A stretch of 64,000 nt of DNA. Source: Phycisphaerae bacterium. Lineage in GTDB: Bacteria > Planctomycetota > Phycisphaerae > Phycisphaerales > UBA1924. The notes under the pieces were generated by a model. That model was not told where the DNA came from. It ran no database searches and was given only the letters and a program-made list of their open reading frames with translations. The stretch spans positions 310,001-374,000 of the forward strand of contig BJHL01000003.1 in the NCBI GenBank assembly GCA_014192545.1, written 5' to 3'. Made by a program: the position numbers and the translations under genes. Position 1 is the stretch's first letter, and the number at the start of each line of letters is the position of its first letter. Positions 1 to 64,000 of the stretch are shown piece by piece.

Positions 1-189
1 GCTTTTGAATGTCTCGGGAGTAGGCAACCCAATTTCGCCAGGTGGATACGTGATGGTCACGATGAGGCACATACCTCGCGAGCGGTCGGGGCCGGTTTCG
101 GTCCAGTCGGTACGAACCAGCGCGAGGTGCGGCTTGTCTTCGATGACGCGTTGAAAGGGCTGCCACGCTTCGTTGTCTTCGCTCGACAT
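1..189 (-). CDS. Hypothetical protein, N-terminal part (cut by window edge)
   Basis: An open frame of 63 codons starts with ATG at 189 and runs off the left edge without a stop. It begins MSSEDNEAWQPF and reads as ordinary soluble protein (charged N-terminus, then a beta-like stretch MCLIVTITYPPG). The beginning faintly resembles small DUF695-type proteins, but too little is visible to assign a family. It lies downstream of the terminator of the large secreted-protein gene on the same strand and so is probably a separate transcription unit. Confidence 0.55.
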   Translation of the reverse strand, partial: MSSEDNEAWQPFQRVIEDKPHLALVRTDWTETGPDRSRGMCLIVTITYPPGEIGLPTPETFKS

Positions 190-235
190 GGGGTCTGGCT
201 TGTGGTTCGACATCCGCCACGGTAGCCGTGCAAAA

Positions 236-268
236 CGAAAAAGCCCCGACTCTTGCGAGCCGGGGCCT
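236..268 (-). terminator. Rho-independent terminator of the secreted dockerin-like-repeat gene
   Basis: A 10-bp stem (243-252 with 257-266, one G-T mismatch) with a 4-nt loop is followed on the minus strand by a T-run (TTTTTCGTTTT). It lies about 100 bp beyond the stop of the minus-strand gene ending at 365. Confidence 0.8.
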
Positions 269-364
269 TGGTTTCACTCGATCTACTCAGCCTTGCTTGG
301 TAAGGGCAAGATTGAGGAGTCGCAGCAGTGATGGAACCTCACGGCACATCACAACGATGCAACA

Positions 365-2635
365 TTACGGGCAGGTGCCGCCAGCCAAGACGTTGAAGAA
401 GTCAATAACATCTTGATCTTCGGGGAAGACGCCGTTGTTGTTGAAGTCGATGTTGTTGCAACCGGCGACGGGGTCGCAGGTGGCGGGGGTGCCGCCGGCG
501 AGGACGTCAAAGAAGTCGATCACGTCTTGATCTTCGGGGAAGACGCCGTTGTTGTTGAAGTCGATGTCTTGGCAGCCCAGAGCGCTGCAATCGCCAGAGG
601 CCAGACCCGTGGTCAGTGCCAACTGGAGGTTCAGATTGCTATTGGGCGTGTCAGGACGGACGTGGAAGCGGTCGTTGGTAGCCAGCGTGTTGGCGCCGAA
701 GAAGGCGACGATCACGTAGTAGGTACCAGCGGGCAGCGCGCCATCTTGGCCGATGAAGTTAGCCGCACCCACCGCAGCCGCTGCTGGGGTTGGGGTGCGA
801 GGACCAACGTTACCGAACGAGATCTGGGGCTTGAAGTAACCAGCGCCGGGGTTGCCGTCGTCGTCAGTCACAACAAGGTTGCCGTTGCTGTTGAAGACGA
901 ATGCAACGTGGTCAACGCCCAGGCACTGATCGAAATCAAGGTCGAGCCAGTCGGTCGAGTCAGTATCGTTGGCGTCGATGTTCTTGCAGGTGGTGAACTT
1001 GAAGCAAACGTAGCCGGGGTCGCCGGGCGGGACAGCCGTGCTGGTGGCGCCAGGTGCCGAGATGGGATCACCAACGAAGCCACCGATGGGCAGAAGTTCG
1101 CCATCAACGAAGGGAGGAACCGCGGGATCAAGAGCGAGCGGGCCGTTGGCGTTGGTGCGGAAGCGCACTTGAACGCTGCCGGTTGCCGTCGCGGGTTGCT
1201 CGAGGCTCCAGCCGTCTTCGATGTCATAGCTGAGCAATGAAGATGTGACGCCCAGGTAGAACGGACCATCAGCAGCGAGCAGTTCGCCGTCGACGCCGTC
1301 GAAGTTGCGGATCACGTCGCCGCCGACGCCCACGCCGTTGGGAGCGCGGAGGCCGATGCCCAAGCTGAGCTGAGCCAAGAGGCCCGTGCCGTTGTTGTTG
1401 TCAACGCCAGCATCGCTGCCCAAGAAGAGTTGATCGCCGTTGTTCTTGAAGAGGGCCATGACAGGGTCAAAGCCAGTGGTGGGGTTGCCGCTGATAGCCG
1501 ACGTGGGTTCCATGTCGATATCGAGCCAGCTTCCCGCAGCGTCAGTCACGTCGCCAGGAATGTTGAACACGAACCAAGCCGCGCGATTGCGGAAGTTGGT
1601 CGAAGCACTGCCCGTAGCGACGACGTTGGAAATCGTTTCGCCATTGGCGAGCGTGCCCAGGTTCTGGTCAGCCGTGGGGCGGAAGGCATTCTGCGCGCCG
1701 CTGTCAACCTGACCGCGGATCTGGCTGAACAGGCGCACGCCGTAGTTGTCTGATGGCGTGGGAGGAGTCACGGTAGCCGCAATGAAGATCCGGCGGTGTT
1801 CTGACGCGTTCGCGACGCGGCCGGGGTTGGCCGTATCGATGCGTGAGCCACCTTCAAGGATGCCGTTGCCGTTCCAGTCGATGGCGATGCCTTCATCGGT
1901 AGCGCCGCGGAGGTTGGGCGTGTTGTTGAAGTAGCCCCAGAACGTGTAGGGCTGGCGAGCAGCGAACGTGGGAGTGAGCTGAGGGCCAGCGAGGATGCTG
2001 CCGGGGTTACCCGTGCCGGCAACCGCCGTGTTCCAGGAGTAAGTCAGGAAGATGTTGCTGTCGCCCGGAACAGGCACCGGCACCGTGGGGGTAACGGTAA
2101 GCAGATAGGCAGCATTGGCGGTCAAGCCGTTCAACTGCCCACCGAGGTCCGCGTTCGCGATGTTGAAGAAGGGCGTGCCCGTGACCATCGGGTTGTTGAG
2201 CATGCTGCCCGTATCGAACATCTGCGTCACAAAGTCAGCGTTGGTGGGGAAGCCAGCCACCAAGGGCGTGGTGATGCGGCGGACGGGGACCACGTACTGC
2301 GTGATCGAGCCGGGCGTCGTGCTCCACAGCGTGCCAGCGAAGCTGATGTCTTCACCAGCGAAGCTGACGCCAGCCCAAGCACCGGCCGACAGCGTGACGC
2401 TCGCGGCGCGGGTGTCGCTGGGGACGGCGTCATAGACCGTGACGGTGCCGCGAGGGGCAAACGTGGCGGTGTCGCCTTGCACTTCAACCACTTGGCCCTG
2501 AGCGTTCAGCACCAATTGCTTGATCTGCGAACGATCGGTAATGATCTGATCACCTTCCGAGAGCTGGGCGTTAGCAGCAACGGGGGCGACGGCGCCGGCG
2601 GCGAGGGCCAGCAGGAGGCTCTTCTTCATCTTCAT
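365..2635 (-). CDS. Secreted protein with two C-terminal dockerin-like calcium-loop repeats
   Basis: Predicted 756-aa exported protein. The start is placed at ATG 2635 because a signal peptide follows at once (MKMKKSLLLALAAG, cleavage near ANA-Q) and GAGAGGAG lies 6 nt upstream; the frame stays open to 2713. The body is low in Cys, rich in G/N/T and beta-like, with several FxxxGD- and DxDxD-like stretches reminiscent of pre-peptidase/PPC-type modules, not assigned with confidence. The last about 75 residues hold two near-identical units, DIDFNNNGVFPEDQDVIDFF and NIDFNNNGVFPEDQDVIDFF, each followed by a short VLAGG segment and linked by a Cys-containing spacer. Such D-x-D-F-N-N-N-G units resemble dockerin/EF-hand loops found at the ends of planctomycete secreted proteins. 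Function unknown; probably cell-surface or extracellular. Confidence 0.8.
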   Translation of the reverse strand: MKMKKSLLLALAAGAVAPVAANAQLSEGDQIITDRSQIKQLVLNAQGQVVEVQGDTATFAPRGTVTVYDAVPSDTRAASVTLSAGAWAGVSFAGEDISFAGTLWSTTPGSITQYVVPVRRITTPLVAGFPTNADFVTQMFDTGSMLNNPMVTGTPFFNIANADLGGQLNGLTANAAYLLTVTPTVPVPVPGDSNIFLTYSWNTAVAGTGNPGSILAGPQLTPTFAARQPYTFWGYFNNTPNLRGATDEGIAIDWNGNGILEGGSRIDTANPGRVANASEHRRIFIAATVTPPTPSDNYGVRLFSQIRGQVDSGAQNAFRPTADQNLGTLANGETISNVVATGSASTNFRNRAAWFVFNIPGDVTDAAGSWLDIDMEPTSAISGNPTTGFDPVMALFKNNGDQLFLGSDAGVDNNNGTGLLAQLSLGIGLRAPNGVGVGGDVIRNFDGVDGELLAADGPFYLGVTSSLLSYDIEDGWSLEQPATATGSVQVRFRTNANGPLALDPAVPPFVDGELLPIGGFVGDPISAPGATSTAVPPGDPGYVCFKFTTCKNIDANDTDSTDWLDLDFDQCLGVDHVAFVFNSNGNLVVTDDDGNPGAGYFKPQISFGNVGPRTPTPAAAAVGAANFIGQDGALPAGTYYVIVAFFGANTLATNDRFHVRPDTPNSNLNLQLALTTGLASGDCSALGCQDIDFNNNGVFPEDQDVIDFFDVLAGGTPATCDPVAGCNNIDFNNNGVFPEDQDVIDFFNVLAGGTCP
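390..590 (-). repeat. Tandem repeat encoding two dockerin-like units
   Basis: Two copies of a unit of about 80 nt plus spacer, nearly identical at DNA level (for example the run from TTGATCTTCGGGGAAGACG onward occurs at about 413 and 530). The near-identity at synonymous sites suggests recent duplication or gene conversion. Confidence 0.75.
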
Positions 2636-3068
2636 CGAAAACTCCTCTCGAGCGTTAGGGCACGGTGCCCTGAAACCTGACTTGTTGTGCAAGTCACTTG
2701 ACATACGAAACACCCAGACTCACACCGCGATCCGCACGCGGCAGCATTTCTGGTTACCAATCTCAAGCAATTCGCTCTCGCAAATTACTGAACAACCACA
2801 ACTCGTCGGCGAAAACTCCTCGCGCCGCCGCCCCCACTGCAATTTGTTTCCCACGAATCTCTATCGCGAAGGGCGGAACGACCTTCGCCTCGGAATGCAT
2901 TAGCGTACAGGAAATTGTGCGTCATGCAATAGTAAATTTAAAATTCGTCGGGAAATCACCAAAGAACCAAACGAGCTTTTCATCCGGATTTCAACGCCAA
3001 AAGTTTCGCCTTCGTCTGGTCGGCTAGCCATGGGCCGTCCGAGAAAACGACAACGTCACTCGCCGACA
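2636..3068. other. Intergenic region, no gene seen
   Basis: 433 bp between the secreted-protein gene and the carA stop. Base composition is more AT-rich than the surroundings. Short frames here carry no recognisable protein. It presumably holds the promoter of the secreted-protein gene; no confident -35/-10 pair was found. Confidence 0.5.
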
Positions 3069-4265
3069 TCATCGGCGAATCTTGGGACCATCCGCACGCC
3101 CAGTTGCCATTGCTGCAACGAAATTATCAAACAGATAACTAGAATCGTGCGGACCCGGGCTGGCTTCGGGGTGGTACTGGACCGAGAACACGGGTTTGTC
3201 CCGTAATCGGAACCCGGCGAGGGTCTGGTCGTTGAGGTGAATGTGGGTAGCGACCCCACCAACGGGTTGGATCGACGCTGGATCGACCGCGAAGCCGTGG
3301 TTCTGGCTGGTGATTTCGACCTTGCCAGTCTCTGTATTGAGGATGGGCTGGTTGGCGCCGCGGTGGCCGAACTTGAGTTTGTAGGTTTTGCCACCGGCGG
3401 CGAGGGCGAGCAGTTGGTGGCCCAGGCAAATCCCGAAGGTGGGCATGGTTTTGGGCTGGCTGATGACTTCGCGGAGGGTTGCGATCGTTGTTTCGACAGC
3501 GGCGGGATCTCCCGGGCCGTTGGAGATGAACAAGCCGTCGATCTCGCCTCGGTCGTACATGCCCAGGATGTCTTTGGCGGGGGTGTTGTGGGGCATGACA
3601 GCAACATCGCAGCCGCGTTCGGTGAGGTTGCGGAGGATGTTGGCTTTGGCTCCGCAGTCGAGGGTGAGAACTTTGTACTTGCGCACGCCGGTTGGGGTGG
3701 CGGCGGGTTTCCAGTCGCCCAGGGTTTCGTTCCAGGTTTGCTTGCTGGAGCAGCCGACGAGGGGGACGAGGTTCTGGCCTGCCATACTGGGGGCGGTTTG
3801 GGCCATTTCGACGAGTTGGGTGTCGGTGAGGTCGGTGCGGTCGGTCAGCACGCCGTTCATGCTGCCGGTGGTGCGAAGTTTCTTGGTGAGGGCGCGGGTG
3901 TCGATGCCGTGGAGGCCCAGCACGCCGGATTTGGCGAGGTAATCGTGCAGGGTGTCGGTGGCGCGGTAATTGGAGTGCAGGCGGGCGAGTTCGCGGATGA
4001 TGAAGCCAGCGACCTGGACCTTTTTGCTTTCGACGTCTTGGGGGTTGACGCCCGTGTTGCCGATGAGCGGGAAGGTTTGCGTGAGAATCTGGCCTGTGTA
4101 CGAGGGGTCGGTCAGGCTTTCCTGATAGCCGCACATGGCGGTGTTGAAGACCACCTCGGCACGCGAAACGAGTTGTTTGCCGATGGCACCAAAGGCGTAG
4201 CCCGAGAAAATAGTGCCGTCAGCAAGTGCGAGTCGGCCCGGTACGCGAGGAAGTTCTTGGTGCAT
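3069..4265 (-). CDS. carA: Carbamoyl-phosphate synthase small (glutaminase) subunit
   Basis: 398 aa, close to the usual 370-390. It hydrolyses glutamine and passes ammonia to the large subunit CarB for carbamoyl phosphate (pyrimidine and arginine synthesis). The N-terminal CPSase-small domain (1-150) carries GYQESLTDPSYTGQI; the C-terminal class I glutamine amidotransferase domain has the triad: nucleophile Cys280 in FGICLGHQ, His365 and Glu367 in QYHPEASPGPHDS, plus the oxyanion loop NGPGDP. Start ATG 4265 gives the conserved N-terminus (RLALADGTIFSGYAFG). carB is not in the window. It is divergent from the dsbD gene across 143 bp. Confidence 0.97.
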   Translation of the reverse strand: MHQELPRVPGRLALADGTIFSGYAFGAIGKQLVSRAEVVFNTAMCGYQESLTDPSYTGQILTQTFPLIGNTGVNPQDVESKKVQVAGFIIRELARLHSNYRATDTLHDYLAKSGVLGLHGIDTRALTKKLRTTGSMNGVLTDRTDLTDTQLVEMAQTAPSMAGQNLVPLVGCSSKQTWNETLGDWKPAATPTGVRKYKVLTLDCGAKANILRNLTERGCDVAVMPHNTPAKDILGMYDRGEIDGLFISNGPGDPAAVETTIATLREVISQPKTMPTFGICLGHQLLALAAGGKTYKLKFGHRGANQPILNTETGKVEITSQNHGFAVDPASIQPVGGVATHIHLNDQTLAGFRLRDKPVFSVQYHPEASPGPHDSSYLFDNFVAAMATGRADGPKIRR

Positions 4266-4408
4266 CAAAGCGGATTCTAGCGCGATGCGGGAAAATTGGA
4301 AGCGCGGATGGGTCAGAAGCTGTGAATGTAGAACGAATCGGCCACGCTGAATGGAAACTGCTGCACGGTCGTCGCTGGGCGACCAAGAACTCTGCTTTGC
4401 CAAACACC

Positions 4409-6928
4409 ATGTCAATCACCTTCGTAAAGTCCACCATGCTCCTGAATGTACTCCATCGCCTGCGGGCGGTTTCGGTCTTCATCGCGGCAACGGTTGCCAT
4501 GTTGCTTGCAGTCGCTGCGCCGGCGCAGGTCACTACCAGCGTCGTCGCTGACAAATCGCAGGTGAAAGCGGGCGACAGGATTGTGCTTGCGGTGGTTTGG
4601 GAGTTTACTGACGACTATCACATTCATACCAACGACCCCAAGCCACCCAAGGAGTGGGACTTTGATGCGATTCCGACGAAGATTGAGATCAAGCCGGCGG
4701 CGGGACTGAATTTTGGGCCGGTGCAGTGGCCCAAGACCAAGACCATTCAGGCGGACTTGGTTGGTTCGGGTTCGCCTTTGCCTTACGGGGTTTTTGGTGG
4801 TGACCGCGTGATTGCGTATGTGCCGGTGGTGGTGGCGAGTGATGCGAAGTCAGCGACGTTTGACATCACGCTGCGGTACCAGGCGTGCAATGACACGATG
4901 TGTCTTCGGCCGGCGAAGGAGCCGTTTAGTGTGACGGTGCCGATTGGTGCGGAAAGCAAAGCGGGCGAAGAGGCGGCGCTGTTTGCAGGGTTTGATGCGA
5001 AGGTGTTTGATGGGGCGTGGGTGGCGCGTGAAGCCGTAAAGACTCCCGTCGGCCCGGCGCCCATCGCGAACCCGGAAAAGACTTCGCCAACCACGACTGC
5101 CACGAATGGCTCGACGACGACGGGTAATCCCGCGGCGGCGGGAGGCGTTTCTGCGGCGAGCGGCGCACCGCGCGCGTTCTTTGGTATTCCCATTCCGCAA
5201 AGTGGGTTCTTCAGCGTTGTTGTTGTTTTGCTGCTTGCCATCTTGGGTGGGCTGATTCTGAATCTCACGCCTTGCGTGCTGCCTGTTATTCCGATCAAGG
5301 TCATCACGCTGACGCAGCACGCTGGCTCGCCCGGGCGCACGTTGTTTCTGGGTCTTTGGATGGCTGGGGGTGTTGTCGCCTTCTGGCTGCTCTGCGCGGT
5401 GCCCGTGCTTGCGTTTGCGAGCTTTGGTGATCCGTCGCGAGTCTTTGGGATTTGGTGGGTCACCACGGGCTTGGGAGTGCTGATTGCACTGATGTCGCTG
5501 GGCATCATGGGCATGTTCAGCCTGAACTTGCCGCAGGGCCTGTACATGATCAACCCCAAGGCCGACACGGCTTGGGGCAGCTTTGCCTTTGGCGTCATGA
5601 CTGCTGTCTTGGGATTGCCTTGCTTTGGCTTTGTCGCGGGCGCGCTGCTTGGGACAGCAGCGACGCTGCCCAAAGTTGCGACTTTTGCGATTTTCCTGGG
5701 GCTGGGGATTGGGATGGCGCTGCCTTACTTGGTGCTTGCGCTGTTCCCCAAGCTGGTTGATCGCATTCCGCGCACGGGCCCCGCGAGTGAACTGGTCAAG
5801 CAAGTCATGGGGCTACTGATGCTTGCTGCGGCGGCTTACTTCGTCGGCTCGGGGTTGATTGCGCTGGTGGCAAGCAAGCCTTGGCTGGGCAAGCAACTGC
5901 ACATTTGGCTGGTGGCGGGGTTTGGCATCGCTGCGGGCGCGTGGCTCGTGTGGCAGACAATCAAGATTACCAAGTCGGCGGGCCGGCGTGTGGTGTTCAC
6001 GCTGATTGCGGTGTTCATCGCGGGTATGGGCGTGTGGTACGCGAATGACGCAACGGGCAGAGCGAAGGAAACACACTTGGCTCGCGTGGCGGGGATGGAA
6101 GCCGCGGGCGGCGGAAAGCTGCTGACGGGCGTATGGATCGAGTACAACAGCGGGCTCTTCGAGCAGGCGCGGCGCGAGAACAAAATCATTGTGATGGACT
6201 TCACGGCGGAATGGTGCTTGATTTGTCAACAACTCAAGTCACGTGTGCTGTCGAAAGCGCCGGTCAAGGACGCATTGCACCAGAGCGATGTGGTGCTTTT
6301 CACCGTCGACTTGACTGCCGAAGAAGCATCGGGCTGGAAGACGCTCAACGATCTTGGCGAGACTGGCATCCCGTTGCTGGTTGTGTACACGCCGGGTAAC
6401 GCGACGCCCTGGAAGGCCAATGCGTATGCAGCCGCGCAGGTGATGGCGGCGTTAAACAACGCCCGCGCGGCGACGGCGTTACTGACGCAAGTGCCCAAGA
6501 CACCTGCCGCTCAACCGCCTGCGAGCGGTGCTGGCAAACAAGGTGCGCAGGCAAAGCCTGACGAGCGGGGCTGGTATGAGTATTCGACCGATGCATTCTT
6601 GCACGCTCGACGCGAGCAGAAAGTTGTCGTCGTGGACTTTACTGCGGAGTGGGATCTCACTTGCAAATTGTTTTCCGCGACGGTGCTATGGAAGGATCCT
6701 GTCAAGCAAGCTCTCGACCAGCCTCACATCGCCAAGTTCGCGATAGATCTCACGTCTGAAACTTCGCCGGGATGGGAGAAACTCAAAGAGCTGGGCGAGA
6801 CCGGGATTCCGCTGCTGGCGATCTATACGCCCGGTGAGGAAAAGCCTTGGATATCCCGCGCCTACCGGTCAGCGGACGTGCTGAAGGCGTTGGAAACGGC
6901 GGGACAAGCGGTTGCGTCGGCCCGCTAA
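4409..6928 (+). CDS. dsbD: DsbD-family thiol:disulfide interchange protein with two thioredoxin-like domains
   Basis: About 839 aa inner-membrane protein that moves electrons from cytoplasmic thioredoxin to the periplasm. Numbered from ATG 4409 (ATG 4436 is equally possible; no clear ribosome site): signal peptide to about 40; N-terminal DsbD domain with Cys160 and Cys165 (YQACNDTMC); Ser/Thr-rich linker 222-250; CcdA-like membrane domain of about 8 helices (267-548) with the paired Cys289 (TPCVLP) and Cys405 (GLPCFGF); first thioredoxin domain with Cys603-Leu-Ile-Cys606. Unusually, a second thioredoxin-like domain (720-835) follows with the same layout (FTAEWDLTC) but Asp749 in place of the first Cys. 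Both end in a conserved GETGIPLL cis-Pro loop. Longer than typical DsbD (about 570-620). Confidence 0.93.
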   Translation: MSITFVKSTMLLNVLHRLRAVSVFIAATVAMLLAVAAPAQVTTSVVADKSQVKAGDRIVLAVVWEFTDDYHIHTNDPKPPKEWDFDAIPTKIEIKPAAGLNFGPVQWPKTKTIQADLVGSGSPLPYGVFGGDRVIAYVPVVVASDAKSATFDITLRYQACNDTMCLRPAKEPFSVTVPIGAESKAGEEAALFAGFDAKVFDGAWVAREAVKTPVGPAPIANPEKTSPTTTATNGSTTTGNPAAAGGVSAASGAPRAFFGIPIPQSGFFSVVVVLLLAILGGLILNLTPCVLPVIPIKVITLTQHAGSPGRTLFLGLWMAGGVVAFWLLCAVPVLAFASFGDPSRVFGIWWVTTGLGVLIALMSLGIMGMFSLNLPQGLYMINPKADTAWGSFAFGVMTAVLGLPCFGFVAGALLGTAATLPKVATFAIFLGLGIGMALPYLVLALFPKLVDRIPRTGPASELVKQVMGLLMLAAAAYFVGSGLIALVASKPWLGKQLHIWLVAGFGIAAGAWLVWQTIKITKSAGRRVVFTLIAVFIAGMGVWYANDATGRAKETHLARVAGMEAAGGGKLLTGVWIEYNSGLFEQARRENKIIVMDFTAEWCLICQQLKSRVLSKAPVKDALHQSDVVLFTVDLTAEEASGWKTLNDLGETGIPLLVVYTPGNATPWKANAYAAAQVMAALNNARAATALLTQVPKTPAAQPPASGAGKQGAQAKPDERGWYEYSTDAFLHARREQKVVVVDFTAEWDLTCKLFSATVLWKDPVKQALDQPHIAKFAIDLTSETSPGWEKLKELGETGIPLLAIYTPGEEKPWISRAYRSADVLKALETAGQAVASAR

Positions 6929-7033
6929 CCAGTGGGAACAGACAAAAGTTGACACGGGGCGGGAAGGCGGCTAACTTTCCCTCCCGAACGTGTCTTTGGC
7001 TCGCCGAAAGTCATGGACGGGGAAAGTGGATAC

Positions 7034-7105
7034 GCGGGCGTAGCTCAGTGGTAGAGCGCTACCTTGCCAAGGTAGAAGTCGAGAGTTCAAGTCTCTTCGC
7101 CCGCT
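7034..7105 (+). tRNA. tRNA-Gly (GCC anticodon)
   Basis: Complete cloverleaf: acceptor GCGGGCG paired with CGCCCGC (7098-7104), D arm GCTCAGTGGTAGAGC, anticodon stem CTACC/GGTAG with loop TTGCCAA (GCC), T arm with GTTCAAG. The discriminator is T7105 and the 3' CCA is not encoded. A terminator follows directly. Confidence 0.97.
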
Positions 7106-7115
7106 TTGAAAAGAA

Positions 7116-7150
7116 ACACCCCCGGCGATTGTCGGGGGTGTTGTCGTTTT
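7116..7150 (+). terminator. Terminator after tRNA-Gly
   Basis: 9-bp perfect stem ACACCCCCG (7116-7124) / CGGGGGTGT (7133-7141) followed by TGTCGTTTT. Eleven bases past the tRNA. Confidence 0.85.
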
Positions 7151-7401
7151 GGTTGATCGTTTGGGTGTGGTTTGCGATTGTGGGTTGGGGTTTTGCGGCG
7201 CGGTGATCGGGCCGGTGGTTGCAGTTGCCCGTATTTTCATCTGTGATGGCTACGACGTCTTCGCAGTTGCGTCTGGGTCTTGCTCGTTCCAATTAGTTTT
7301 GAGAATCATCCATGACTTGGTGAGCAACGAACACATTGGGGCAATTGCCTGCCAACAATTCGCTTTCTGACATCCACTCCCGTTCGCGAGGATTTTGACC
7401 C

Positions 7402-9420
7402 ATGGCTGACCTGAAGAATCTTAAAGGCATTTCGGAATCTGACCGCAAACTGCTGGAGCAAGCCGAAGAGTGGCTTGGTGCAGAGCCCACCAAGATGGGT
7501 CCGATGAAGAATTTGTTCTGGGGCCGGGTGAAGGAAGATTACTACTTCCCGTATCCGTCGCAGGATGCGCGCGAGCAAGCGGAGTGCGATCAGCTGCTGG
7601 CTCGGCTAGATGAGTATTTGCGCAACGAGCATCCGGCGATTCAGATTGACCAAGAGCAAGAGATTCCGCGCTGGGTCATTGACAAGCTGTTTAGCTTGGG
7701 CGTGCTGGGCATGACGATTCCGAAGGAATTCGGCGGGCTGAGCATGGGCATTACCAGCTACAACCGCGTGCTTGAGCGGCTGGGGCAATCGTGCGGCAGC
7801 ACGGCGGTGCTGGTGTCGGCTCACCAGAGCATTGGTTGCAAGGCTGTGATGTTGTTTGGCAATACCGAGCAAAAAGCCAAGTGGCTGCCGCGTCTCGCGA
7901 AGGACTGGGTGAGTGCGTTCTGTTTGAGCGAGCCCAACGTTGGCTGTGATGCGGGCGGGCAGGAAACCAACTTCACGATTTCCAGCGACGGCACGCATTA
8001 CATCTTGAATGGCGAGAAGAAGTGGGCGACGAGCGGCGCGATCTCGGGTTTGTTTACGGTCATGGCTCGCGAAGTGCGGCCTGACGGCAAGGGAAAGATC
8101 AGCGCGCTGGTTTGCCATCCGGAGATGGAAGGCGTTGAGATCTACAGCAAGAACCGCAGCAAGATGAGCATTCGCGGGACGTGGCAGGCGCGTATTCGCT
8201 TCCACAACGTGAAGGTGCCCAAGGCCAACTTGCTTGGTCAGGAAGGCCGGGGGTTGCAGATTGCGCTTTCGTGCCTCAATTACGGTCGCTGCACGCTGAG
8301 TGCGGGCATGTTGGGCGGGGCGCGCTCGGCGATGGATCAGAGCATCAAGTGGAGCCAGACGCGGTATCAGTTTGGCAAGCCGCTGAGCGCGAATGAACTG
8401 GTTCGGCAGAAGGTCGCTCGCATGGCGGCTTTGTCGTATGCGATGGACTCGGTGCTGTACATGACGACGGGCATGCTTGATCGCAAGGATGATGACATCC
8501 AGGTTGAAACTGCGGTGTGCAAGGTTTTCTGCAGTGAGATGGGCTGGCGCGTGGTGAATGATGCGGTGCAGATCATGGGCGGCGAAAGCGCCATGACTGA
8601 GAACGAAGTTGAACGTATTTTCCGTGACTCACGCATCAACCTGATCGTTGAAGGCGCGAATGAAGTCATGCAGAGCTACGTGTTTGGTTACGGCGGCAAG
8701 CAGCTTGCCGAGATGATGCTGGGCATCAAGAACGCATTGCTCAAGGACCCTGACGAAGGCCTTGGTTCGTTTGTTGGCAAGGCTCTGAAGAACAGCTTCC
8801 GTCCGGCGATCATGAGCCGGGCGATTCCGCTGGGCTTGGAAGTCTTCCTGGGCATTCGCAAGAGTGCGACGCAATTGACGAAGGTGCATCCGGAACTGGC
8901 TGAGCCTGCGGCACGCGCGGCTCGCTTGGCGACGGAGATGACCTATCAGTTCAAGGTCATGAGCAAGAAGTTTGACGTCAAAATGCTTGAGCGGCAAGCA
9001 GTGCAGGCCCGCATCGCCAACGTTGCGATTCTGCTACATGGCTGGCTGTGCACGCTGGCGAAGCTGGATCAAGATATTCGCAAGCACGCCGGCAACGGCG
9101 CGGGCGATCTTGAGTATCAACGCGACAAGGCGGCGGCGTTCCACTTCTTTGATCTCGCTGAAGTCGAGATTCATCAGAACTTCCGCGACCTGTACGAGAA
9201 CGCCGACGACAGCATGCTCAAGACGGCGGAGATTGCTCTCAAGCACAACGACACGCTGGCGGCGGAACGGTTTGTCATTCCTGAGAAGACCCCCACTGCG
9301 CTGCGCGGCAAGGGCCACAAGCCCGATCAGAAAGCGATCAAGCAGTTCCCGGGCGAGCCTTATCACGGCGCGCGGAGCGAGTGGCATGATCGGCCGCAGC
9401 AAGTGGGCGGCAAGGCGTAA
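7402..9420 (+). CDS. Acyl-CoA dehydrogenase, VLCAD/ACAD9-like long form
   Basis: 672 aa FAD flavoenzyme, predicted to carry out the first oxidation of fatty-acid beta-oxidation. The N-terminal alpha and central beta domains carry the family signatures (FCLSEPNVGCDAGG; EGRGLQIA), and the catalytic base is Glu417 in IVEGANE, the position of the VLCAD/MCAD glutamate (YEGT in MCAD). An extra C-terminal region of about 190 residues after the catalytic domain is typical of VLCAD/ACAD9 and suits long-chain substrates and membrane association. Starts at ATG 7402; stands alone between two terminators, so probably monocistronic. Confidence 0.9.
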   Translation: MADLKNLKGISESDRKLLEQAEEWLGAEPTKMGPMKNLFWGRVKEDYYFPYPSQDAREQAECDQLLARLDEYLRNEHPAIQIDQEQEIPRWVIDKLFSLGVLGMTIPKEFGGLSMGITSYNRVLERLGQSCGSTAVLVSAHQSIGCKAVMLFGNTEQKAKWLPRLAKDWVSAFCLSEPNVGCDAGGQETNFTISSDGTHYILNGEKKWATSGAISGLFTVMAREVRPDGKGKISALVCHPEMEGVEIYSKNRSKMSIRGTWQARIRFHNVKVPKANLLGQEGRGLQIALSCLNYGRCTLSAGMLGGARSAMDQSIKWSQTRYQFGKPLSANELVRQKVARMAALSYAMDSVLYMTTGMLDRKDDDIQVETAVCKVFCSEMGWRVVNDAVQIMGGESAMTENEVERIFRDSRINLIVEGANEVMQSYVFGYGGKQLAEMMLGIKNALLKDPDEGLGSFVGKALKNSFRPAIMSRAIPLGLEVFLGIRKSATQLTKVHPELAEPAARAARLATEMTYQFKVMSKKFDVKMLERQAVQARIANVAILLHGWLCTLAKLDQDIRKHAGNGAGDLEYQRDKAAAFHFFDLAEVEIHQNFRDLYENADDSMLKTAEIALKHNDTLAAERFVIPEKTPTALRGKGHKPDQKAIKQFPGEPYHGARSEWHDRPQQVGGKA

Positions 9421-9432
9421 GGCAGGTGATCC

Positions 9433-9472
9433 GCCGACGCCGGACCTGAGGCTCTGCGAAGGTCCGGATCAA
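9433..9472 (-). repeat. Dispersed palindromic repeat, copy 1
   Basis: 8-bp perfect arms CCGGACCT (9440-9447) and AGGTCCGG (9460-9467) around a 12-nt loop, flanked by GCCGACG. The same unit occurs inverted at 10130-10167 and 33652-33687, differing at one loop base. It sits between the acyl-CoA dehydrogenase stop and its terminator. Confidence 0.85.
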
Positions 9473-9505
9473 ACTCGGTTCAACGCAACATAGTCAGCAA
9501 ACAAG

Positions 9506-9536
9506 AAACCCCTGCAGCCTCCTGCAGGGGTTTTTC
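9506..9536 (+). terminator. Terminator of the acyl-CoA dehydrogenase gene (bidirectional)
   Basis: Stem CCCCTGCAG (9509-9517) / CTGCAGGGG (9522-9530) extended by AAA/TTT, followed by TTTTT. It also lies just beyond the stop of the minus-strand response regulator (9555), with an A-run on the other side, so it can serve both. Confidence 0.9.
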
Positions 9537-9554
9537 ACTTCTCTGGCTGCTGTT

Positions 9555-9965
9555 TCATTCTTCGTCCATCAACTCCGCCACCGTGTCAATCAGCTTATTC
9601 AGCGGCACGGGCTTGTGCAGGTACGCATCTGCACCCAGGCTCTCGGCATAGGCCTCGTGGCGTTTGCCTTCGTTGGCGGTCACCATGATGACGGCGGGGG
9701 CTTCTTCGGTGCCTTTGATTTTTTCGAGCACCAGGAAGCCGCTGCGCTTGGGGAGCATCATGTCGAGGATGACGACATCGGGCTCGTCGCTTTGGCAGAT
9801 GCGGACGGCGTCGTTGCCGTCGCGGCAGAGTTGGGTGAGGGCACCTTCGGCTTGGAAAGCGGCGTCGAAACTTTGCAGCACGTCCTCGTCATCGTCGACG
9901 ATGAGCACGCGGACGTCTTCGAGTCGGCGGCGGGGGCGGGCGAGCGGGGCGGGGGTGTCGGTCAT
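9555..9965 (-). CDS. Single-domain response regulator (CheY-like receiver)
   Basis: 136 aa: a receiver domain with a short N-terminal Pro/Arg-rich tail and no output domain. Acidic pocket Asp24/Asp25, phospho-acceptor Asp68 (VVILDMMLP), switch Thr96 (MVTAN) and Lys118 (HKPV) are all present, so it should be phosphorylated by a histidine kinase and act through a partner protein. ATG 9965 is preceded by GAGGAG; a TTG at 9974 in frame is the alternative. No kinase gene is adjacent. Confidence 0.93.
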   Translation of the reverse strand: MTDTPAPLARPRRRLEDVRVLIVDDDEDVLQSFDAAFQAEGALTQLCRDGNDAVRICQSDEPDVVILDMMLPKRSGFLVLEKIKGTEEAPAVIMVTANEGKRHEAYAESLGADAYLHKPVPLNKLIDTVAELMDEE

Positions 9966-10129
9966 CACGGGCAAGGCTCCTCGATAGCGTGTAGCTGGGT
10001 GACGATACGTGCGGGCGGGGTGGGAAGGTTGCTGGGATAGTCAGGAAGGGGAGGGGTGAATCCGAAAACAGGTGCAGGGATCAGGGTGTAGGTTGAGTGG
10101 CGTGGGTGCAAATCGGCGCAACTGGTGGT

Positions 10130-10167
10130 TGATCCGGACCTTCGCAGGGCCTCAGGTCCGGCGTCGG
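10130..10167 (+). repeat. Dispersed palindromic repeat, copy 2
   Basis: Arms CCGGACCT (10134-10141) and AGGTCCGG (10154-10161), then CGTCGG. Inverted relative to copy 1, one loop difference. Confidence 0.85.
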
Positions 10168-10209
10168 AAGCGCGAAAATTCGGGCGGTTTTGCCCCGCCG
10201 GGGGCCGCG

Positions 10210-10236
10210 GGGGCTGCTTCCGCGAAGAGCAGCCCC
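10210..10236. repeat. GC-rich hairpin near the palindromic repeat
   Basis: Perfect 9-bp arms GGGGCTGCT (10210-10218) and AGCAGCCCC (10228-10236) with loop TCCGCGAAG. No T-run on either side, so it does not look like a terminator. Confidence 0.6.
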
Positions 10237-10317
10237 GCACGCGGCGACACGCCGGCCAGGACGATCAGCCCCGCGCTCCCCACGACGGGTGCGGGACTGC
10301 GATGGGAGGAATATACC

Positions 10318-10359
10318 ATGAAACGCGTGGTTTGGGAACCCCCAAAACGCCATTTTTAG
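10318..10359 (+). CDS. Possible 13-residue leader-like peptide
   Basis: ATG preceded at 7 nt by GGGAGGA opens a 13-codon frame (MKRVVWEPPKRHF) closed by TAG. The ribosome site is stronger than that of most genes here, but the peptide has no known relative and the next plus-strand gene (purM) starts 586 bp away. It may be chance or the remains of a gene start. Confidence 0.2.
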   Translation: MKRVVWEPPKRHF

Positions 10360-10526
10360 CGTTCAAGTTGGCTTCTGAGGCGTCTTGAAGCGGGGACGTA
10401 AAATCGAATCTTGACCATTCGTCGTGCGAGCAAGATGCTGTTGTGCGATCAACGGCATCCTCAATTTGGCAAGCGACGCGACAGCGGTGGTCGTATTGGG
10501 ATTTAGCCCTATTTTGTCAAGTGCGT

Positions 10527-10868
10527 TCATTCCACGTCGACGAGCCCCTGCTCGATAATGTGTCGCGTTATTTCATACGCGAGCATCTCATAATGCTCGG
10601 GGCCCGGTCTGTCGTCCCCATATGTGATCACAATCTTGGCAAAAAGATGCCGAAAGTTTTCGTCGCACGCTGCGGCAACACCGCTTGCGACGTGAGGAAT
10701 GATGTCTTTCCAATCGACGCGTCGAGTTCCGTCCGAAGGCACGAACCGCATGATGAGTTCAGGCTGGTTCACAGGCCGAGAGCTCAAAGCCAAGCCCAGA
10801 AAGCAATGCCTCGGCCCAGTGATCTTGGAACTGCAAATGCAACCGTCTTGGATCACGAATTGCGGCAT
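10527..10868 (-). CDS. Hypothetical protein
   Basis: 113 aa, no recognised family. The C-terminal 60 residues read like a folded alpha/beta protein (FAKIVITYGDDRP; EMLAYEITRHIIEQ), which argues for a real gene over the overlapping plus-strand frame. No signal peptide or membrane segment. No good ribosome site precedes the ATG at 10868; internal starts are possible. Convergent with nothing; purM starts 76 bp away, divergent. Confidence 0.5.
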   Translation of the reverse strand: MPQFVIQDGCICSSKITGPRHCFLGLALSSRPVNQPELIMRFVPSDGTRRVDWKDIIPHVASGVAAACDENFRHLFAKIVITYGDDRPGPEHYEMLAYEITRHIIEQGLVDVE

Positions 10869-10944
10869 GCGCTATTCGACAAGAGTAGCGCTGAACCATA
10901 CTGGCTCTCGCAACATCCGCTATTCAACGGGCTATTCTCGGTGC

Positions 10945-12114
10945 ATGAGCCGCACTGCTTCCAAGCCTGCTTCCAAGTCGCTCACGTACGCCGATGCTGG
11001 CGTGGATATTGATCGCAAGGATGCGTTTACCGAGAGCCTCGACAAGGTGCTGCGGCGGACGTATACCGACCGCGTGCTGCCGAATCCGGGCGGGTTTGCG
11101 GGGCTGTTTCGGCTGGATTACAACCATCGGCTGTTCAAGCGGAACTACAAGGACCCGGTGCTGGTTGCGTGCTGCGATGGCGTGGGGACGAAGGTCAAAC
11201 TCGCGACCGAGATGGGGATTTTTGATACGGTCGGGATTGATCTGGTTGCGATGAACGTGAACGACCTGATTGTGCAGGGGGCTGAGCCGCTGTTTTTTCT
11301 GGATTACATCGCGACGCCTTCGGTGGATGACACCACGCTGCATGCGCTGGTGCGGGGCATTGCGGAAGGTTGCCGGCAGAGTGGCGCGGCGCTACTTGGC
11401 GGCGAGACGGCACACATGCCAGACCTGTACAACAAGGGTGATTTTGATCTGGCGGGCTTTTGCGTGGGTGTGATGGAGTTGAAGCGGCGGCAGCAACCCA
11501 GCAACGTGAGAGTTGGCGATGTGATTCTGGGGCTTGCGAGTGATGGCATTCATAGCAACGGGTACACGCTGGTGCGGAAGGTTGTGAAGGAAGCCAAGCT
11601 TGATTTGCGGGGCGTGTACGAAGAACTGTCGCCGCGTGAAGTAGCGACGGGCAGCGGGAAACGCAATCGCGCGAGCAGCAAGGCGGCGAAGCAGCAAACG
11701 AAGCCGATGCCCGCGCGGTTGTTGGGTGAGGTGTTGCTGACGCCGACGCGCATTTACGCTGAGCCGATTACGAAACTGCTGCGCTCGTATCGCGTGAAGA
11801 ACGTGATTACGGGAATGGCGCACATTACGGGCTCGGGCATGGCGGGGAATTTGTGCCGGGCGTTGCCCAGCAATCTTGACGCGAAGGTTGATCGCGCGAG
11901 TTGGCCGAGGCTGCCGGTCTTTGAGTTTTTGCAGGCTAAGGGGAACATTCCTGAAGAGGAAATGTGGCGCGTGTTCAATATGGGGATTGGGTACTGCGTG
12001 ATCGTGAAGCCGGCGTTTGCAGACTCGGTAATGGAGCGGCTGAGTGAGTACGGGGAGAAGGTGTATCGGATTGGGGAGGTGGTGAAGGGGAAGGGAGAGG
12101 TGCGGTGGGGGTGA
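10945..12114 (+). CDS. purM: Phosphoribosylformylglycinamidine cyclo-ligase
   Basis: 389 aa cytoplasmic enzyme making AIR from FGAM with ATP (purine pathway step 5). Characteristic stretches: YADAGVDID at the N-terminus, CCDGVGTKVKLA, NDLIVQGAEPLFFLDY, LLGGETAHMPDLY and GLASDGIHSNGYTLVR (AIR-synthase family). The C-terminal half has HITGSGMAGN and FNMGIGYCVIV. About 40 residues longer than E. coli PurM, largely from a basic low-complexity insert near residues 234-258 (GSGKRNRASSKAAKQQTK). Start ATG 10945 chosen to match the family N-terminus; the frame extends upstream. Confidence 0.96.
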   Translation: MSRTASKPASKSLTYADAGVDIDRKDAFTESLDKVLRRTYTDRVLPNPGGFAGLFRLDYNHRLFKRNYKDPVLVACCDGVGTKVKLATEMGIFDTVGIDLVAMNVNDLIVQGAEPLFFLDYIATPSVDDTTLHALVRGIAEGCRQSGAALLGGETAHMPDLYNKGDFDLAGFCVGVMELKRRQQPSNVRVGDVILGLASDGIHSNGYTLVRKVVKEAKLDLRGVYEELSPREVATGSGKRNRASSKAAKQQTKPMPARLLGEVLLTPTRIYAEPITKLLRSYRVKNVITGMAHITGSGMAGNLCRALPSNLDAKVDRASWPRLPVFEFLQAKGNIPEEEMWRVFNMGIGYCVIVKPAFADSVMERLSEYGEKVYRIGEVVKGKGEVRWG

Positions 12115-12164
12115 AGAAGTAGGCACTAGGGACTAGGGATTGGGCACTGGGGTTAAGACAGGGA

Positions 12165-12671
12165 TCATTTTTCCACAAATGTCCCCTTCGCGCGATCTTT
12201 CGTGACGTTCGGAAACGCCAGCGCTCTGCCGTGTGCGACGCAGTAGACGCCGGGTTTGACGACGCCTGCGGCGAAGACGGCTTCGGTGAGATTTTGCAGG
12301 GCGTCGCTGCGGACCATTTCGTAGGGGCGCATTGCGCCGGTTAGGATGATGGGGGCGGTGGTGGTTGCGAAGCGGTCGTGGAGGGCTTTGCCGGTGAGTT
12401 CGAGGGTGTCGGTGCCGTGCAGAATGACGATGCCGGTGGGCTGGGTTCGCAGGACGGCTTCGACGGCTTCGGCGATGGTTTTGCGGTCTTCTTCGGTCAT
12501 GTGCAGGCTGTCTTTGCTCATGAGTTCGATGACGTTGATGGCGGTGTCGGCGAGCCGCAGTCGGCGGAGCATGCGATCAACGATGCTGCGCGTGTTGCCG
12601 AGCGAGCCGGTGGCTTCGTCGTAGGTTTTTTCAATGGTGCCGCCGGTGGTGATGAGAGCGATATGCCGCAT
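12165..12671 (-). CDS. Short asparaginase-domain protein (N-terminal domain only)
   Basis: 168 aa, half the length of L-asparaginases (about 330). It has the N-terminal asparaginase active-site motifs TTGGTIEKTYDE (nucleophile Thr) and HGTDTLELTG, and ends after GVYCVAHGRALAF with no C-terminal domain. Short stand-alone proteins with this layout are known in many bacteria, so this is probably an intact member rather than a truncation. Substrate unknown. Start ATG 12671. It lies just downstream of aroA on the same strand (54 bp), so the two may be co-transcribed. Confidence 0.8.
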   Translation of the reverse strand: MRHIALITTGGTIEKTYDEATGSLGNTRSIVDRMLRRLRLADTAINVIELMSKDSLHMTEEDRKTIAEAVEAVLRTQPTGIVILHGTDTLELTGKALHDRFATTTAPIILTGAMRPYEMVRSDALQNLTEAVFAAGVVKPGVYCVAHGRALAFPNVTKDRAKGTFVEK

Positions 12672-12712
12672 GGGGAGCAATGGTACGGAAGCATCCCGGA
12701 GTGGTTTTATCA

Positions 12713-12744
12713 CCCACTCACCCACTCACCCACTCACCCGCTCG
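12713..12744. repeat. Octanucleotide tandem repeat (CCCACTCA) at the aroA stop
   Basis: Three perfect copies of CCCACTCA (12713-12736) and a degenerate fourth. The aroA stop codon and last codons are read from this repeat. Confidence 0.85.
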
Positions 12745-14225
12745 CCCTCACCCCACCACTTAGCGAAGTCTGCCCAGTAACCCACGTACGTCTTCGCAAC
12801 GCACTGCGGTTCGACGATCACGACATTGGGGCGACGCAAGGCGATCAGGCTCAGGGCCATCGCCATGCGGTGATCGTCGTAGGTTGCGAACTCGACGAGT
12901 GGTGCGGCGGGCGAGCAGTCGAAGCCTCCGGCGGGCGGCGTGATCGTCAACGCATCGGGATCGCCTTGCGCGCCGACGTCCACTCGCACGCCCAGTTTGC
13001 TGAGTTCAGCGCGAACGGCCTCGATGCGATCTGTTTCCTTGACGCGAAGGGTGCGTAAGCCGTGAAGCACGCTGGTGCCTTTCGCGAAACACGCCACGCT
13101 TGCGAGCGTCATCGCTGCGTCGGGCATGTCGGACAGATCGGCGAGAATGGGCGATAGCTCGGCGGGTCCGGTCACGGTGGTGAGGTCATCACCTGCGTCG
13201 TTGGTCGTGCGATCTACTTCGGCGCCCATTCTCGCGAGCAGGTCGGGAAATGACGCATCACCTTGCAGGCTGCGTTTGCCCAGGCCCGGCGTCTCGCACG
13301 TTACTCCGGGCAGCAGTGTTGCGGCGGCCCATGCGTAGGTTGCGCCGCTGGCGTCGGGCTCGATGTCGTACTTGAAGGCGGGCATGCCGCATGGAGCGAT
13401 CGTGCTCCGCACTTCGCGATCAATCACGCCGCGCACGCGGATGACGCGCAAATCTTCGCTGCATTGCACGCTTGCGCCGAGCCGAGCGAGAAGGCCCAGG
13501 GACATGCGCACGTAGCTTTCGCTGGTGAGTGTGCCGGCGCTGCGGAGCATGATGCCGCCTGGCAAGAACGCGGCGGCGAGCAGCACCGCGCTGACGAACT
13601 GGCTGCTTTGCGTGGTGCCGATTGTGAGTTCGCGTCGCGTTGCGTTGAGCGGAGCGGGCACGATGCGCATCGGCGGGTAGCCGTCGCGCAGGGCGAAAGA
13701 AACTTCGCAGCCGAGTTGCCGGAGGACCTCAGCGAGTTCGCCGATTGGGCGCTCGCGCATGCGGGCGTTGCCGTCGATCGTGATAGGGTGCTGAGCGAGC
13801 GTGGCGCAGCCGGCGAGAAAACGCGTTGCGGTGCCGGCGTTGTTGAGGTTGAGCGTGACTTCGCCAGTTGTGCGCCATGTGCCATCGACGCCTGTGACGC
13901 GGACGCAGCGCGGATCGCTGGCGTTGATTGTCGCGCCCAGCGTCGAAAGTGCGGCGAGCATGCGCTGGGCGTCGTCGGCGTCGAGCAGTGCGCCGCGCAG
14001 TTCGCTCTCGCCGCGAGCCAAGGCGGCGAGCAGCAGTGCGCGATTGCTCAGACTCTTGCTGCCGGGAGGCGTGATGACGACTCGCGTTCCGGGCTTGACG
14101 ACTGGCGGTAGCGGCAGGTGCAAATGCGCGGGCATTTGTGCAATTGGAAATCGCAGGGCAGCTTCGAGCTGGCTTTGCGAGCGCGTGTGCGGTTGGGCTT
14201 CGGGTTGGCGCGCTGCATCGCTCAT
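12726..14225 (-). CDS. aroA: 3-phosphoshikimate 1-carboxyvinyltransferase (EPSP synthase)
   Basis: 499 aa enzyme of the shikimate pathway, transferring enolpyruvyl from PEP to shikimate-3-phosphate. Motifs: PPGSKSLSNRALLLAAL (substrate-binding Lys), NNAGTATRFL, GNARMRERPIGEL, QSSQFVSAVLLAA, LRVKETDRI and YDDHRMAMAL. About 60 residues longer than usual, mostly a Gln/Ala-rich N-terminal extension before residue 45. Start ATG 14225 (MSDAARQ) is the first reasonable ATG; a later start cannot be excluded. The 3' end runs into the octanucleotide repeat. The valS stop is 83 bp upstream on the same strand. Confidence 0.95.
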   Translation of the reverse strand: MSDAARQPEAQPHTRSQSQLEAALRFPIAQMPAHLHLPLPPVVKPGTRVVITPPGSKSLSNRALLLAALARGESELRGALLDADDAQRMLAALSTLGATINASDPRCVRVTGVDGTWRTTGEVTLNLNNAGTATRFLAGCATLAQHPITIDGNARMRERPIGELAEVLRQLGCEVSFALRDGYPPMRIVPAPLNATRRELTIGTTQSSQFVSAVLLAAAFLPGGIMLRSAGTLTSESYVRMSLGLLARLGASVQCSEDLRVIRVRGVIDREVRSTIAPCGMPAFKYDIEPDASGATYAWAAATLLPGVTCETPGLGKRSLQGDASFPDLLARMGAEVDRTTNDAGDDLTTVTGPAELSPILADLSDMPDAAMTLASVACFAKGTSVLHGLRTLRVKETDRIEAVRAELSKLGVRVDVGAQGDPDALTITPPAGGFDCSPAAPLVEFATYDDHRMAMALSLIALRRPNVVIVEPQCVAKTYVGYWADFAKWWGEGERVSG

Positions 14226-14308
14226 GCTTGTCGACCAAGCTGTGCGAACACAGTGCTGCACACAGCCAAGATTCTCTCTCCACATCTCACGAACTACTGA
14301 AAACTTGC

Positions 14309-17300
14309 TTACAACTTCGCCAAGGCGGCCGCTGCGGCGTCGCGATCGGCTTTTGCTTTCGTCAATTGATCGCGGGTTTGCTGCACCATTGCAGGCGGCG
14401 CGCGATCGGCATAACCGGGATTGTTCAAACGTCCTTCGAGCGTTGCGATGCTCTTGTCCATGTCGGCAATTTGCTTGGTCAACCGAGCCTTCTCAGCGTC
14501 GTTGGCGTCGCCGCCAGTTGCTGCAGCGGCGGCGGCTTCGGCGGGATCAATCAAGTTGCTGACGCGCAGTTCGGCACCTTCGAACGCGAAGGGCACGCCG
14601 GTTTGCGTAGCGTCTGTCGCGATGATGTCGATACCTGCGAAGGTTTTGATGAGATCGTCGATGCCGGTGAGCTTGAGGCTTGCGGGCACATGCAGTGTGA
14701 TTTTGCGAGCGGGCTTGACTTGATGCTTGGCGCGAATGTCGCGAATGAGTGCGACTAGGGCTTGCACGCGGGCGAATTCACGCTCGGCATTTTCGTCACG
14801 CAGCGATGCATCAACCTTGGGCCAGCCTGCGGTGCAGAGTGTGCCGAGTTTGGTTGCGGGCGTGAGGGTGATGCCAGCGACCGTCGCGGTTTGGATGTGG
14901 CGGATGTGTTGGAAGAGCGTTTCGGTCACGAAGGGCATGACCGGGTGCAGCAGGCGAATGATCGCGTCGAGTGATTGTGCGAGCACGGCTTGCTGCTGGG
15001 GCGAATTCGCGACTGTGGGCTTGATGCCTTCGAGGTACCAGTCGCAGAAGTCGTTCCAGAGGAGCGTGTAGCAGCCCATGGCGTATTCGCTGAACTGATA
15101 TTGCGCCAGCGACGCATCGGCGGCGTGGACGCCCGTCGCCAGACGCGAGAGCATCCAGCGATCAATCAGCGACAGGTGGGTCGCCCCTCCGGGGCGGCCG
15201 GAAGCCAGCGATGCGGAAGTCGCGGGTGATTCGCTTCGCTGCTCCGCAGCGACCTCGCCACGGAGTGGCGAGCCACCAATCATGGAGAGCGCGAAGCGCG
15301 ACGCATTCCACAACTTGTTGGCGAAGTTACGACCCAGGTCGAACTTCGGACTTGTGTTTTTGCCTGTTTTTGAGTCCTTTTGCACGGGCAGGCGGACGTC
15401 TTGCGTGTCGGTTGCCATTTGGCAGAGCGTGAAGCGCATGGCGTCGCTGCCGTGTGATTCGATGATGTCCAGCGGGTCCACGCCGTTGCCCAGGCTCTTG
15501 GACATCTTGCGGCCTTCGCCGTCTTGGATGACGGCGTGGATGTAGACGTGCTTGAAAGGCACGGGGCCGGGTAGTGACGAAGTGACGGAGTGACGGAGTG
15601 ACGAAGTGGAAGACGGCGAGGCGACTTCGTCACTTCGTTTCTTCGTCACTTCGTCACTTCTGAAGTAGCGATTGAACATCACCATGCGGCTGACCCAGAG
15701 GGTGATGATCTCGCGGGCGGTGCAGAGGGTGCTGGTGGGGTTGAAGGCTTCGAGCATGCCTTCGTTGCCGGGGAAGGCGCGCGGGTTGGGCCAGCCCATG
15801 GTGGAGAGTGGCCAGAGGGCGGAGGAGAACCAGGTGTCGAGGACGTCGGGGTCGCGATCTGTCTCGGGCGGATACACGTGTTCAGTGAGCCACGTCCAGT
15901 CGGATCCGACCGCTGATGCCGCGGGCAACTCGTACCACTTGTCCTTCGTTTCGAGAATCACAGCGAGCAAGTCATCCAAGCACCGCTCGGCTGCCACCGT
16001 CCGCGCACAGATGTCGAGCCGACCATCGTCGAAACTCTCACCGCACAAGCGCATCGCCACATCGCCGCTCACGCCGTACGCAGTGAGTACACGTTGCACG
16101 ATTTCTTGCACACGTTGTGCGGCTGTCGCGAACGAAGTTCCATCGGGCTGGCTATCGAGCGAAAGGCTCCACACCGGAATCCGATGCCCCCACCACAACT
16201 GGCGCGAGATGCACCAGTCGCGGATGTTGTCGTGCCAGTGTTCGTAGGTTTTGGCGTAGCGGGGTGGGAAGAAGGAGAGTTCGCCGTCGGTGGAACGGGC
16301 TTTCAGCCCGTTCGGAACGGGCTGAAAGCCCGTTCCACCGGTGTGGTTGCTGGTGCGTTGCTCGGGCACGAGCGCAGCGTTAGCGGTTCGTGCCATCTTG
16401 GGGTCGGTCACGCGCACGTACCACTGGTCGCTGAGGTAGGGCTCCACAACCGCCTTGCTGCGGTCGGAGAACTTCTTGCTATGCCGCGTCGGCTTGACGC
16501 CTTCGAAGAGGCCGAGCTTGGTGAACTCCTCCACCACCAGCTTGCGAGCTTCTTCCATTTTCTTGCCGAGGAACTCGGGCGGCATTTTCGCACCGTCCCA
16601 GCCGTGCTTGTCACTCACGCGGCCATCGGGCGACATCATGTTGACCATTGCAAGCCCATGCCGCACGCCGATTTCGTAGTCGTTGGTGTCGTGCGCGGGC
16701 GTCATCTTCACGAAGCCGGTGGAGAACTTCGCCTTCGGATCATTCTTCTCCTCGTCCGTGGTTGCCATCGACTCGGGCAGCACCGCGTAGTCATCTGCGA
16801 TGATCGGAATCTCGCGGCCCACGAGCGGCAGTCTCACTTTCTTGCCCACGAGTGCTTTGGCGCGCGAATCGCGCGGATTCATCGCGACTGCGGTATCGCC
16901 CAAATACGTCTCGGGACGGGTGGTCGCGACGGTGATCGTCTCGTCGGAATCAACGAGTGGGTACTTGAGGAAGTAGAACTGGCCATCGACTTCTTCGTCG
17001 TAGCACTCATCATCCGCCACGGCGGTTTGCAAGGCAGGGTCCCAGTTCACGAGGCGTTTGCCGCGGTAGATGAGGCCGTCGCGGAAGAGGATGAAGAAGG
17101 CTTCGCGCACGGCGGTTGCACATTGATCGTCCATCGTGAAACGCTGGCGGTCCCAGTCGCAGGAGCAGCCCATGGCTTTGAGCTGGCCTGTGATGACGGC
17201 TTCGTATTCGTCCTTGAACGCCTGGATTTTCGCGATAAATGCTTCGCGCGTGAAGTCGGTCTTGCGCTTTTTCTCTTCCTTCATCACGCGCTTTTCCACC

Positions 17301-17662
17301 ACCGCTTGCGTGGCGATGCCGGCGTGGTCGGTGCCGGGCATCCAGAGGGTTTCGTAGCCCTTCATGCGATGCATGCGTGCGAGGATGTCTTGCAGCGTGT
17401 TGTTGAGGGCGTGGCCCAGGTGCAACGCCGCCGTCACGTTGGGAGGCGGAATCACAATCGCGTAGGGGTCCTTGGTTCCGCCGTTGGCTTTGACCTGCGA
17501 AGGATCAGCGGCGAAGGCCTTGGCTTTGAGCCAAAGATCCCATGCGGCTTGCTCGTGCTCGATGGGCTTGTAGGCCTTGGCAAGTTCCATGGTCGGGCCT
17601 TGGGCGGTGCCGGGTGATGCGGCAGGATTGGACGCAGAAGATGGAGAAGGCGAAGCGTTCAT
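14309..17662 (-). CDS. valS: Valyl-tRNA synthetase with three repeat-derived insertions
   Basis: 1117 aa against about 880-950 for most bacterial ValRS. Class I signatures are intact: HLGH within PPPNVTAALHLGHALNN, KMSKS in GRKMSKSLGNGVDPLD, the tryptophan-rich CISRQLWWGHRIPVW, and a C-terminal coiled-coil arm (last 70 residues). Three segments look foreign to the family and coincide with DNA repeats: about residues 436-458 (GGTGFQPVPNGLKARST, palindrome 16289-16339), about 667-698 (octanucleotide repeats 15574-15660) and about 796-828 (hairpins 15183-15273). All three keep the frame, so the protein is probably functional, the inserts sitting in surface loops. Start ATG 17662. The only ValRS seen in the window. 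Confidence 0.96.
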   Translation of the reverse strand: MNASPSPSSASNPAASPGTAQGPTMELAKAYKPIEHEQAAWDLWLKAKAFAADPSQVKANGGTKDPYAIVIPPPNVTAALHLGHALNNTLQDILARMHRMKGYETLWMPGTDHAGIATQAVVEKRVMKEEKKRKTDFTREAFIAKIQAFKDEYEAVITGQLKAMGCSCDWDRQRFTMDDQCATAVREAFFILFRDGLIYRGKRLVNWDPALQTAVADDECYDEEVDGQFYFLKYPLVDSDETITVATTRPETYLGDTAVAMNPRDSRAKALVGKKVRLPLVGREIPIIADDYAVLPESMATTDEEKNDPKAKFSTGFVKMTPAHDTNDYEIGVRHGLAMVNMMSPDGRVSDKHGWDGAKMPPEFLGKKMEEARKLVVEEFTKLGLFEGVKPTRHSKKFSDRSKAVVEPYLSDQWYVRVTDPKMARTANAALVPEQRTSNHTGGTGFQPVPNGLKARSTDGELSFFPPRYAKTYEHWHDNIRDWCISRQLWWGHRIPVWSLSLDSQPDGTSFATAAQRVQEIVQRVLTAYGVSGDVAMRLCGESFDDGRLDICARTVAAERCLDDLLAVILETKDKWYELPAASAVGSDWTWLTEHVYPPETDRDPDVLDTWFSSALWPLSTMGWPNPRAFPGNEGMLEAFNPTSTLCTAREIITLWVSRMVMFNRYFRSDEVTKKRSDEVASPSSTSSLRHSVTSSLPGPVPFKHVYIHAVIQDGEGRKMSKSLGNGVDPLDIIESHGSDAMRFTLCQMATDTQDVRLPVQKDSKTGKNTSPKFDLGRNFANKLWNASRFALSMIGGSPLRGEVAAEQRSESPATSASLASGRPGGATHLSLIDRWMLSRLATGVHAADASLAQYQFSEYAMGCYTLLWNDFCDWYLEGIKPTVANSPQQQAVLAQSLDAIIRLLHPVMPFVTETLFQHIRHIQTATVAGITLTPATKLGTLCTAGWPKVDASLRDENAEREFARVQALVALIRDIRAKHQVKPARKITLHVPASLKLTGIDDLIKTFAGIDIIATDATQTGVPFAFEGAELRVSNLIDPAEAAAAAATGGDANDAEKARLTKQIADMDKSIATLEGRLNNPGYADRAPPAMVQQTRDQLTKAKADRDAAAAALAKL
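15183..15273. repeat. Three consecutive triloop hairpins inside valS
   Basis: CGCCCC-TCC-GGGGCG (15183-15197), TCGCTGC-TCC-GCAGCGA (15237-15253) and CTCGCCAC-GGA-GTGGCGAG (15255-15273), all perfect stems with a TCC/GGA triloop. They encode the SPLRGEVAAEQRSES... insert of ValRS. Confidence 0.8.
15574..15660. repeat. Inverted octanucleotide repeat arrays inside valS
   Basis: Left array of four GTGACGAA/GTGACGGA units (15574-15605) and right array of TTCGTCAC-type units (15625-15660). The two arrays are mutually complementary and could fold as one long hairpin. Coding, in frame. Confidence 0.85.
16289..16339. repeat. 51-bp perfect palindrome inside valS
   Basis: 25-bp arms 16289-16313 and 16315-16339 with a single central base. 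Each arm is itself a hairpin (GAACGGGCT-TTC-AGCCCGTTC and its complement), so it can fold as one cruciform or two small hairpins. It encodes the GGTGFQPVPNGLKARST segment of ValRS. Confidence 0.9.
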
Positions 17663-17741
17663 AGCGGGCGATTCTAGCTGCCGAGGTGAAGCATCCGATA
17701 CCCTGTGCGTGCTGCAAACACAATCTCAGGCCCAAACCACT

Positions 17742-18770
17742 ATGTCGACAAACCCACGCAATATCTTCGTTTTTACGCCTCGTGCTGGCAAGGCGTCGCA
17801 CGCCGCGATTATTCTGGCGTTGCTTGCCGGGGGTGTGATCATGGGCGTGTTGGTGTATCGGCGGGCGAGCACGCCCGTGGTTCCCGCGCCGACGCCGCCG
17901 GTGGTGACGCAGCAACCTGAGAAGCTTGATGACATTCTCAATGCGGCGCATTCCTTCAAGCGTGACGGCGAGTGGGACAAAGCTGAGTCGCTGCTCAGCA
18001 GCGCGATCGCGAAGAATGCGGAAGAGCAGGCGCTGTACGTGCAGTACGCCGAAGTCTTCATCGGCAAGCAGCAGCCCGACAAGGCGTATGAGCAATACGA
18101 AAAAGCTCTTGCCATCGGCCCCCGAACTGCGGAACTCGAGTTCGCGGCAGGAAGCACTGCAAGTGCAGCGGGTCGCCTTGATCGAGCGAGCGAGCACTTT
18201 GGCGCGGCGCAGGCCCAGAACAAGACTGATTGGCGTGCGCCGCTGTTTCTTGCTCAGGTGCAAGTGAAGCAGAACAACTTCGATGAAGCCAAGAAGAACC
18301 TGCTGCTCGCGACGCATCTCAAGAGCGATCTCGGCGTGGCATGGGGCACGCTTGCGGAGATTTCGCTGCGCGAGAACGATGCGAATATCGCGCTGCAGCA
18401 TGCGATGAAAGCTCGCGAACTCGAGCCTGATTCTGTTCTCTGGCGACTCGTGCAAGCCCGCGCGCTCAAGCGGCTTGCTAAGCCTCAAGAAGCTCTTGAT
18501 GCCCTCGCGGGCCTTGATGAATCGCAGCGGCTCGAACCGGGAATCATGCCGCTCATTGGCGAGTGCTATGGCCTGTTGCGCAAACCTGCGGATGCAGCGT
18601 CATTGTACGCGGCCATGAGCGATCGATTTGGCGATCGCGGCGAGCTGGCGCTTGAAGCTGCGCGGTGGTTTGAACGCGCGGGCGACAAGGTGAGTGCGAA
18701 GAAATACGCTGAAAGAGCGAGCTTTTTGAGTGTTGCGGGCGCGAGTGAGTTACTTGATCGACTCAAGTAA
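17742..18770 (+). CDS. Membrane-anchored tetratricopeptide repeat protein
   Basis: 342 aa. A single N-terminal membrane segment (about residues 19-40, AAIILALLAGGVIMGVLVY), a Pro/Val-rich linker, then about seven to eight TPR-like helical hairpins to the end (for example DGEWDKAESLLSSAIAKN and QQPDKAYEQYEKALAIG). Probably a periplasm-facing scaffold for protein complexes; the partner is not apparent. Start ATG 17742 follows the divergent valS start by 79 bp, so the two share a promoter region. Confidence 0.85.
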   Translation: MSTNPRNIFVFTPRAGKASHAAIILALLAGGVIMGVLVYRRASTPVVPAPTPPVVTQQPEKLDDILNAAHSFKRDGEWDKAESLLSSAIAKNAEEQALYVQYAEVFIGKQQPDKAYEQYEKALAIGPRTAELEFAAGSTASAAGRLDRASEHFGAAQAQNKTDWRAPLFLAQVQVKQNNFDEAKKNLLLATHLKSDLGVAWGTLAEISLRENDANIALQHAMKARELEPDSVLWRLVQARALKRLAKPQEALDALAGLDESQRLEPGIMPLIGECYGLLRKPADAASLYAAMSDRFGDRGELALEAARWFERAGDKVSAKKYAERASFLSVAGASELLDRLK

Positions 18771-18802
18771 ACTGTTGCGCACAATCGGTTGTTCGCACTC
18801 GA

Positions 18803-19511
18803 TCAATTGCCTTGTGATGCTTCACGTCGACGTGCAACTGCGTTCATGCTCACACGCGTGAAACGTTCTGCGTCGCGCCTCGTCAGTCCTGCTCGCCGAG
18901 CGACGAGTGCCGCGCCGATGTGCGAGTCGCAGCGGAGCTTGGCGTAGAGCGACTTTTTATGACTGATGATCGTTTCCGTCGAGCGATACAGGGCTTTGGT
19001 GATCTCGGCGGTGTCCTGACCTTGCCCTGAGCATCGACAGCACTTCGACTTCGCGAGGCGACAATGCGGCAGGCAAGCTGTACTCGTTGTACTCAGCTTC
19101 GAAGAACTCTGATCCGGTGTACAACTCCGACACCAGATCGCCTGCGACTCGATGGTGAATTGCGATGATTGCGCGCTGCTCGCTGCCGTCTTGCAATCGC
19201 AGCGGGTGCACGTGGGTTATGTATTGCTCGCCACACATCACGCTGCGAAACGCCAGCGATCTTTCTTGTGTCAGGCATCGCTCGACGATCGCCATGCGTT
19301 CTTGGGTCAGTTCATGCGAGAAGACTTCGGTCACGTTGCGTCCGATGATTTCTGTTGTCGGAGTCTGCTCTAGCCGTTGGCGATTGCGTTCGACTGCGGG
19401 CGACTGCGCGAGGATTGTGCCGTCCTCTGTCACCACGCTGAACATGACGCCGCTCTCTACAAGAGCCGCGAGGGAAATCGAGCCGCCAGACAATCGCGAA
19501 ACGTTCAACAC
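18803..19511 (-). pseudogene. LuxR-type regulator split by a +1 frameshift
   Basis: The first frame encodes a PAS-like sensory half (SVVTEDGTILAQSP...) up to LSPREVEVLSMLRA and then goes out of frame, ending after a further 60 bases. Removing one A at about 19022 restores a complete LuxR HTH: GQDTAEITKALYRSTETIIS, then HKKSLYAKLRC, ending at TGA 18803. This matches the intact paralogue at 21081-21737 (ETVSSHQKSLYAKLKC). Start placed at GTG 19511 because GGAG lies 8 nt upstream; the frame is open to 19634. Either a recent inactivation, a sequencing error or a recoding event; no slippery homopolymer is evident. Confidence 0.8.
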
Positions 19512-19717
19512 AGAAGTTCTCCGAGTTCGCGTCACCTTGGCACGACGGGCACCAGCACAAATAGCGACGCGAGGGGATACTTCGTCGCATGCAGGCAAAG
19601 GAAACTTATTCACAACAACTTGGTACCCAAACACCGTGACTTAGGAATCGCTTTACCGTTGGAATACGATGTTTGTTGTTCATACCCCGTGCAAACGGGA
19701 CGCGAAGGACAGGTAGC

Positions 19718-20824
19718 TTACTGCATACTTATGCATACGAACAGGGGACGATGGTCGCTGCCGATGCTTGGACCAACTAGGTGCTCGTGCACGCGAATGT
19801 TTGAACTTGTGAGCACATGGTCGATGCGGATGCCAGGCAGAAACCGCAGTGGTCCAATATCTGGCCACGTATGTGAGAGCCCCGATCCTGCAACCGCGTT
19901 TGCATCGCGCATGCCATCGTCGAGCAATTTGGTCACCAGCCGGCTGTTGGCTGTCGCGTTGAAATCGCCGGCCATGACCAGTGGGCGGTCCTCGCTCTTC
20001 GCGATCGCCGCCAATTCGGCGACTTGCGCTCGCTGTTCGCGAAAGAGTGAGACATCTGCGGGAGGGACAACGTGCACGTTCTGGATGACAACTGGCGTGC
20101 CTGCAAGGTCTATCACTACGCGAATCTGCGGATCATGCAATCCGATCACGCCGGTCACGCGATCGCTTGCCGCTTGCGTGCGTGCTGAAAGGTACTTCAC
20201 CGGTTCTTCCACGAACGGACGCTTGCTGAAGACGGCTTGGCCAAACGCGTTGCCTCGCATCTCGTTCACGATAAACGAATACTCATGGGCAAACTCATCC
20301 GCCATCGCTTTGTGCCAGGCGGGTGTGTGTTCTTGCACCAGGATCACATCGGGGTTTTTATCGCGAATGAATGCGATTGCTGCTTGCGCATCCGGATTCG
20401 TCAGCAAGACGTTCATCGACACAATCCGCAACTCTCGCGATGGGTCGACGGGTCTTGCGTCGGGCTTGCGAAACGCGAGCAAACTCAACACGGGCATCGC
20501 GAAGCCGACAGCGAGGACGCCACACAGAGTTGCTGCGACTCGCATGCGCATCAGCAGTGCAATTGCAGCGAAGAAGACCATCGCGAGTGCTGCATGCAGC
20601 GTGAATGTGCGACCCATGAACGCCAAGTGTGCGAGCGAGAGTTCTCGTCGCCTGGCTGCGTCAAGGGGCGTGTCTTCTATTGTCATCACGGTCAACGAGG
20701 TCGCTGCGCATGCGACCGCACCCCATAACAGCACCTTCACGCCCGTCCGCGCGGCTCGCGTGGGCTTATGCCACGCTCCACCCGCCGAACCGTTCTCGGT
20801 TGTTCTCACTTGCATGTGGCCCAT
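19718..20824 (-). CDS. Membrane protein with endonuclease/exonuclease/phosphatase domain
   Basis: About 368 aa. Three hydrophobic segments in the first 120 residues (around 30-48, 74-92 and 96-115) are followed by an EEP-fold domain with its metal and catalytic motifs: VSMNVLLTN, LVQEH, NVHVVPP, GDFNATANS and the terminal GSDHRPLFV. The architecture (N-terminal helices, C-terminal EEP) is that of YafD-like proteins. Substrate (nucleic acid, phosphoester lipid or other) cannot be told. Start ATG 20824 (ATG 20815 also possible). It lies between the two LuxR-type genes on the same strand. Confidence 0.82.
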   Translation of the reverse strand: MGHMQVRTTENGSAGGAWHKPTRAARTGVKVLLWGAVACAATSLTVMTIEDTPLDAARRRELSLAHLAFMGRTFTLHAALAMVFFAAIALLMRMRVAATLCGVLAVGFAMPVLSLLAFRKPDARPVDPSRELRIVSMNVLLTNPDAQAAIAFIRDKNPDVILVQEHTPAWHKAMADEFAHEYSFIVNEMRGNAFGQAVFSKRPFVEEPVKYLSARTQAASDRVTGVIGLHDPQIRVVIDLAGTPVVIQNVHVVPPADVSLFREQRAQVAELAAIAKSEDRPLVMAGDFNATANSRLVTKLLDDGMRDANAVAGSGLSHTWPDIGPLRFLPGIRIDHVLTSSNIRVHEHLVGPSIGSDHRPLFVCISMQ

Positions 20825-20888
20825 ACGTCGGTTGTACGCATCACGTTCGCTATTGGGGTTCCGAGAAGTAGCAATTTCGGCATCGCAA

Positions 20889-21038
20889 ATGGGATACGCC
20901 GCACAATTCCGTGTCAACTTCTGTTTCAACACCACCGGTGCAAGCGACCACATCCGCGTCCTTACCGCGCTTCCCGCACTTGGCGTGCTCGCGTTCTCCA
21001 TGCTTGGACTCGCGGCAGCAATGCGGCGGCGGTGGTAA
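20889..21038 (+). pseudogene. Possible 3' remnant of a PEP-CTERM protein gene
   Basis: A 49-codon stretch ending LTALPALGVLAFSML, then GLAAAMRRRW and a stop: a short Pro-containing motif, a hydrophobic helix and a terminal Arg cluster, the layout of PEP-CTERM-like sorting tails seen in the five-gene array of this window. Nothing upstream in frame resembles a secreted domain, so it is probably the tail of a deleted gene, now lying between two minus-strand genes. Chance cannot be excluded. Confidence 0.4.
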
Positions 21039-21080
21039 TGAGCCGCGTTTGCACATCGGTTTCATCAAGCAATTCAATTG

Positions 21081-21737
21081 CTAGTCGTTATCAACGCGGG
21101 GGCTGGCAATGCGCGGAACATCGCGCAGGCTCAAGCCTGCGCGCCGAGCGATCATCATCGCTTGCATCCGTGATGCACACTTCAGTTTCGCGTATAGCGA
21201 CTTTTGGTGGCTCGACACCGTTTCGGTCGAGCGATGTAATCTGTCCGCAATTTCGGGTCCGTCGGCGCCGCTGGCCAGCAACGCGAGCACTTCAGCCTCG
21301 CGCTTGGTCAAGTTCGCCAGAATGCCAAAGTCGTTGAAGTCGGCTTCAGCATAATCGCTGGTCGCGAATGACTCGCGATCAAGAACGCCTTCTGTTCGCA
21401 CGTGCAGCAAGAGCGCAACGGCTTGCCGGAACGTCTTGTCATCTGGAAGTGGCATCATATGCGAGACAAACTGCACGCCGCTGACAACGCTCCGCAACAC
21501 GATCGGCTTCGCGTTTGAAATGGCGCGTCGAACATACGCCAATCGCTCGCGTCCTCGCCCATTTGGAATCAGCCGCACGATGTTTCGTTCCGGCACATCG
21601 TCGATACGTCCACTTTCGACCCCTAAGACCCGCAACAACTCGGGGGACATGTGATACAACGTGCCGTCAAAGCCAACCACACTCGTCAGGAGCGAGCCGT
21701 CAATGAAGAGTTGCAGTGGAACGCGATAACCTTGCAT
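21081..21737 (-). CDS. LuxR-family transcriptional regulator
   Basis: 218 aa. The N-terminal about 130 residues look like a PAS-type sensor (VVGFDGTLYHMSPELLRVLG), and the C-terminal 65 form a LuxR/GerE helix-turn-helix (LTKREAEVLALLASG; DGPEIADRLHRSTETVSSHQ). No receiver domain, so regulation would be by ligand or partner. Paralogous to the frameshifted gene 1.6 kb away. Start ATG 21737; an in-frame GTG lies 30 bp upstream. Target genes unknown; the intervening EEP-domain gene is a candidate. Confidence 0.88.
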   Translation of the reverse strand: MQGYRVPLQLFIDGSLLTSVVGFDGTLYHMSPELLRVLGVESGRIDDVPERNIVRLIPNGRGRERLAYVRRAISNAKPIVLRSVVSGVQFVSHMMPLPDDKTFRQAVALLLHVRTEGVLDRESFATSDYAEADFNDFGILANLTKREAEVLALLASGADGPEIADRLHRSTETVSSHQKSLYAKLKCASRMQAMMIARRAGLSLRDVPRIASPRVDND

Positions 21738-22017
21738 GAGAAATGACACAACCCGACCGGTTTGCACGCGGCCATGTACACATTCGAGCGAAGTGACGCA
21801 TCCGATACGGCCCCCTCGGACCCATCAAGCAACGTATCTTTCGGGGCTTGCGAGCAACAGCAAGTAATACCACCGAGAATTCACCGAAAACCGTTAGAAA
21901 ATTCGTGAAATCTGCTGGTTTCTACCTAGTTCACGCGATGTGAATTCATCTTACGTACAAGACATCCAGCAGCACTTCTACCTGTGTACCGCCCTTGCCG
22001 TTCGTTTTGGCTTTCGT

Positions 22018-23131
22018 TTATTTGCGTTCTTTCTCAGCGCGCCGACGTTTGAGTTCAGCATCGATGAAATCTGCAATTTCGCCACGAAGCACGGCTTCGT
22101 AGTCGCGACTTTCGTGGTTCGTGCGATGGTCCTTCACGCGATTGTCGTAAAAGACGTAGCTGCGAATTTGGCTGCCCCAACCGAGTTCGAGGCTGCCGCC
22201 GCTCGCTTTGGCGATTTCGGCTTCGCGGCGTTCGTCTTCCATTTGCTGCAATTTTGCTTGCAGCAGAGCCAGAGCTTGTGCTCTGTTCTGGGGCTGGTCG
22301 CGATAGGTACTTGCGACGATTTGGATGCCCGTTGGAATGTGCAGCACGCGGACGGCCGACGCAACTTTGTTGACGTTCTGGCCGCCAGGCCCGCGCGCTC
22401 GCACGAACGCTTCGACGACGACGTCTTTCTCAGGAATCTGAATGTCGGTCTCTTCAAATTCGGGCACAACGTCCACCGTGCAGAAGCTGGTTTGCCGCTT
22501 CCCTTGCGCGTTGAAGGGACTGACGCGAGCCAGGCGATGGGTGCCGCGTTCGCACTTCAAGTAGCCGAAGCAGTAAGGCCCCTTGATATGCAGCGTGACA
22601 CTGTCGATGCCGACTTCGGCACCAAAGCCCTTATCGACTTCTTCCATGCTGAAGCCCATCTTCTCGCAATAGAAGATGTACATGCGCAGCACCATTTCGG
22701 CCCAGTCGTTGGCTTCTGTGCCGCCCACACCCGCCGAAATCGTGAGGAAGCAATTGCGATGGTCGTGCCGATCGTTCAGCAGCGACTGAAGCTCGATCTT
22801 CTCCATCTGCGTTTGCAGCTTGAAGAGCGTCTCGTCGGCTTCCTTGAGCAGGTCGTTGTCGCCCGCTTCCCTGGCCATTTCGTAGCCGATCTTGGCATTT
22901 TCCAGATCGTCCATGGCGATAGCGACGGGCTCAACCTGAGCTTTCAGTTGCTTGATTTCGGCGACAATTTTCTTGGCTTCGCTCTGGTTGTTCCAGAATG
23001 TGTCCGAACCCATCTGGGCTTCGAGGTCTCTGCGACGAGCTTGCTTGCTGTCGTAGTTAAAGAGAGTCGCGGATGGTTGCGATCCGCGCCTCAATGTCGT
23101 TGATGACAGGCTGGTGTGCGTCAAAATGCAT
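22018..23131 (-). CDS. prfB: Peptide chain release factor 2, expressed by +1 frameshift at CUU UAA C
   Basis: RF2 releases peptides at UGA and UAA. The large frame ends correctly but its apparent start is out of frame with the family. Reading from ATG 23131 (GGAG 7 nt upstream) gives MHFDAHQPVINDIEARIATI, then RDSL, and a stop TAA at codon 25 (23057-23059). A +1 slip at CTT (23060-23062) continues with NYDSKQARRRDLEAQM, the expected RF2 sequence. The fused product is 370 aa. RF2 motifs: tripeptide SPF (ARVSPFNAQ) and GGQ (ARGPGGQNVNK). This is the classic prfB autoregulatory position, but the stop is UAA, not UGA, and no AGGGGG-like stimulator is seen just upstream. Confidence 0.93.
23057..23063 (-). 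promoter_or_regulatory. Programmed +1 frameshift site in prfB (CUU UAA C)
   Basis: CTT-TAA-C read on the minus strand at codons 24-25 of prfB; the bases 23056-23062 form the heptamer analogous to CUU UGA C of other bacteria. Translation must shift +1 here to make full-length RF2. Confidence 0.85.
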
Positions 23132-23323
23132 GCAAAAACTCCAAATCCGACATCCGACCGCAGAGAGCGAAGGACGCGGGGCGAAGTATAACCGCCGGCC
23201 AGAGGAAATCGACTTGACTGGTGGGCCTCAACGCCAGCGTCCCCTCGAACTTACAATGGGAACTTGCAATCAACCGATCAAACAACCGCGACGACCAGTG
23301 CCCCCGGCGCACCGCTCAAGCCC

Positions 23324-24415
23324 ATGGGGAACATCGCCGATGCGAACAACATCACCGTTTTGTTCATTCTGCTCGCGCTTGCGGTGGTGGTACTAGGCGC
23401 GCTCGCGCTCTTCCAGTTTCTCCGGCGCGACCGCCACATTCAATCGCTGCTCGACAAGCGGCATCAGTCGCCGCAGCCTCGCCGAGATGCGTGGGCGGAA
23501 GCCGGTCGTCGCCTTGAAGCGCCATCGGCCAAAGATCTCGAAGATGATTCGGCGGATGCGGGCGATAGAGACAATGAGAAGACGTGGACGCCGATTCCGC
23601 CGGCTGCAGTCACGTCTTCAACACCAGCAGCCAAGCCTGCAGTAGGCGCGTCGCGACAAGGTTCCAAGCAAGCGCCACTCGCGCTCGTCACGGGCGGAGC
23701 AAAACGCGTCGGTCGCGCGATCTGTCTTGAACTTGCTCGATCTGGATGCGACATCATCTTTACGTACAACACCAGCGAGGCTGATGCTGCAAGTCTGTGC
23801 CGCGAAGTGAACGCACTGGGGCGCGAAGCCACCAGCTACCGCGTTGATCTCAATGATCTGGCATCTGTCGAGGCGGCTGCGTCGCAATGGGCGCAGACGC
23901 TGCCGCACCTGGACGTGCTGGTGCACAATGCGAGCATCTACTCGCCTACGCCGCTGCATGAACTGCGAGTCGAAGAGGCATTTCAGCATTACCAGATCAA
24001 CGCGCTCGTACCGCTGCTGCTGTCTGCTCGGCTCGCACCGCTTCTGCAACATTCCTCCCTTCCTGCAGGCGGGGCGATTGTCGCAATGGGCGACATCCAT
24101 GCGATGTCACGCCCGCGGAAGGATTTTGCAGCGTACACAATGAGTAAGGCCGCGTTGACGGAGTTGGTGTACTGCCTTGCTCGCGACCTTGCGCCTCGCG
24201 TGCGTGTGAACGCTGTTGCACCGGGCGTGGTTGCGTGGCCCGCGCAAGGCCATGAAAGTTCCGCCGACGAACAACTCAAGTACTTGCGACGTATTCCGCT
24301 GGGCAGAGCAGGTGAGCCCGCAGATGCCGCTGCGACTGTGTGCTGGCTTGCTTTGCACGCGCCGTACATCACCGGGCAAGTTATTCGCGTAGACGGTGGC
24401 CGCTGGCTCACATAA
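23324..24415 (+). CDS. Membrane-anchored short-chain dehydrogenase, pteridine-reductase-like
   Basis: 363 aa from ATG 23324 (an in-frame TTG at 23264 is an alternative). An N-terminal membrane helix (residues 10-33), a charged Pro/Ala-rich linker to about 115, then a full SDR domain. The cofactor motif TGGAKRVGRAI has the TGxxxRxG form of pteridine reductases (PTR1/FolM), and the active site is Asp257-Tyr271-Lys275 (GDIHAM...YTMSK) instead of Ser-Tyr-Lys, again as in PTR1. The enzyme probably reduces dihydrobiopterin or dihydrofolate with NADPH on the cytoplasmic face. The anchor is unusual for this family. Confidence 0.85.
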   Translation: MGNIADANNITVLFILLALAVVVLGALALFQFLRRDRHIQSLLDKRHQSPQPRRDAWAEAGRRLEAPSAKDLEDDSADAGDRDNEKTWTPIPPAAVTSSTPAAKPAVGASRQGSKQAPLALVTGGAKRVGRAICLELARSGCDIIFTYNTSEADAASLCREVNALGREATSYRVDLNDLASVEAAASQWAQTLPHLDVLVHNASIYSPTPLHELRVEEAFQHYQINALVPLLLSARLAPLLQHSSLPAGGAIVAMGDIHAMSRPRKDFAAYTMSKAALTELVYCLARDLAPRVRVNAVAPGVVAWPAQGHESSADEQLKYLRRIPLGRAGEPADAAATVCWLALHAPYITGQVIRVDGGRWLT

Positions 24416-24478
24416 CACATCGTGATGCGAACTGCATCGAGCCTGCCGGGCGAAACGAATACACGGCAAAGGCAACCC

Positions 24479-25270
24479 ATGTATATGACTCGCACTCTCT
24501 CCACCGTCGCTCTTTTCGCACTTGCGGCCTGCATCACGGGCTGTAACAACTCTGCGGCACCAAGCACGCCAAGCGCACCAAGTTCGACAGCAGCCACGCA
24601 ATCGGCTCCCAGCACTGCGCGAACCCAAACGGCAGCGCCGGCATCGAACACAACACCGGCCGCATCCACGTCCACCACTCCCGCTCCGCCGGCCCCGCAA
24701 GCCGCAACAACAGGAACCACGCCCGTGTCTGACGCCACAACCGCAACTAATGCAGCCGCAACTCCCGTTAGCATGGATGCGAAGCCCGGTACCGAAGTCG
24801 CGCTCGTCGGCGCCGGCTGCTTCTGGGGCGTTGAGCACATCTTCGCCGAGCAACCGGGCATTCTCGATGCTGTCAGTGGCTACTCGGGCGGCCATGTGGA
24901 TAACCCCACGTACAAGCAGATCTGCACAGACACGACCGGCCACGCGGAAGTCGTGAAGGTTTCTTTCGACCCAGCGAAGATCAGCTACGAGCAAGTGATC
25001 GATGTCTTCTTCCGCCTGCACGACCCCACGCAAATCAATCGCCAGGGCCCCGACATCGGCACGCAGTATCGCAGCGTCGTTTACTACTACAACGAGGAAC
25101 AAAGAGCCGCTGCCGAACGCGTGAAGTTGAAGTTCGGCCCGCGGTTCAAGCGGCCCATCGCAACCGCTGTTGAACCTGCAAAGAAGTTCTACACGGCGGA
25201 AGACTATCACCAGAACTACTACGTGAAAACGGGCAAGGAACCGTACTGCCACATTCTTCGCGATGAGTAA
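24479..25270 (+). CDS. msrA: Lipoprotein-type peptide methionine sulfoxide reductase A
   Basis: 263 aa. The N-terminus has a lipoprotein signal (Cys18 in ALAAC or Cys22 in ITGC), then about 80 residues of Ala/Thr/Pro-rich linker, then the MsrA domain with catalytic Cys114 in GAGCFWGVEH, SGYSGG, RQGPDIGTQYRS and YHQNYY. It reduces Met-S-sulfoxide in exported proteins; anchoring suggests an extracytoplasmic repair role. Start ATG 24479 with AAAGG upstream. A terminator follows. Confidence 0.93.
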   Translation: MYMTRTLSTVALFALAACITGCNNSAAPSTPSAPSSTAATQSAPSTARTQTAAPASNTTPAASTSTTPAPPAPQAATTGTTPVSDATTATNAAATPVSMDAKPGTEVALVGAGCFWGVEHIFAEQPGILDAVSGYSGGHVDNPTYKQICTDTTGHAEVVKVSFDPAKISYEQVIDVFFRLHDPTQINRQGPDIGTQYRSVVYYYNEEQRAAAERVKLKFGPRFKRPIATAVEPAKKFYTAEDYHQNYYVKTGKEPYCHILRDE

Positions 25271-25360
25271 GCGTCGCGAGTGTCGACGCATCGTCCTCTG
25301 GTCGCGATGATGTTGACACGCACAAACAGTTGATAGCCAAAGAACACACATTCTTCGAAA

Positions 25361-25388
25361 GAGCGACGCACCCAGTGTCGCTTTTTTC
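25361..25388 (+). terminator. Terminator of msrA
   Basis: 6-bp stem AGCGAC (25362-25367) / GTCGCT (25377-25382) followed by TTTTTT. Confidence 0.75.
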
Positions 25389-25427
25389 ATGGACTGACTT
25401 CATCCGTGATTCACCCGACAAACTCGC

Positions 25428-25805
25428 TCACTTCACGATGAGCAGCACCACTTGCACCGCAAACATCACCAGCACCACACCCGTCGCAACCTTTGCCGCC
25501 ACCGTGTGCTGCTTGGCCGTCGGAAATCGCAGCCACAGCAAATACTCAAACAGCCGCCAGCACGCACACAAGACGAGCAAGCACCCGGCGATCGTCGCGG
25601 CACCGAACGCAGGCACATGTCGCACGCCGCCGCGAGTTGCGAGGTAGAACATCAAGGCGCAGATTGGAATCGCGACGAGCCAATACGCGTCGCTTGGGCG
25701 ACTGCCTCTGCTCGCCCCACTGCTTACAGCATCCGCCGCAGGCAGTTGCCCCGGTGGTGCGTGCCCATGCGAATCGTTCCGAGAATTCGCGCCGGTTTCA
25801 TTCAT
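25428..25805 (-). CDS. Small hypothetical membrane protein
   Basis: 125 aa, no recognised family. A hydrophilic N-terminal 35-40 residues is followed by three hydrophobic segments (about 43-58, 68-86, 102-124) ending in VQVVLLIVK. Start ATG 25805, divergent from the next gene by 130 bp and convergent with msrA. Function unknown. Confidence 0.6.
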   Translation of the reverse strand: MNETGANSRNDSHGHAPPGQLPAADAVSSGASRGSRPSDAYWLVAIPICALMFYLATRGGVRHVPAFGAATIAGCLLVLCACWRLFEYLLWLRFPTAKQHTVAAKVATGVVLVMFAVQVVLLIVK

Positions 25806-25935
25806 AGGACACCGTAGGCCCAAGAAAATTCGCCGCTTTTTGCCGCATTTATCAACGCAAATCGCCGCCGCGCGGTATAACTCTCACGTGCACGGCTCGT
25901 TCTACATCCCCGGCTGGTCCAACACATCCAAGAGC

Positions 25936-27072
25936 ATGGGCGATAACGCCACCTGCTCGCGGTGTGGCTACTCGCTCAAAGGACTCAAGAACACTGCACG
26001 CTGCCCTGAGTGCGGAAGCATCATTGCCATCGCGTCCAAAGGTCCCGTCGAAGGCGGCACGCTAACGCAAGCACCGATGGAGTACTTGCGGCGATTCGTT
26101 GCTGGTTGCTGGCTGCTCCTGCTTGGCGGCATCCTGAGTTTCACATTTGCTCCCATCGCCTACTTCGCTATCGCAAATCTTCCGCTCGCGGGCGTGCTGC
26201 TCGCTTGCGGCTTGTTCTGCTGGGCCGCTGGCGTTTGGATCATCACCGCACCGCGCAAGTTGGGCCTGCAAGCGTCAATCAACACCCAAACTGAATGGAG
26301 CCGCGTTCGCTTCGGCGCCCGCTGGGCTCATCTTTCACTCGTCATCGGGATCGCGCTGATCATTGTTGCGCAAGTCATCTTCAACACCGCAACCAACGCT
26401 TTCATGAACAATCCGGCGACGTTCAACATTCCCATCGGCAATCTGCCTGGGCTCGCTCCTACGCGTAGCGCGGCGAGTTGGTCGCTCTTGGTCGTGGGCG
26501 GCATCTTCCTCAGTGCGGGTGCTCTCGGTCCGGCGCTGCTTGGCATCTACATGGCTCGGCTTGCGGAGTGGGCTCAAGATATCGACCTGGGCACGCGCCT
26601 TCGCATGGCTGCCGCTGGCATGATCGCAGGCCCCATCCTCATGATCCTTTTTCTGGGCCTGTTGCCCATGACCAAGATTGCCCCAATTGTCTTTGCGGGC
26701 ATTTGGCTCGGTTGGATCGGCTTCGGCTTGCTCATCATCTGCCTCGGGCAGTTCGCGTGGGGCACGTTGCAGTTTGTCAACATGGGACGATGGGCGATCA
26801 AGAACGCGGTCGCTTTCGCCGACTCGCAAGTTGCCATCAGCGAGAAAAAGGCCGAGCTCTATCGCTCCATGCCGCTGCCGGCAGACGCGAGCGTTGACGT
26901 TGCCGCACCCATGCCCACGCTCAGCAAACCCGCGGAAACGCCGCAGCGTCCACGCAGTCTGGGGAATCACGTTCTGCGTCCGCGTGCAGACGTCGAGCCG
27001 CTTGCACTCGCCGATGAGAATGCCAGCAACGCGGCCGACGCCAACACCAAACGACACGAAAAAGGCCGCTAA
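25936..27072 (+). CDS. Multi-pass membrane protein with N-terminal zinc ribbon
   Basis: 378 aa. The N-terminus has two CxxC knuckles (CSRCGYSLKGL and CPECG) spaced like a zinc ribbon, followed by about seven hydrophobic segments between residues 50 and 300, and a hydrophilic Pro/Ala-rich tail. Zinc-ribbon-plus-membrane proteins beginning CxxCGYxLxGL are common in planctomycetes; no function is assigned. Start ATG 25936 places the ribbon at the very N-terminus; the frame is open further upstream. Confidence 0.75.
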   Translation: MGDNATCSRCGYSLKGLKNTARCPECGSIIAIASKGPVEGGTLTQAPMEYLRRFVAGCWLLLLGGILSFTFAPIAYFAIANLPLAGVLLACGLFCWAAGVWIITAPRKLGLQASINTQTEWSRVRFGARWAHLSLVIGIALIIVAQVIFNTATNAFMNNPATFNIPIGNLPGLAPTRSAASWSLLVVGGIFLSAGALGPALLGIYMARLAEWAQDIDLGTRLRMAAAGMIAGPILMILFLGLLPMTKIAPIVFAGIWLGWIGFGLLIICLGQFAWGTLQFVNMGRWAIKNAVAFADSQVAISEKKAELYRSMPLPADASVDVAAPMPTLSKPAETPQRPRSLGNHVLRPRADVEPLALADENASNAADANTKRHEKGR

Positions 27073-27140
27073 CACGCTGGCTTCTGGCTCATTCGCGTTC
27101 AACACAGAGAATCTGCCGCACGCGCTCACTACAATCGCCG

Positions 27141-28373
27141 GTGAGCATTGCCAAGGCCAAAGTTCTTGTTGCCATGTCAGGCGGCGTCGATTCTTCCGTC
27201 GCTGCGGCATTGCTACAACGCGAGGGCTATGAAGTCGTCGGCTGCTTCATGCGGCTGGGCTCACCTGGCGAGACGCTCGATGAGTTGATGCCTTACGACG
27301 ACGCTTGTGCGATTAGCAACGCAGACGATCAAGCAGGCTCTCACGGTTCGCCGGCGAGAACCATCAAAATCGGCCACCAGGGCTGCTGCTCCATCAACGA
27401 CGCGGCTGATGCCCGGCTTGTTGCCGCGCAGCTTGGCATTTCTTTCTACGTTTGCAACTTCAAGAAGGACTTCGGCCGGATCATCGATTACTTCGTTGAT
27501 GAATACGCCAACGGCCGCACGCCCAACCCGTGTGTGCGCTGCAACGACTGGCTCAAGTTCGGCAAGCTTCACGAGTACGCGAAGCAAATCGGTGCGGACT
27601 TCGTTGCGAGTGGTCACTACGCCCGCATCGAGCGCGATGCGGCGGGCTCACCTCGCCTCTACCGCGGCGTCGATCACTCCAAGGACCAGAGCTATGTGCT
27701 CTTCGGTGCGCCGCGTGAACGCTTGGCCGAAATGCTCTTGCCCATAGGCGGCCTCGAAAAGACACACGTGCGAGAGCTCGCGCGGCAGTTCAACTTGCCC
27801 GTTTTCGACAAGCCTGATAGCCAGGAAATCTGCTTCGTCCCCGACAACGATTACGCGGGCCTCGTTGAACGCAAGCGCCCCGAACTTGCTGCATCGCATG
27901 CGAGCACCGGCAAGATCATCGACCGCGACGGCACTGTCGTGGGCGAACACGAAGGCCAGCACCACTTCACGATCGGCCAACGACGCGGCCTCAACGTAGC
28001 GCTGGGTTACCGTATCTACGTGACGGGCAAAGATGCGAAGACGAACACCGTGACCATCGGCAGTGAAGACGATCTCAAGAGCACGAGTTGCATCGTGGGC
28101 GAAGCCAACTGGCTGATTGACGTGCCGCCACTGGACACGCCGCGACGGGTTCACGCCAAGTATCGCTACAACAGCCCCGCCGTTCCAGCCACGATTCACG
28201 TACTGCCTGACGCGACGAGCGCCGCGACGCCTTCGGGACGCAGCGGTATGTTTGCGGTTACGTTCGATACGCCGCAAACGGCTGTCGCGCCGGGGCAGGC
28301 TGTTGTGCTGTTTGATGAAGCGAATCCGGACTGGATCATTGCGGGCGGGTGGATTGCACAAGCCGTCAAGTGA
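27141..28373 (+). CDS. mnmA: tRNA-specific 2-thiouridylase
   Basis: 410 aa. It adenylates and thiolates U34 of tRNA Lys/Glu/Gln. Motifs: PP-loop AMSGGVDSSVAAALL, catalytic Cys131 (NPCVRCNDWLKF) and Cys231 (SQEICFVPDNDY), and SKDQSYVLFG. About 45 residues longer than E. coli MnmA because of a segment between the PP-loop domain strands (PYDDACAISNADDQAGSHGS) rich in Asp/Asn. GTG start at 27141. Confidence 0.96.
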   Translation: MSIAKAKVLVAMSGGVDSSVAAALLQREGYEVVGCFMRLGSPGETLDELMPYDDACAISNADDQAGSHGSPARTIKIGHQGCCSINDAADARLVAAQLGISFYVCNFKKDFGRIIDYFVDEYANGRTPNPCVRCNDWLKFGKLHEYAKQIGADFVASGHYARIERDAAGSPRLYRGVDHSKDQSYVLFGAPRERLAEMLLPIGGLEKTHVRELARQFNLPVFDKPDSQEICFVPDNDYAGLVERKRPELAASHASTGKIIDRDGTVVGEHEGQHHFTIGQRRGLNVALGYRIYVTGKDAKTNTVTIGSEDDLKSTSCIVGEANWLIDVPPLDTPRRVHAKYRYNSPAVPATIHVLPDATSAATPSGRSGMFAVTFDTPQTAVAPGQAVVLFDEANPDWIIAGGWIAQAVK

Positions 28374-28392
28374 AGCGGCTCACACATGCGGA

Positions 28393-30561
28393 TTACTCCT
28401 CATCCGCGCGCAACTTACTGACCACACTGAAATCCTCCAACGTCGTCGTGTCCTGAGTTATCTTCTCCACCCCCGCCGCCACATCTCGCAGCAGCCGACG
28501 CATGATCTTTCCGCTCCGTGTCTTTGGCAGCCCATCGGCAAATCGAATCTGATCAGGCTTTGCCAGCGCCCCCACTTCCTTGCCCACGTGCGCTGTTAGC
28601 TCCTTGCGAAGTGCCTCATCAGGCTGCCGGCCGTTCTTGGTCAGCCAGTTGGGTCGTAGCGTGACGAATGCGCAGATCGCATTCCCCTTCACCTCATGCG
28701 GCATACCCACTACCGCCGCTTCGGCAACCGCCGGGTGGCTCACGAGCGCACTCTCCACCTCCATCGTGCCCAGCAGGTGCCCGCTCACCTTGATGACATC
28801 ATCGATACGTCCTTGAATCCAGAAGTATCCGTCCTCGTCACGCCGCGCGCCGTCCGCCGAGAAGTAGTAAGGCTCGCCGGTCGCCGGGTCCTTGATGCGT
28901 CCCCAGTAGCTACTCACAAATCGCTCGCGATTGCCATACACGCCGCGCAACATGCCGGGCCAAGGCTTGCGAATGACAAACAGCCCGCCCTTGTTCGCTC
29001 CGATTTCCTGCCCTGCTTCATTCACAATCGCGGCGTCAATGCCCAACATCGGCAGCGTGCAACTACCAGGCTTCGTGGGCGTCGCGCCCGGCAAAGGCGT
29101 CACCACATGCCCGCCCGTTTCCGTCTGCCAGTACGTGTCCACAATCGGACAATTTCCCTTGCCGATGTGTTCGTTGTACCAAATCCACGCCTCCGGATTG
29201 ATCGGCTCGCCAACGCTGCCCAGCAGCTTCAAGCTGCTCATGTTGTGCTTCGCAGGCAAGTCATCGCCCCACTTCATAAACGTACGAATTGCCGTTGGCG
29301 CGGTGTAAAACTGTGTCACCTTGTGCCGCTCGATGATGTCCCAAAAGCGATCATTCGCTGGGAAATTCGGTGCTCCCTCATACATCAACGTTGGCACGCG
29401 ATTCATCAACGGCCCATACAACACATAGCTGTGCCCCGTGACCCAGCCAATATCCGCTGAACACCAGAACAACTGCCCGCTATCCGGAATCAAGTTGAAC
29501 GTCAGCCGCGCGGTGGTATTCACAAACGTCAAATATCCGCCCGTGGTGTGCATGATGCCTTTGGGCTTGCCTGTGCTGCCGCTGGTGTACAGCAAGAACA
29601 GCATGTCCTCGCTTTCCATCTCCGCACACGGACATGCATCCGTCACCAGCGGCATCATTTGGTCATACCAGTGGTACTTCGTTCCTTTGTTGTTGATGTT
29701 CGCAGGAGTCTCGCCGCTCTCAAATCGCTCGCTGGGCACCTGATGACTCGTATGCCGCACCACAAGTACATGATTGACGATGTGCCCTTGGTTTGCGAGC
29801 GCATTGACGGCATCATCCACGCTCTTCTGCAGCACCAGTACCTCTCCGCGCCGATACCCGCCGTCAGCGGTGATGATCACCTTGCTGTTGGCATCCTGCA
29901 CTCGCTCTGAAATCGCGGTGTGTGCGAAACCACCGAAAATCACGCTGTGCGGCACACCAATTCTGGCACATGCCAGCATCGCATACGCGAGTTCCGGAAT
30001 CATGGGCATATAGATCGTGACCACATCGCCCTTCTGCACGCCCAGCCGCTTGAGCATATTCGCGAACTGGCTCACCTTCGCTTGCAACTCGCGATACGAA
30101 ATCCGCCGAATCTCCGGCTCTTTCGCATAACTGCTGCCGGGCGCAACGTGACTCGTCCGCACGCCCATAGGCTCACCTTCCCAGATGATCGCCGTCTCAT
30201 CGCCAAACCCGGCTTGCACATGCCGATCAACGCAGTTGTAACACGCGTTGATCTTGCCACCCACAAACCACTTCGCGTCGGGCGCGTGCCAACTCATCAC
30301 ATCGTCCCAGTCACGAAACCAGCTCAGCCGGCGAGCTTCGCCGCTCCAGAACCCTTCCGGGTCTGCCACCGAGCGTTCATGCAGCCGCTTGTACTCCGCG
30401 AGCGACGCAATGTGCCAACACGGAAAACCAAGCTCCTTCGCGTCTTTGGGTGCAAACACGCGCGTCTCTTGCAACGCGCTCGTGATGTCGCTTGATGTTC
30501 CCGCGCCCTGCTGATTTGCCCGCCCAGTTGCCTGCCCGTGTGCCGGAGTGGAGTTGGTCAT
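28393..30561 (-). CDS. acs: Acetyl-CoA synthetase
   Basis: 722 aa AMP-forming enzyme converting acetate, ATP and CoA to acetyl-CoA. ANL-superfamily motifs: LYTSGSTGKPKGIMHT, DTYWQTETGGH, YFSADGARRDEDGYFWIQGR and the C-terminal acetylatable lysine Lys685 in RSGKIMRRLLR. About 70 residues longer than E. coli Acs, from a Gln/Ala-rich N-terminal part before the first conserved block. Start ATG 30561 chosen; the frame extends upstream without conserved sequence. Convergent with mnmA (19 bp), divergent from recG (82 bp). Confidence 0.96.
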   Translation of the reverse strand: MTNSTPAHGQATGRANQQGAGTSSDITSALQETRVFAPKDAKELGFPCWHIASLAEYKRLHERSVADPEGFWSGEARRLSWFRDWDDVMSWHAPDAKWFVGGKINACYNCVDRHVQAGFGDETAIIWEGEPMGVRTSHVAPGSSYAKEPEIRRISYRELQAKVSQFANMLKRLGVQKGDVVTIYMPMIPELAYAMLACARIGVPHSVIFGGFAHTAISERVQDANSKVIITADGGYRRGEVLVLQKSVDDAVNALANQGHIVNHVLVVRHTSHQVPSERFESGETPANINNKGTKYHWYDQMMPLVTDACPCAEMESEDMLFLLYTSGSTGKPKGIMHTTGGYLTFVNTTARLTFNLIPDSGQLFWCSADIGWVTGHSYVLYGPLMNRVPTLMYEGAPNFPANDRFWDIIERHKVTQFYTAPTAIRTFMKWGDDLPAKHNMSSLKLLGSVGEPINPEAWIWYNEHIGKGNCPIVDTYWQTETGGHVVTPLPGATPTKPGSCTLPMLGIDAAIVNEAGQEIGANKGGLFVIRKPWPGMLRGVYGNRERFVSSYWGRIKDPATGEPYYFSADGARRDEDGYFWIQGRIDDVIKVSGHLLGTMEVESALVSHPAVAEAAVVGMPHEVKGNAICAFVTLRPNWLTKNGRQPDEALRKELTAHVGKEVGALAKPDQIRFADGLPKTRSGKIMRRLLRDVAAGVEKITQDTTTLEDFSVVSKLRADEE

Positions 30562-30643
30562 GCACACATCATACAAAACTCCGCACGCTTTGCATTGCCC
30601 ACTTCTCTCATCATTTTGACATCCCACCCGGTACCATGCGCCA

Positions 30644-32755
30644 GTGCCCGACAAGCCGCCCATCTCCCTTACTTCCAACCTGCTCGATGCTGGCCTCGTC
30701 ACCGAGCGCCAAGCCGCTTTGCTCTCCAATTTGGGCATCAACTCCGTGGGCCGACTCGTCGCGCACCTGCCCATGCGTCACGAATCGCTCGAGAGCGAAA
30801 CTACAATCGCCGACCTGCTCGAAGGTTCCATAGGCTGCGTCCGCGGCGACGTCTCTGCCGTGCGCATGGTTCGCGGCCGCTCCTCTCGCCTTGAAGCTGT
30901 CATTAACGACCACACCGGTCGCCTCGACGTCACCTGGTTCAACGGCACGTACCTCGCCGAGCGTGTGCGACCGGGCGTGCGGCTGCGCGTGCAAGGCAAA
31001 GTGCAACGCCGCGGCCCGCAGACACAAATGATTAACCCCAAACTGGAAGTAATGAACCCAGTCAAGGAAGAGCCCCTTCAGCGCGACGGTCGCATTCGCG
31101 CGATTTATCCGGCTAGCGAAGCCATCAACAGCGCGGAGATCGAGAAAATCATCGCCAAGGTTCTGCCCAAAGCTCTGCCGCTGCTCGATGAGCACTTCGC
31201 CCAAGAGTTTCGCACGCAGCGCGATATGCCCACGCTCGCCGACGCGTATCGCATGATGCACCAGCCTTTCGCGATGGACGAAGTCGGTCGCGCACGTCGG
31301 CGACTGGCGTACGACGAACTGCTGCTACTGCAACTGGGCGTCGCCATGAAACGCGCTCAGCTTCGCGATGCGACGAAAAGCCCGCAGCTCATGTGGAACT
31401 CCGCCATTGACCAGCGCATCCGCGCTCGCTTTCCGTACACGCTCACCAGCGGCCAAGAACAAGTCATCGCCGACCTCATCGGCGATCTTTCAACGTCTGT
31501 CCCAACCAACCGCCTCATCCAAGGCGACGTCGGCGCGGGCAAAACCATCGTCGCCCTCTACGCCATGCTCCTCGCCATCGCCAGCGGCCATCAAGCCAGC
31601 CTGATGGCGCCCACCGAAATCCTCGCTGAACAACACTTCGCCACCATCTCGCGTCTGGTCGCCAGCAGCAAAGTCCGCGTCGAACTTCTCACAGGCAGCA
31701 CACATGCCAAAGACCGCGCGAGTTTGCTTTCTCGACTTTCTGCAGGTGAAGTCGATCTTTTGATCGGCACCCACGCGCTCCTGACCGACAGCGTCACGTT
31801 CAAGAATCTCGCCGTCGCCATCATCGACGAGCAACACCGGTTCGGCGTTTCACAACGTGCCACGCTCCGCGCCCAAGCCTCCGACGAAGGCATCACCCCG
31901 CACGTCATCGTCATGACCGCCACGCCCATCCCACGCTCGCTCGCTCTCACGCTCTTTGGCGATCTTGACATCAGCACTATCACAGGCCTGCCACCCGGTC
32001 GCAAGCCCGTTGTCACCAAACTCATTTCGAGCCACCAACGCCAACTCGCGTACGACGACCTCCGCGCACGCATCGAGCAAGGCGAACAAGGCTTCATCGT
32101 CGTGCCCGCAATCGAGCCAGGCGAATTCCCGCTCAACGGCTCCACGCCGCTTATCGACGTGCGCACCGTTCACAAAGCTCTCGAAGATCAATACCTGCAA
32201 GGCAAGCGCATCGCCGCCCTACATGGCGATCTGAAACGCGCGACGCGCGACGCCGTTATGGAACGCTTTCGTCTCGGGCAGATCGACGCCGTCGTTGCAA
32301 CCACCGTTATTGAAGTTGGCGTTGATATTCCTAACGCTACCGTCATGATCGTTGAACAAGCCGATCGTTTCGGCCTCGCGCAGCTTCACCAGCTTCGCGG
32401 CCGCGTCGGTCGCGGCGACAAACCCGCCGTTTGCTATCTCATAGGCGATCCCAACACCCCCGAAGGCAACGAACGACTCGCCGTGATGGAACGCACCAAC
32501 GATGGTTTCGTTCTAGCCGAAAAAGACCTGCAAATCCGCGGCATGGGTGAAGTTTTTGGGCTCAAGCAATCAGGCCTGCCGCCGTTCCGCATCGCTGAAC
32601 CCATGCGCGATCGCGACCTGCTGATGCTCGCTCGTCACGATGCCAAAGCGTGGATCGAGAAGACGCCCAAGCTCGATGCACCGCAAGACGCTTTGCTGCG
32701 CAAACGCCTGATGAAAGCTCACGGCAAGTACTTTGGCTTGGGCGATGTTGGCTAG
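30644..32755 (+). CDS. recG: ATP-dependent DNA helicase RecG
   Basis: 703 aa helicase that regresses stalled forks and branch-migrates recombination intermediates. Wedge OB-fold domain about 60-140, then SF2 core: motif I GDVGAGKT, motif II DEQH (IIDEQHRFG), motif III TATPIPRSLALT, motif VI QLRGRVGRG, and the C-terminal TRG-like region. GTG start at 30644 fits the family length (about 690). Confidence 0.96.
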   Translation: MPDKPPISLTSNLLDAGLVTERQAALLSNLGINSVGRLVAHLPMRHESLESETTIADLLEGSIGCVRGDVSAVRMVRGRSSRLEAVINDHTGRLDVTWFNGTYLAERVRPGVRLRVQGKVQRRGPQTQMINPKLEVMNPVKEEPLQRDGRIRAIYPASEAINSAEIEKIIAKVLPKALPLLDEHFAQEFRTQRDMPTLADAYRMMHQPFAMDEVGRARRRLAYDELLLLQLGVAMKRAQLRDATKSPQLMWNSAIDQRIRARFPYTLTSGQEQVIADLIGDLSTSVPTNRLIQGDVGAGKTIVALYAMLLAIASGHQASLMAPTEILAEQHFATISRLVASSKVRVELLTGSTHAKDRASLLSRLSAGEVDLLIGTHALLTDSVTFKNLAVAIIDEQHRFGVSQRATLRAQASDEGITPHVIVMTATPIPRSLALTLFGDLDISTITGLPPGRKPVVTKLISSHQRQLAYDDLRARIEQGEQGFIVVPAIEPGEFPLNGSTPLIDVRTVHKALEDQYLQGKRIAALHGDLKRATRDAVMERFRLGQIDAVVATTVIEVGVDIPNATVMIVEQADRFGLAQLHQLRGRVGRGDKPAVCYLIGDPNTPEGNERLAVMERTNDGFVLAEKDLQIRGMGEVFGLKQSGLPPFRIAEPMRDRDLLMLARHDAKAWIEKTPKLDAPQDALLRKRLMKAHGKYFGLGDVG

Positions 32756-32786
32756 CGCACGCATGCACTTGGCTCGCGAACCTTTG

Positions 32787-33635
32787 CTACAACGATCGAA
32801 CCGCCCGCTTCACGATGTAAGCGGTACTCGCACTCGCCGACTCGCGTTGCCACCGCTTCACGACTTGACGCACAAACACCGCGTCACTCTTCCCTGCATC
32901 ATTCAACCAGTTCGCCACTGAGTTCTGCACGTATCGCGACATATCAGCCTTCAGCGGCTCAATCACCGCCAATCCCGCCGCCGGATTCGCCTTGAACAAC
33001 TTGATGTGCCCACACCACACTCCGCGTGGCCGAGTCACTTCACTCGCAAATCGCCGAACGTTCGCGTCTTTGCTCGCCGTCCAAGGAAGCAAACTCGCAA
33101 TTGCTTTCTCGGGCTCGTCGTCAACGAACGGCCTCACGGACAGCCACGCCCACTCGCGCACGCCTGAGTGTTCATCCGCCGCTAGTGGCTTGATGCGTTT
33201 GAACTTCGCCGCGAGTTTCTCAGGTGAACGCTCGCCTCGCATCATCGCATATGCCGCCCAGCCTCGCACAGTATCGCTGGCGTGCAACGCGAGCGCGTCT
33301 ACGTTCGCGGCATCGTGCTTCGCAATCAGCCCGCCCGCCAACGCCATCCGCTGCGTGATTCCGAGTTTGGCCCCCGGCTTCCAAGCCTTGGGTACCGGCG
33401 CACGCAGACTCTCGAGCGTCGCGCACATTGCCGTCGCGGCGGCTGCATCGGTGCTCACGCCTTCAGCCACTCGCAGCTGCGCGATCGCATGTGCGGGCAT
33501 GCGTGAAACTGCTTCCATGAGTACTGCAAAATCCACGACCAAGATATCGACGAGCGTGCGCGAGGCCATCTGCCCGCTGCTCAGCAGTGCACGCTCTTCC
33601 TTCGAGATTGATGCCGTGGTATTTGGAGGCATCAT
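32787..33635 (-). CDS. HEAT-repeat DNA alkylation repair protein (AlkC-like)
   Basis: About 282 aa all-helical protein of HEAT-like repeats. The stretch VRRFASEVTRPRGVW and YVQNSVANWLNDAGK match the pattern of AlkC/AlkD-type glycosylases that excise alkylated purines. N-terminal helices carry no signal peptide. Start ATG 33635 (or 33632) is preferred; the frame reaches a TTG at 33650 beside the dispersed palindrome. Family call moderate; substrate unknown. Confidence 0.72.
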   Translation of the reverse strand: MMPPNTTASISKEERALLSSGQMASRTLVDILVVDFAVLMEAVSRMPAHAIAQLRVAEGVSTDAAAATAMCATLESLRAPVPKAWKPGAKLGITQRMALAGGLIAKHDAANVDALALHASDTVRGWAAYAMMRGERSPEKLAAKFKRIKPLAADEHSGVREWAWLSVRPFVDDEPEKAIASLLPWTASKDANVRRFASEVTRPRGVWCGHIKLFKANPAAGLAVIEPLKADMSRYVQNSVANWLNDAGKSDAVFVRQVVKRWQRESASASTAYIVKRAVRSL

Positions 33636-33651
33636 GCGCTCGCACCACAAT

Positions 33652-33687
33652 CATCCGGACCTTCGCAGAGCCTCAGGTCCGGCGTCG
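33652..33687 (+). repeat. Dispersed palindromic repeat, copy 3
   Basis: Arms CCGGACCT (33655-33662) and AGGTCCGG (33675-33682) followed by CGTCGG; it abuts the AIM24 stop codon (33689-33691). Confidence 0.85.
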
Positions 33688-33688
33688 G

Positions 33689-34381
33689 TTAGCCGTTGGT
33701 GTCGTAGACGAATTCTTCGTAGGGTTGCACGAGCACAAATCCTTCGCCTTGGAACATCATCTGGAAGCTCTCGCCGCTGCCGCGCCCTAGGAATGTCTTG
33801 AAGCTCACATCCGTCTTGAACTCGGGCTGCAAATTTCCCGACCACGCCACCGTCGCCTGCGGATCGGTGAAGACCGGTTTGCCTGGCGAAACTCGCAGCG
33901 CAAGCGGCCGACCGTGCGTTGCCACCGCAATCAGCCCGCTGCCCGCGACTTTCACGTTGAACAGTCCGCCGCTTGCAATGGCCGACATCTTCCGCATCAT
34001 CGTGATGTCGCGCGTCAAGCCATCTTGAATCGCCAGCAAGTCGTTGCCGTTCACAAACACGGATTCGTTCTGCAACTGCAAAACGTTAATCATCTTGCCA
34101 CCGTCCGCGATGTACAACTTGCCCGAGCCCTCGGCTTTGCTCAGCGTGGTGCCTTCGCCCGATACCGCCTTCTTCAGCAAGTTACCCAATCCTTGCTCAA
34201 GGAGCCCCTCGCGCGTGAACTTGATGTTGCCCACGTACGCGATCATCGCGCCCATCTTCATCCAGATCAAGCCATTGAGGTTTACCTCCAGCACGCGATC
34301 CGACTCCAGTTCAAACAGCCCTTGGCTGCGATCCTGCTCTGCGTGCGCTGCCACAAACTGACTGAGCGATTGACGAGACAT
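33689..34381 (-). CDS. AIM24 family protein
   Basis: 230 aa, beta-rich. The family (TIGR00266/AIM24) has a double-psi-like jelly-roll fold; here GSGLIAVATHG, LALRVSPGKPVFTD and a glycine-rich GRGSGESFQMMFQGEGFVLVQ segment support the call. Bacterial roles are unclear (membrane-organisation links in mitochondria). ATG start at 34381. The stop sits directly next to a dispersed palindrome and the AlkC-like gene follows. Confidence 0.85.
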   Translation of the reverse strand: MSRQSLSQFVAAHAEQDRSQGLFELESDRVLEVNLNGLIWMKMGAMIAYVGNIKFTREGLLEQGLGNLLKKAVSGEGTTLSKAEGSGKLYIADGGKMINVLQLQNESVFVNGNDLLAIQDGLTRDITMMRKMSAIASGGLFNVKVAGSGLIAVATHGRPLALRVSPGKPVFTDPQATVAWSGNLQPEFKTDVSFKTFLGRGSGESFQMMFQGEGFVLVQPYEEFVYDTNG

Positions 34382-34639
34382 AGACCCTCCATTTCACCGT
34401 GGAAACAACCTTCTCGCAAATTCCGGACGTTGCTTGTTCCGAGACGGTAGCCGCCTCTTGCACGCTCCTGCGTCCCACCACACCAAGGTCCGCAAACCGC
34501 CCGCACACACCTTCCAACCGTCTGGAATTACGGACTTCACCCCTTTTTGTCGATCTCCCCGCCACTTGCTTTGCGACCTCGCCGATGTTTTCTATTGAGA
34601 CTCACCTTCGGTGGTGAAGCATCTGGTTTCTCTCTCCCC

Positions 34640-35383
34640 ATGATCCGCGGCGAATCCATCCTCATGCGTCCCTTGCCTCCTGAAAACGGACAAGGTGCTG
34701 CAAAGTCCGAAGGCTCGCCGCCCCAACGCGAGGAAGTGATCAATCCGTTCGTCGCGCAGAAGGTCCAAGACCTCGATGCACCGATGACATTCCGCCCCGT
34801 GCCCGTCGGCAAAGCTGCCGTAGGATTTTTCCTGAGCGCGTGGTGTCTCCTGCCGGCGTTCGCACTGCTTGCATGGAGTGTTTTGCACGCGTATCTCGGC
34901 GTCGCTGCCGATGTGAAGAGCGAATTGCTTATCGCCATCTGTGTGGGCGTTGGCTCGCTGCTGGTCGCAGCAGGTTTAGCTGCAATCCTCGCAAAAGTGC
35001 TTGACTCGGGACGCCTCGTCGCAAGTGCCGCCTTCTCGTCGGTGCTCAGCATTGTGTTGATGGGTTCAGCGGTGCGCATCGTGGTTCATCAGCCTAGCGT
35101 TGCTGCGGCATCACCCATGACGGCTTGGATGATGGAGCCTTTCCAAACCCGCCTTGCGAATGTTCCGCACAGCGACGCGCTCCCCTCCATCGACGACGCA
35201 CGCACGCGCGAACTCACGATGGACCGACTGACTAAGCGCATGCAAGAAGGCATTATCGACCCCGAAATGGTCGGCAAAGCACCGAAGAAAAATGCCAATT
35301 CAAGCAACGTCCGCCTGAACGTGCGCAAGAAAAAGTCAGTCAGCCCAGAGGGCGAAGTCGCCGAAGCCAAAGAAGGCGAATAA
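34640..35383 (+). CDS. Hypothetical membrane protein
   Basis: 247 aa from ATG 34640 (ATG 34664 also possible). Hydrophilic N-terminus (about 60 residues), three hydrophobic segments (about 55-85, 95-115, 125-140), and a basic, Lys-rich C-terminal tail (VRKKKSVSPEGE). No family recognised. It ends 28 bp from the convergent ychF stop. Confidence 0.65.
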   Translation: MIRGESILMRPLPPENGQGAAKSEGSPPQREEVINPFVAQKVQDLDAPMTFRPVPVGKAAVGFFLSAWCLLPAFALLAWSVLHAYLGVAADVKSELLIAICVGVGSLLVAAGLAAILAKVLDSGRLVASAAFSSVLSIVLMGSAVRIVVHQPSVAAASPMTAWMMEPFQTRLANVPHSDALPSIDDARTRELTMDRLTKRMQEGIIDPEMVGKAPKKNANSSNVRLNVRKKKSVSPEGEVAEAKEGE

Positions 35384-35411
35384 ATCTCGCGCGGTTACGC
35401 AGTCGCGTGCA

Positions 35412-36515
35412 TCACACGTTGAACAAGAAGTGGCACACGTCACCATCGTGCATGACGTATTCCTTGCCTTCCACGCGCAGCTTGCCAGCTTCCTTGATTG
35501 CCTTTTCATTCTTGAACTTTTCAAGGTCGGCAACCGTGTACACCTCAGCGCGGATGAACCCCTTCTCAAAATCGGTGTGAATCACGCCCGCCGCCTGCGG
35601 AGCCGTCGCGCCTATGGGAATCGTCCACGCACGGACTTCCTTCTCGCCCGCCGTGAAGTAGCTTTGCAGTCCAAGCAACTTGTACGTCGCCCGCGCCACC
35701 GACGCCAGCGCGCGTTCCTTGAGGCCCAGGGCTTCGAGCATCTCCTGCTGCTCGCTCTCAGCCATCTGCGAAAGCTCGCTCTCAATCTTCGCACAAACCG
35801 CCACGACTTCCGCCCCTTCTTCCTTGGCCTTTGCGCGAACTTGCTGCGCCATCGGGCCAGTTCCCTCAAGGTCATCCTCGTCCACGTTCATGACGTACAA
35901 AACTTTCTTCACGGTGATGAGCCCCAACTGCTTGAGCTGCTTCTGCTGTTCAGGTTCATCAAACTTCACGGTGCGTGCCGGCTTACCCGCATCCAGCGCA
36001 GGCTTGAGAGCCTTCAGCACCGCATACCGCGCCACGTCTTCAGGCTTGCCACTCTTCGCCGCGCGTTCCGCCTTGCCCAGCCCCGCTTCCACCGTCTGCA
36101 AATCCGCCAACACCAGTTCCATCGCGATAATCTCCATATCGCGCACCGGATCAACTGTCCCCGACACATGCAAAATCTCTTCGCCGCCCGGCGCCTTCGT
36201 AAAGCACCGCACCACCTGCATGATCGCATCCACTTCGCGAATGTGACTCAGGAACTTGTTCCCAAGCCCCTCCCCTTCGCTCGCACCTTTCACAATCCCC
36301 GCGATATCCACGAGCCGCAAAACCGCCGGCACCAACTTCTGCGGCGGAATGTACTTCGTGATGATCGCCAGCCGACTATCCGGAATCGGCACCACCCCGA
36401 CGTTGGGCTCAATGGTCGCGAACGGATAATTCGCCGCCAAAATGTTCGACTTGGTCAAGGCGTTGAACAGTGTTGACTTGCCGACATTGGGCAAACCGAC
36501 GATACCGGCTTCCAT
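35412..36515 (-). CDS. ychF: Redox-regulated ATPase/GTPase YchF (Obg family)
   Basis: 367 aa, universally conserved ribosome-associated P-loop protein. G1 GLPNVGKST at the extreme N-terminus, G3 [17 protein letters not shown], and a C-terminal TGS domain ending [17 protein letters not shown]. Start ATG 36515 gives the standard [11 protein letters not shown]-terminus; the upstream frame extension is not conserved. Confidence 0.97.
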
Positions 36516-36657
36516 ATTCGAGTCTCCAGCCCGCGCAGTTGCCAACCAAGCCACTCCGCGAAGCCGCCATCGTACGCGAGCGAAAGTCGCCAAATTTGGT
36601 TTCCTCGCATACTTGGCTGCTTCAATACTTGCTCGCAGGTCTTACACTTGCCCATCT

Positions 36658-36731
36658 GCGGTTGTAGCTCAGTTGGATAGAGCAGCGGTTTCCTAAACCG
36701 CAGGTCGGCGGTTCGAATCTGCCCAACCGCG
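36658..36731 (+). tRNA. tRNA-Arg (CCT anticodon)
   Basis: Acceptor GCGGTTG (36658-36664) pairs with CAACCGC (36724-36730); D arm GCTCAGTTGGATAGAGC; anticodon stem GCGGT/ACCGC with loop TTCCTAA (CCT); T arm GTTCGAAT; discriminator G, no CCA encoded. It reads AGG codons. Confidence 0.96.
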
Positions 36732-36749
36732 TTTGCAGTTTCCAAGTAG

Positions 36750-36765
36750 GCCGCCCGCGGGCGGC
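36750..36765. repeat. GC-rich perfect palindrome
   Basis: GCCGCCCG / CGGGCGGC, a 16-bp perfect palindrome between tRNA-Arg and the methyltransferase start. No T-run follows. Confidence 0.6.
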
Positions 36766-36776
36766 AAGCCTTCCTC

Positions 36777-38273
36777 ATGCACCCAATCACGCAACTCGCC
36801 CAACTCCTCCCCCAGCGCCTCTACACCCGCGAAACCCTCCGCGCCCTCGGTGCCTTCAGCCGCGCGGGCATCAAGCTTGATCGCACCAACGCCCTCGCAC
36901 AAACCGCCGACAACTCGCCCACAAGCACACTCGTCCGTCTCTTTTTCCTCGCTCAAGCTGTGCCTGCCGACGCTGTCGCTGACGCAATCGCGCCGATCGC
37001 TACCGACGATCTCGTCGCCGCCAACCTCCTCACACGCGAAGGCGACCAAGTCCGCAGCAACCACGCCATCATCCCATTCGGCAAGCACCTCACGCTGCGC
37101 GACTGGGAACCCTTCGACACCGGCAAACCCCTCGCGCCCGATCATGTGCTGGGTGTGGGCCTCGCGACCAGTCTGCTCGCTGCGTTGACCATCCGCCGCA
37201 AAGCCGAACGCGTCCTCGACATCGGCTGCGGCCAGGGCTTTCAATCTCTCTGCGCCGCCGAACACGCCCACAGCGTCATCGCTACCGACGTGTCGCAGCG
37301 ATCTCTCGATGTGACGCAGATGGCCGCGTTGCTCAACGGCATTAGCAACATCGAAACGCGCCTCGGCAGTCTCTTTGAACCTGTCGCTGGTGGGCGAACT
37401 GCCTCGCAAAACGAGCGGCAGAATAAGTTTGATCTCATCGTCAGCAACCCGCCGTTTGTCATCGCTCCAAAGCACGACCTGGTTTGTCTTGGTGGCACAC
37501 ACACAGGCGACAGCCTTGTGCGAGAACTGCTCGCCAACACGCCTGCGTACCTTGTCGACGATGGTTGTGCATCCATCACACTCAATTGGCACCACAAGAC
37601 CGAAGATGACTGGCCCGTCCGCCCGCACGTCTGGCTTGATCGCAACGGCTGCGACTGCCTGCTGCTCAAGTTCTACACCGAGGACGCCAACACCTACGCC
37701 GAGAAGTGGGTGAACGAAGCCGACTTCGCCCATCAAACAAGCGCTGCAAACAACAAGCAAGCGTGGCTCGCCGAACTCGCGAAGCTCGGCGCCAACTACA
37801 TCAGTATGGGTTGCCTCATCATGCGCAAGCGCGCAACGTCCAACGAGAACTTCTTCCGCGTTGAAGAACTCGACCACCACACGCTGCAAGGCGACGCAAG
37901 CGATCAGTTGCTCACAATCATGGGCAACGAAGCTCGCTTTCATGAAGCGGCGAGCATGGACGACATCCTTGCCCTGCATCTCAAACTTGTGTCCACCGTC
38001 GAACTTGAACAACGCGTGAAACAGGGCACATCGGGCGGCTGGGACATCCAACGCGGCGTCCTGCGCCACACGCACGGCTTCCCCTTCGACCTAGGCCTTG
38101 ATTCCAACGCGATCGACCTGCTCAGCGACTTCACCGGCACACGCCCCGCCGCCGATGTCATCGCGGCCATGGCCCGTCGCAGGCGGGCCGACCCAGCCCA
38201 AGCCCTTGCTGCGAGCGGCAAGTTTCTCTCAAAGTTGATGCGTTACGGCTTCCTCGAAGTAACCAGCGACTGA
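36777..38273 (+). CDS. Class I SAM-dependent methyltransferase (N6-adenine/N5-glutamine type)
   Basis: 498 aa. An N-terminal helical region (1-120) precedes a Rossmann methyltransferase domain with SAM motif I VLDIGCGQGFQSL, ATDVS (acidic loop), and the catalytic NPPF box (VSNPPFVIAPKHD). The long C-terminal region (about 330-498) has no methyltransferase motif. The NPPF box points to an amino-group substrate (rRNA adenine/guanine or glutamine of release factors). Two-domain proteins of this length occur in actinobacteria and planctomycetes; specific target unknown. Confidence 0.85.
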   Translation: MHPITQLAQLLPQRLYTRETLRALGAFSRAGIKLDRTNALAQTADNSPTSTLVRLFFLAQAVPADAVADAIAPIATDDLVAANLLTREGDQVRSNHAIIPFGKHLTLRDWEPFDTGKPLAPDHVLGVGLATSLLAALTIRRKAERVLDIGCGQGFQSLCAAEHAHSVIATDVSQRSLDVTQMAALLNGISNIETRLGSLFEPVAGGRTASQNERQNKFDLIVSNPPFVIAPKHDLVCLGGTHTGDSLVRELLANTPAYLVDDGCASITLNWHHKTEDDWPVRPHVWLDRNGCDCLLLKFYTEDANTYAEKWVNEADFAHQTSAANNKQAWLAELAKLGANYISMGCLIMRKRATSNENFFRVEELDHHTLQGDASDQLLTIMGNEARFHEAASMDDILALHLKLVSTVELEQRVKQGTSGGWDIQRGVLRHTHGFPFDLGLDSNAIDLLSDFTGTRPAADVIAAMARRRRADPAQALAASGKFLSKLMRYGFLEVTSD

Positions 38274-38294
38274 TCGACAGACTTCATCGCTTCG

Positions 38295-38642
38295 TCACTT
38301 CTCGACGACCGCCATCATCCTCGCCTTCAGAGCCGGTTTGGCTTCGTAGCCCGTCCACGCATCGACAACATCACCCTTGTTCACGATCATCAGTGCCGGA
38401 ATCGAGGAGACGCCAAACTCCTCGGCCAACGCCGGGTGTTCGTCAACGTTGATGAACGCGAACAGCGCCTCACCCTGCATTTCTTCCGCCAATTGCTCCA
38501 CCACCGGCTTCAAAGCCCGGCAAGGCGGGCACCACGGCGCCCAGAAATCGACCAGCACAGGCTGCTGGGCCTTGAAAACCTCAGCGTCAAAGGTTTGCGT
38601 CGTGGGATGAAGGATGTTGGTTTGCTTGTTCATATGGTCCAT
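38295..38642 (-). CDS. trxA: Thioredoxin
   Basis: 115 aa cytoplasmic thioredoxin with active site Cys38-Pro-Pro-Cys41 (FWAPWCPPCRALKP; Pro-Pro replaces the usual Gly-Pro) and cis-Pro SSIPALMIV. Start ATG 38642 (ATG 38633 possible). Convergent with the methyltransferase gene (21 bp). Confidence 0.94.
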   Translation of the reverse strand: MDHMNKQTNILHPTTQTFDAEVFKAQQPVLVDFWAPWCPPCRALKPVVEQLAEEMQGEALFAFINVDEHPALAEEFGVSSIPALMIVNKGDVVDAWTGYEAKPALKARMMAVVEK

Positions 38643-38897
38643 AGTCTTCGATTCGATGCTCGGTCGCGGTGCATCGTTCCACCGACATTGCACACAATCC
38701 TGCAAAAGAAATCTTTACCCGGATGTCGTGACGTGCTCGGCCTCACATGCCCTCACGCGCCCGAGGGAGCAAAGCACAGAAAGATGCTTGCAAAGTTCGT
38801 GACTATCCGATAGATTATTCGACATGGCGTGCTTGAGGTCGCATGTGCGACCCACCGCCGCAGACTCGCCTGCTCGCAGGCACAAGGAATTGACGAC

Positions 38898-39164
38898 ATG
38901 GCCAAACGGACCACTCACCGCAGCTCAGCAGGTAAAAAACTCTACGCCGTGCGCGCCGCGGACGGTAGCTTCAAGGACATCCAAACCTTCGAACGCGCCC
39001 ACAGCATGGACATCAAGAAGAACTCCGCCGCCGAAATGAAGGCCGAAGCAACTGCCAAGAAGCCCGCGAAGAAGGCTGCCAAGAAGAAAACCGCCGCGAA
39101 AAAGGCTACCAAGAAGCCCGCTGCCAAGAAGGCTGCGAAGAAGACCACCAAGAAGAAAGCCTAA
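38898..39164 (+). CDS. Small Lys/Ala-rich, histone-H1-tail-like protein
   Basis: 88 aa from ATG 38898 (AAGGA 8-9 nt upstream). Residues 1-50 form a compact, charged N-terminal part (KLYAVRAADGSFKDIQTFE); the C-terminal half is built of AKK/KKA/TKK repeats, like histone H1 or HU-extension tails. Probably binds nucleic acid non-specifically (nucleoid or ribosome-associated). No further family recognised. A strong terminator follows, so it is likely a highly expressed single gene. Confidence 0.8.
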   Translation: MAKRTTHRSSAGKKLYAVRAADGSFKDIQTFERAHSMDIKKNSAAEMKAEATAKKPAKKAAKKKTAAKKATKKPAAKKAAKKTTKKKA

Positions 39165-39185
39165 CTCTTCAGGTCTTACGACCAC

Positions 39186-39211
39186 AAACCCGCGATCATC
39201 GCGGGTTTTTT
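39186..39211 (+). terminator. Terminator of the Lys/Ala-rich protein gene
   Basis: Stem AAACCCGCG / CGCGGGTTT (39186-39208) followed by TTTTT. Confidence 0.9.
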
Positions 39212-39249
39212 CGTGCGCTCACGTTTTTGGACGCCCCACTCCCGACCAC

Positions 39250-39474
39250 CTACTGCTTCGCCACCAGCACCGCAATCCCCCGCACAAACGCATACTCACA
39301 CGTCCCACTCTCATTCACAAGCACGCGAGTTCCATCCGCCTTCACCACCTCGCGCAGCTTCTCTTTCGTCGCCGGGCATCGCAGCAACGCCAGCACCGCC
39401 GGATCCACCGGCACAACAACAGTTGTCGCGCCTGACACCTGTGTCGCCGCACTTTTCACGTTGCTCGCAGTCAT
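39250..39474 (-). CDS. Trm112-like small protein
   Basis: 74 aa. The pattern LALLRCPATKEKL...CEYAFVRGIAVLV follows Trm112/YcaR proteins (LLACPxCxGxL...YPIxxGIPVML), which activate methyltransferases. Only two of the usual zinc-binding cysteines are visible (CP at the start and one in GTCEYAF), so it may not bind zinc. Last gene of the hpf-ptsN-ptsH run on this strand. Confidence 0.75.
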   Translation of the reverse strand: MTASNVKSAATQVSGATTVVVPVDPAVLALLRCPATKEKLREVVKADGTRVLVNESGTCEYAFVRGIAVLVAKQ

Positions 39475-39536
39475 GCAATGCCTTCGCCAACTTTCCTGTC
39501 ACACTCGCCTATCACACTCGCCCGTCACTCTTCGCA

Positions 39537-39806
39537 TCACTCTTCGTCAAACCCGCCATCCACCAACTTCTTCAGCGCGTCAGCCGCCTTCGCCTCATCC
39601 ACGCCGTCAGTCACAATCTCCAGCACACTCCCCTGCCCCGCTGCCAGCATCATCACCTGCATGATTGATTTCCCATCCACCTCAGTATCTTCGCGCCGGA
39701 TCAGCACATTGCACCCAAACGTCGTAGCCAAATCCACAAATGCCATCGCCGGCCTGGCATGCAGGCCCAACCGATTGACAACAGTGGCATGAACAGTGGT
39801 GGGCAT
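39537..39806 (-). CDS. ptsH: Phosphocarrier protein HPr
   Basis: 89 aa. Active-site His16 in LGLHARPAM and regulatory Ser47 in DGKSIMQVMMLAA, the HPr kinase/phosphorylase site. Clusters with ptsN and hpf, the arrangement of the nitrogen-PTS in proteobacteria (there with rpoN), so a regulatory rather than sugar-uptake role is likely. No EI or EIIBC is in the window. Confidence 0.95.
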   Translation of the reverse strand: MPTTVHATVVNRLGLHARPAMAFVDLATTFGCNVLIRREDTEVDGKSIMQVMMLAAGQGSVLEIVTDGVDEAKAADALKKLVDGGFDEE

Positions 39807-39851
39807 CGCGACAACTTCAATCCATCAACTCAACATCCCGTCAACCAGTCT

Positions 39852-40331
39852 TCAAACAATCAAGTGCTGCGCATCTGAATCCTGCAGCATCTCGCGAACC
39901 TCCTCCACCGTCGTGCACTGCCGCAGGTGCCGACGGAAACTTTCCTTGTTGAGGTTCTTGAATATCACCTCCATCGCCCGCAGGTGATCTTCCGGCCTGT
40001 CCTCCGGACTCGCCAGCAAAAACACAAAATACACCGGCTGCTTATCCAAACTCGAAAAATCCAACCCGCGCTGCGTCAGCCCAATCGCCGCCGCCATCTT
40101 CGTTATCCCCAAATGCTTCACATGCGGCACGGCCACGCCCCGCCCAAACCCGGTCGTCGCCTTGCGCTCGCGCTCCATCGTTCGCGCCAGAATCTCCGGC
40201 TCCAAACTCGCCGCGAACGCACCGGCTTTCGCCAACGCCGACACCAACTCGCGCACCACGCCATCACGATCCGTTGCGCCAAGTTGCGGCACAATCGCAC
40301 CTTCCAGCACAAGTTCTGAGAGTTTCAGCAT
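39852..40331 (-). CDS. ptsN: PTS fructose/nitrogen-type EIIA protein
   Basis: 159 aa EIIA domain with phosphorylated His70 in GRGVAVPHVK. The single-domain form with no EIIB/EIIC, next to HPr and hpf, matches PtsN (EIIA-Ntr). Expected to receive phosphate from HPr and to control partner proteins. Spacing 45 bp to ptsH and 35 bp to hpf indicates one operon. Confidence 0.92.
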   Translation of the reverse strand: MLKLSELVLEGAIVPQLGATDRDGVVRELVSALAKAGAFAASLEPEILARTMERERKATTGFGRGVAVPHVKHLGITKMAAAIGLTQRGLDFSSLDKQPVYFVFLLASPEDRPEDHLRAMEVIFKNLNKESFRRHLRQCTTVEEVREMLQDSDAQHLIV

Positions 40332-40366
40332 CGCGTGATTCTCACTCGTCCCCGGACCAACATGCG

Positions 40367-40672
40367 TTAGTGGCTCTTGAGCCGATCCTTGAACTCGCGA
40401 AGCTGCCGCTCGCCCTTTTCCGACACCAAGTCGATAGCCGCATACGGATCCGCGCCCGTCGCATGACTCACAAAATCATCGTGCTTCTCAACATCGAGCA
40501 CCAACTCCACGTCATACTCCATCGTGTGATGGTGCTTGCTCACCTGCTTGATCGTGACCGTGATCAACTGCACGCCGTCGTAATACTTGGTCAACTTCCC
40601 CGTCTTCTGCTCGGCGTACTGCCGAATCGCATCCGTGATCTCAAACTGACGACCGACAACGTCAATGCGCAT
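40367..40672 (-). CDS. hpf: Ribosome hibernation promoting factor (short form)
   Basis: 101 aa, matching short HPF/YhbH. It begins MRIDVVGRQFEITDAI, with YAEQKTGKL and VTIKQVSKHHHTMEYDV in the core. It binds the ribosome A/P sites in stationary phase. ATG 40672 has GGAGAG 7-8 nt upstream; the frame extends upstream without conserved sequence. First gene of the hpf-ptsN-ptsH cluster. Confidence 0.94.
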   Translation of the reverse strand: MRIDVVGRQFEITDAIRQYAEQKTGKLTKYYDGVQLITVTIKQVSKHHHTMEYDVELVLDVEKHDDFVSHATGADPYAAIDLVSEKGERQLREFKDRLKSH

Positions 40673-40812
40673 AAGACTCTCCATTGCACCGCGACAACCA
40701 CGCGCGAAACGATGTCCGCGCAAGCAGAGATGATACGTCACGCCGCCCGGCATCAACCGAACGGTCGGAAAATGTCCGGGTCGCTCTCCCCACCAGACAA
40801 TCCCCACTTCAA

Positions 40813-40844
40813 CAAACAAAAAAACCGGCCATCAAAGGCCGGTT
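40813..40844 (-). terminator. Terminator after tRNA-Ile
   Basis: AACCGGCC (40823-40830) / GGCCGGTT (40837-40844) with a run of T on the minus strand (A-run 40818-40824). Confidence 0.85.
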
Positions 40845-40854
40845 CTTCCGTCAA

Positions 40855-40927
40855 TGGGCCTGGGCAGACTCGAACTGCCGACCTCACCCTTATCAGGGGT
40901 GCGCTCTACCAACTGAGCTACAAGCCC
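40855..40927 (-). tRNA. tRNA-Ile (GAT anticodon)
   Basis: Read on the minus strand: acceptor GGGCTTG pairs with CAGGCCC (one G-U); D arm GCTCAGTTGGTAGAGC; anticodon loop CTGATAA (GAT); T arm GTTCGAG; discriminator A; no CCA encoded. Its terminator follows. Confidence 0.96.
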
Positions 40928-41149
40928 GACTCCAAATTCCCAACCGTGTTGGGCCGACATCGTAGCCGCTCACCCGCGTCCGTCCAGTCGTTTCGCCCCG
41001 CCAGCGACGCACTTCGCCGCCGCGGCGAAAAAATCGACAACTTTGCTGGCAAGCCCGCCATCGTGTGGCATGCTCTGGTATCGGACCGCCCCGCGCATCG
41101 CCGCGCGCCGCGTCGGCCCGGGTTCGGGTCTTTCGCGAAGGGGGCGCAC

Positions 41150-42157
41150 ATGCGCAGTTCGTTCTCGCATCGAGTCCATTCCGCACTCGTTCTCGCACTG
41201 CTCGCTGGCACAACAGCCCACGCCCAGCTCGCCGAACCACTTGCTGGCCGACTCGAAGCCCAAGTCTTCAACCCCGCAACGAACACCTGGGGCAACGCGC
41301 TCACAGTCGCCCCCGCCTCCCGCATCGAGTTCCGCTTCATCGTCTCCTACACCGGTACCAACACCAACGTCTTCGCCCTCGGCGGCATCACCTACCAACC
41401 CACTTTCAGCAATATCGACAACACCGCCGCCGACGGCAGCATCGATCAAACGTTGCCTTGGCGAAACAACGGCAATCAAGGCAACGGCATTGCCAACAAC
41501 ACGAGCATGCTCACCGCGAGTGAGGGTCAGACGGGCAGCCCACTCCCTTCCTACGGCCGCGTGGTATTTGGCGGTGTCGCCGCCAACAGTGCGAGTCAAA
41601 ACACAATCACGACCCACCGCCACGGCGGCGACTTCGCAACCAACAACGCGCCAACAGGTTCTTGGCTTCGTCTGGCTGGCAGCAGCGTCACTAGTTGGCC
41701 ACTCGCCACACTCTCGCAAGCGCAAGCAACGTCGACAAACCTCAACAACATCAATCGCGGAATCTACGCCAATCAGCAGGCACTCCAGGTTCCTCTGAGT
41801 ATTCCTCCCAATCCGTTCCATGTCGCGGGCACCCAAAACCTCGTCATCTTCCGCGGCGCTCTCCAACTCAGCGACCTTTCAACCGCTCGCACCATTGATC
41901 TCAGCAGTGCTGCCGGTACCCAGCAACGGATCGGCGCTGTCAACTCGCCGAATGACACACGCTTCATGACTTGGCAAATCAACAACTTCGGCACCACAAC
42001 CCAAGTCGGCGTCGAAACCCTCCCCGCCACCATCCAAGTCATCCCCGCGCCCACAACCACCGCCCTCATCGCTGGCCTGCTTCTCACCGCAGCCCGGCGT
42101 CGACGCACGCCGCAATCTCATCATTCACGCACGCACACACCGGAGTTCCAACCATGA
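41150..42157 (+). CDS. Secreted PEP-CTERM-like protein, tandem family member 1
   Basis: 335 aa. ATG 41150 is preceded by AAGGGGG; signal peptide to about THAQ. First of five adjacent paralogues with shared blocks: VSYTGTNTNVFALGG, YQPTFSNIDN, LPSYGRVVFGG, THRHGGDF, GSWLRLAGSSV and AGTQNLVIFRGAL. Near the C-terminus: a short VIPAPTTT, a hydrophobic helix and RRRR, like a PEP-CTERM sorting tail, though here followed by about 14 more residues that are read from the intergenic part. Its TGA stop overlaps the ATG of member 2. Function unknown. Confidence 0.85.
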   Translation: MRSSFSHRVHSALVLALLAGTTAHAQLAEPLAGRLEAQVFNPATNTWGNALTVAPASRIEFRFIVSYTGTNTNVFALGGITYQPTFSNIDNTAADGSIDQTLPWRNNGNQGNGIANNTSMLTASEGQTGSPLPSYGRVVFGGVAANSASQNTITTHRHGGDFATNNAPTGSWLRLAGSSVTSWPLATLSQAQATSTNLNNINRGIYANQQALQVPLSIPPNPFHVAGTQNLVIFRGALQLSDLSTARTIDLSSAAGTQQRIGAVNSPNDTRFMTWQINNFGTTTQVGVETLPATIQVIPAPTTTALIAGLLLTAARRRRTPQSHHSRTHTPEFQP

Positions 42158-43077
42158 AACCCATCACCACTGCCTCTGCACTCGTTCTCGTCGCCGCCTT
42201 CGCGAACATCGCCGCAGCGCAGCCCGAAAGCCGCGTCCAACTGCAAGTCTTCGATCCCGCCCTCAACGCGTGGACCAACTCCATCAACGCCGCTCCCGGC
42301 TCGCGCGTCGAATGGCGCGTCCGCGTCTCCTACACCGGCACCAACACCAACGTCTTCGCCTTGGGAGGCCTGCGCTACCAACCCACCTTCAGCAACATCG
42401 ACAACACCGGCCCCAACTTCGACGATCTCGCCCCCTGGCGTAACGGCGGCAACCAAGGCAACGGCATCCCCAACAGCATGCTCTCGGCTGCCGAAGGTGA
42501 AAGCGGCGCACCTCTCGATAGTTATGGCCGCGTCGTGTACGGTGCCACTACAGCCGCCAGTGCATCACAAAACACGATTACCACATGGCGCCACGGCGGC
42601 GACTTCCCACGCCCCTTTACGCCACCAGGCTCGTGGCTGCGTGTTGCTGGCATCAGCGAAAATATCTGGCCTCAGTGGCCGCAGCCCGGCGACTTCCCCG
42701 TCGGCTCGTTCGGCACCCGTGGTGTTCTAGCCAATCAGCAGGCCGCCGTCAATCCCGTCACGGGCCTTGTCAACACATGGCACATTGCCGGCACCCAAAA
42801 CCTCGTCGTCTTCCGCGGCGCGTTGCTCCTCAGCACCGATACCGACCGCACCGGCAACATCACAATCGATATTCCGCAAGAGTCACTACAGGGCACCGGC
42901 TCCGGCACGCCCGATGGCACGCCTCCCTTCCGCTTCATGACATGGCAGACCACTCAATTCGGCACCACGCTCCAATCGGGCGTACTCATCGAACCAGCCA
43001 CCATCGTCATCCCCACTCCCGCCACGCTCGGCCTCGTCGCTGCCGCGCTCGGCATCAACCTCCGCCGCCACCGCTAA
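42154..43077 (+). CDS. Secreted PEP-CTERM-like protein, tandem family member 2
   Basis: 307 aa, starting in the ATGA overlap with member 1 (GGAG upstream), so translationally coupled. Signal peptide MKPITTASALVLVAAF..., mature start near AAAQP. Same blocks: VSYTGTNTNVFALGG, YQPTFSNIDN, TWRHGGDF, AGTQNLVVFRGALLL, FRFMTWQ. It ends VIPTPATLGLVAAAL then RRHR. The variable middle (ENIWPQWPQPGDFP) differs from the others. Function unknown. Confidence 0.85.
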   Translation: MKPITTASALVLVAAFANIAAAQPESRVQLQVFDPALNAWTNSINAAPGSRVEWRVRVSYTGTNTNVFALGGLRYQPTFSNIDNTGPNFDDLAPWRNGGNQGNGIPNSMLSAAEGESGAPLDSYGRVVYGATTAASASQNTITTWRHGGDFPRPFTPPGSWLRVAGISENIWPQWPQPGDFPVGSFGTRGVLANQQAAVNPVTGLVNTWHIAGTQNLVVFRGALLLSTDTDRTGNITIDIPQESLQGTGSGTPDGTPPFRFMTWQTTQFGTTLQSGVLIEPATIVIPTPATLGLVAAALGINLRRHR

Positions 43078-43091
43078 CGAAAGGAACGCCC

Positions 43092-44030
43092 ATGTTCACT
43101 CGCCACTTGATCAGTTCGCTCATCGCACTCACCGGCCTCGCAACGCTCGCGCAAGCGCAAACCCCAATCGAGCCCAACGCCTCCCGCATCGAGCTTCAAG
43201 TCTTCGACACAACCGCGAACGCGTGGACGTCCAGCACCAACGTCTCGCCCAACACGCGCGTCGAGTGGCGCGTCCGCGTCTCCTACACCGGCACCAACAC
43301 CAACGTCTTCGCGTTGGGCAGCGTCCTCTACCAACCCACGTTCAGCAATATCGACAACGACAACACCATCGGCACACGAGATGACCTGGGCGTGTGGCGT
43401 CAACCCTCCAACATCACCGGCGAAACCGGCATTCTCTCCGCAGCCGAGGGCGAATCAGGCGGCCCCCTCCCCAGCTATGGCCGTGTCGCCTTCGGCGGCT
43501 CCTCCATGAACACCACGAGTCAGAATGCCCTCACCACCTTCCGCCACGGCGGCGGCACGCCACAAAACCTCGCCCCCGCCGGATCATGGCTGCGTGTTGC
43601 AGGTTCATCTGTCATCAGTTGGCCTCCTGCCACAGTAGTAATAAACGTCGACGCAAACGCGCTCAACAGCATCAACCGCGGCGTTGCCTCAAACCAAGCT
43701 GCCGCAGTGAACCCTGTCACTGGTCTCGCCAATTCTCTCCACATCACCGGCACCCAAAACCTGGTCATCTTCCGCGGTGCAATTCTGCTTAGCGACGCCC
43801 AAGACCTTCGCACCATCGCCCTCTCCATCGCCCCCGGCAGTCTGCCGCGCTCAGGCGGCATCAATTCGCCCGATGATGAACGATCCATGAGCTGGCAGGC
43901 CTCCCAATTCGGCACCATCATCCGCACCCAAGTCGCAATCGCCGACGCCAGCATCGTTGTCATCCCGTCGCCAGGTGCCGGTTTGCTCTTCATCGCCGCA
44001 CTAGGATTTTGCCGCAATCGTCGAAGGTAA
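43092..44030 (+). CDS. Secreted PEP-CTERM-like protein, tandem family member 3
   Basis: 312 aa; AAGGAA 7 nt before ATG 43092. Signal peptide to about AQAQ. Shares RVSYTGTNTNVFALGS, YQPTFSNIDN, GPLPSYGRVAFGG, TTFRHGGG, GSWLRVAGSSV and TGTQNLVIFRGAILLSD, and ends VIPSPGAGLLFIAAL plus RNRRR. Bases 43155-43227 are identical to member 4 except at one position, showing recent duplication or gene conversion between the two. Confidence 0.85.
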   Translation: MFTRHLISSLIALTGLATLAQAQTPIEPNASRIELQVFDTTANAWTSSTNVSPNTRVEWRVRVSYTGTNTNVFALGSVLYQPTFSNIDNDNTIGTRDDLGVWRQPSNITGETGILSAAEGESGGPLPSYGRVAFGGSSMNTTSQNALTTFRHGGGTPQNLAPAGSWLRVAGSSVISWPPATVVINVDANALNSINRGVASNQAAAVNPVTGLANSLHITGTQNLVIFRGAILLSDAQDLRTIALSIAPGSLPRSGGINSPDDERSMSWQASQFGTIIRTQVAIADASIVVIPSPGAGLLFIAALGFCRNRRR

Positions 44031-44061
44031 CTCGTCAATTGCAGGATAATGGAGAACGTAC

Positions 44062-44994
44062 ATGAGAGTCACATTCCTCGCTGCTCTATCGCTTGCGGCC
44101 CAACTCGCGCACGCGCAAACCCCAATCGAGCCAAACGCCTCCCGCATCGAGCTTCAAGTCTTCGACACAACCGCGAACGCGTGGACATCCACCACAACCG
44201 TCACACCCAACGCCCGCATCGAGTGGCGCGTCCGCGTCTCCTATACCGGCACCAACAGCAACGTTCTGGCTCTGAGCAGCATTCGGTACCAACCCACTTT
44301 CAGCAACATCGACAACGACAACACCATCGGCACGCGTGATGATCTTGCGGCGTGGCGTCGCCCCAACACCTTCTTGGGCACAACCGATATTCTCTCGCAA
44401 GAGGAAGGTGAAATCGGCGGCCCACTTCCCGGCTACGGCCGGGTGGCATTCATTGGCGTCGCGATGAGTTCTACATCCCTCAATGCTCTCACGATGTTCC
44501 GCCACGGCGGCGGTGCGCCCCAGAACGCAGCTCCTGCTGGCTCATGGCTGCGTATCGCTGGCTCGGGCGCTCCGTCTTGGCCCCTTGCGACAGTAACCGC
44601 CGCAAGCGCAACAGTCGCAAATCTCAGCAACATCGCACGTGGCGTCGTTGCATCCCAAGCTTCGGAAATCAATCCCATTACCGGTAGCACCAACCCCTTC
44701 TACCTTGCGGGCACACAAAACCTCGTCGTCTTCCGCGGCGCGTTGCTCCTGAGCGATCTCCAAGACCCACGCACGCTCGCGCTCTCCATCGCGCCCGGCA
44801 GTCAAGACCGCGCCGGAACAAACAACTCGCCCGATGATGCGAGATTTATGACCTGGTTTACATCGCAAACCGGCTCAAGCATCCGCACCCAAGTCGCATT
44901 CACCGACGCCAGCATCGTCGTCGTTCCGTCACCAACTGCGCTCACGTCGTTCTCCCTCCTGCTGCTGGCCGCAGCGCGGCGTCGTCGTCCATAA
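44062..44994 (+). CDS. Secreted PEP-CTERM-like protein, tandem family member 4
   Basis: 310 aa; GGAGA upstream of ATG 44062. Signal peptide to about AHAQ. Closest to member 3 (TPIEPNASRIELQVFDTTAN in both) but diverged later: NSNVLALSS replaces NTNVFALGS and IGVAMSS replaces GGSSMN. It ends VVPSPTALTSFSLLLLAAA plus RRRRP. Intergenic gaps of 14-31 bp in this array indicate one operon. Confidence 0.85.
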   Translation: MRVTFLAALSLAAQLAHAQTPIEPNASRIELQVFDTTANAWTSTTTVTPNARIEWRVRVSYTGTNSNVLALSSIRYQPTFSNIDNDNTIGTRDDLAAWRRPNTFLGTTDILSQEEGEIGGPLPGYGRVAFIGVAMSSTSLNALTMFRHGGGAPQNAAPAGSWLRIAGSGAPSWPLATVTAASATVANLSNIARGVVASQASEINPITGSTNPFYLAGTQNLVVFRGALLLSDLQDPRTLALSIAPGSQDRAGTNNSPDDARFMTWFTSQTGSSIRTQVAFTDASIVVVPSPTALTSFSLLLLAAARRRRP

Positions 44995-45012
44995 CCCAAC
45001 CCGGAGTCTGCA

Positions 45013-45966
45013 ATGCGTTCACGCTCACTCATCACTTCACTCTCACTCGCCACGTCGCTCTTCTTCGCCGCAGGCGCGACAGCGCAGGTCAACGAACCGA
45101 ACGCCGCACGTCTTTCGGTGCAGGTTTGGAACGGCTCATCATGGTCGTCGTCAGCCTCGTCGATTTACGTTCCCGGCGCCACCGTGCAGTGGCGCGTGAC
45201 ACTGTCGTACACAGGTACCAATACCAACGTCTTCGCGTTAGGAAGCGTCACGTATCAGCCGATCTTCATAGCCGCTGACAACACGAACAACCTCGGCGGG
45301 GTTGACACCATCGGTCCATGGCGCAACGGCGGACAGCAGGGCAGCGCCATCGCCAACTCAATGCTGTCCGCAGCAGAAGGTAACACCGGTAGTGCATTGC
45401 CCTCATACGGCCGCGTGCTCTTCGGCGGCACGGCGATGCAATCGTCGAGTTTCAACACCTTGACGACGTTCCGCCACGGCGGTGACTCGCCACAGGCTGG
45501 CGCGCCGCCCGGCTCGTACCTCCGAGTCGCAGGCAGTTCCGTCACAAACTGGCCCGCACCCACTCTCGACGCCTCTGGCGCGACCGTGGACAGCATCAAC
45601 GCGATCAATCGCGGAGTCCTCAGCAACCAGCAATCGCAAACCAATCCAGCGACGGGTCTTGTCAACACCTATCACGTTGCAGGAACGCAGAATCTCGTGC
45701 TCTTCCGCGGGGCATACACCTTCAGCGGCTCGCCGGATCGATTCACCGGCGGAACTTTCACGATCGCACCCGGCTCACAAGCCCGCGCGGGCGGTGTAGG
45801 CAGCAGCGACGACACTCGCTTTATAACTTGGCAAACAAACAATTTCGACTTCGGTTCCTGGCGCACTGGATTCACGGTCGAAGGTGCGTCGTACATCGTG
45901 CCCGGACCAGGAACAATCGCCGCACTCGCGGCTGCGGGCGTCTTCGCCATGCGCCGCAGACGATAA
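45013..45966 (+). CDS. Secreted PEP-CTERM-like protein, tandem family member 5
   Basis: 317 aa; last of the array. Signal peptide MRSRSLITSLSLATSLFFAA..., mature start near TAQV. The most divergent member: SVQVWNGSSW in place of LQVFD, but LSYTGTNTNVFALGS, ALPSYGRVLFGG, TTFRHGGD, GSYLRVAGSSV, AGTQNLVLFRGA and TWQTNNF remain. It ends YIVPGPGTIAALAAAGVFA plus MRRRR. A terminator stem follows. Confidence 0.85.
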   Translation: MRSRSLITSLSLATSLFFAAGATAQVNEPNAARLSVQVWNGSSWSSSASSIYVPGATVQWRVTLSYTGTNTNVFALGSVTYQPIFIAADNTNNLGGVDTIGPWRNGGQQGSAIANSMLSAAEGNTGSALPSYGRVLFGGTAMQSSSFNTLTTFRHGGDSPQAGAPPGSYLRVAGSSVTNWPAPTLDASGATVDSINAINRGVLSNQQSQTNPATGLVNTYHVAGTQNLVLFRGAYTFSGSPDRFTGGTFTIAPGSQARAGGVGSSDDTRFITWQTNNFDFGSWRTGFTVEGASYIVPGPGTIAALAAAGVFAMRRRR

Positions 45967-45984
45967 ATGCAGCGAAACATCGCC

Positions 45985-46020
45985 CACAAAAAAACGCCGT
46001 GTTCACTACACGGCGTTTCT
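45985..46020 (-). terminator. Terminator of murA (bidirectional)
   Basis: AAACGCCGTG (45992-46001) / CACGGCGTTT (46009-46018); the A-run 45988-45994 gives a T-tail on the minus strand for murA. The plus-strand T-tail is weaker but may also stop the five-gene array. Confidence 0.85.
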
Positions 46021-46046
46021 CATTGCTTCACTTGCAAAAAACTCGC

Positions 46047-47537
46047 TCACGCCTCCTGCGCCGCCAGTTCCTTCTCATCCACGCGCTGAATGTTGGCTCC
46101 CAGCATCCGCAGCCGATCCTCAAACCGCTCATAGCCGCGATCAAGGTGATAGATGCGGTTCACAATCGTCGTGCCTTCCGCGGCCAAACCAGCAAGCACC
46201 AGGCCCGCGCTCGCACGCAAGTCACTAGCCATCACCGGCGCACCCTTCAGGCTCTTCACGCCCGTAATCACCACCGTGCTGCCCACGCGTGCAATCTTCG
46301 CGCCCATGCGCAGCAGTTCTGCCACGTGCAGGAAGCGATCGGGGAAAATCCGCTCCGTCACCACGCTGTTTCCGTCGGCGAGGCACAACATCGAAACCAG
46401 TTGCGCCTGCAAATCCGTCGGATAGCCCGGATGCGGCTGCGTCGTCACCTCAACTGGCTTGAGCACGCGCTCGCACGTCACGCGCACGCTGCGCCGCATT
46501 GCATCGCCATCCTTGATCAGATGCCCATCGGCCGAACCTGAAATCGCAGTCAGCAAACTCTGACGATGCCGGGCCATCGCGCTGCTCATGCCGCCGCCAT
46601 TCGTGTTGCCGTTCGCGCTCGCGTTCGTCGGCACACTCCCCGCACTCAACGCTTTCGCGCCCGCAACCGGCTGCACGTGCACGCCAGCCATGTTCAGCAC
46701 AAACGTGCTCGCCAGCAACGCATCCATCGGGCAATTATCCAAAATCAGATCGCCATTGGTCATCGCCGCGGCCATCATGAACGTGCCCGCCTCGATGCGA
46801 TCGGGAATCACCGTGTGATCCGCGCCGCCCAGTTGCTCCACACCTTCAATGATGAGCCTTGGCCCACCCGCGCCATAAATCTTCGCGCCCATCGCATTGA
46901 GCAAGTTCGCCAAGTCCACGATCTCAGGTTCACACGCTGCCTGCTCAATCACCGTCGTGCCCTTGGCGAGTGCGGCTGCACACATCACGTTGGCCGTACC
47001 CAGCACCGTGCTGCCAAAAGCTCCGCCCAAGAAAATCGTCGTGCCCACCAGCCCGCCGCTGGGAACCTTCGCGATGATGTCGCCCTCGGTCAACGTAATC
47101 TGCGCACCCAGTGCGCGCAGCCCACGCAGATGCAGGTCCACAGGTCTATCACCAATCGAGCACCCGCCCGGCAAGCTAATTCTCGCAAACCCGCGGCGCG
47201 CCAGCATGGGCCCCAGCGTGCAGATGCTCGCCCGCATCGTCCGCACAATGTCATACCGCGCGTGGCTCGCGCTCGGGTCCGTCACTTGCAGACCGATCGT
47301 GCCATTCGTAAATGCAGCGTCACACGCTTCGCCCGGCGCATCCGTCCGCACCACTCCCAGTTCGCCCAGCAGCCGAAGCATGTTCTTGATATCCGCCAGA
47401 TTCGGCACATCGCGCAGAATCACCGGCTGATCCGTCAGCAAACACACCGCCAGCATGGGCAGTGCAGCGTTTTTGCTGCCGTTGATGCGAACTCGACCAT
47501 ACAGGCGGTGACCGCCCTCGATGACAAAGGTGTCCAT
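46047..47537 (-). CDS. murA: UDP-N-acetylglucosamine 1-carboxyvinyltransferase
   Basis: 496 aa, first committed step of peptidoglycan synthesis (enolpyruvyl transfer from PEP). Lys22 (NGSKNAALP), catalytic Cys126 in PGGCSIGDRPVDLH and the C-terminal HPGYPTDLQAQ block are present; Cys (not Asp) at 126 suggests fosfomycin-sensitive chemistry. About 75 residues longer than usual, mostly a Ser/Asn/Gly-rich insert at about 291-350 before RVLKPVEVTTQPHP. Its presence indicates that this organism makes peptidoglycan. Confidence 0.96.
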   Translation of the reverse strand: MDTFVIEGGHRLYGRVRINGSKNAALPMLAVCLLTDQPVILRDVPNLADIKNMLRLLGELGVVRTDAPGEACDAAFTNGTIGLQVTDPSASHARYDIVRTMRASICTLGPMLARRGFARISLPGGCSIGDRPVDLHLRGLRALGAQITLTEGDIIAKVPSGGLVGTTIFLGGAFGSTVLGTANVMCAAALAKGTTVIEQAACEPEIVDLANLLNAMGAKIYGAGGPRLIIEGVEQLGGADHTVIPDRIEAGTFMMAAAMTNGDLILDNCPMDALLASTFVLNMAGVHVQPVAGAKALSAGSVPTNASANGNTNGGGMSSAMARHRQSLLTAISGSADGHLIKDGDAMRRSVRVTCERVLKPVEVTTQPHPGYPTDLQAQLVSMLCLADGNSVVTERIFPDRFLHVAELLRMGAKIARVGSTVVITGVKSLKGAPVMASDLRASAGLVLAGLAAEGTTIVNRIYHLDRGYERFEDRLRMLGANIQRVDEKELAAQEA

Positions 47538-47867
47538 GCGTAGCCCTTCCGTGAGCTAGCCGGCGATGCCGGCAATTGACCAGTCCATTGGAACGTGCAT
47601 TGTGCCGTGACAGCCATGTGCCCCGGTTCTCGATCATATATCGGAGCGTACCAGTTGCGGACTGCAAGGACCGAAGAAGTTGCAAATCGCCAGCACATTC
47701 CAAGCAGTCCCTACAACCCGACCGCAAGCCAGACTCTTCTTCGCCAGCCGCTTGCACCCCGCCGATGCATTTCGCATGCTTATCGAGTTCTCGCATCCAA
47801 TCCGGATGCCTTGGACTGCTGCCGCCCGCGAACGGGCGCAGGCGAGCGGGAAACGAGGAGTCTCTTT
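47538..47867. other. 330-bp divergent intergenic region
   Basis: Between murA (minus) and the first fibro-slime gene (plus). No gene seen. It must carry both promoters; no clear consensus was identified. Confidence 0.5.
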
Positions 47868-48848
47868 ATGAAATATGGCAAGCACAAAGTCGGTCTTCTG
47901 CTGCTCGTCGCAGGCATGGCGTGCTCAGCAGCAAACGCACATTCCACTCCAACGGCCACAGTCCGCACGGACACCCCCGGTAGCTCCGTCGGTAGCTCCG
48001 TCGCAACCCCCACGCCCGCCCAGCCCCCCCCCCAGCCCCCGGCGCTGCCCGCAACCATCACTCTCCAAGCCACTATCCGCGACTTGCGCGCAGCCGAAAA
48101 CTCCAACGGCCACCCCGACTTCCAAACCTTCGGCGGCAGCAACGCCACGGTTGATCTCGTCAGCGACACCTTGGGAGAAGACGGCAAGCCCGTACTCCGC
48201 AACGGCGGCATCGGCAAACACATCGGCGTTGAATGGCGCGACAGCCAGAACCGCCCCATCAATCCTCGCAACTTCCGCGCAGACCGCGGCCACCGCGCTG
48301 GCTCGTTCAACAATCAGAACAACCGCCAAGTTATCAGTGCGCAAAGTTTCCGCGGCTGGTACAACGACATCCCAGGCCTCAACGCCAGCCGCTTGGTTGA
48401 CATTATCCTCGTGCGCCAGGCCAACTCGTCGCGCTACGTCTTTGATTCGGCGACGCAGCAACCATGGGCCTCACGCGGCGGCTTCTTCCCCATCAACGGC
48501 GAACTCTTCGGCAACTACGGCAACTGGGGCAAGAACTTCCACTTCACCACCCAGCTCGAAGCCGACTTCGTCTATCAAGCCCAAGACAATCAAGTCTTCA
48601 CCTTCAGCGGCGACGATGACGTCTGGGTCTTCATCAATGGCAAGCTGGTCATCGACTTGGGCGGCCTGCACCCCCGCCGCGAGCAAACCGTGAACCTCAA
48701 CGATCTTGGCTACTTGGAAGACGGCAGTAATTACCGCTTCAAGATCTTCCACGCCGAACGTCGCACCAATGAAAGCAACTTCCGCATGGAAACCACGATT
48801 CAGTTCCGCGCGGTCGAGCCGCCCGTGACCAGCGCTCTGTTTGACTGA
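47868..48848 (+). CDS. Secreted fibro-slime domain protein, paralogue 1
   Basis: 326 aa; strong ribosome site (GAGGAG) before ATG 47868. Signal peptide (MKYGKHKVGLLLLVAGMACS), a Pro/Thr-rich linker to about 62, then a fibro-slime (TIGR02148-type) domain: IRDLRAAENSNGHPDFQ at its start, GGFFPINGELFGNYG, FTFSGDDDVWVFINGKLVID, and FHAERRTNESNFRMETT at its end. This PA14-like fold with GDDDVWVFxxGKL is known in slime-mould prespore proteins and bacterial surface proteins and is thought to bind carbohydrate. Shares its last residues (EPPVTSALFD) with paralogue 2. Confidence 0.88.
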   Translation: MKYGKHKVGLLLLVAGMACSAANAHSTPTATVRTDTPGSSVGSSVATPTPAQPPPQPPALPATITLQATIRDLRAAENSNGHPDFQTFGGSNATVDLVSDTLGEDGKPVLRNGGIGKHIGVEWRDSQNRPINPRNFRADRGHRAGSFNNQNNRQVISAQSFRGWYNDIPGLNASRLVDIILVRQANSSRYVFDSATQQPWASRGGFFPINGELFGNYGNWGKNFHFTTQLEADFVYQAQDNQVFTFSGDDDVWVFINGKLVIDLGGLHPRREQTVNLNDLGYLEDGSNYRFKIFHAERRTNESNFRMETTIQFRAVEPPVTSALFD

Positions 48849-48891
48849 ACAGGGCAGAGGGAATCGATCTCCCTCTTCAGCATGTTGTTCC

Positions 48892-48931
48892 ACGCCCGGG
48901 TTGGTCGCGTTGACCGCCCGGGCGTTCTTCA
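48892..48931 (+). terminator. Terminator of fibro-slime gene 1
   Basis: Stem ACGCCCGGG (48892-48900) / CCCGGGCGT (48917-48925), followed by TCTTCATT. Preceded by another small hairpin at 48856-48876. Confidence 0.65.
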
Positions 48932-49108
48932 TTGCGCCACGTGAGGCCAGGGGCGGCGCAGGCCTTACAAACGGCACAGTCGTCGCGAACGGGGGGAAAT
49001 TAACAGCATCCGCTTGCATGGGCGGGAGATGAACCGCAGATTTGAAGAGTCACCATCGAGTCGCATGGCGCGTCAGGGTTGGCTGACGCGATTGCAAGGA
49101 GTCTCTGA

Positions 49109-50041
49109 ATGAAGGTCACATGTTTCCTGGCTCTGAGTCTTGTGGGTCTACTCGCGACTACCGCCGGCGCGCAGATCTCATCCGCCGGCGGCTCGACGAA
49201 TCAGGTCGATGTCAACTCGCTGCCCACGAGCATTCAACTCAACGGCGTCGTGCGCGACTTCCGGGAGCGCAACGCGAGCGGCGGTCACCCCGACTTTGAA
49301 CGCAGCGGCGCGAGCGGCTTCTCGCACGGCAACTTCCAGGAGATCACGAAGGACGAACTGGGCGTGGACAAGAAGCCCGTATTCAACAGCACGGGCCGGC
49401 GTGTCAACTCCATGGCTCGGGACGCGTCGAATCGCCCCATCCTGCAGAAGCCCTACATCGCGTCGCGCTCTGGCGATGTCGCTCGCTCGGTGGCTTCCGG
49501 CACGAGCAACAGCCTTGCCGGCGAGGCGTCGTTCAACCAGTGGTACCGCGACGTGCCGGGCATCAATCTGTCCAAGCAGATTCCCATCACTCTCAAACGC
49601 ACTCAGGGCAGCAACGTCTACATCTTCGACGACAAGAACGATGAGACCTTCTGCAGCCGCAACGGCTTCTTCCCGATCAACAACGATCTGTTCGGCAACT
49701 CCGGCGGCAGCGGTCACGCCAATACGAACTACCACTTCACGTATGAACTCAACACCGAGTTCACGTACCAAGCTGGCGCCGGAAACCGCTTCACCTTCAC
49801 AGGCGACGATGACGTTTTCGTCTTCGTCGACGGCAAACTGGTGATCGATATCGGCGGCACGCACGGCGCCACCAGCCAGACCATTGAAATGGACCGCTTG
49901 AGCTGGCTGCAAAACGGCGAAACCTACGACCTGCGCTTCTTCTTCGCCGAGCGCCACCGCACCGCCAGCAACTTCCGCATCGAAACCACCCTCGTCCTTC
50001 GCAACCTCGAACCCCCGCAAACCACCGCGCTCTTCGACTAA
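49109..50041 (+). CDS. Secreted fibro-slime domain protein, paralogue 2
   Basis: 310 aa; AAGGAG before ATG 49109. Signal peptide to about AGAQ, then the same domain: VVRDFRERNASGGHPDFE, NGFFPINNDLFGNSG, FTFTGDDDVFVFVDGKLVID, FFFAERHRTASNFRIETT, and the shared C-terminus EPPQTTALFD. No Pro-rich linker, unlike paralogue 1. The pair lies downstream of the five-gene secreted array, suggesting a surface-protein region. Ligand unknown. Confidence 0.88.
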   Translation: MKVTCFLALSLVGLLATTAGAQISSAGGSTNQVDVNSLPTSIQLNGVVRDFRERNASGGHPDFERSGASGFSHGNFQEITKDELGVDKKPVFNSTGRRVNSMARDASNRPILQKPYIASRSGDVARSVASGTSNSLAGEASFNQWYRDVPGINLSKQIPITLKRTQGSNVYIFDDKNDETFCSRNGFFPINNDLFGNSGGSGHANTNYHFTYELNTEFTYQAGAGNRFTFTGDDDVFVFVDGKLVIDIGGTHGATSQTIEMDRLSWLQNGETYDLRFFFAERHRTASNFRIETTLVLRNLEPPQTTALFD

Positions 50042-50069
50042 GCGCGCCTTCATCTGACGAGAGAGACAA

Positions 50070-50108
50070 CGCCGCCCCGACTTGACAGTCCGGGCGGCGG
50101 TTTCTTTT
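50070..50108 (+). terminator. Terminator of fibro-slime gene 2
   Basis: Stem CGCCGCCC (50070-50077) / GGGCGGCG (50092-50099) followed by GTTTCTTTT. Confidence 0.88.
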
Positions 50109-50112
50109 GGGA

Positions 50113-50199
50113 GAAGTGACGAAGTAACGAAGCGACGGATTCATAGCAATTCGATTGCCATTACTTCGTCACTTCGTTACTTCGTCACTGCTTCGTCAC
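50113..50199. repeat. Inverted octanucleotide repeat arrays (GAAGTGAC / GTCACTTC)
   Basis: Left: GAAGTGAC-GAAGTAAC-GAAGCGAC (50113-50136). Right: TTACTTCG-TCACTTCG-TTACTTCG then further units to 50199. The arms are complementary, with a central TAGCAAT-TCG-ATTGCCA core. It lies between two convergent genes. Confidence 0.85.
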
Positions 50200-50582
50200 G
50201 GAAACAGATAGCCTCGTTCACTCTGCACTCTCACGCCTTCGGCGCGAAAGTACGTGTACGTGTTGCTCTGGTTGTAAAAGTAAATCCGCCGCGGGCGATC
50301 AAGCGATGGCCGCCGAGCATCAGGCCACGCGGCCTGGTCATACGCCGACTGAACAGGTCGAATATTCAGTGAATCGTCGCGCCAGTCGCTCTGTGCAATC
50401 TGCCGCGAGCCCGAGGCTGCGATGACATCAGGCGATGCGAAGACCACTGCGCTGCTGGCGCCTTCATCACCCACCCACGCACCCGCCGACCGCTGCGGCA
50501 CGGGCTTGGCCGTACAGCCGATAAGCACAGCCGACAACGCAGCAACGCCGCTTAGAGACAACACAACTTTGAAGTTTGACAT
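50196..50582 (-). CDS. Small hypothetical lipoprotein
   Basis: 128 aa from ATG 50582; ATG 50609 is an alternative. Signal segment ending in a lipobox LIGC (LSAVLIGCTAK), then a soluble part with RPRRIYFYNQSNTYTYFRAE. No family recognised. The start lies 183 bp downstream of the B12/GTPase gene on the same strand. Confidence 0.6.
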   Translation of the reverse strand: MSNFKVVLSLSGVAALSAVLIGCTAKPVPQRSAGAWVGDEGASSAVVFASPDVIAASGSRQIAQSDWRDDSLNIRPVQSAYDQAAWPDARRPSLDRPRRIYFYNQSNTYTYFRAEGVRVQSERGYLFP

Positions 50583-50765
50583 GGCAGCAGTGCCCAGTGC
50601 AACGTCCATGCCGGAGTGAAACAACTCGCGTTTCGCAGCCTGCGGCCCGCAAGGACACCCCGCACACGTCGCCGCATGTTGAGCATTCGCAACAAGCGTA
50701 GGGACGCGTTGCCCGCACGCAACATGCACACTCATGCACATCTACACGAGCTCACACACGCTCAT

Positions 50766-51947
50766 TCACCCCCGCAGCACCGACAACAACTCCGGCACAC
50801 CCTGCCCGCGCGTTGCCACCGTCTCGATAATCGCCCGCCTGCCCGCGATGTCTCGCAAATCGCGAATCAGTTCATTTTCACCAGGATGGTCAGCCTTGTT
50901 CGCCACAAATACATCCGCGATTTCCAGAATGCCGGCCTTATCCATCTGCACCGCGTCGCCCATGCCAGGCGTCAGCACCACCGCAGTCACATCGACAAAC
51001 GAACGAATCTGTGTCTCATTCTGCCCCGCGCCCACCGTCTCGACAAACACCGTGTCCACGCGCTCCTCACCCTCAAACGCCCCGCCGATCAACTCGATGA
51101 TCTCCGGCAGCGCGTGATAATCCTCGCCACGAATGCTCAAACTGCGGTAGTAAATCGCTTCATCCAAGTTGTTGAAGTCCACGCGCAGCCGATCTCCCAA
51201 GAGCGCCCCGCCCGTAATGGGACTCATCGGGTCAAACGCAATCACCGCACATCGCCCCGCGCCGCCAGTCGGCACCGCACCCGTCCCCGACGCACCCTTG
51301 GTCCTGGCAAACTCCCCCACCATCTGCGCAACCAACGTGCTCTTGCCCGCTCCAGGCGAACCAGTCACGCCAATCACGCGAGCAGGCCGACGCTTTTTCA
51401 CGCCAGCCCGCAGCGGCTTGCCGTCATGCATGAGCGAGATGTCACGCGCCAGTTGCGCCGCCTTCGTTGAAGCCGCCACACTCGCCGCTCGCTGCTTAGT
51501 CGCGCCGCGCACCGCTTCCACAATGTCAATGAGCCCCGTGCCGGTTGTAAAGCACCGCGCCACGCCGTACTCCAGCAACTTGGTCACATCATCCTGCGGC
51601 AAAATCCCACCCATATACACCGGCAAATCTGCTCGCCCCAATTTCTTCAGTTCATCCACCAACTTGGGCCCCAGCACCAGGTGGCTGTTGCTCATCATGC
51701 TCGCGCAGATCACATCGCAGTCTTCATCACGCGCCGAAATCGCCAAGCTCCGCGGCGTTTGCCACAACCCCGAATAAATCACGTGTACGCCGCTGTCTCG
51801 CAGCGCCCGTGCAATCACCTTCACGCCGCGATCATGTCCATCCAAACCCATCTTGCCCAAAAGCACCCGCGGCCTGTGCGGCAAATCGCTGCATCGATCT
51901 TTGCGTTCAAACTCGGTCGTCGCGACATTCAACGTGGTCTGGGGCAT
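50766..51947 (-). CDS. B12-binding domain fused to MeaB/ArgK-type GTPase
   Basis: 393 aa. The N-terminal cobalamin-binding Rossmann domain has Asp36-x-His38-x-x-Gly (GLDGHDRGVKV), then GLWQTP and SMMSNSHLVL. The C-terminal half is a MeaB-type G3E GTPase: Walker A GSPGAGKST at 196-204, and VETVGAGQNE (G3-like). The layout corresponds to the N-terminal two thirds of IcmF (isobutyryl-CoA mutase fused), but the mutase catalytic domain is missing and no mutase gene is adjacent. Probably chaperones B12 loading of, or completes, a mutase encoded elsewhere. Start ATG 51947. Confidence 0.9.
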   Translation of the reverse strand: MPQTTLNVATTEFERKDRCSDLPHRPRVLLGKMGLDGHDRGVKVIARALRDSGVHVIYSGLWQTPRSLAISARDEDCDVICASMMSNSHLVLGPKLVDELKKLGRADLPVYMGGILPQDDVTKLLEYGVARCFTTGTGLIDIVEAVRGATKQRAASVAASTKAAQLARDISLMHDGKPLRAGVKKRRPARVIGVTGSPGAGKSTLVAQMVGEFARTKGASGTGAVPTGGAGRCAVIAFDPMSPITGGALLGDRLRVDFNNLDEAIYYRSLSIRGEDYHALPEIIELIGGAFEGEERVDTVFVETVGAGQNETQIRSFVDVTAVVLTPGMGDAVQMDKAGILEIADVFVANKADHPGENELIRDLRDIAGRRAIIETVATRGQGVPELLSVLRG

Positions 51948-52080
51948 GGCAAATCATAAGGCCTCTGACCCCCAAGCAAACTCGTAACCACGCAAACAGG
52001 CGGCAACGCACATATTCGCCTATCCGCCGCGCCCGTTCATATCCTCACATCCCAGTTTCTATTCCAAGCGAATTCAAATC

Positions 52081-52800
52081 ATGGCCCACCTCGAATCCCA
52101 GTACCTCTCGCGTCAAGCCAACCTCTTCACGTGGCTCACGTCCGCGAGCGTCGCGTGCCTGGTCATCGCCAACGTCATAGGCGTCAAACTTTTTTCTTAC
52201 GACCTGGGCTCGTTCAAAGTTGAGCACACCGCTGGCATGCTCACCTTTCCCATCACGTTTCTCATCACCGATCTCATCAACGAGTACTACGGCTCCAAAG
52301 CTGCTCGCCGCGTTGCCATCATCAGTTTCGTCATGGGCCTGCTGGTCTTCGCCGTCATCCGCATCGCTCAAAGCATGCCATATCTCGACGCACCTTTCAA
52401 CGTCAGCCAACAAGCCTTCGATCAAATCCTCGGCTCCTCTGCCGGCATGTACCTCGCATCCATGACTGCCTTCCTCATTGGTTCACTCGCCGACATCACA
52501 CTCTTCGGCTGGATCAAACGCCTGACGGGAACAAAGTACGTCTGGCTGCGCGCCACCGGCAGCACGGTTGTCAGTCAAATGCTCGACAGTTTCGTCGTGA
52601 CGTATCTCGCCTTCAGCCTCTTCCGCCGCGTAGGAGGCGGAGCCGGTGCCGAACCGATGCCCTTCGATGCCGTCCTCAAAACCGCCGCCACCGGCTATAT
52701 CTTGAAGTTCGTCATCTCCCTCGCCCTCACCCCCGCCATCTACGCCGGCCGAGCAATGATCCGCAAATACTTCAACATGCAACCCCTCCCACCCGAGTAA
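52081..52800 (+). CDS. Queuosine precursor transporter, YhhQ family
   Basis: 239 aa inner-membrane protein with about six hydrophobic segments. Family stretches TFPITFLITDLINEYYG and RATGSTVVSQMLDS are present. YhhQ imports preQ0/preQ1 for queuosine tRNA modification. Start ATG 52081. No preQ1 riboswitch was recognised upstream. Confidence 0.92.
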   Translation: MAHLESQYLSRQANLFTWLTSASVACLVIANVIGVKLFSYDLGSFKVEHTAGMLTFPITFLITDLINEYYGSKAARRVAIISFVMGLLVFAVIRIAQSMPYLDAPFNVSQQAFDQILGSSAGMYLASMTAFLIGSLADITLFGWIKRLTGTKYVWLRATGSTVVSQMLDSFVVTYLAFSLFRRVGGGAGAEPMPFDAVLKTAATGYILKFVISLALTPAIYAGRAMIRKYFNMQPLPPE

Positions 52801-52811
52801 CCCCCACCTCT

Positions 52812-52859
52812 TCACTCCGTCACTGCGTCACTTCGTCACTGCGTCACTTCGTCACTTCC
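52812..52859. repeat. Octanucleotide tandem repeat (TCACTNCG) x6
   Basis: Six exact-length units: TCACTCCG, TCACTGCG, TCACTTCG, TCACTGCG, TCACTTCG, TCACTTCC. It occupies nearly the whole gap before the next start codon. Confidence 0.9.
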
Positions 52860-52861
52860 CC

Positions 52862-53389
52862 ATGTCCCGCGCTCCCGCCATCTTCATCCTCCTCATGACA
52901 ATCGCCGTCATCGCTTTCTTCGCGGTCGACGCGTACTTCACTCGCACCGGCAAACTCCCGCCTGAAGAACTCTTCGCCCCCGTCAACCCCCAACCCGGCA
53001 CACTCCCGCGTGACGCCTTGCAACTCTCGCAAGGCGTCTTGCCCGACAGCATAATGTTCAACTTCGTCACCGCTCGCGACGACGCCGCCCGCGCTGATGC
53101 TGCCTCGTTGTGGCAAAATTACTGGCTGCCCGACGAAGGCTGGAAAGTCACCATCGAAGAAGTCAAACCCGCCTTCGACAAACTCGAACTGCGCTGCTGG
53201 ATCAACAACCCCAGCGTCGTTGGCGGCGGCTACGTACTCATCGCCGAGACCATTGACGATGGAAAAACCATTTTCTCACCACGCATGCAAGTCACGCTCT
53301 TTGGTCGTATTGCAAGACTGCAACGCGAAGAACTCGGCGGCCTGCCGAGTTACAGCATGTTTCTCGAAGAATCCACAGTTCTGCGATAA
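52862..53389 (+). CDS. Hypothetical protein with N-terminal membrane anchor
   Basis: 175 aa. One N-terminal hydrophobic helix (residues 5-24, IFILLMTIAVIAFFAVDAYF) then a soluble domain (ELRCWINNPSVVGGGY; TIFSPRMQVTLFG). No family recognised. The start directly follows the octanucleotide repeat, which takes the place of a ribosome site. Confidence 0.65.
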   Translation: MSRAPAIFILLMTIAVIAFFAVDAYFTRTGKLPPEELFAPVNPQPGTLPRDALQLSQGVLPDSIMFNFVTARDDAARADAASLWQNYWLPDEGWKVTIEEVKPAFDKLELRCWINNPSVVGGGYVLIAETIDDGKTIFSPRMQVTLFGRIARLQREELGGLPSYSMFLEESTVLR

Positions 53390-53549
53390 GCCCTGTTTTT
53401 CGCAGTAAGAACTGCGGAACCACCATTTGAGAACCGCGTCTCACTCTCCGCCGCGGCGTCGAGCGCATGCCGTGTGTGCGGGCCGCTCGTTACGTCACGA
53501 ACGCCCGCCGCGCACCATGAAGCGCACATGCGTTCACAGGATTCTCGTT

Positions 53550-54104
53550 ATGTTCCGGTTCAAAGCCGCTCGCGCGGCCCTTGGTATCGCTGCGTTCTTG
53601 ACCCTCGCAGGCTGCGCCCATCGACATTGTCACGCCGCTCCCATCGCACACCTGAATGATCGCGCAAGTCTGCACACCGCCGACCGCGGCTGCGAAACCT
53701 CGCGCCCGCGCTACCAAGATCATCGCCCGCGCCACGACGAGGATGAGGATGACGATCGCGGCTGCCCGCTCGTGCTGCGCAGCGAAATCGAACTCAGCGG
53801 CAAACGTGTCAACGTCGAACTCACGCTCTGGCGCGAAGATGGCGAAGTCCACACGCGCATTCGCCTCACACCCTGCGGCAAAGGCAACCTCCCCGACATC
53901 GACAGCCTCTCGCTGCGCGTCCGTGCAGGCGGCAGCAACTGGCGACCTTCACTCTGCGAAGTGCGCTCATGCGACAAGGAAATCATCTACGAAGCCCACG
54001 ATGGCCCGAGCTGGTGCAAGGGTCGCACGATCAATGTTGATCTGCGCGTGAAAACCAGTTGCGACAACGACCGCGTTCGCTGGCTTGGTGAAACCCTCGA
54101 CTAA
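53550..54104 (+). CDS. Hypothetical lipoprotein
   Basis: 184 aa. ATG 53550 has AGGA 8 nt upstream and gives a signal ending in lipobox LAGC (FLTLAGCAH). A His/Asp/Arg-rich stretch (RPRHDEDEDDDRG) precedes a beta-like domain (LRSEIELSGKRVNVELTLW) with four to five Cys, possibly disulfide-bonded. ATG 53517 is also in frame. No family recognised. Confidence 0.65.
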   Translation: MFRFKAARAALGIAAFLTLAGCAHRHCHAAPIAHLNDRASLHTADRGCETSRPRYQDHRPRHDEDEDDDRGCPLVLRSEIELSGKRVNVELTLWREDGEVHTRIRLTPCGKGNLPDIDSLSLRVRAGGSNWRPSLCEVRSCDKEIIYEAHDGPSWCKGRTINVDLRVKTSCDNDRVRWLGETLD

Positions 54105-54278
54105 TCGCGTTTGAACATGTCCACACAAACACCCTCGCTCCGCACCGCAGGCGGGGCGAGCAAGCGAGCGAACTTGGACGGCTGTTTCGCAGATCGCTGC
54201 AGGCGGCTGCGACATCCCGCACAAGTCTCGGTTTCGCTCGCTCGCTCGCGCCGCCTGAACATTGCAAATCGCAGGATC

Positions 54279-54320
54279 GAAAAAAAGAACCGGCCCGCGC
54301 TTCCGCGTCGGGCCGGTTTC
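54279..54320. terminator. Terminator-like stem-loop
   Basis: AACCGGCCCG (54288-54297) / CGGGCCGGTT (54309-54318), with a 10-nt A-rich run on the left and TTTCCC on the right; a plausible bidirectional terminator between the lipoprotein gene and pdhA. Confidence 0.65.
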
Positions 54321-54511
54321 CCTCCAGCACGCCTGCGTGCGTGTAGGCCGCTCAAGCGTGCGGAAAGTCCGCGAGCAGGCCAACGCAGGCGTACACGTTT
54401 AGAAGATTCCAAAAAGGATCCTCCCTCCATTACCAATAGCGAGATCGGCGCGAAATTCAGACAGAGTTCTCTCACTTTTTCTGCAAATCGGTGACATTTA
54501 CCCCCGCCAAC

Positions 54512-54541
54512 GAAAAACCGACGCGATAACTCGCGTCGGTG
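54512..54541 (-). terminator. Terminator of pdhA
   Basis: ACCGACGCGA (54517-54526) / TCGCGTCGGT (54531-54540), followed by TTTTT on the minus strand. Confidence 0.88.
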
Positions 54542-54567
54542 TCAGTTTCACACTCTTGCCGACTCGC

Positions 54568-55749
54568 TCACAGCAGCGGGTTCTTGACCCCGTGCGTGTA
54601 CTCGCCCATCGGGCTCATGTTCGGCATCGGATTCAGCAGCACATCCGTGTACAACTCGCTCAGATCAGGCACCGGCGCGGCTTCGGCAAGTTCAATGCCA
54701 TGCCGCACTTCTTCCTTCACGTCCGTCTGCAACTGCATGAACGCCTGCTCGCTGAGAACAAACGAACCATCAGCCTTTTTGCGTTCCGTCATCAGGTGTG
54801 ACGCAAGACGATCAATCGAGTCCTTGCCCTTGAACTGCTCGACTTCTTCCTTCGTGCGGTACTTCTGCGGATCGCTCATCGAGTGGCCCAGGTACCGATA
54901 CGTCTTGAGATCGACAAACGCCGGCTTCTGATTTTCCCGGCACCAATCAACGATGGGCTTGAAGTGGTCGTAGCAATCGATGACATCAAAGCCGTCGATG
55001 ATCGCACCGAGAATGCCGTACGCGTCGGCCTTCTTCGTGAGATCTTCCGACATCGTGGTGCCGCGATGAATCGCCGTGCCCATGCTGTAGCCGTTGTTTT
55101 CAACGACGTAGATGACGGGAATGTTCCACAAACCAGCAAGGTTCATCGCTTCGTGCAACGCCCCTTGGTTGAGTGCGCCATCGCCCAAGTACGCGAGTGA
55201 AACCTTCTTCTTCGCGGGGCCGCCCGTCACGCTGCGCTTCATCACTTCCCACTCATAGCGCGATGCGAAAGCAAGGCCGGTGCCCAGGGGCGTCTGCGCG
55301 CCGACGATGCCGTGGCCACCAAAGAGCCAGTTGGGCTTGTCGAACATATGCATGCTGCCGCCCTTGCCTTTGGCGCAGCCAGTGATCTTGCCATACATCT
55401 CGGCCATGCACGCTTCAACGCTCATGCCGCGAGCCAGCGCGTGGCCGTGATCGCGATACGCCGTGACGATTGGGTCATCGTGCTCAAGCGATTGAATGGT
55501 GCCCACCGCGGCGGCCTCTTGGCCGATGTACAAGTGGCAGAACCCGCCGATCTTTGCGGCTTGGTACGCCTGCGCGGTGCGGTTCTCAAACTCGCGAATG
55601 AGATACATGTCGCGCAGCCACTTGACAAGCGTCGCGTCAGGCAGCAGTTCGCTGGGACGCTTTCCCTTGCCGCGCTTCCATGCGGGGTTGGTGGGCAGAT
55701 TCTCGGGATGGCCGAGTGGATTGACCGCGTTGCTGTGGGCGATGCTCAT
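54568..55749 (-). CDS. pdhA: Pyruvate dehydrogenase E1 component, alpha subunit
   Basis: 393 aa ThDP-dependent subunit; decarboxylates pyruvate with E1-beta. ThDP motif GDGALNQGALHEAMNLAG ending in VVENN, and HIYGQEA-like YIGQEAAAVG near residue 80, GKGGSMHMFD, and HRGTTMSEDL support the call. E1-beta (pdhB) and E2/E3 are not next to it, which is unusual, since they are normally co-transcribed. Branched-chain 2-oxoacid dehydrogenase alpha is an alternative. Confidence 0.92.
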   Translation of the reverse strand: MSIAHSNAVNPLGHPENLPTNPAWKRGKGKRPSELLPDATLVKWLRDMYLIREFENRTAQAYQAAKIGGFCHLYIGQEAAAVGTIQSLEHDDPIVTAYRDHGHALARGMSVEACMAEMYGKITGCAKGKGGSMHMFDKPNWLFGGHGIVGAQTPLGTGLAFASRYEWEVMKRSVTGGPAKKKVSLAYLGDGALNQGALHEAMNLAGLWNIPVIYVVENNGYSMGTAIHRGTTMSEDLTKKADAYGILGAIIDGFDVIDCYDHFKPIVDWCRENQKPAFVDLKTYRYLGHSMSDPQKYRTKEEVEQFKGKDSIDRLASHLMTERKKADGSFVLSEQAFMQLQTDVKEEVRHGIELAEAAPVPDLSELYTDVLLNPMPNMSPMGEYTHGVKNPLL

Positions 55750-55895
55750 GGTTATTCAAATATAGGTATCGCCCGAGGCACAATCGAGGTTGCAGGACGG
55801 TGACGAAAACCCGCAAAGTCCCTAGGGGTGGTTAGTTGCGTAGGTGGTACACGAAGTCAGGCCGGGACTGTCGGTCAGGCTCAATCACATCCAGG

Positions 55896-56513
55896 TCACA
55901 TCGACTTTGCACGCTGAACTTCAATGTTTTGCATGCTCTCGTTCAGCACTGGAATCACGTACTTCTCGATAACGCCTGCCATCGTCGCGCCAACGACCTC
56001 TGGGGAATCGGACCAAATCACATTCCACCAAGTGTCGCGTTGCTCAGGCATCAACCAACCTATTCGCTGTCGAAGATCACAGCACATCTCGGGCGGTGGA
56101 CGTGATTCATCGTAATTGGTTGGCGACCATCTTTTTTGCCGATCGCGCAGATATCCGCCGATGTTGATCGTGTATCGCGCGCAGCTGCGATCTGAATAGC
56201 TTGATCCCTGAACTTGCACAACCTGACATCCCCACCCGCACCAACGATGCCAAGTGTTGCGAGATTTTTTGAATCCTTCTGCTTTCATGAGTGCGGACGG
56301 TCCTGTTCGGACTGCGGCACTCAGAACATCACTCGCTGAATTTGGCAACTCCATAACTGCTTGGTGTATTCCCTCGAAGATCTCACTGGCGAACTCCCGT
56401 CCTGGAAACCGCTGCTCGACGAAGCGATGCAATTCCGCAGAAGTCGCCTTGTGAGGACACTCCAGAATGAACTGCTTGGCAAAGTTGTAAGCGATGTCAC
56501 GCATGGCTCGCAT
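55896..56513 (-). CDS. Hypothetical protein, DUF4304-like
   Basis: 205 aa. The central part (EGFKKSRNTWHRW; VVQVQGSSYS; ARYTINIGGYL) follows the DUF4304 pattern of a beta-sheet protein of unknown function. Start ATG 56513 (an internal ATG 9 bp later). It is separated from the KBL-type gene by no gap (stop of that gene at 56514), so co-transcribed. No signal peptide. Confidence 0.68.
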   Translation of the reverse strand: MRAMRDIAYNFAKQFILECPHKATSAELHRFVEQRFPGREFASEIFEGIHQAVMELPNSASDVLSAAVRTGPSALMKAEGFKKSRNTWHRWCGWGCQVVQVQGSSYSDRSCARYTINIGGYLRDRQKRWSPTNYDESRPPPEMCCDLRQRIGWLMPEQRDTWWNVIWSDSPEVVGATMAGVIEKYVIPVLNESMQNIEVQRAKSM

Positions 56514-57740
56514 TCACAGCTTCTTCAACGCACCCACCAACGCATCAATGTGCTGTGTCGTGTGCGCGGCTGAAATCTGGCAGCGCAGTCTCGCGTGGCC
56601 TTCGGCGACGACCGGATAGCCAAAGCCTATGACGAAGATGCCAAGGTCCAGCAGGCGTTTGCTCATCGCGATGGCTTTCGCCGTGTCGTGCACGATGATG
56701 GGGCAGATGGCGGTCGGGCTAGGCAGCACATCGAAGCCGCCAGCTTTGAGCTTTTCGCGGGCGTACTTCACGTTGTCTTTGAGGCGTTGCACGCGCTGGG
56801 GCTCGCGCATTGTGATCTCGATAGCCTTCTGCGCACTCGCGGCGATGGTGACGGGCAGCGCATTACTAAACAGCGTGGGCCGGCCGCGTTGGATGAGCAG
56901 GTCGATGACTTGCTGGCTGGCGGCCACGAAGCCGCCCGCGCCGCCGCCGAGGGCTTTGCCGAGCGTGCCGGTGAAAATGTCGATGCGGCCACTGCTGGTG
57001 CCGCCATCGATGAGGCCCCAGTGCTCGTGTGTGCCGCGACCGAGTGCGCCCATCACGCCGTGGCCGTGGCTGTCGTCGACGACAAGCATCGCGTTGTACT
57101 CATCACACAGTTTTCGCATCGCGGGCAGATCAGCGATGGAACCCTCCATGCTGAACACGCCATCGGTCACGACCCAGATTTGGCCGGTCACATCCTTGTT
57201 TTCGCGAGCGGCTTGCAACGCGGCTCGCAGCGATTTCTCGCCCTCGAGCACGTTGTTGCGATAAACAGCTTTGTGGATGCCTTTCTTGATCGTGGTCGCG
57301 AGCCGGATGCTGTCGATGATGCAGGCGTGATTGAGTTCATCGCTGATGATGATGTCGCCCGGCTCGCAAAGCGTGGGAAACACTGCTTCATTCGCGGTCC
57401 ATGCGCTCACGAACGAATAGCTCGCCTGCGTGCCCATGTAGCGAGCGATCGTGCGTTCGAGTTCCCAGTGCGGGCTGAAAGTGCCGCAGATGAAACGAAC
57501 GCTCGCAGTCCCCGCGCCGTAATCGCGCAGTGCTTTGGTGCCAGCTTCGACTACTTCCGGATGGTTCGCGAGGCCCAAGTAATTGTTTGAGCAAAAGCAA
57601 AGAACCTTCTGCGGCTTGCCATTGCGAATCAGCGTGATTTCGGCGTCCATCGGACCTTGGATCGTTTGGAGTTCCTTCCAGAGGCCGTCGGTGCGGAGCT
57701 GGGTGAAGAGATTATCGGTGCGCGAGGCGAAGTAGGTCAT
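56514..57740 (-). CDS. PLP-dependent acyltransferase (glycine C-acetyltransferase / AONS type)
   Basis: 408 aa alpha-oxoamine synthase. Motifs: FCSNNYLGLANHP, GTASVRFICGTFSPHWELE, VVDDSHGHGVMGALGRG and the PLP lysine in TGTLGKALGGGAGGF. The N-terminus KELQTIQGPMDAEI and overall length favour glycine C-acetyltransferase (KBL, threonine degradation) over biotin synthesis BioF. No tdh or bio gene is adjacent to decide. Start ATG 57740. Confidence 0.9.
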   Translation of the reverse strand: MTYFASRTDNLFTQLRTDGLWKELQTIQGPMDAEITLIRNGKPQKVLCFCSNNYLGLANHPEVVEAGTKALRDYGAGTASVRFICGTFSPHWELERTIARYMGTQASYSFVSAWTANEAVFPTLCEPGDIIISDELNHACIIDSIRLATTIKKGIHKAVYRNNVLEGEKSLRAALQAARENKDVTGQIWVVTDGVFSMEGSIADLPAMRKLCDEYNAMLVVDDSHGHGVMGALGRGTHEHWGLIDGGTSSGRIDIFTGTLGKALGGGAGGFVAASQQVIDLLIQRGRPTLFSNALPVTIAASAQKAIEITMREPQRVQRLKDNVKYAREKLKAGGFDVLPSPTAICPIIVHDTAKAIAMSKRLLDLGIFVIGFGYPVVAEGHARLRCQISAAHTTQHIDALVGALKKL

Positions 57741-57755
57741 ACGGAATGATAAGGG

Positions 57756-57768
57756 AGTAGGCACTAGG
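57756..57768. repeat. Short dispersed repeat AGTAGGCACTAGG
   Basis: Thirteen bases also present at 12118-12130 downstream of purM, both followed by further TAGGGAT-like runs. Confidence 0.5.
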
Positions 57769-57859
57769 AAAATAGGGATCAGGCATGAGTGAAAGGCCTC
57801 TCGTTCGCTATGCGCGAATACTTGTAGCGTTTTTTGCGTTGTGCGAGGTACTTTTTTAC

Positions 57860-57880
57860 TGCCGCCTCGGAGAGGCGGCA
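57860..57880. repeat. Triloop hairpin (GGA loop)
   Basis: TGCCGCCTC-GGA-GAGGCGGCA, perfect 9-bp stem, just beyond the GNAT stop. A T-run precedes it on the plus strand but no T-run follows on the minus strand, so it is not a standard terminator. Confidence 0.75.
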
Positions 57881-57884
57881 CAGC

Positions 57885-58550
57885 TTACACCGTGCGTCGC
57901 CAGATGGTGTGCGTCAGCCAGCGGCTGTTGACTTGGATGCTTGAAGTTGTGTTATCGAGTTTCGCGAATCCCGCTGCGGCAGCGACGCGTTGGCTTGCGA
58001 TGTTGGCTTGCGTAATCTCAGCCTCAATGTGAACAAGACCCAAGCCTTTGGGTCGATCAGCGAGAGCAAACGTTGCAAGAGCCGTGACGGCTTCGGTTGC
58101 AAGGCCGTTACCCGCAAATTGGTGAGCGATCCACCAGCCAGCGTCGGCACGTGGAGTCAGGCCCAGTTGCATTCCCATCAAGTGAACCATGCCCACGACG
58201 GTACCGTCGTGAAGTGTGCAAACACGGCGAACGCAAAGCCCCGTGGCTTCACCCGAGCGGGTGCTGTTGAGGAGACGTTCGAAGCAGGCGAGGTCGGTCT
58301 CGGCGGGTTCGTGGACGTTGAGACCTTGGGCGAGGTACGCGCGATTTGAAGCGAGCAGCGCGACGACTTTTTCGCGGTCTGACAGCAGGATTGGACGGAT
58401 CAGAAGTCGCGTTGTGCGCCACGCGTCAGGAGCCAAGACTTCAACGATGCGTGCGGTTGATTTTGCGGGAACCAGGACGCGTGTGGGCTTGGCTTCGATT
58501 TGCGAATCGGGAAGCGTGGTCGTCAGCGTAGCGATGCGTGGCGGAGCCAT
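57885..58550 (-). CDS. GNAT family N-acetyltransferase
   Basis: 221 aa from ATG 58550. GNAT fold: RLLIRPILLSDREKVVALL at the start of the domain, DAGWWIAHQFAGNGLATEAV (acetyl-CoA loop, RxxGxG-like as AGNGLA) and ASQRVAAAAGFAK. Resembles RimJ/RimL-type acetyltransferases of ribosomal protein N-termini. An upstream extension of the frame overlaps polX antisense and is not real. The start is 55 bp from the divergent polX start. Confidence 0.88.
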   Translation of the reverse strand: MAPPRIATLTTTLPDSQIEAKPTRVLVPAKSTARIVEVLAPDAWRTTRLLIRPILLSDREKVVALLASNRAYLAQGLNVHEPAETDLACFERLLNSTRSGEATGLCVRRVCTLHDGTVVGMVHLMGMQLGLTPRADAGWWIAHQFAGNGLATEAVTALATFALADRPKGLGLVHIEAEITQANIASQRVAAAAGFAKLDNTTSSIQVNSRWLTHTIWRRTV

Positions 58551-58605
58551 AGAAGATGTATCGGCCTGTCGTGGGGAGATTCCACAATTCGCACTACGCT
58601 TGGGC

Positions 58606-60474
58606 ATGAGCACCAATGAACAGGTGGCCGGGAAGTTGGAAGCAATTGCGCAGATGATGGAGTTGTTGGGCGAAGATGGGTTCCGCGTGAATGCCCACAA
58701 TAGGGCGTCGCGTGCCGTCGCTGGGTTGGCTGAAGATGTCGCGGTGCTTGCGAATAGCCGCGAGGCGTTGTTGGCAATTGACGGGATTGGTCCCAAGACG
58801 GCGGACAAGATCATTGAATGTGTGCGGACGGGGACGATTGCGGAGTACGAGGAGTTGTCGGCGAAGGTGCCGGTGGGCGTGCGCGAGATTTTGGCGTTGC
58901 CAGGGCTTGGGCCAAAAACAGCGCGCGCGATGTGGCAGATCCTGGGAATTGATAGCTTCGCGAAGTTGAAAGCCGCGATTGCGGATGGGTCGCTGAAAAC
59001 GCTGCCGAGGATGGGGGACAAGGCGATTGCGAAGATCAATGAAGCGATGGCGATGGCGGCGGAGACGGCGCAGCGGCATTGGATTGGGCCTGCGTGGACG
59101 GTTGCGCAGCGCGTGATTGGGGAACTGAAGAAACACGGCAGTGTGGCGCGAATTGAGCCCGCAGGGAGCATGCGGCGCGGGAAGGAGACCGTTGGGGATC
59201 TGGATATCTTGGTCGCGCTCAAGGAGGGCAAGGAAGCCGATGCCGAAGCGCTGATCGCGATGGCTTGCAAAATGGCTGGCGTTACGCAAGTGATCTCTGC
59301 GGGCGTGACGCGTGCGAGTTTGCGCGTGTTGGTGGATGCGGGCGGCACGCGATGGGGCGGGGATGAGCAAGCGGAAAACTCCGGTGCGACAACAGCCCAC
59401 AGCAAAGGCCCGACGATTCAGACCGATGTGCGCGTGGTGCCCTTACGGAGCTTTGGGGCGGCGATGCAGTACTTCACAGGCAGCAAGGATCACAACGTGC
59501 GGCTGCGAGCGCTCGCTCAAGACCAGGGGCTGACACTCAACGAGTGGGGCCTGTTTGACGACGCGATTTGGAAGAAGCATCACACCAAGGGCAAGGTGGA
59601 GGATGGAACGGACTTGCCCAAGGCGGTTGCTGGTGCAGATGAAGAGGGGATTTACGCGGCACTGAAAGTCGCGTTCCCGCAGCCAGAGCAGCGTGAAGAT
59701 CGCGGGGAGTTTGATGTCAAGCAACCAACGCGATCGATTGAACTCGCAGATATCAAAGCTGAGTTGCACGCGCACACGACGGCAAGCGATGGAGCCATGA
59801 CAATCGAGCAACTCGCGCGCATGGCACATGCTCGCGGGTTCCACACGATCGCTGTGACGGATCACAGCCAGAGCAGTACGATCGCCGGCGGGCTGAAGCC
59901 TGATCGCTTGCGCAAGCACATTGATGACGTGCATAGCGTGCATGCGAAGCTGCACAAGGAATTGGGTATCACGGTGCTGGCAGGCAGCGAGGTTGACATT
60001 TTGACGGATGGGTCGCTGGATTACAAGGATGACTTGTTGGCGCAGTTGGATGTGGTGGTTGCGAGTCCGCACGCGGCGCTGACGCAAGACACCGAAGCTG
60101 CCACCAAGCGACTATTGAAGGCAATCGAACATCCGCTGGTGCATATTCTGGGGCACCCCACCGGGCGACTGGTCATGCGGCGCGGAGGGTTGTCTCCCGA
60201 CATGGCCCGGCTTTTTGCGGCGGCGAAGCAGCACAACGTGGCGATGGAGATCAATGCGCACTGGATGCGGCTGGACTTGCGAGACACGCATGTGCGGCAG
60301 GCCGTCAACGCTGGCTGCGTGATTGCAATTGATTGCGATGTACACGCGCCTAGCGATTATGACAACCTGCGGTTTGGCGTCATGACCGCTCGGCGGGGCT
60401 GGCTGACGGCGGACATATGCATCAACACTTGGGATGCGAAGAAGCTGCACGCGTGGCTGAAGAGCAAGCGGTAA
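58606..60474 (+). CDS. polX: DNA polymerase X with PHP phosphoesterase domain
   Basis: 622 aa repair polymerase. The N-terminal 8-kDa helix-hairpin-helix domain (GIGPKTADKI, GLGPKTARAM), the palm with GSMRRGKETVGDLDILV (paired catalytic Asp) and a third Asp in QTDVRVV, then a C-terminal PHP domain (ELHAHTTASDGAMT, VTDHSQS, GSEVDI, SPHAAL, EINAHWMRLDL, DCDVHAPSD) with 3'-5' exonuclease/phosphatase activity. A Gly/Ser/Thr-rich insert (about residues 247-270) adds length. Start ATG 58606. Confidence 0.95.
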   Translation: MSTNEQVAGKLEAIAQMMELLGEDGFRVNAHNRASRAVAGLAEDVAVLANSREALLAIDGIGPKTADKIIECVRTGTIAEYEELSAKVPVGVREILALPGLGPKTARAMWQILGIDSFAKLKAAIADGSLKTLPRMGDKAIAKINEAMAMAAETAQRHWIGPAWTVAQRVIGELKKHGSVARIEPAGSMRRGKETVGDLDILVALKEGKEADAEALIAMACKMAGVTQVISAGVTRASLRVLVDAGGTRWGGDEQAENSGATTAHSKGPTIQTDVRVVPLRSFGAAMQYFTGSKDHNVRLRALAQDQGLTLNEWGLFDDAIWKKHHTKGKVEDGTDLPKAVAGADEEGIYAALKVAFPQPEQREDRGEFDVKQPTRSIELADIKAELHAHTTASDGAMTIEQLARMAHARGFHTIAVTDHSQSSTIAGGLKPDRLRKHIDDVHSVHAKLHKELGITVLAGSEVDILTDGSLDYKDDLLAQLDVVVASPHAALTQDTEAATKRLLKAIEHPLVHILGHPTGRLVMRRGGLSPDMARLFAAAKQHNVAMEINAHWMRLDLRDTHVRQAVNAGCVIAIDCDVHAPSDYDNLRFGVMTARRGWLTADICINTWDAKKLHAWLKSKR

Positions 60475-60500
60475 GCGGCGAGTTTGTTTGCAAGGCGTGT

Positions 60501-60519
60501 GCCCGGCGGGACGCCGGGC
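60501..60519. repeat. Triloop hairpin (GGA loop)
   Basis: GCCCGGCG-GGA-CGCCGGGC, perfect 8-bp stem between polX and the convergent TolC-like gene. No T-run. Confidence 0.75.
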
Positions 60520-60531
60520 CTACCGGGTGAC

Positions 60532-62397
60532 TCAAGGTTCGCGAGGCTCGTCGCCACCGGGGACGACAAACTCGACGTTATTACGCTCGAGCGTCGTGCC
60601 CATGGCCTGGAACAACTCGGCGATGGCGATGTTGTACTCGGCGAGAGCTTCGTTTTCTTCGCGCTCGGACGCGGCGAGGCTCTCTTGGCGGTTAAGTTCG
60701 ATGTCGAGGCGTTCGACGGTGAAGCCGCCGCCTTGTTCTTTCTCGACGAGCAGCACGCGAAGGTTTTCAGTGGCGGCAGTACGACTCGTTTTCACTTGCT
60801 CAATCAGGCTGTAATTGAGCGTGAGACGATTGAGCGCGGTCTTGACTTCGCCAACAACTTGCTGCACCGTGTTGCGATAGCTGAGCACGCTCTGCATGCG
60901 TTCGAGGCGGCGCTGGCGGAACTGGGCTTCGGCGCGGCGGTTGCCGATGGGCATTTCGAAGTTCAGACCTGCGAGATAATCGATGAAGTTGCCGCCGAGA
61001 GCATCTTCGTAAGCGCGCAGAGGTTCGTTATCGAGGCCAGCGAAGCGTGTTTGCAGGCGCATCGACAAATCAGGCAGGCGCTGATTGTCCGCGACCGTTT
61101 GACGAATACTCGAATCGTCAATGCTCAGAATCGCCTGCTGGACTTCGGGCCGATTCTGCATCGCTGTACGCAGACTTTCAAGCAGACTGAACTTAATAGG
61201 CTCATCAACCGCGTCTTCAACCGGCAGCAGCACGAGTTCGGAGCCCGGCGGGATATCCGGATCATTCATGAAGGTCTTGAGTTGATCGCTCAGCAGGCGG
61301 ACCTGGGTTTGCGCGCGCAGCACGTCGGCCTTGCGCCGTTCCACGCGGGCGGTTGCGTCGGCGATTTGCGCGGCGTTGGCATCCACCATCGCGCGAGCTT
61401 TGACCTGATCGCGGACTTCTTCGCCGCGTTTGACGAGACGTTGAAGGACTTTGAGATCCGCAACGCTGCGGACGAGCTGCCAGTATGCGCGTTCGGCGTC
61501 AGTGCTGGTGCGAATCAAGTCGCGCTTGAGCAACTGCACGCGTTCGCGTTGATCGTTGCGAGCGAGGCGGATTTCGGCTTGCGTGACGTCGCTGCCAAAG
61601 TTGCGCAGCAGCGGCTGATCCCACTGCGCGGTAATGCCAGCGTTGTTGGCAGGGTTGGGCGTGATTCCAGCAGTTGCGGTATCGATGTATTGCAAGTCAG
61701 TCTGCAACGTAAATCGCCCGCCGCCGATGAGTTGGCGGCGCAGACCAGCTTGGGTCTGCACCGTCTGACTTTGATTTGTCACCAAACTGGTCGCACTCGC
61801 TTGTGGCGAGTCGGTATTGGTGTAGTTGAGGTTGCTGAAAAAGGTCCAGTCAAAGGCGGCTTCGGCGGCGACCAGTTGGCTCTCTGCAAGAGCAGGACCG
61901 ATGCGAGCAAACTGCACCGCGAGGTTGTTGGTCACCACGCTGCGCAGCACGCGCTCAAGGCTCACGCTCACTGTGCGCACATTCCGACCAGTCAGGTCAA
62001 GGCCCAAACGCGGGTCATCAAGCTCGTAACTTCGCGGCCCAGCCATGCCTTGCAGTTCTTGCAGAATGTCAGGCCGAATATCAAGGCTCGTCACGCCTTC
62101 TTCGCGCGTTGTCACCACACTCTTGGGCTGCTCAGCAGCGTCCGCAAGTTCGCGTGCAGCAGCTTCAGCGATGCTCTGTTTGAGCTGGCGTTCGCTTTCT
62201 CGCGAGAGCGGTGACGACGCGGTGGCACAGCCGGAAAGGATGCTGGTGAGGCCTGCGGACGCGGCAAGGAGACTGAAAACGCTGCCCGCACGCAGCACAA
62301 ACTCGACAACGCGCGTGGCAACACTCGCGATGCGCAGCGTCGATCCGTGCCGAGGAGGCAGAGGGGAAACAAACCCAAACCTAGCGGGGGGAGTCAT
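60532..62397 (-). CDS. TolC-family outer-membrane efflux lipoprotein
   Basis: 621 aa. A lipoprotein-type signal (LSGCA near residue 57) is followed by two long helical-hairpin and beta-barrel repeats typical of OEP/TolC proteins (for example VTQAEIRLARNDQRERVQLL and TRFMNDPDIPP-like linkers). It would form the exit duct of a tripartite efflux or secretion pump. It starts 27 bp after the DUF4349 stop, so probably co-transcribed with the sigma factor and DUF4349 genes. Partner membrane-fusion and pump proteins are not in the window. Confidence 0.85.
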   Translation of the reverse strand: MTPPARFGFVSPLPPRHGSTLRIASVATRVVEFVLRAGSVFSLLAASAGLTSILSGCATASSPLSRESERQLKQSIAEAAARELADAAEQPKSVVTTREEGVTSLDIRPDILQELQGMAGPRSYELDDPRLGLDLTGRNVRTVSVSLERVLRSVVTNNLAVQFARIGPALAESQLVAAEAAFDWTFFSNLNYTNTDSPQASATSLVTNQSQTVQTQAGLRRQLIGGGRFTLQTDLQYIDTATAGITPNPANNAGITAQWDQPLLRNFGSDVTQAEIRLARNDQRERVQLLKRDLIRTSTDAERAYWQLVRSVADLKVLQRLVKRGEEVRDQVKARAMVDANAAQIADATARVERRKADVLRAQTQVRLLSDQLKTFMNDPDIPPGSELVLLPVEDAVDEPIKFSLLESLRTAMQNRPEVQQAILSIDDSSIRQTVADNQRLPDLSMRLQTRFAGLDNEPLRAYEDALGGNFIDYLAGLNFEMPIGNRRAEAQFRQRRLERMQSVLSYRNTVQQVVGEVKTALNRLTLNYSLIEQVKTSRTAATENLRVLLVEKEQGGGFTVERLDIELNRQESLAASEREENEALAEYNIAIAELFQAMGTTLERNNVEFVVPGGDEPREP

Positions 62398-62424
62398 GGG
62401 GACTGGAAGGTAGGCTGGCAGAGG

Positions 62425-63579
62425 TCATTCGGTGGGTGCGGCCTCGCGAGACTGGGCACGGACCAAGCGGCGGATGAGACGCCACAGGCCAAGGGCAAGC
62501 AGCCCCAGCAAGAGCCACCAGACCAGGCCTCCGAGGAATGTACGAATGAGGAAGGCGGCTGTATCGCTAAGAGTGCGAAGCGAGGTTTGCCACGCGTCGC
62601 TGACAGATTTGATGAAGTAATCGGCGATGCCGGAGTCCTCGGCGACGGGCAGCGGCTGGGCCTGGCTGCGAAGATTGATGACGATGGTTGCAAGAGCGAC
62701 CATGCGGCCGGCACGTTCGCGCTGGGCTTTGATGGCCTCGATGCGGGCACGAATGTCGTTGAGTTGCGTGCGAACAGTCAGGACTTCGCTCAGCGGCGAG
62801 TCGGCGCGCTTGTCGAGCAGCGCGAGCACTTCGCGCTCGATGCGTTCTTCGTTGCGCAGGCGAGCTTCAAGGTCCATCACGGTGTCGGTGATGTCTTGGC
62901 CCGTTGCGGACTCGCTGATGACGGTTCCCAGCGTGCGCAGCGCGTTGAGTGTCTCGCTGAGTCGCGACGCGGCGACTCGCAGGGTGAGACTTGCGGCGAT
63001 ATTGGGTTCTTCGCCCGTGAGCGACGAGGTTTCGATGTACTCGCCGGTTGCTTCGTTGGGCAGAAGCGTGATCTTCGCGAAGGTGCCGCGGACGTCGGTG
63101 ACGCGGAGATCGATGGCTGCCTTGTGCACGACTTGGCGGGCGGGGGCGGGCGTCAGCGAAGGAGACTGCGCGGGCGAGAGATCAATCGCGGGCGAAGAGA
63201 CAGGGGCGGTCGAAGCCGGCGGGGGCCGGCCTTCCATCATCTTCAGCTGCATCGGACTTGTTCGTTCCATCACGAGTCCATCACTCGCGACCTGAGCCGA
63301 CGTCGCAACGCGAGCCGAACTGCGAGCTTTGCCGAGCGAAGGCAGAATGATCGCCGAAGCCAGTAGAAAAAGCAGTAAACAAGCCGCAATAGTCGCAAGC
63401 TGAGGCAGACGGATCTCTCGCGTGAACACCGACCGGCGCGGCGGTGTCGCAGATGCACGCGAAGCACGCAACGCGGCGTGCCACAAGGCGACAGACGCAT
63501 CAGCGGAGGCTTGCACGGGCTTGGACAAGTCCGCAAGAGCTTGCTCTATCGCATCAGGATGTAAGTTGGAAGCGTTCAT
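62425..63579 (-). CDS. DUF4349 membrane protein, coupled to an ECF sigma factor
   Basis: 384 aa. A hydrophilic N-terminus (about 55 residues), one membrane helix (about 59-80), a Pro-rich linker, then the DUF4349 core with coiled-coil (DLEARLRNEERIEREVLALL; VRTQLNDIRARIEAIKAQRE), and a C-terminal membrane helix (about 345-368) with a basic end. Its ATG overlaps the sigma factor TGA (ATGA), the usual place of an anti-sigma factor, so the N-terminal part may bind the sigma factor. Function otherwise unknown. Confidence 0.85.
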   Translation of the reverse strand: MNASNLHPDAIEQALADLSKPVQASADASVALWHAALRASRASATPPRRSVFTREIRLPQLATIAACLLLFLLASAIILPSLGKARSSARVATSAQVASDGLVMERTSPMQLKMMEGRPPPASTAPVSSPAIDLSPAQSPSLTPAPARQVVHKAAIDLRVTDVRGTFAKITLLPNEATGEYIETSSLTGEEPNIAASLTLRVAASRLSETLNALRTLGTVISESATGQDITDTVMDLEARLRNEERIEREVLALLDKRADSPLSEVLTVRTQLNDIRARIEAIKAQRERAGRMVALATIVINLRSQAQPLPVAEDSGIADYFIKSVSDAWQTSLRTLSDTAAFLIRTFLGGLVWWLLLGLLALGLWRLIRRLVRAQSREAAPTE

Positions 63580-64000
63580 GGCGTATGAGCGTTGGTATCG
63601 TGATCCGTTTCTTTGTCGCGAAGCGATTCACGCAGCTGCGCGAGCGCGGCTGCGAGGCGAGACTTGAGCGTGCCCAGGGGAATATCCAAAACCTGCGCGG
63701 CTTGCGTATGCGTCAAACCTTGGTGATAGCACAGCAGCAGCAACAAACGCGTGGCCGGAGGCAACAAGCCAATTGCCGCACGCACATCCTGCTGCAACGC
63801 ATGCTCCGCAACCAGCCGCAGCGGCGATTCATCAATCTTCGGCGGCGATTCATCCGCGAGCGGCTCCTTCGCCCGCCGATCACGCAGGTCTTTGCAACGA
63901 TTAATCACGATGCGATACATCCACGTGCGGAAGCTACTGCGACCTTCAAAGCTCTTGGCGTACTTGATGACCCGCATCCACGATTCCTGCACGGCATCGT
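63576..64000 (-). CDS. ECF-type RNA polymerase sigma factor (5' end outside window)
   Basis: The last about 141 residues of a sigma-70 family factor; the frame is open to the window end. Region 2 is seen as FRTWMYRIVINRCKDLRDRR and region 4 as LLPPATRLLLLLCYHQGLTH then QAAQVLDIPLGTLKSRLAAA (helix-turn-helix). Its stop overlaps the start of the DUF4349 gene by four bases (ATGA). It presumably controls its own operon (sigma-DUF4349-TolC). Confidence 0.9.
   Translation of the reverse strand, partial: DAVQESWMRVIKYAKSFEGRSSFRTWMYRIVINRCKDLRDRRAKEPLADESPPKIDESPLRLVAEHALQQDVRAAIGLLPPATRLLLLLCYHQGLTHTQAAQVLDIPLGTLKSRLAAALAQLRESLRDKETDHDTNAHTP

Follow-up and report, generated by a model that had tools for sequence, protein, structure and literature searches.

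A conserved mRNA hairpin that probably takes the place of the SD-like stimulator at a UAA-type prfB frameshift site in Phycisphaerales

In the 64,000-nucleotide stretch of a Phycisphaerae genome analysed here (the window), the prfB gene lies on the minus strand and is read in two frames. A leader of 24 codons, MHFDAHQPVINDIEARIATIRDSL, runs from an ATG at 23131 (with GGAG upstream) into a shift site consisting of CTT (23062-23060), TAA (23059-23057) and C (23056), after which the +1 frame (AAC TAC GAC...) continues as RF2 with its SPF and GGQ motifs and ends at a stop at 22018. Each of these elements had been reported in a first-pass annotation, and all were recovered when the sequence was re-read. 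The features of the locus, including the hairpin that is the main subject of this report, are as follows.

23060..23131, minus strand: prfB ORF0 (leader), 24 codons from the ATG to the shift codon CTT; read from the sequence, with frame-0 purifying selection in relatives
23082..23092, minus strand: 5' arm of the hairpin (proposed stimulator), GAG-G-CGCGGAU, codons E A R I
23075..23081, minus strand: hairpin loop of 7 nt, CGCAACC
23064..23074, minus strand: 3' arm of the hairpin, AUCCGCG-A-CUC, codons I R D S; supported by covariation, folding and the lack of anti-SD pairing
23060..23062, minus strand: P-site slippery codon CTT, read by tRNA-Leu GAG, CUU to UUU
23057..23059, minus strand: in-frame stop of ORF0, TAA (TGA in most bacteria)
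23056..23056, minus strand: +4 base following the stop, a C shared by 199 of 202 sites
22018..23058, minus strand: RF2 coding part in the +1 frame, 346 aa, with SPF and GGQ; RF-1 domain

The site thus has what characterizes a prfB +1 programmed frameshift: an early in-frame stop that RF2 can read, CTT before it and C after it. Four matches to the RF-1 domain were found in the genome, none of them a second, unshifted prfB, and prfB is single. RF1 is normal (PAT motif and GGQ present), RF2 carries its usual motifs, a tRNA-Leu(GAG) gene is present and available to slip, and the 3' end of the 16S rRNA is normal with the usual anti-SD (...GGATCACCTCCTTT); an abnormal RF1, RF2 or anti-SD was considered as a cause and ruled out, as all three look normal. 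Elsewhere in the window, the minus strand carries a LuxR-type ORF (18957-19634) that is apparently paralogous to the intact ORF at 21081-21767. Its DNA-binding part goes on in a different frame (near 19030), no slippery stop is present, and the ORF has the look of a pseudogene or of a one-base error.

That full-length RF2 needs a shift at this place, as the first-pass annotation had proposed, agrees with an alignment in which about 200 distinct relatives share the leader, the CTT, the stop and the +1 continuation at the same position; this agreement rules out a sequencing error or a lost base at the shift site. The ATG lies exactly 23 codons before CTT in 129 of 133 SD-less relatives, and leader pN/pS among relatives is 0.41 in frame 0, versus 1.3 and 2.0 in the other frames; to judge by these comparisons, the leader is translated in frame 0 and is under purifying selection. 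The window's own +1 frame happens to stay open upstream back to a TTG (23124), and an in-frame start there was ruled out, as most relatives have a stop a few codons upstream in the +1 frame. Because this stop closes the +1 frame in most relatives, the shift is needed, and on the comparative evidence it is required for RF2.

Stop codons differ in the factors that read them: UGA is decoded by RF2 only, UAA by RF1 too. The presence of UAA instead of UGA at the shift site, which the first-pass annotation had singled out, is real and is less novel than it had seemed, for TAA was found in 1.4% of 8,164 frameshifted prfB genes in an mBio survey (PMC12421855), which describes UAA as scattered without fixation in clades and the SD as hyperconserved, and the consensus YTT_TRA_C was already in print in 2013 (PMC3711429). 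What that annotation missed is that UAA is the norm of a clade, and that a conserved hairpin abuts the shift codon in place of the missing SD. TAA is also present in most of the nearest relatives' prfB sites, and it makes up 102 of the 133 SD-less sites of the class (the remaining 31 have TGA); the new element is that UAA is the majority stop across a Phycisphaerales clade, coming close to clade fixation. On a quick RF2 protein tree of 202 sites, in which the SD-less clade is sampled more densely, parsimony places a single gain of TAA at the root of a Phycisphaerales clade with 127 leaves, followed by roughly a dozen reversions to TGA and by further independent TAA gains, all change counts being approximate. 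The reconstructed stop changes all fall in an SD-less background (15 of 15, on 47% of the branch length; naive p 1e-5), and TAA occurs together with a GGGA element at two sites, L117 and L321; taken as paired independent events, UAA and SD loss offer few informative pairs on the tree. The many exchanges of UAA and UGA in the SD-less background suggest that a stop read strictly by RF2 can be dispensed with there.

Low genomic use of UGA found no support as the origin of UAA: in the one TAA genome G025, UGA closes 27 of the 41 genes sampled, and UAA closes 5. Outside the order, four matches of CGYGAYTCNCTTTAAC fall elsewhere than prfB and one (in G117) lies at prfB. A single metagenome-assembled genome (L080) has GTT TAA A at its prfB site, not CTT TAA C; both the shift codon and the +4 base are unusual, and this may be an assembly error.

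The canonical prfB cassette of E. coli and most bacteria is AGGGGG NNN CUU UGA C, with the E. coli SD duplex 3 nt before CUU, and the RF2 shift is the textbook case of SD-driven programmed frameshifting, its dependence on mRNA:rRNA pairing being treated as general. The prfB of the window has neither AGGGGG nor AGGAGG 3 nt before CTT, and its stop is TAA, not UGA. Hybridisation energies confirm the earlier remark that an AGGGGG-type element is missing upstream of CTT: for the 17 nt before CTT, the mean duplex energy with the anti-SD is -0.2 kcal/mol in SD-less sites with TAA and -0.6 kcal/mol in those with TGA, compared with -4.5 kcal/mol in SD-type members of the class and -5.8 kcal/mol in other planctomycetes. 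In the SD-less clade the leader has practically no pairing with 16S rRNA. Planctomycete prfB genes outside the class mostly have AAGGA or similar a few nucleotides before CTT, and other Phycisphaerae have CGGGA upstream of CTT; in the window's order the sequence there is CGCGA, which corresponds to a change of an Arg codon from CGG to CGC. CGG, which would restore GGG, is found in only one site (L117) of the 127-leaf order-level clade, while it accounts for 17-37% of Arg codons in genomes of the order.

The leader contains a hairpin in which GAG-G-CGCGGAU is complementary to AUCCGCG-A-CUC around the 7-nt loop, forming 7+3 bp separated by a G.A mismatch. Its 3' arm ends one nucleotide before CTT, in the same stretch as the SD-like element of canonical prfB, and the window leader folds into it with a z of -2.2 against dinucleotide shuffles; a wider structure around the shift site gave nothing beyond shuffles. 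All ten pairs are 88-100% paired in the 102 TAA sites and 90-100% paired in the SD-less TGA sites, and the seven upper pairs are 75-94% paired in SD-type sites of the class. The lower stem extends over two bases of the E-site codon; it is 90-100% paired in SD-less sites versus 17-56% in SD-type class sites, as expected if this stem compensates for the lost SD.

Our survey of prfB sites covered Planctomycetota, and in sites outside the class the hairpin is not conserved. A covariance model matched once in each of 222 of the 248 class genomes, and in only 11 of the 140 out-of-class genomes sampled; the outside matches are mostly low-scoring and are no proof of a hairpin there, as the model includes the shift site itself. 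No described Rfam family matched the hairpin, the only hit being a sub-threshold chance match elsewhere in prfB. In the window's order, the eight in-frame prfB genes examined are all without the hairpin and have CGC, never CGG, in the position of the 5' arm (Fisher p 4e-10, uncorrected for descent). Within that order, L119, L141-L143 and L322-L325 carry a single-frame prfB with no shift site or hairpin; these are frameshift losses, mostly in family f6.

Across 73 diverse class sites, the covariation score of the structure is 0.182, versus 0.098 in shuffles (none of 500 as high) and at most 0.113 for slid structures. The pair formed by the third base of an Ala codon (GCN) and the third base of an Arg codon (CGN) is GC in 33, CG in 31, UA in 2 and GU in 2 of these 73 sites, and its mutual information is 0.70, with any other third-position pair at 0.24 or less. 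On the RF2 tree, same-branch double changes number 8 at this pair (1.5 expected), five of them keeping a standard pair on both sides, and 7 at the next variable hairpin pair (3.4 expected), most double changes resting on single lineages. The Ala-Arg pair is also formed in 60 of 60 further class sites, a fraction biased upward by their selection on covariance-model score, while their split (CG 45, GC 14, GU 1) is still informative. L265 and L268, two sites from a single family, are identical in the loop and nearly so in the leader peptide; their arms differ only by the compensated flip.

Codon choice in the leader follows the hairpin. Two Arg codons, five codons apart in the same genes, show opposite choices, the first being CGG in 128 of 133 sites and the second CGC in 125 of 133; in all three TAA genomes sampled, CGC (0.46-0.56) is commoner than CGG (0.17-0.25). 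The hairpin is more stable than codon shuffles that preserve the amino acids (mean z -2.4). From these alignments, the hairpin is maintained by compensatory synonymous changes in both arms. The E-site Ser codon (23063-23065 in the window) is TCT in 98 of 133 sites, TCT being only 3-7% of Ser codons in the sampled genomes; TGG replaces it in some members of the class.

We consider it likely that this prfB is an autoregulatory +1 frameshift gene in which an mRNA hairpin replaces the SD:anti-SD stimulator, and we infer that the hairpin stimulates the shift from its position, its conservation and an engineered precedent. When a GC-rich hairpin was engineered next to the E site of CUUUGA, +1 shifting in E. 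coli extract reached about 60% of the level obtained with an SD; the hairpin acted only without RF2, less when destabilised, and was weaker than an SD (PMC6321510), and the same paper recalls that extension of a duplex into the E site raises +1 shifting. Under the proposed mechanism, a ribosome facing scarce release factor would pause while CUU occupies the P site and UAA (or UGA) the A site, and the hairpin would refold behind it. The lower stem would then compete with the E-site codon (UCN), favouring release of the E-site tRNA and movement of the mRNA, whereupon tRNA-Leu(GAG) would slip from CUU to UUU and synthesis would resume at AAC, yielding full-length RF2. The lower 3-bp stem, overlapping the E-site codon, may fail to form in the ribosome. 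With UAA in the A site, the shift should be damped by both RF1 and RF2, a sharing of the feedback that follows from the known specificities of the factors, and the quantity sensed would be total UAA-releasing capacity, not RF2 alone.

The SD-type class members have both elements: the hairpin is present, and its 3' arm includes a weak SD-like GGGA. There the hairpin could mask or modulate the SD and not act alone. As a history of the element in Phycisphaerae, it seems likely that the hairpin came first, with GGGA in its 3' arm; that one synonymous flip of a C-G to a G-C pair killed the SD and kept the hairpin; and that the stop was then freed to become UAA, making the sensor no longer specific to RF2.

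As an alternative, an ordinary prfB frameshift, representing a rare UAA variant whose degenerate SD still works and nothing else special, would fit the canonical CTT, stop and +4 C, the 1.4% of UAA sites already known (PMC12421855), and the GGGA kept at the same place by SD-type relatives. We regard it as quite unlikely, given that 133 sites show practically no pairing with the anti-SD, that CGG persists only in L117 within the 127-leaf clade despite supplying 17-37% of Arg codons, and that the covarying hairpin would be left without explanation. The hairpin could instead be real and serve another role (slowing the ribosome before the stop, hiding an SD-like element, or tuning mRNA stability), while CUU UAA C with a weak E-site codon shifts unaided. 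E-site codon composition does by itself affect shifting (cited in PMC6321510), and SD-type members also have the hairpin, with GGGA in its 3' arm; yet its position is fixed one nucleotide from CTT in class sites, its lower stem is strengthened (90-100% versus 17-56% paired) precisely in lineages that lost the SD, and in-frame prfB is without it, which makes such a role unlikely.

Highly improbable is an account without any RNA element, in which the two arms are complementary because the leader peptide EARI..IRDS is conserved, or because of a nascent-peptide effect. In its favour are the conservation of this peptide and the partial self-complementarity of R-I/I-R codons; against it, two synonymous third positions covary, the two arms use opposite Arg codons, the codon-shuffle z is -2.4, and in-frame relatives have a similar peptide but CGC.

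With the hairpin taken as stimulator, the system resembles canonical prfB in its ORF0 of about 25 codons, its CUU slip codon, its RF2-readable stop, +4 C and +1 continuation, and in having a stimulator directly 5' of the E-site codon; unlike canonical prfB, the SD-less lineages have an mRNA hairpin and not mRNA:16S rRNA pairing, and in most of them the stop is UAA. It shares CTTTAA C at the shift site with the UAA-type motifs of PMC12421855, in which UAA is scattered and the SD hyperconserved, whereas in the present lineages UAA extends across a clade and no SD is left. The engineered refolding hairpin of Huang et al. 2018 (PMC6321510) is likewise stable, lies next to the E site of an RF2 shift site and acts in the +1 direction; that hairpin is a synthetic 12-bp one in a reporter, whereas the present one is natural, covarying, genomic and inside prfB. 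We found no report in the open-access literature of a natural prfB with an upstream-hairpin stimulator.

Such prfB genes are likely to be given wrong starts by annotation pipelines built around AGGGGG...TGA. The Phycisphaerae provide a natural set of variants for tests: SD plus hairpin, hairpin only, UGA or UAA, and lost frameshift. If the proposed reading is true, a duplex behind the E site is what matters, not pairing with rRNA as such, and the clade-wide use of UAA bears on whether the feedback requires a stop that RF2 alone can read.

Follow-up and report, generated by a model that had tools for sequence, protein, structure and literature searches.

The window (the whole 64,000-nucleotide stretch of Phycisphaerae bacterium DNA analysed) contains a lineage-specific tandem expansion of five genes, whose products are probably exosortase-sorted modules of the cell surface or exopolysaccharide (EPS) layer, built on a predicted cohesin fold. 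The family is new and unnamed, while paralogous expansion of unrecognised PEP-CTERM proteins was already known (PMC1569441).

A tandem array of five secreted paralogues

The first-pass annotation described five tandem paralogues on one strand, and this is confirmed, the proteins sharing whole-length pairwise identities of about 46–66%, far above chance. Genes 1 and 2 meet in a 4-nt ATGA overlap, and the later gaps are 14, 31 and 18 bp. Together with RBS-like GGA(G) stretches in the array and a hairpin at its downstream end, this spacing makes a single operon plausible. Upstream lies tRNA-Ile, with HPF and PTS-EIIA genes. The array had also been placed beside two fibro-slime paralogues; both genes are real (TIGR02148, E values of 7.5e-33 and 2.7e-30), but murA on the opposite strand lies in between, so "beside" is loose. 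The further suggestion of a "graded set" of proteins found nothing in its support. An ancestral locus linked to murA was considered and rejected: one family member in genome G013 adjoins murA, but none was found so placed in G001–G003.

All five genes encode the proposed combination of signal peptide, one domain (~260 residues) and Pro-hydrophobic-Arg tail. The signal peptides are hydrophobic and end in AxA-Q (AHA-Q, AAA-Q, AQA-Q, AHA-Q and ATA-Q in genes 1–5, respectively), and at each C-terminus V/I-P-x-P precedes a hydrophobic stretch and a cluster of arginines. The gene 1 tail reads VIPAPTTTALIAGLLLTAARRRR and is followed by 16 residues overlapping gene 2; the tails of genes 2–5 are VIPTPATLGLVAAALGINLRRHR, VIPSPGAGLLFIAALGFCRNRRR, VVPSPTALTSFSLLLLAAARRRRP and IVPGPGTIAALAAAGVFAMRRRR. 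The shared sequence blocks quoted previously are present, except that RHGGD reads RHGGG in genes 3 and 4.

Table 1 Features of the array, its surroundings and a candidate partner class in the window
Feature	Position	Strand	Remarks
Gene 1	41150–42157	+	Signal peptide, predicted cohesin-fold domain, V-P-x-P tail followed by 16 more residues
Gene 2	42154–43077	+	Architecture as gene 1; ATGA overlap with gene 1
Gene 3	43092–44030	+	Same architecture; mature form is the one modelled
Gene 4	44062–44994	+	Same architecture; nearest gene 3 (66–68%)
Gene 5	45013–45966	+	Same architecture; branches deepest within the array
Hairpin, 11-bp	45992–46018		Between the array and convergent murA; may serve both as terminator; fold of 45971–46020, −21.3 kcal/mol
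murA	46047–47537	opposite to array	Convergent, downstream of array
Fibro-slime protein 1	47868–48848	+	TIGR02148; neighbourhood only
Fibro-slime protein 2	49109–50041	+	TIGR02148; neighbourhood only
Secreted 756-aa protein	368–2635	−	Two-repeat dockerin-like C-terminus (tail 371–580); candidate partner class, outside array

Exosortases and sorting tails in the genome

The genome (G000; 3.66 Mb, 94% complete) encodes two PF09721 exosortases (E values of 5e-50 and 4e-39), both of which keep the EAC.G.RM, N..R and H motifs, leaving the catalytic Cys, Arg and His intact. The first clusters with genes for an EpsI-like protein, a polysaccharide tyrosine autokinase, an EPS glycosylphosphotransferase and a PrsT-like TPR protein. 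The exosortase and additional PEP-CTERM tails on which the first-pass annotation had staked its reading are thus both found, V-P-x-P tails occurring genome-wide.

In a TIGR02595 genome scan (E ≤ 10), about 20 tails in G000 exceeded the curated cut-off of 16 bits, including those of array genes 1 (16.3 bits), 2 (14.7 bits; 17.3 with in-frame neighbours) and 5 (18.7 bits), with gene 3 under it; in control scans, tails above the cut-off appeared in 2 of 14 genomes. When read, the TIGR02595 places proved to be diverse secreted proteins with V-P-[TSAG]-P...RRRR ends, and one G003 homologue has an exact VPEP. PF07589 gave no match to the array and the first TIGR02595 genome scan (E ≤ 0.001) was likewise empty, because such short models hardly reach E ≤ 0.001. 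Strict PEP-CTERM membership of the array proteins is borderline, since hmmscan of the single proteins placed all five under the TIGR02595 cut-off (gene 5, 13.6 bits) and PF07589 lacked a match; scores on these standard models are borderline because the central E of the motif is replaced. Lysine depletion was rejected as a trait specific to V-P-x-P proteins, as dockerin-tailed proteins show it too.

Haft 2006 (PMC1569441) described the PEP-CTERM/EpsH substrates and the exosortase adjoining EPS genes. The array proteins resemble these substrates in their signal peptide, short C-terminal P-x-P, hydrophobic helix and Arg cluster, in having little Cys and few basic residues, and in the accompanying features of an exosortase by EPS genes, few known domains and paralogous expansion (PMC1569441). 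Unlike them, the array has A, T, S or G in place of the central E and scores at the borderline of the standard models. A second comparison is with PepA (NF033554), a flocculation-associated PEP-CTERM extracellular protein that is required for EPS retention on cells (PMC9850573) and that one relative matches weakly (24.6 bits; cut-off 80). Homology of the domain to PepA was rejected: the match was lost once the tail was removed, indicating that the signal was the tail, and it therefore does not make the domain common to PepA.

A predicted cohesin-like fold with an additional region

Sequence searches of Pfam, NCBIfam and the PDB with the five array proteins and homologues returned no convincing match, and the cohesin profile PF00963 matched none of 24 members (E ≤ 1) or of the five array proteins (E ≤ 5). 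The domain had been called unrecognised, and no domain library names it; its predicted fold, by contrast, is a known one. An AlphaFold model of the mature gene 3 product, computed with 17 homologous sequences (18 in all), reached a pLDDT of 86.1 and a pTM of 0.85; a model built on just the five array proteins (pLDDT 42.5) is the basis of no claim here. With the 18-sequence model, the best Foldseek matches in the PDB were cohesins (E value of 6e-7). VIA re-alignment gave 39 best rows that were all cohesins (Z 9.6–8.1), in which as many as 146 of the 147 residues of a cohesin aligned to model residues 2–269 (rmsd 3.8 at Z 9.6). The array domain is thus predicted to be a cohesin-like β-sandwich.

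As the domain has ~260 residues and a cohesin ~145, about 100 residues are additional. Strand spacing in the model suggests that these residues are inserted between the strands at 59–62 and 201–209, and the YGRV, RHGGD and LRVAG motifs fall between these strands. A shared cohesin fold, here a predicted one, is not itself proof of dockerin binding, as cohesin-like sandwiches have many roles. In R. flavefaciens, ScaE is a monovalent surface-anchored scaffoldin. ScaC is an adaptor scaffoldin, and sortase-anchored scaffoldins are also known (PMC11557425). The array family resembles cohesins (PF00963; ScaC, PMC11557425) in a predicted jelly-roll that extends across the whole cohesin, and resembles ScaE and ScaC in joining a lone domain to a C-terminus that either anchors it to the surface or is a dockerin. 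In contrast to the PF00963 cohesins, it gives no sequence match, carries the ~100 extra residues and an exosortase-type anchor, and has a partner that is a candidate only.

Among 22 diverse members, 8 residues are invariant and 9 more are at least 90% conserved, including R137, H121, D66 and W237. Such conservation would fit a carbohydrate-binding or enzymatic surface protein whose ligand or active site would be built from the conserved R, H, D and W, and the need for PepA, a PEP-CTERM protein, in EPS retention (PMC9850573) favours the same view. However, neither Pfam nor NCBIfam gave an enzyme or CBM match for the domain and the top structural matches are protein-binding cohesins, and we consider this role unlikely.

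From these data we infer a route by which exosortase-sorted cohesin-fold modules would reach the surface. Sec would export each array protein, and the C-terminal helix and arginine cluster would hold it in the inner membrane. One of the two exosortases would recognise V/I-P-x-P and then cleave, and the cleaved protein would go to the cell-surface or EPS layer. There the mature protein, a predicted cohesin-like β-sandwich with ~100 extra residues that include the most conserved motifs, may act as a binding or structural module. A surface role is suggested by homologous domains that form the N-terminal module of giant reading frames (1659–2579 residues) with Ig-like, kelch-like or cadherin-like repeats.

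Distribution and expansion of the family

The family profile recovered homologues in other genomes with E values down to 1e-88: 5, 6 and 9 matches in the genus mates G001, G002 and G003, respectively, and members in G005, G013 and G020. A domain-only profile added G032, G389 and G392, as well as distantly related short forms in G053 and G337. Full-profile matches to the tail only (G009, G011, G018 and others) were discarded and later searches were domain-only; relatives were confirmed by contig profile search with a subset alignment, a first scan having confirmed none. A match in G354 (L101) was rejected because it looks like a wrong-frame false positive. All members found belong to a single GTDB family within Phycisphaerales.

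In a tree of 42 domains, copies group by genome, with 9 label changes where shuffled labels give 28, and all six copies of G000 fall into a single clade (support 99/95). The tandem expansion seen in the array is lineage-specific, and tandem copies recur in G001, G002 (4-nt overlaps), G003, G020, G013, G389 and G392. Lineage-specific expansion and the varying copy number among genus mates (5–9 matches) might point to a diversifying surface coat, with tandem copies varying the exposed surface as immune or phage decoys. Yet dN/dS is ~0.26–0.54, below 1, in all ten array pairs and the motifs are strongly conserved, making such a coat very improbable.

Dockerin-like C-termini on homologues and on other secreted proteins

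Two G003 members end in a two-repeat dockerin-like module instead of P-x-P. A dockerin-like end is also found in a G053 relative and in three giants, two from G392 and one from G032, the last with what looks like a single repeat, giving six homologues that join the domain to such an end. Probing with the G003 module returned 157, 130, 159, 148 and 143 matches in G000, G001, G002, G003 and G013, respectively, a single match in G020 and none in a further 35 relatives; one protein may yield more than one match. Seventeen dockerin-like-tailed proteins of G000 were read; most have a signal peptide and all end in such repeats. Most G000 repeats are near-identical to CDxIDFNxNGVFPEDQDVIDFFNVLAGG, with a loop one residue longer than the canonical one. 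The cargo in G000 includes M10 and M12B peptidases, GH57 with starch-binding modules and (metallo)phosphoesterases, and a relative has GH15 cargo.

Pfam Dockerin_1 misses nearly all ends of the G000 type and NCBIfam names none. Canonical Dockerin_1 finds 75 matches in G005, and other species carry their own versions of the tail. PF00963 detected no cohesin above cut-off in G000–G003, G005 or G020, and the dockerin-like ends there are therefore without a known receptor. Across the f1 relatives (G000–G024), the dockerin-like tail occurs in 6 of the 7 family-positive genomes and in none of the 18 family-negative ones (Fisher 4e-5, or 0.003 when counted by genus, genus mates not being independent). 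The class-wide figures (7/8 versus 45/389 genomes, scoring no more than 15 tail and 6 family candidates per genome) were left out of the support, because family-positive genomes had supplied the profile and one of the positives is false.

These observations raise the possibility that the domains are sockets like those of anchoring scaffoldins, in which exosortase-fixed cohesin-fold domains would bind the dockerin-like ends of ~150 secreted proteins and thereby display hydrolases in a non-cellulosomal system. The predicted fold, the co-occurrence among near relatives (the seventh genome, G005, having canonical Dockerin_1), the ends that lack a PF00963 receptor in the six genomes named above, and the six tail-swapped homologues, which resemble adaptor scaffoldins such as ScaC (PMC11557425), are all consistent with sockets. 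Against them, a broader tail profile found dockerin-like ends also in genomes where no family member was detected, among them G009, G016, G264, G331 and G397, and the family therefore does not serve as receptor in general; in G020, three members stand against a single dockerin-like end; the domain lacks a PF00963 sequence match; and the insertion might cover the dockerin face. We regard sockets as possible but doubtful. Slightly more doubtful is the full scheme, in which a display system specific to the species would use exosortase-anchored proteins as sockets and dockerin-tailed homologues as adaptors to hold the ~150 labelled proteins on the cell; dockerin-like ends that lack a recognised cohesin would then have a receptor. 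That both C-terminal tails are merely alternative surface labels also fits, and is the simpler view of the tail swap.

A related proposal is the "planctosome" of freshwater Phycisphaerae, with a 2210-aa lamin-tail protein as proposed anchor (PMC6461901). It and our data have in common, within a single class, cohesin/dockerin modules found together with M12B peptidase and P-domain proteins, whereas the anchors here, candidates only, would be small exosortase-tailed proteins.

Implications

The array adds an unnamed family with a predicted cohesin fold to the exosortase substrates, and reveals one secreted domain that alternates between an exosortase tail and dockerin-like repeats. In the literature examined, we found no paper that treats exosortase and dockerin-like sorting together. 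If the domain does bind the label, this would explain how the abundant dockerin-like modules of Phycisphaerales are attached and would link the two sorting systems.

Family members and tandem probable exosortase substrates

The genome that carries the array (G000) has a second site with a family member, on its contig C13 (L061/L032), where a protein sharing 60-61% identity with array genes 1 and 5 is followed by a further copy broken by a run of N. Two EPSP-synthase-fold genes are present in the window, and the second looks like murA. In the relative G013 (L051/L050), one family member adjoins murA, like the array, and another adjoins a homologue of the window E1 dehydrogenase gene; no murA-adjacent family member was found in the genus mates.

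Tandem pairs also occur among other V-P-x-P proteins of the same genome (L065, L073, L074) and thus tandem duplication seems common among its exosortase substrates. The second exosortase (contig C8, L033/L060) lies near a small V-P-x-P protein and a subtilisin-like protease. At their C-termini, both fibro-slime paralogues carry EPPxTxALFD, which may be another motif for sorting or processing.

Coordinates of the features discussed
Feature	Position	Strand
Five-gene array	window 41150-45966	+
Dockerin-tailed protein	window 368-2635	-
EPSP-synthase-fold gene	window 12726-14285	
EPSP-synthase-fold gene, apparent murA	window 46047-47537	
Fibro-slime paralogue	window 47868-48848	
Fibro-slime paralogue	window 49109-50041	
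E1 dehydrogenase gene	window 54568-55749	
Second family site	G000:C13, about 8-10.4 kb	
Small V-P-x-P protein	L060:8344-9093	
Subtilisin-like protease	L060:9111-10691	

Dockerin-like C-termini and lysine content

A two-repeat dockerin-like C-terminus, with the own-genome form DFNNNGVFPEDQDVIDFFNVLAGG, has 157 matches in this genome, at the ends of many unrelated secreted proteins. Across loci L159-L174 and the relatives G001-G003 and G013, each species has a version of its own, and most of these C-termini are unrecognised by Pfam and NCBIfam. Compared to canonical dockerins, the EF-hand-like loop of this two-repeat C-terminus is longer by one residue.

The array contains 1 lysine in 1581 residues. 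Lysine makes up 0.5% of the V-P-x-P secreted set (L063-L078) and about 1% of the dockerin-tailed set (L159-L174), compared with 2.5-3% in secreted proteins of other kinds, the fibro-slime pair among them, and 4.6% in cytoplasmic proteins. Near-absence of lysine is common to V-P-x-P and dockerin-tailed secreted proteins.
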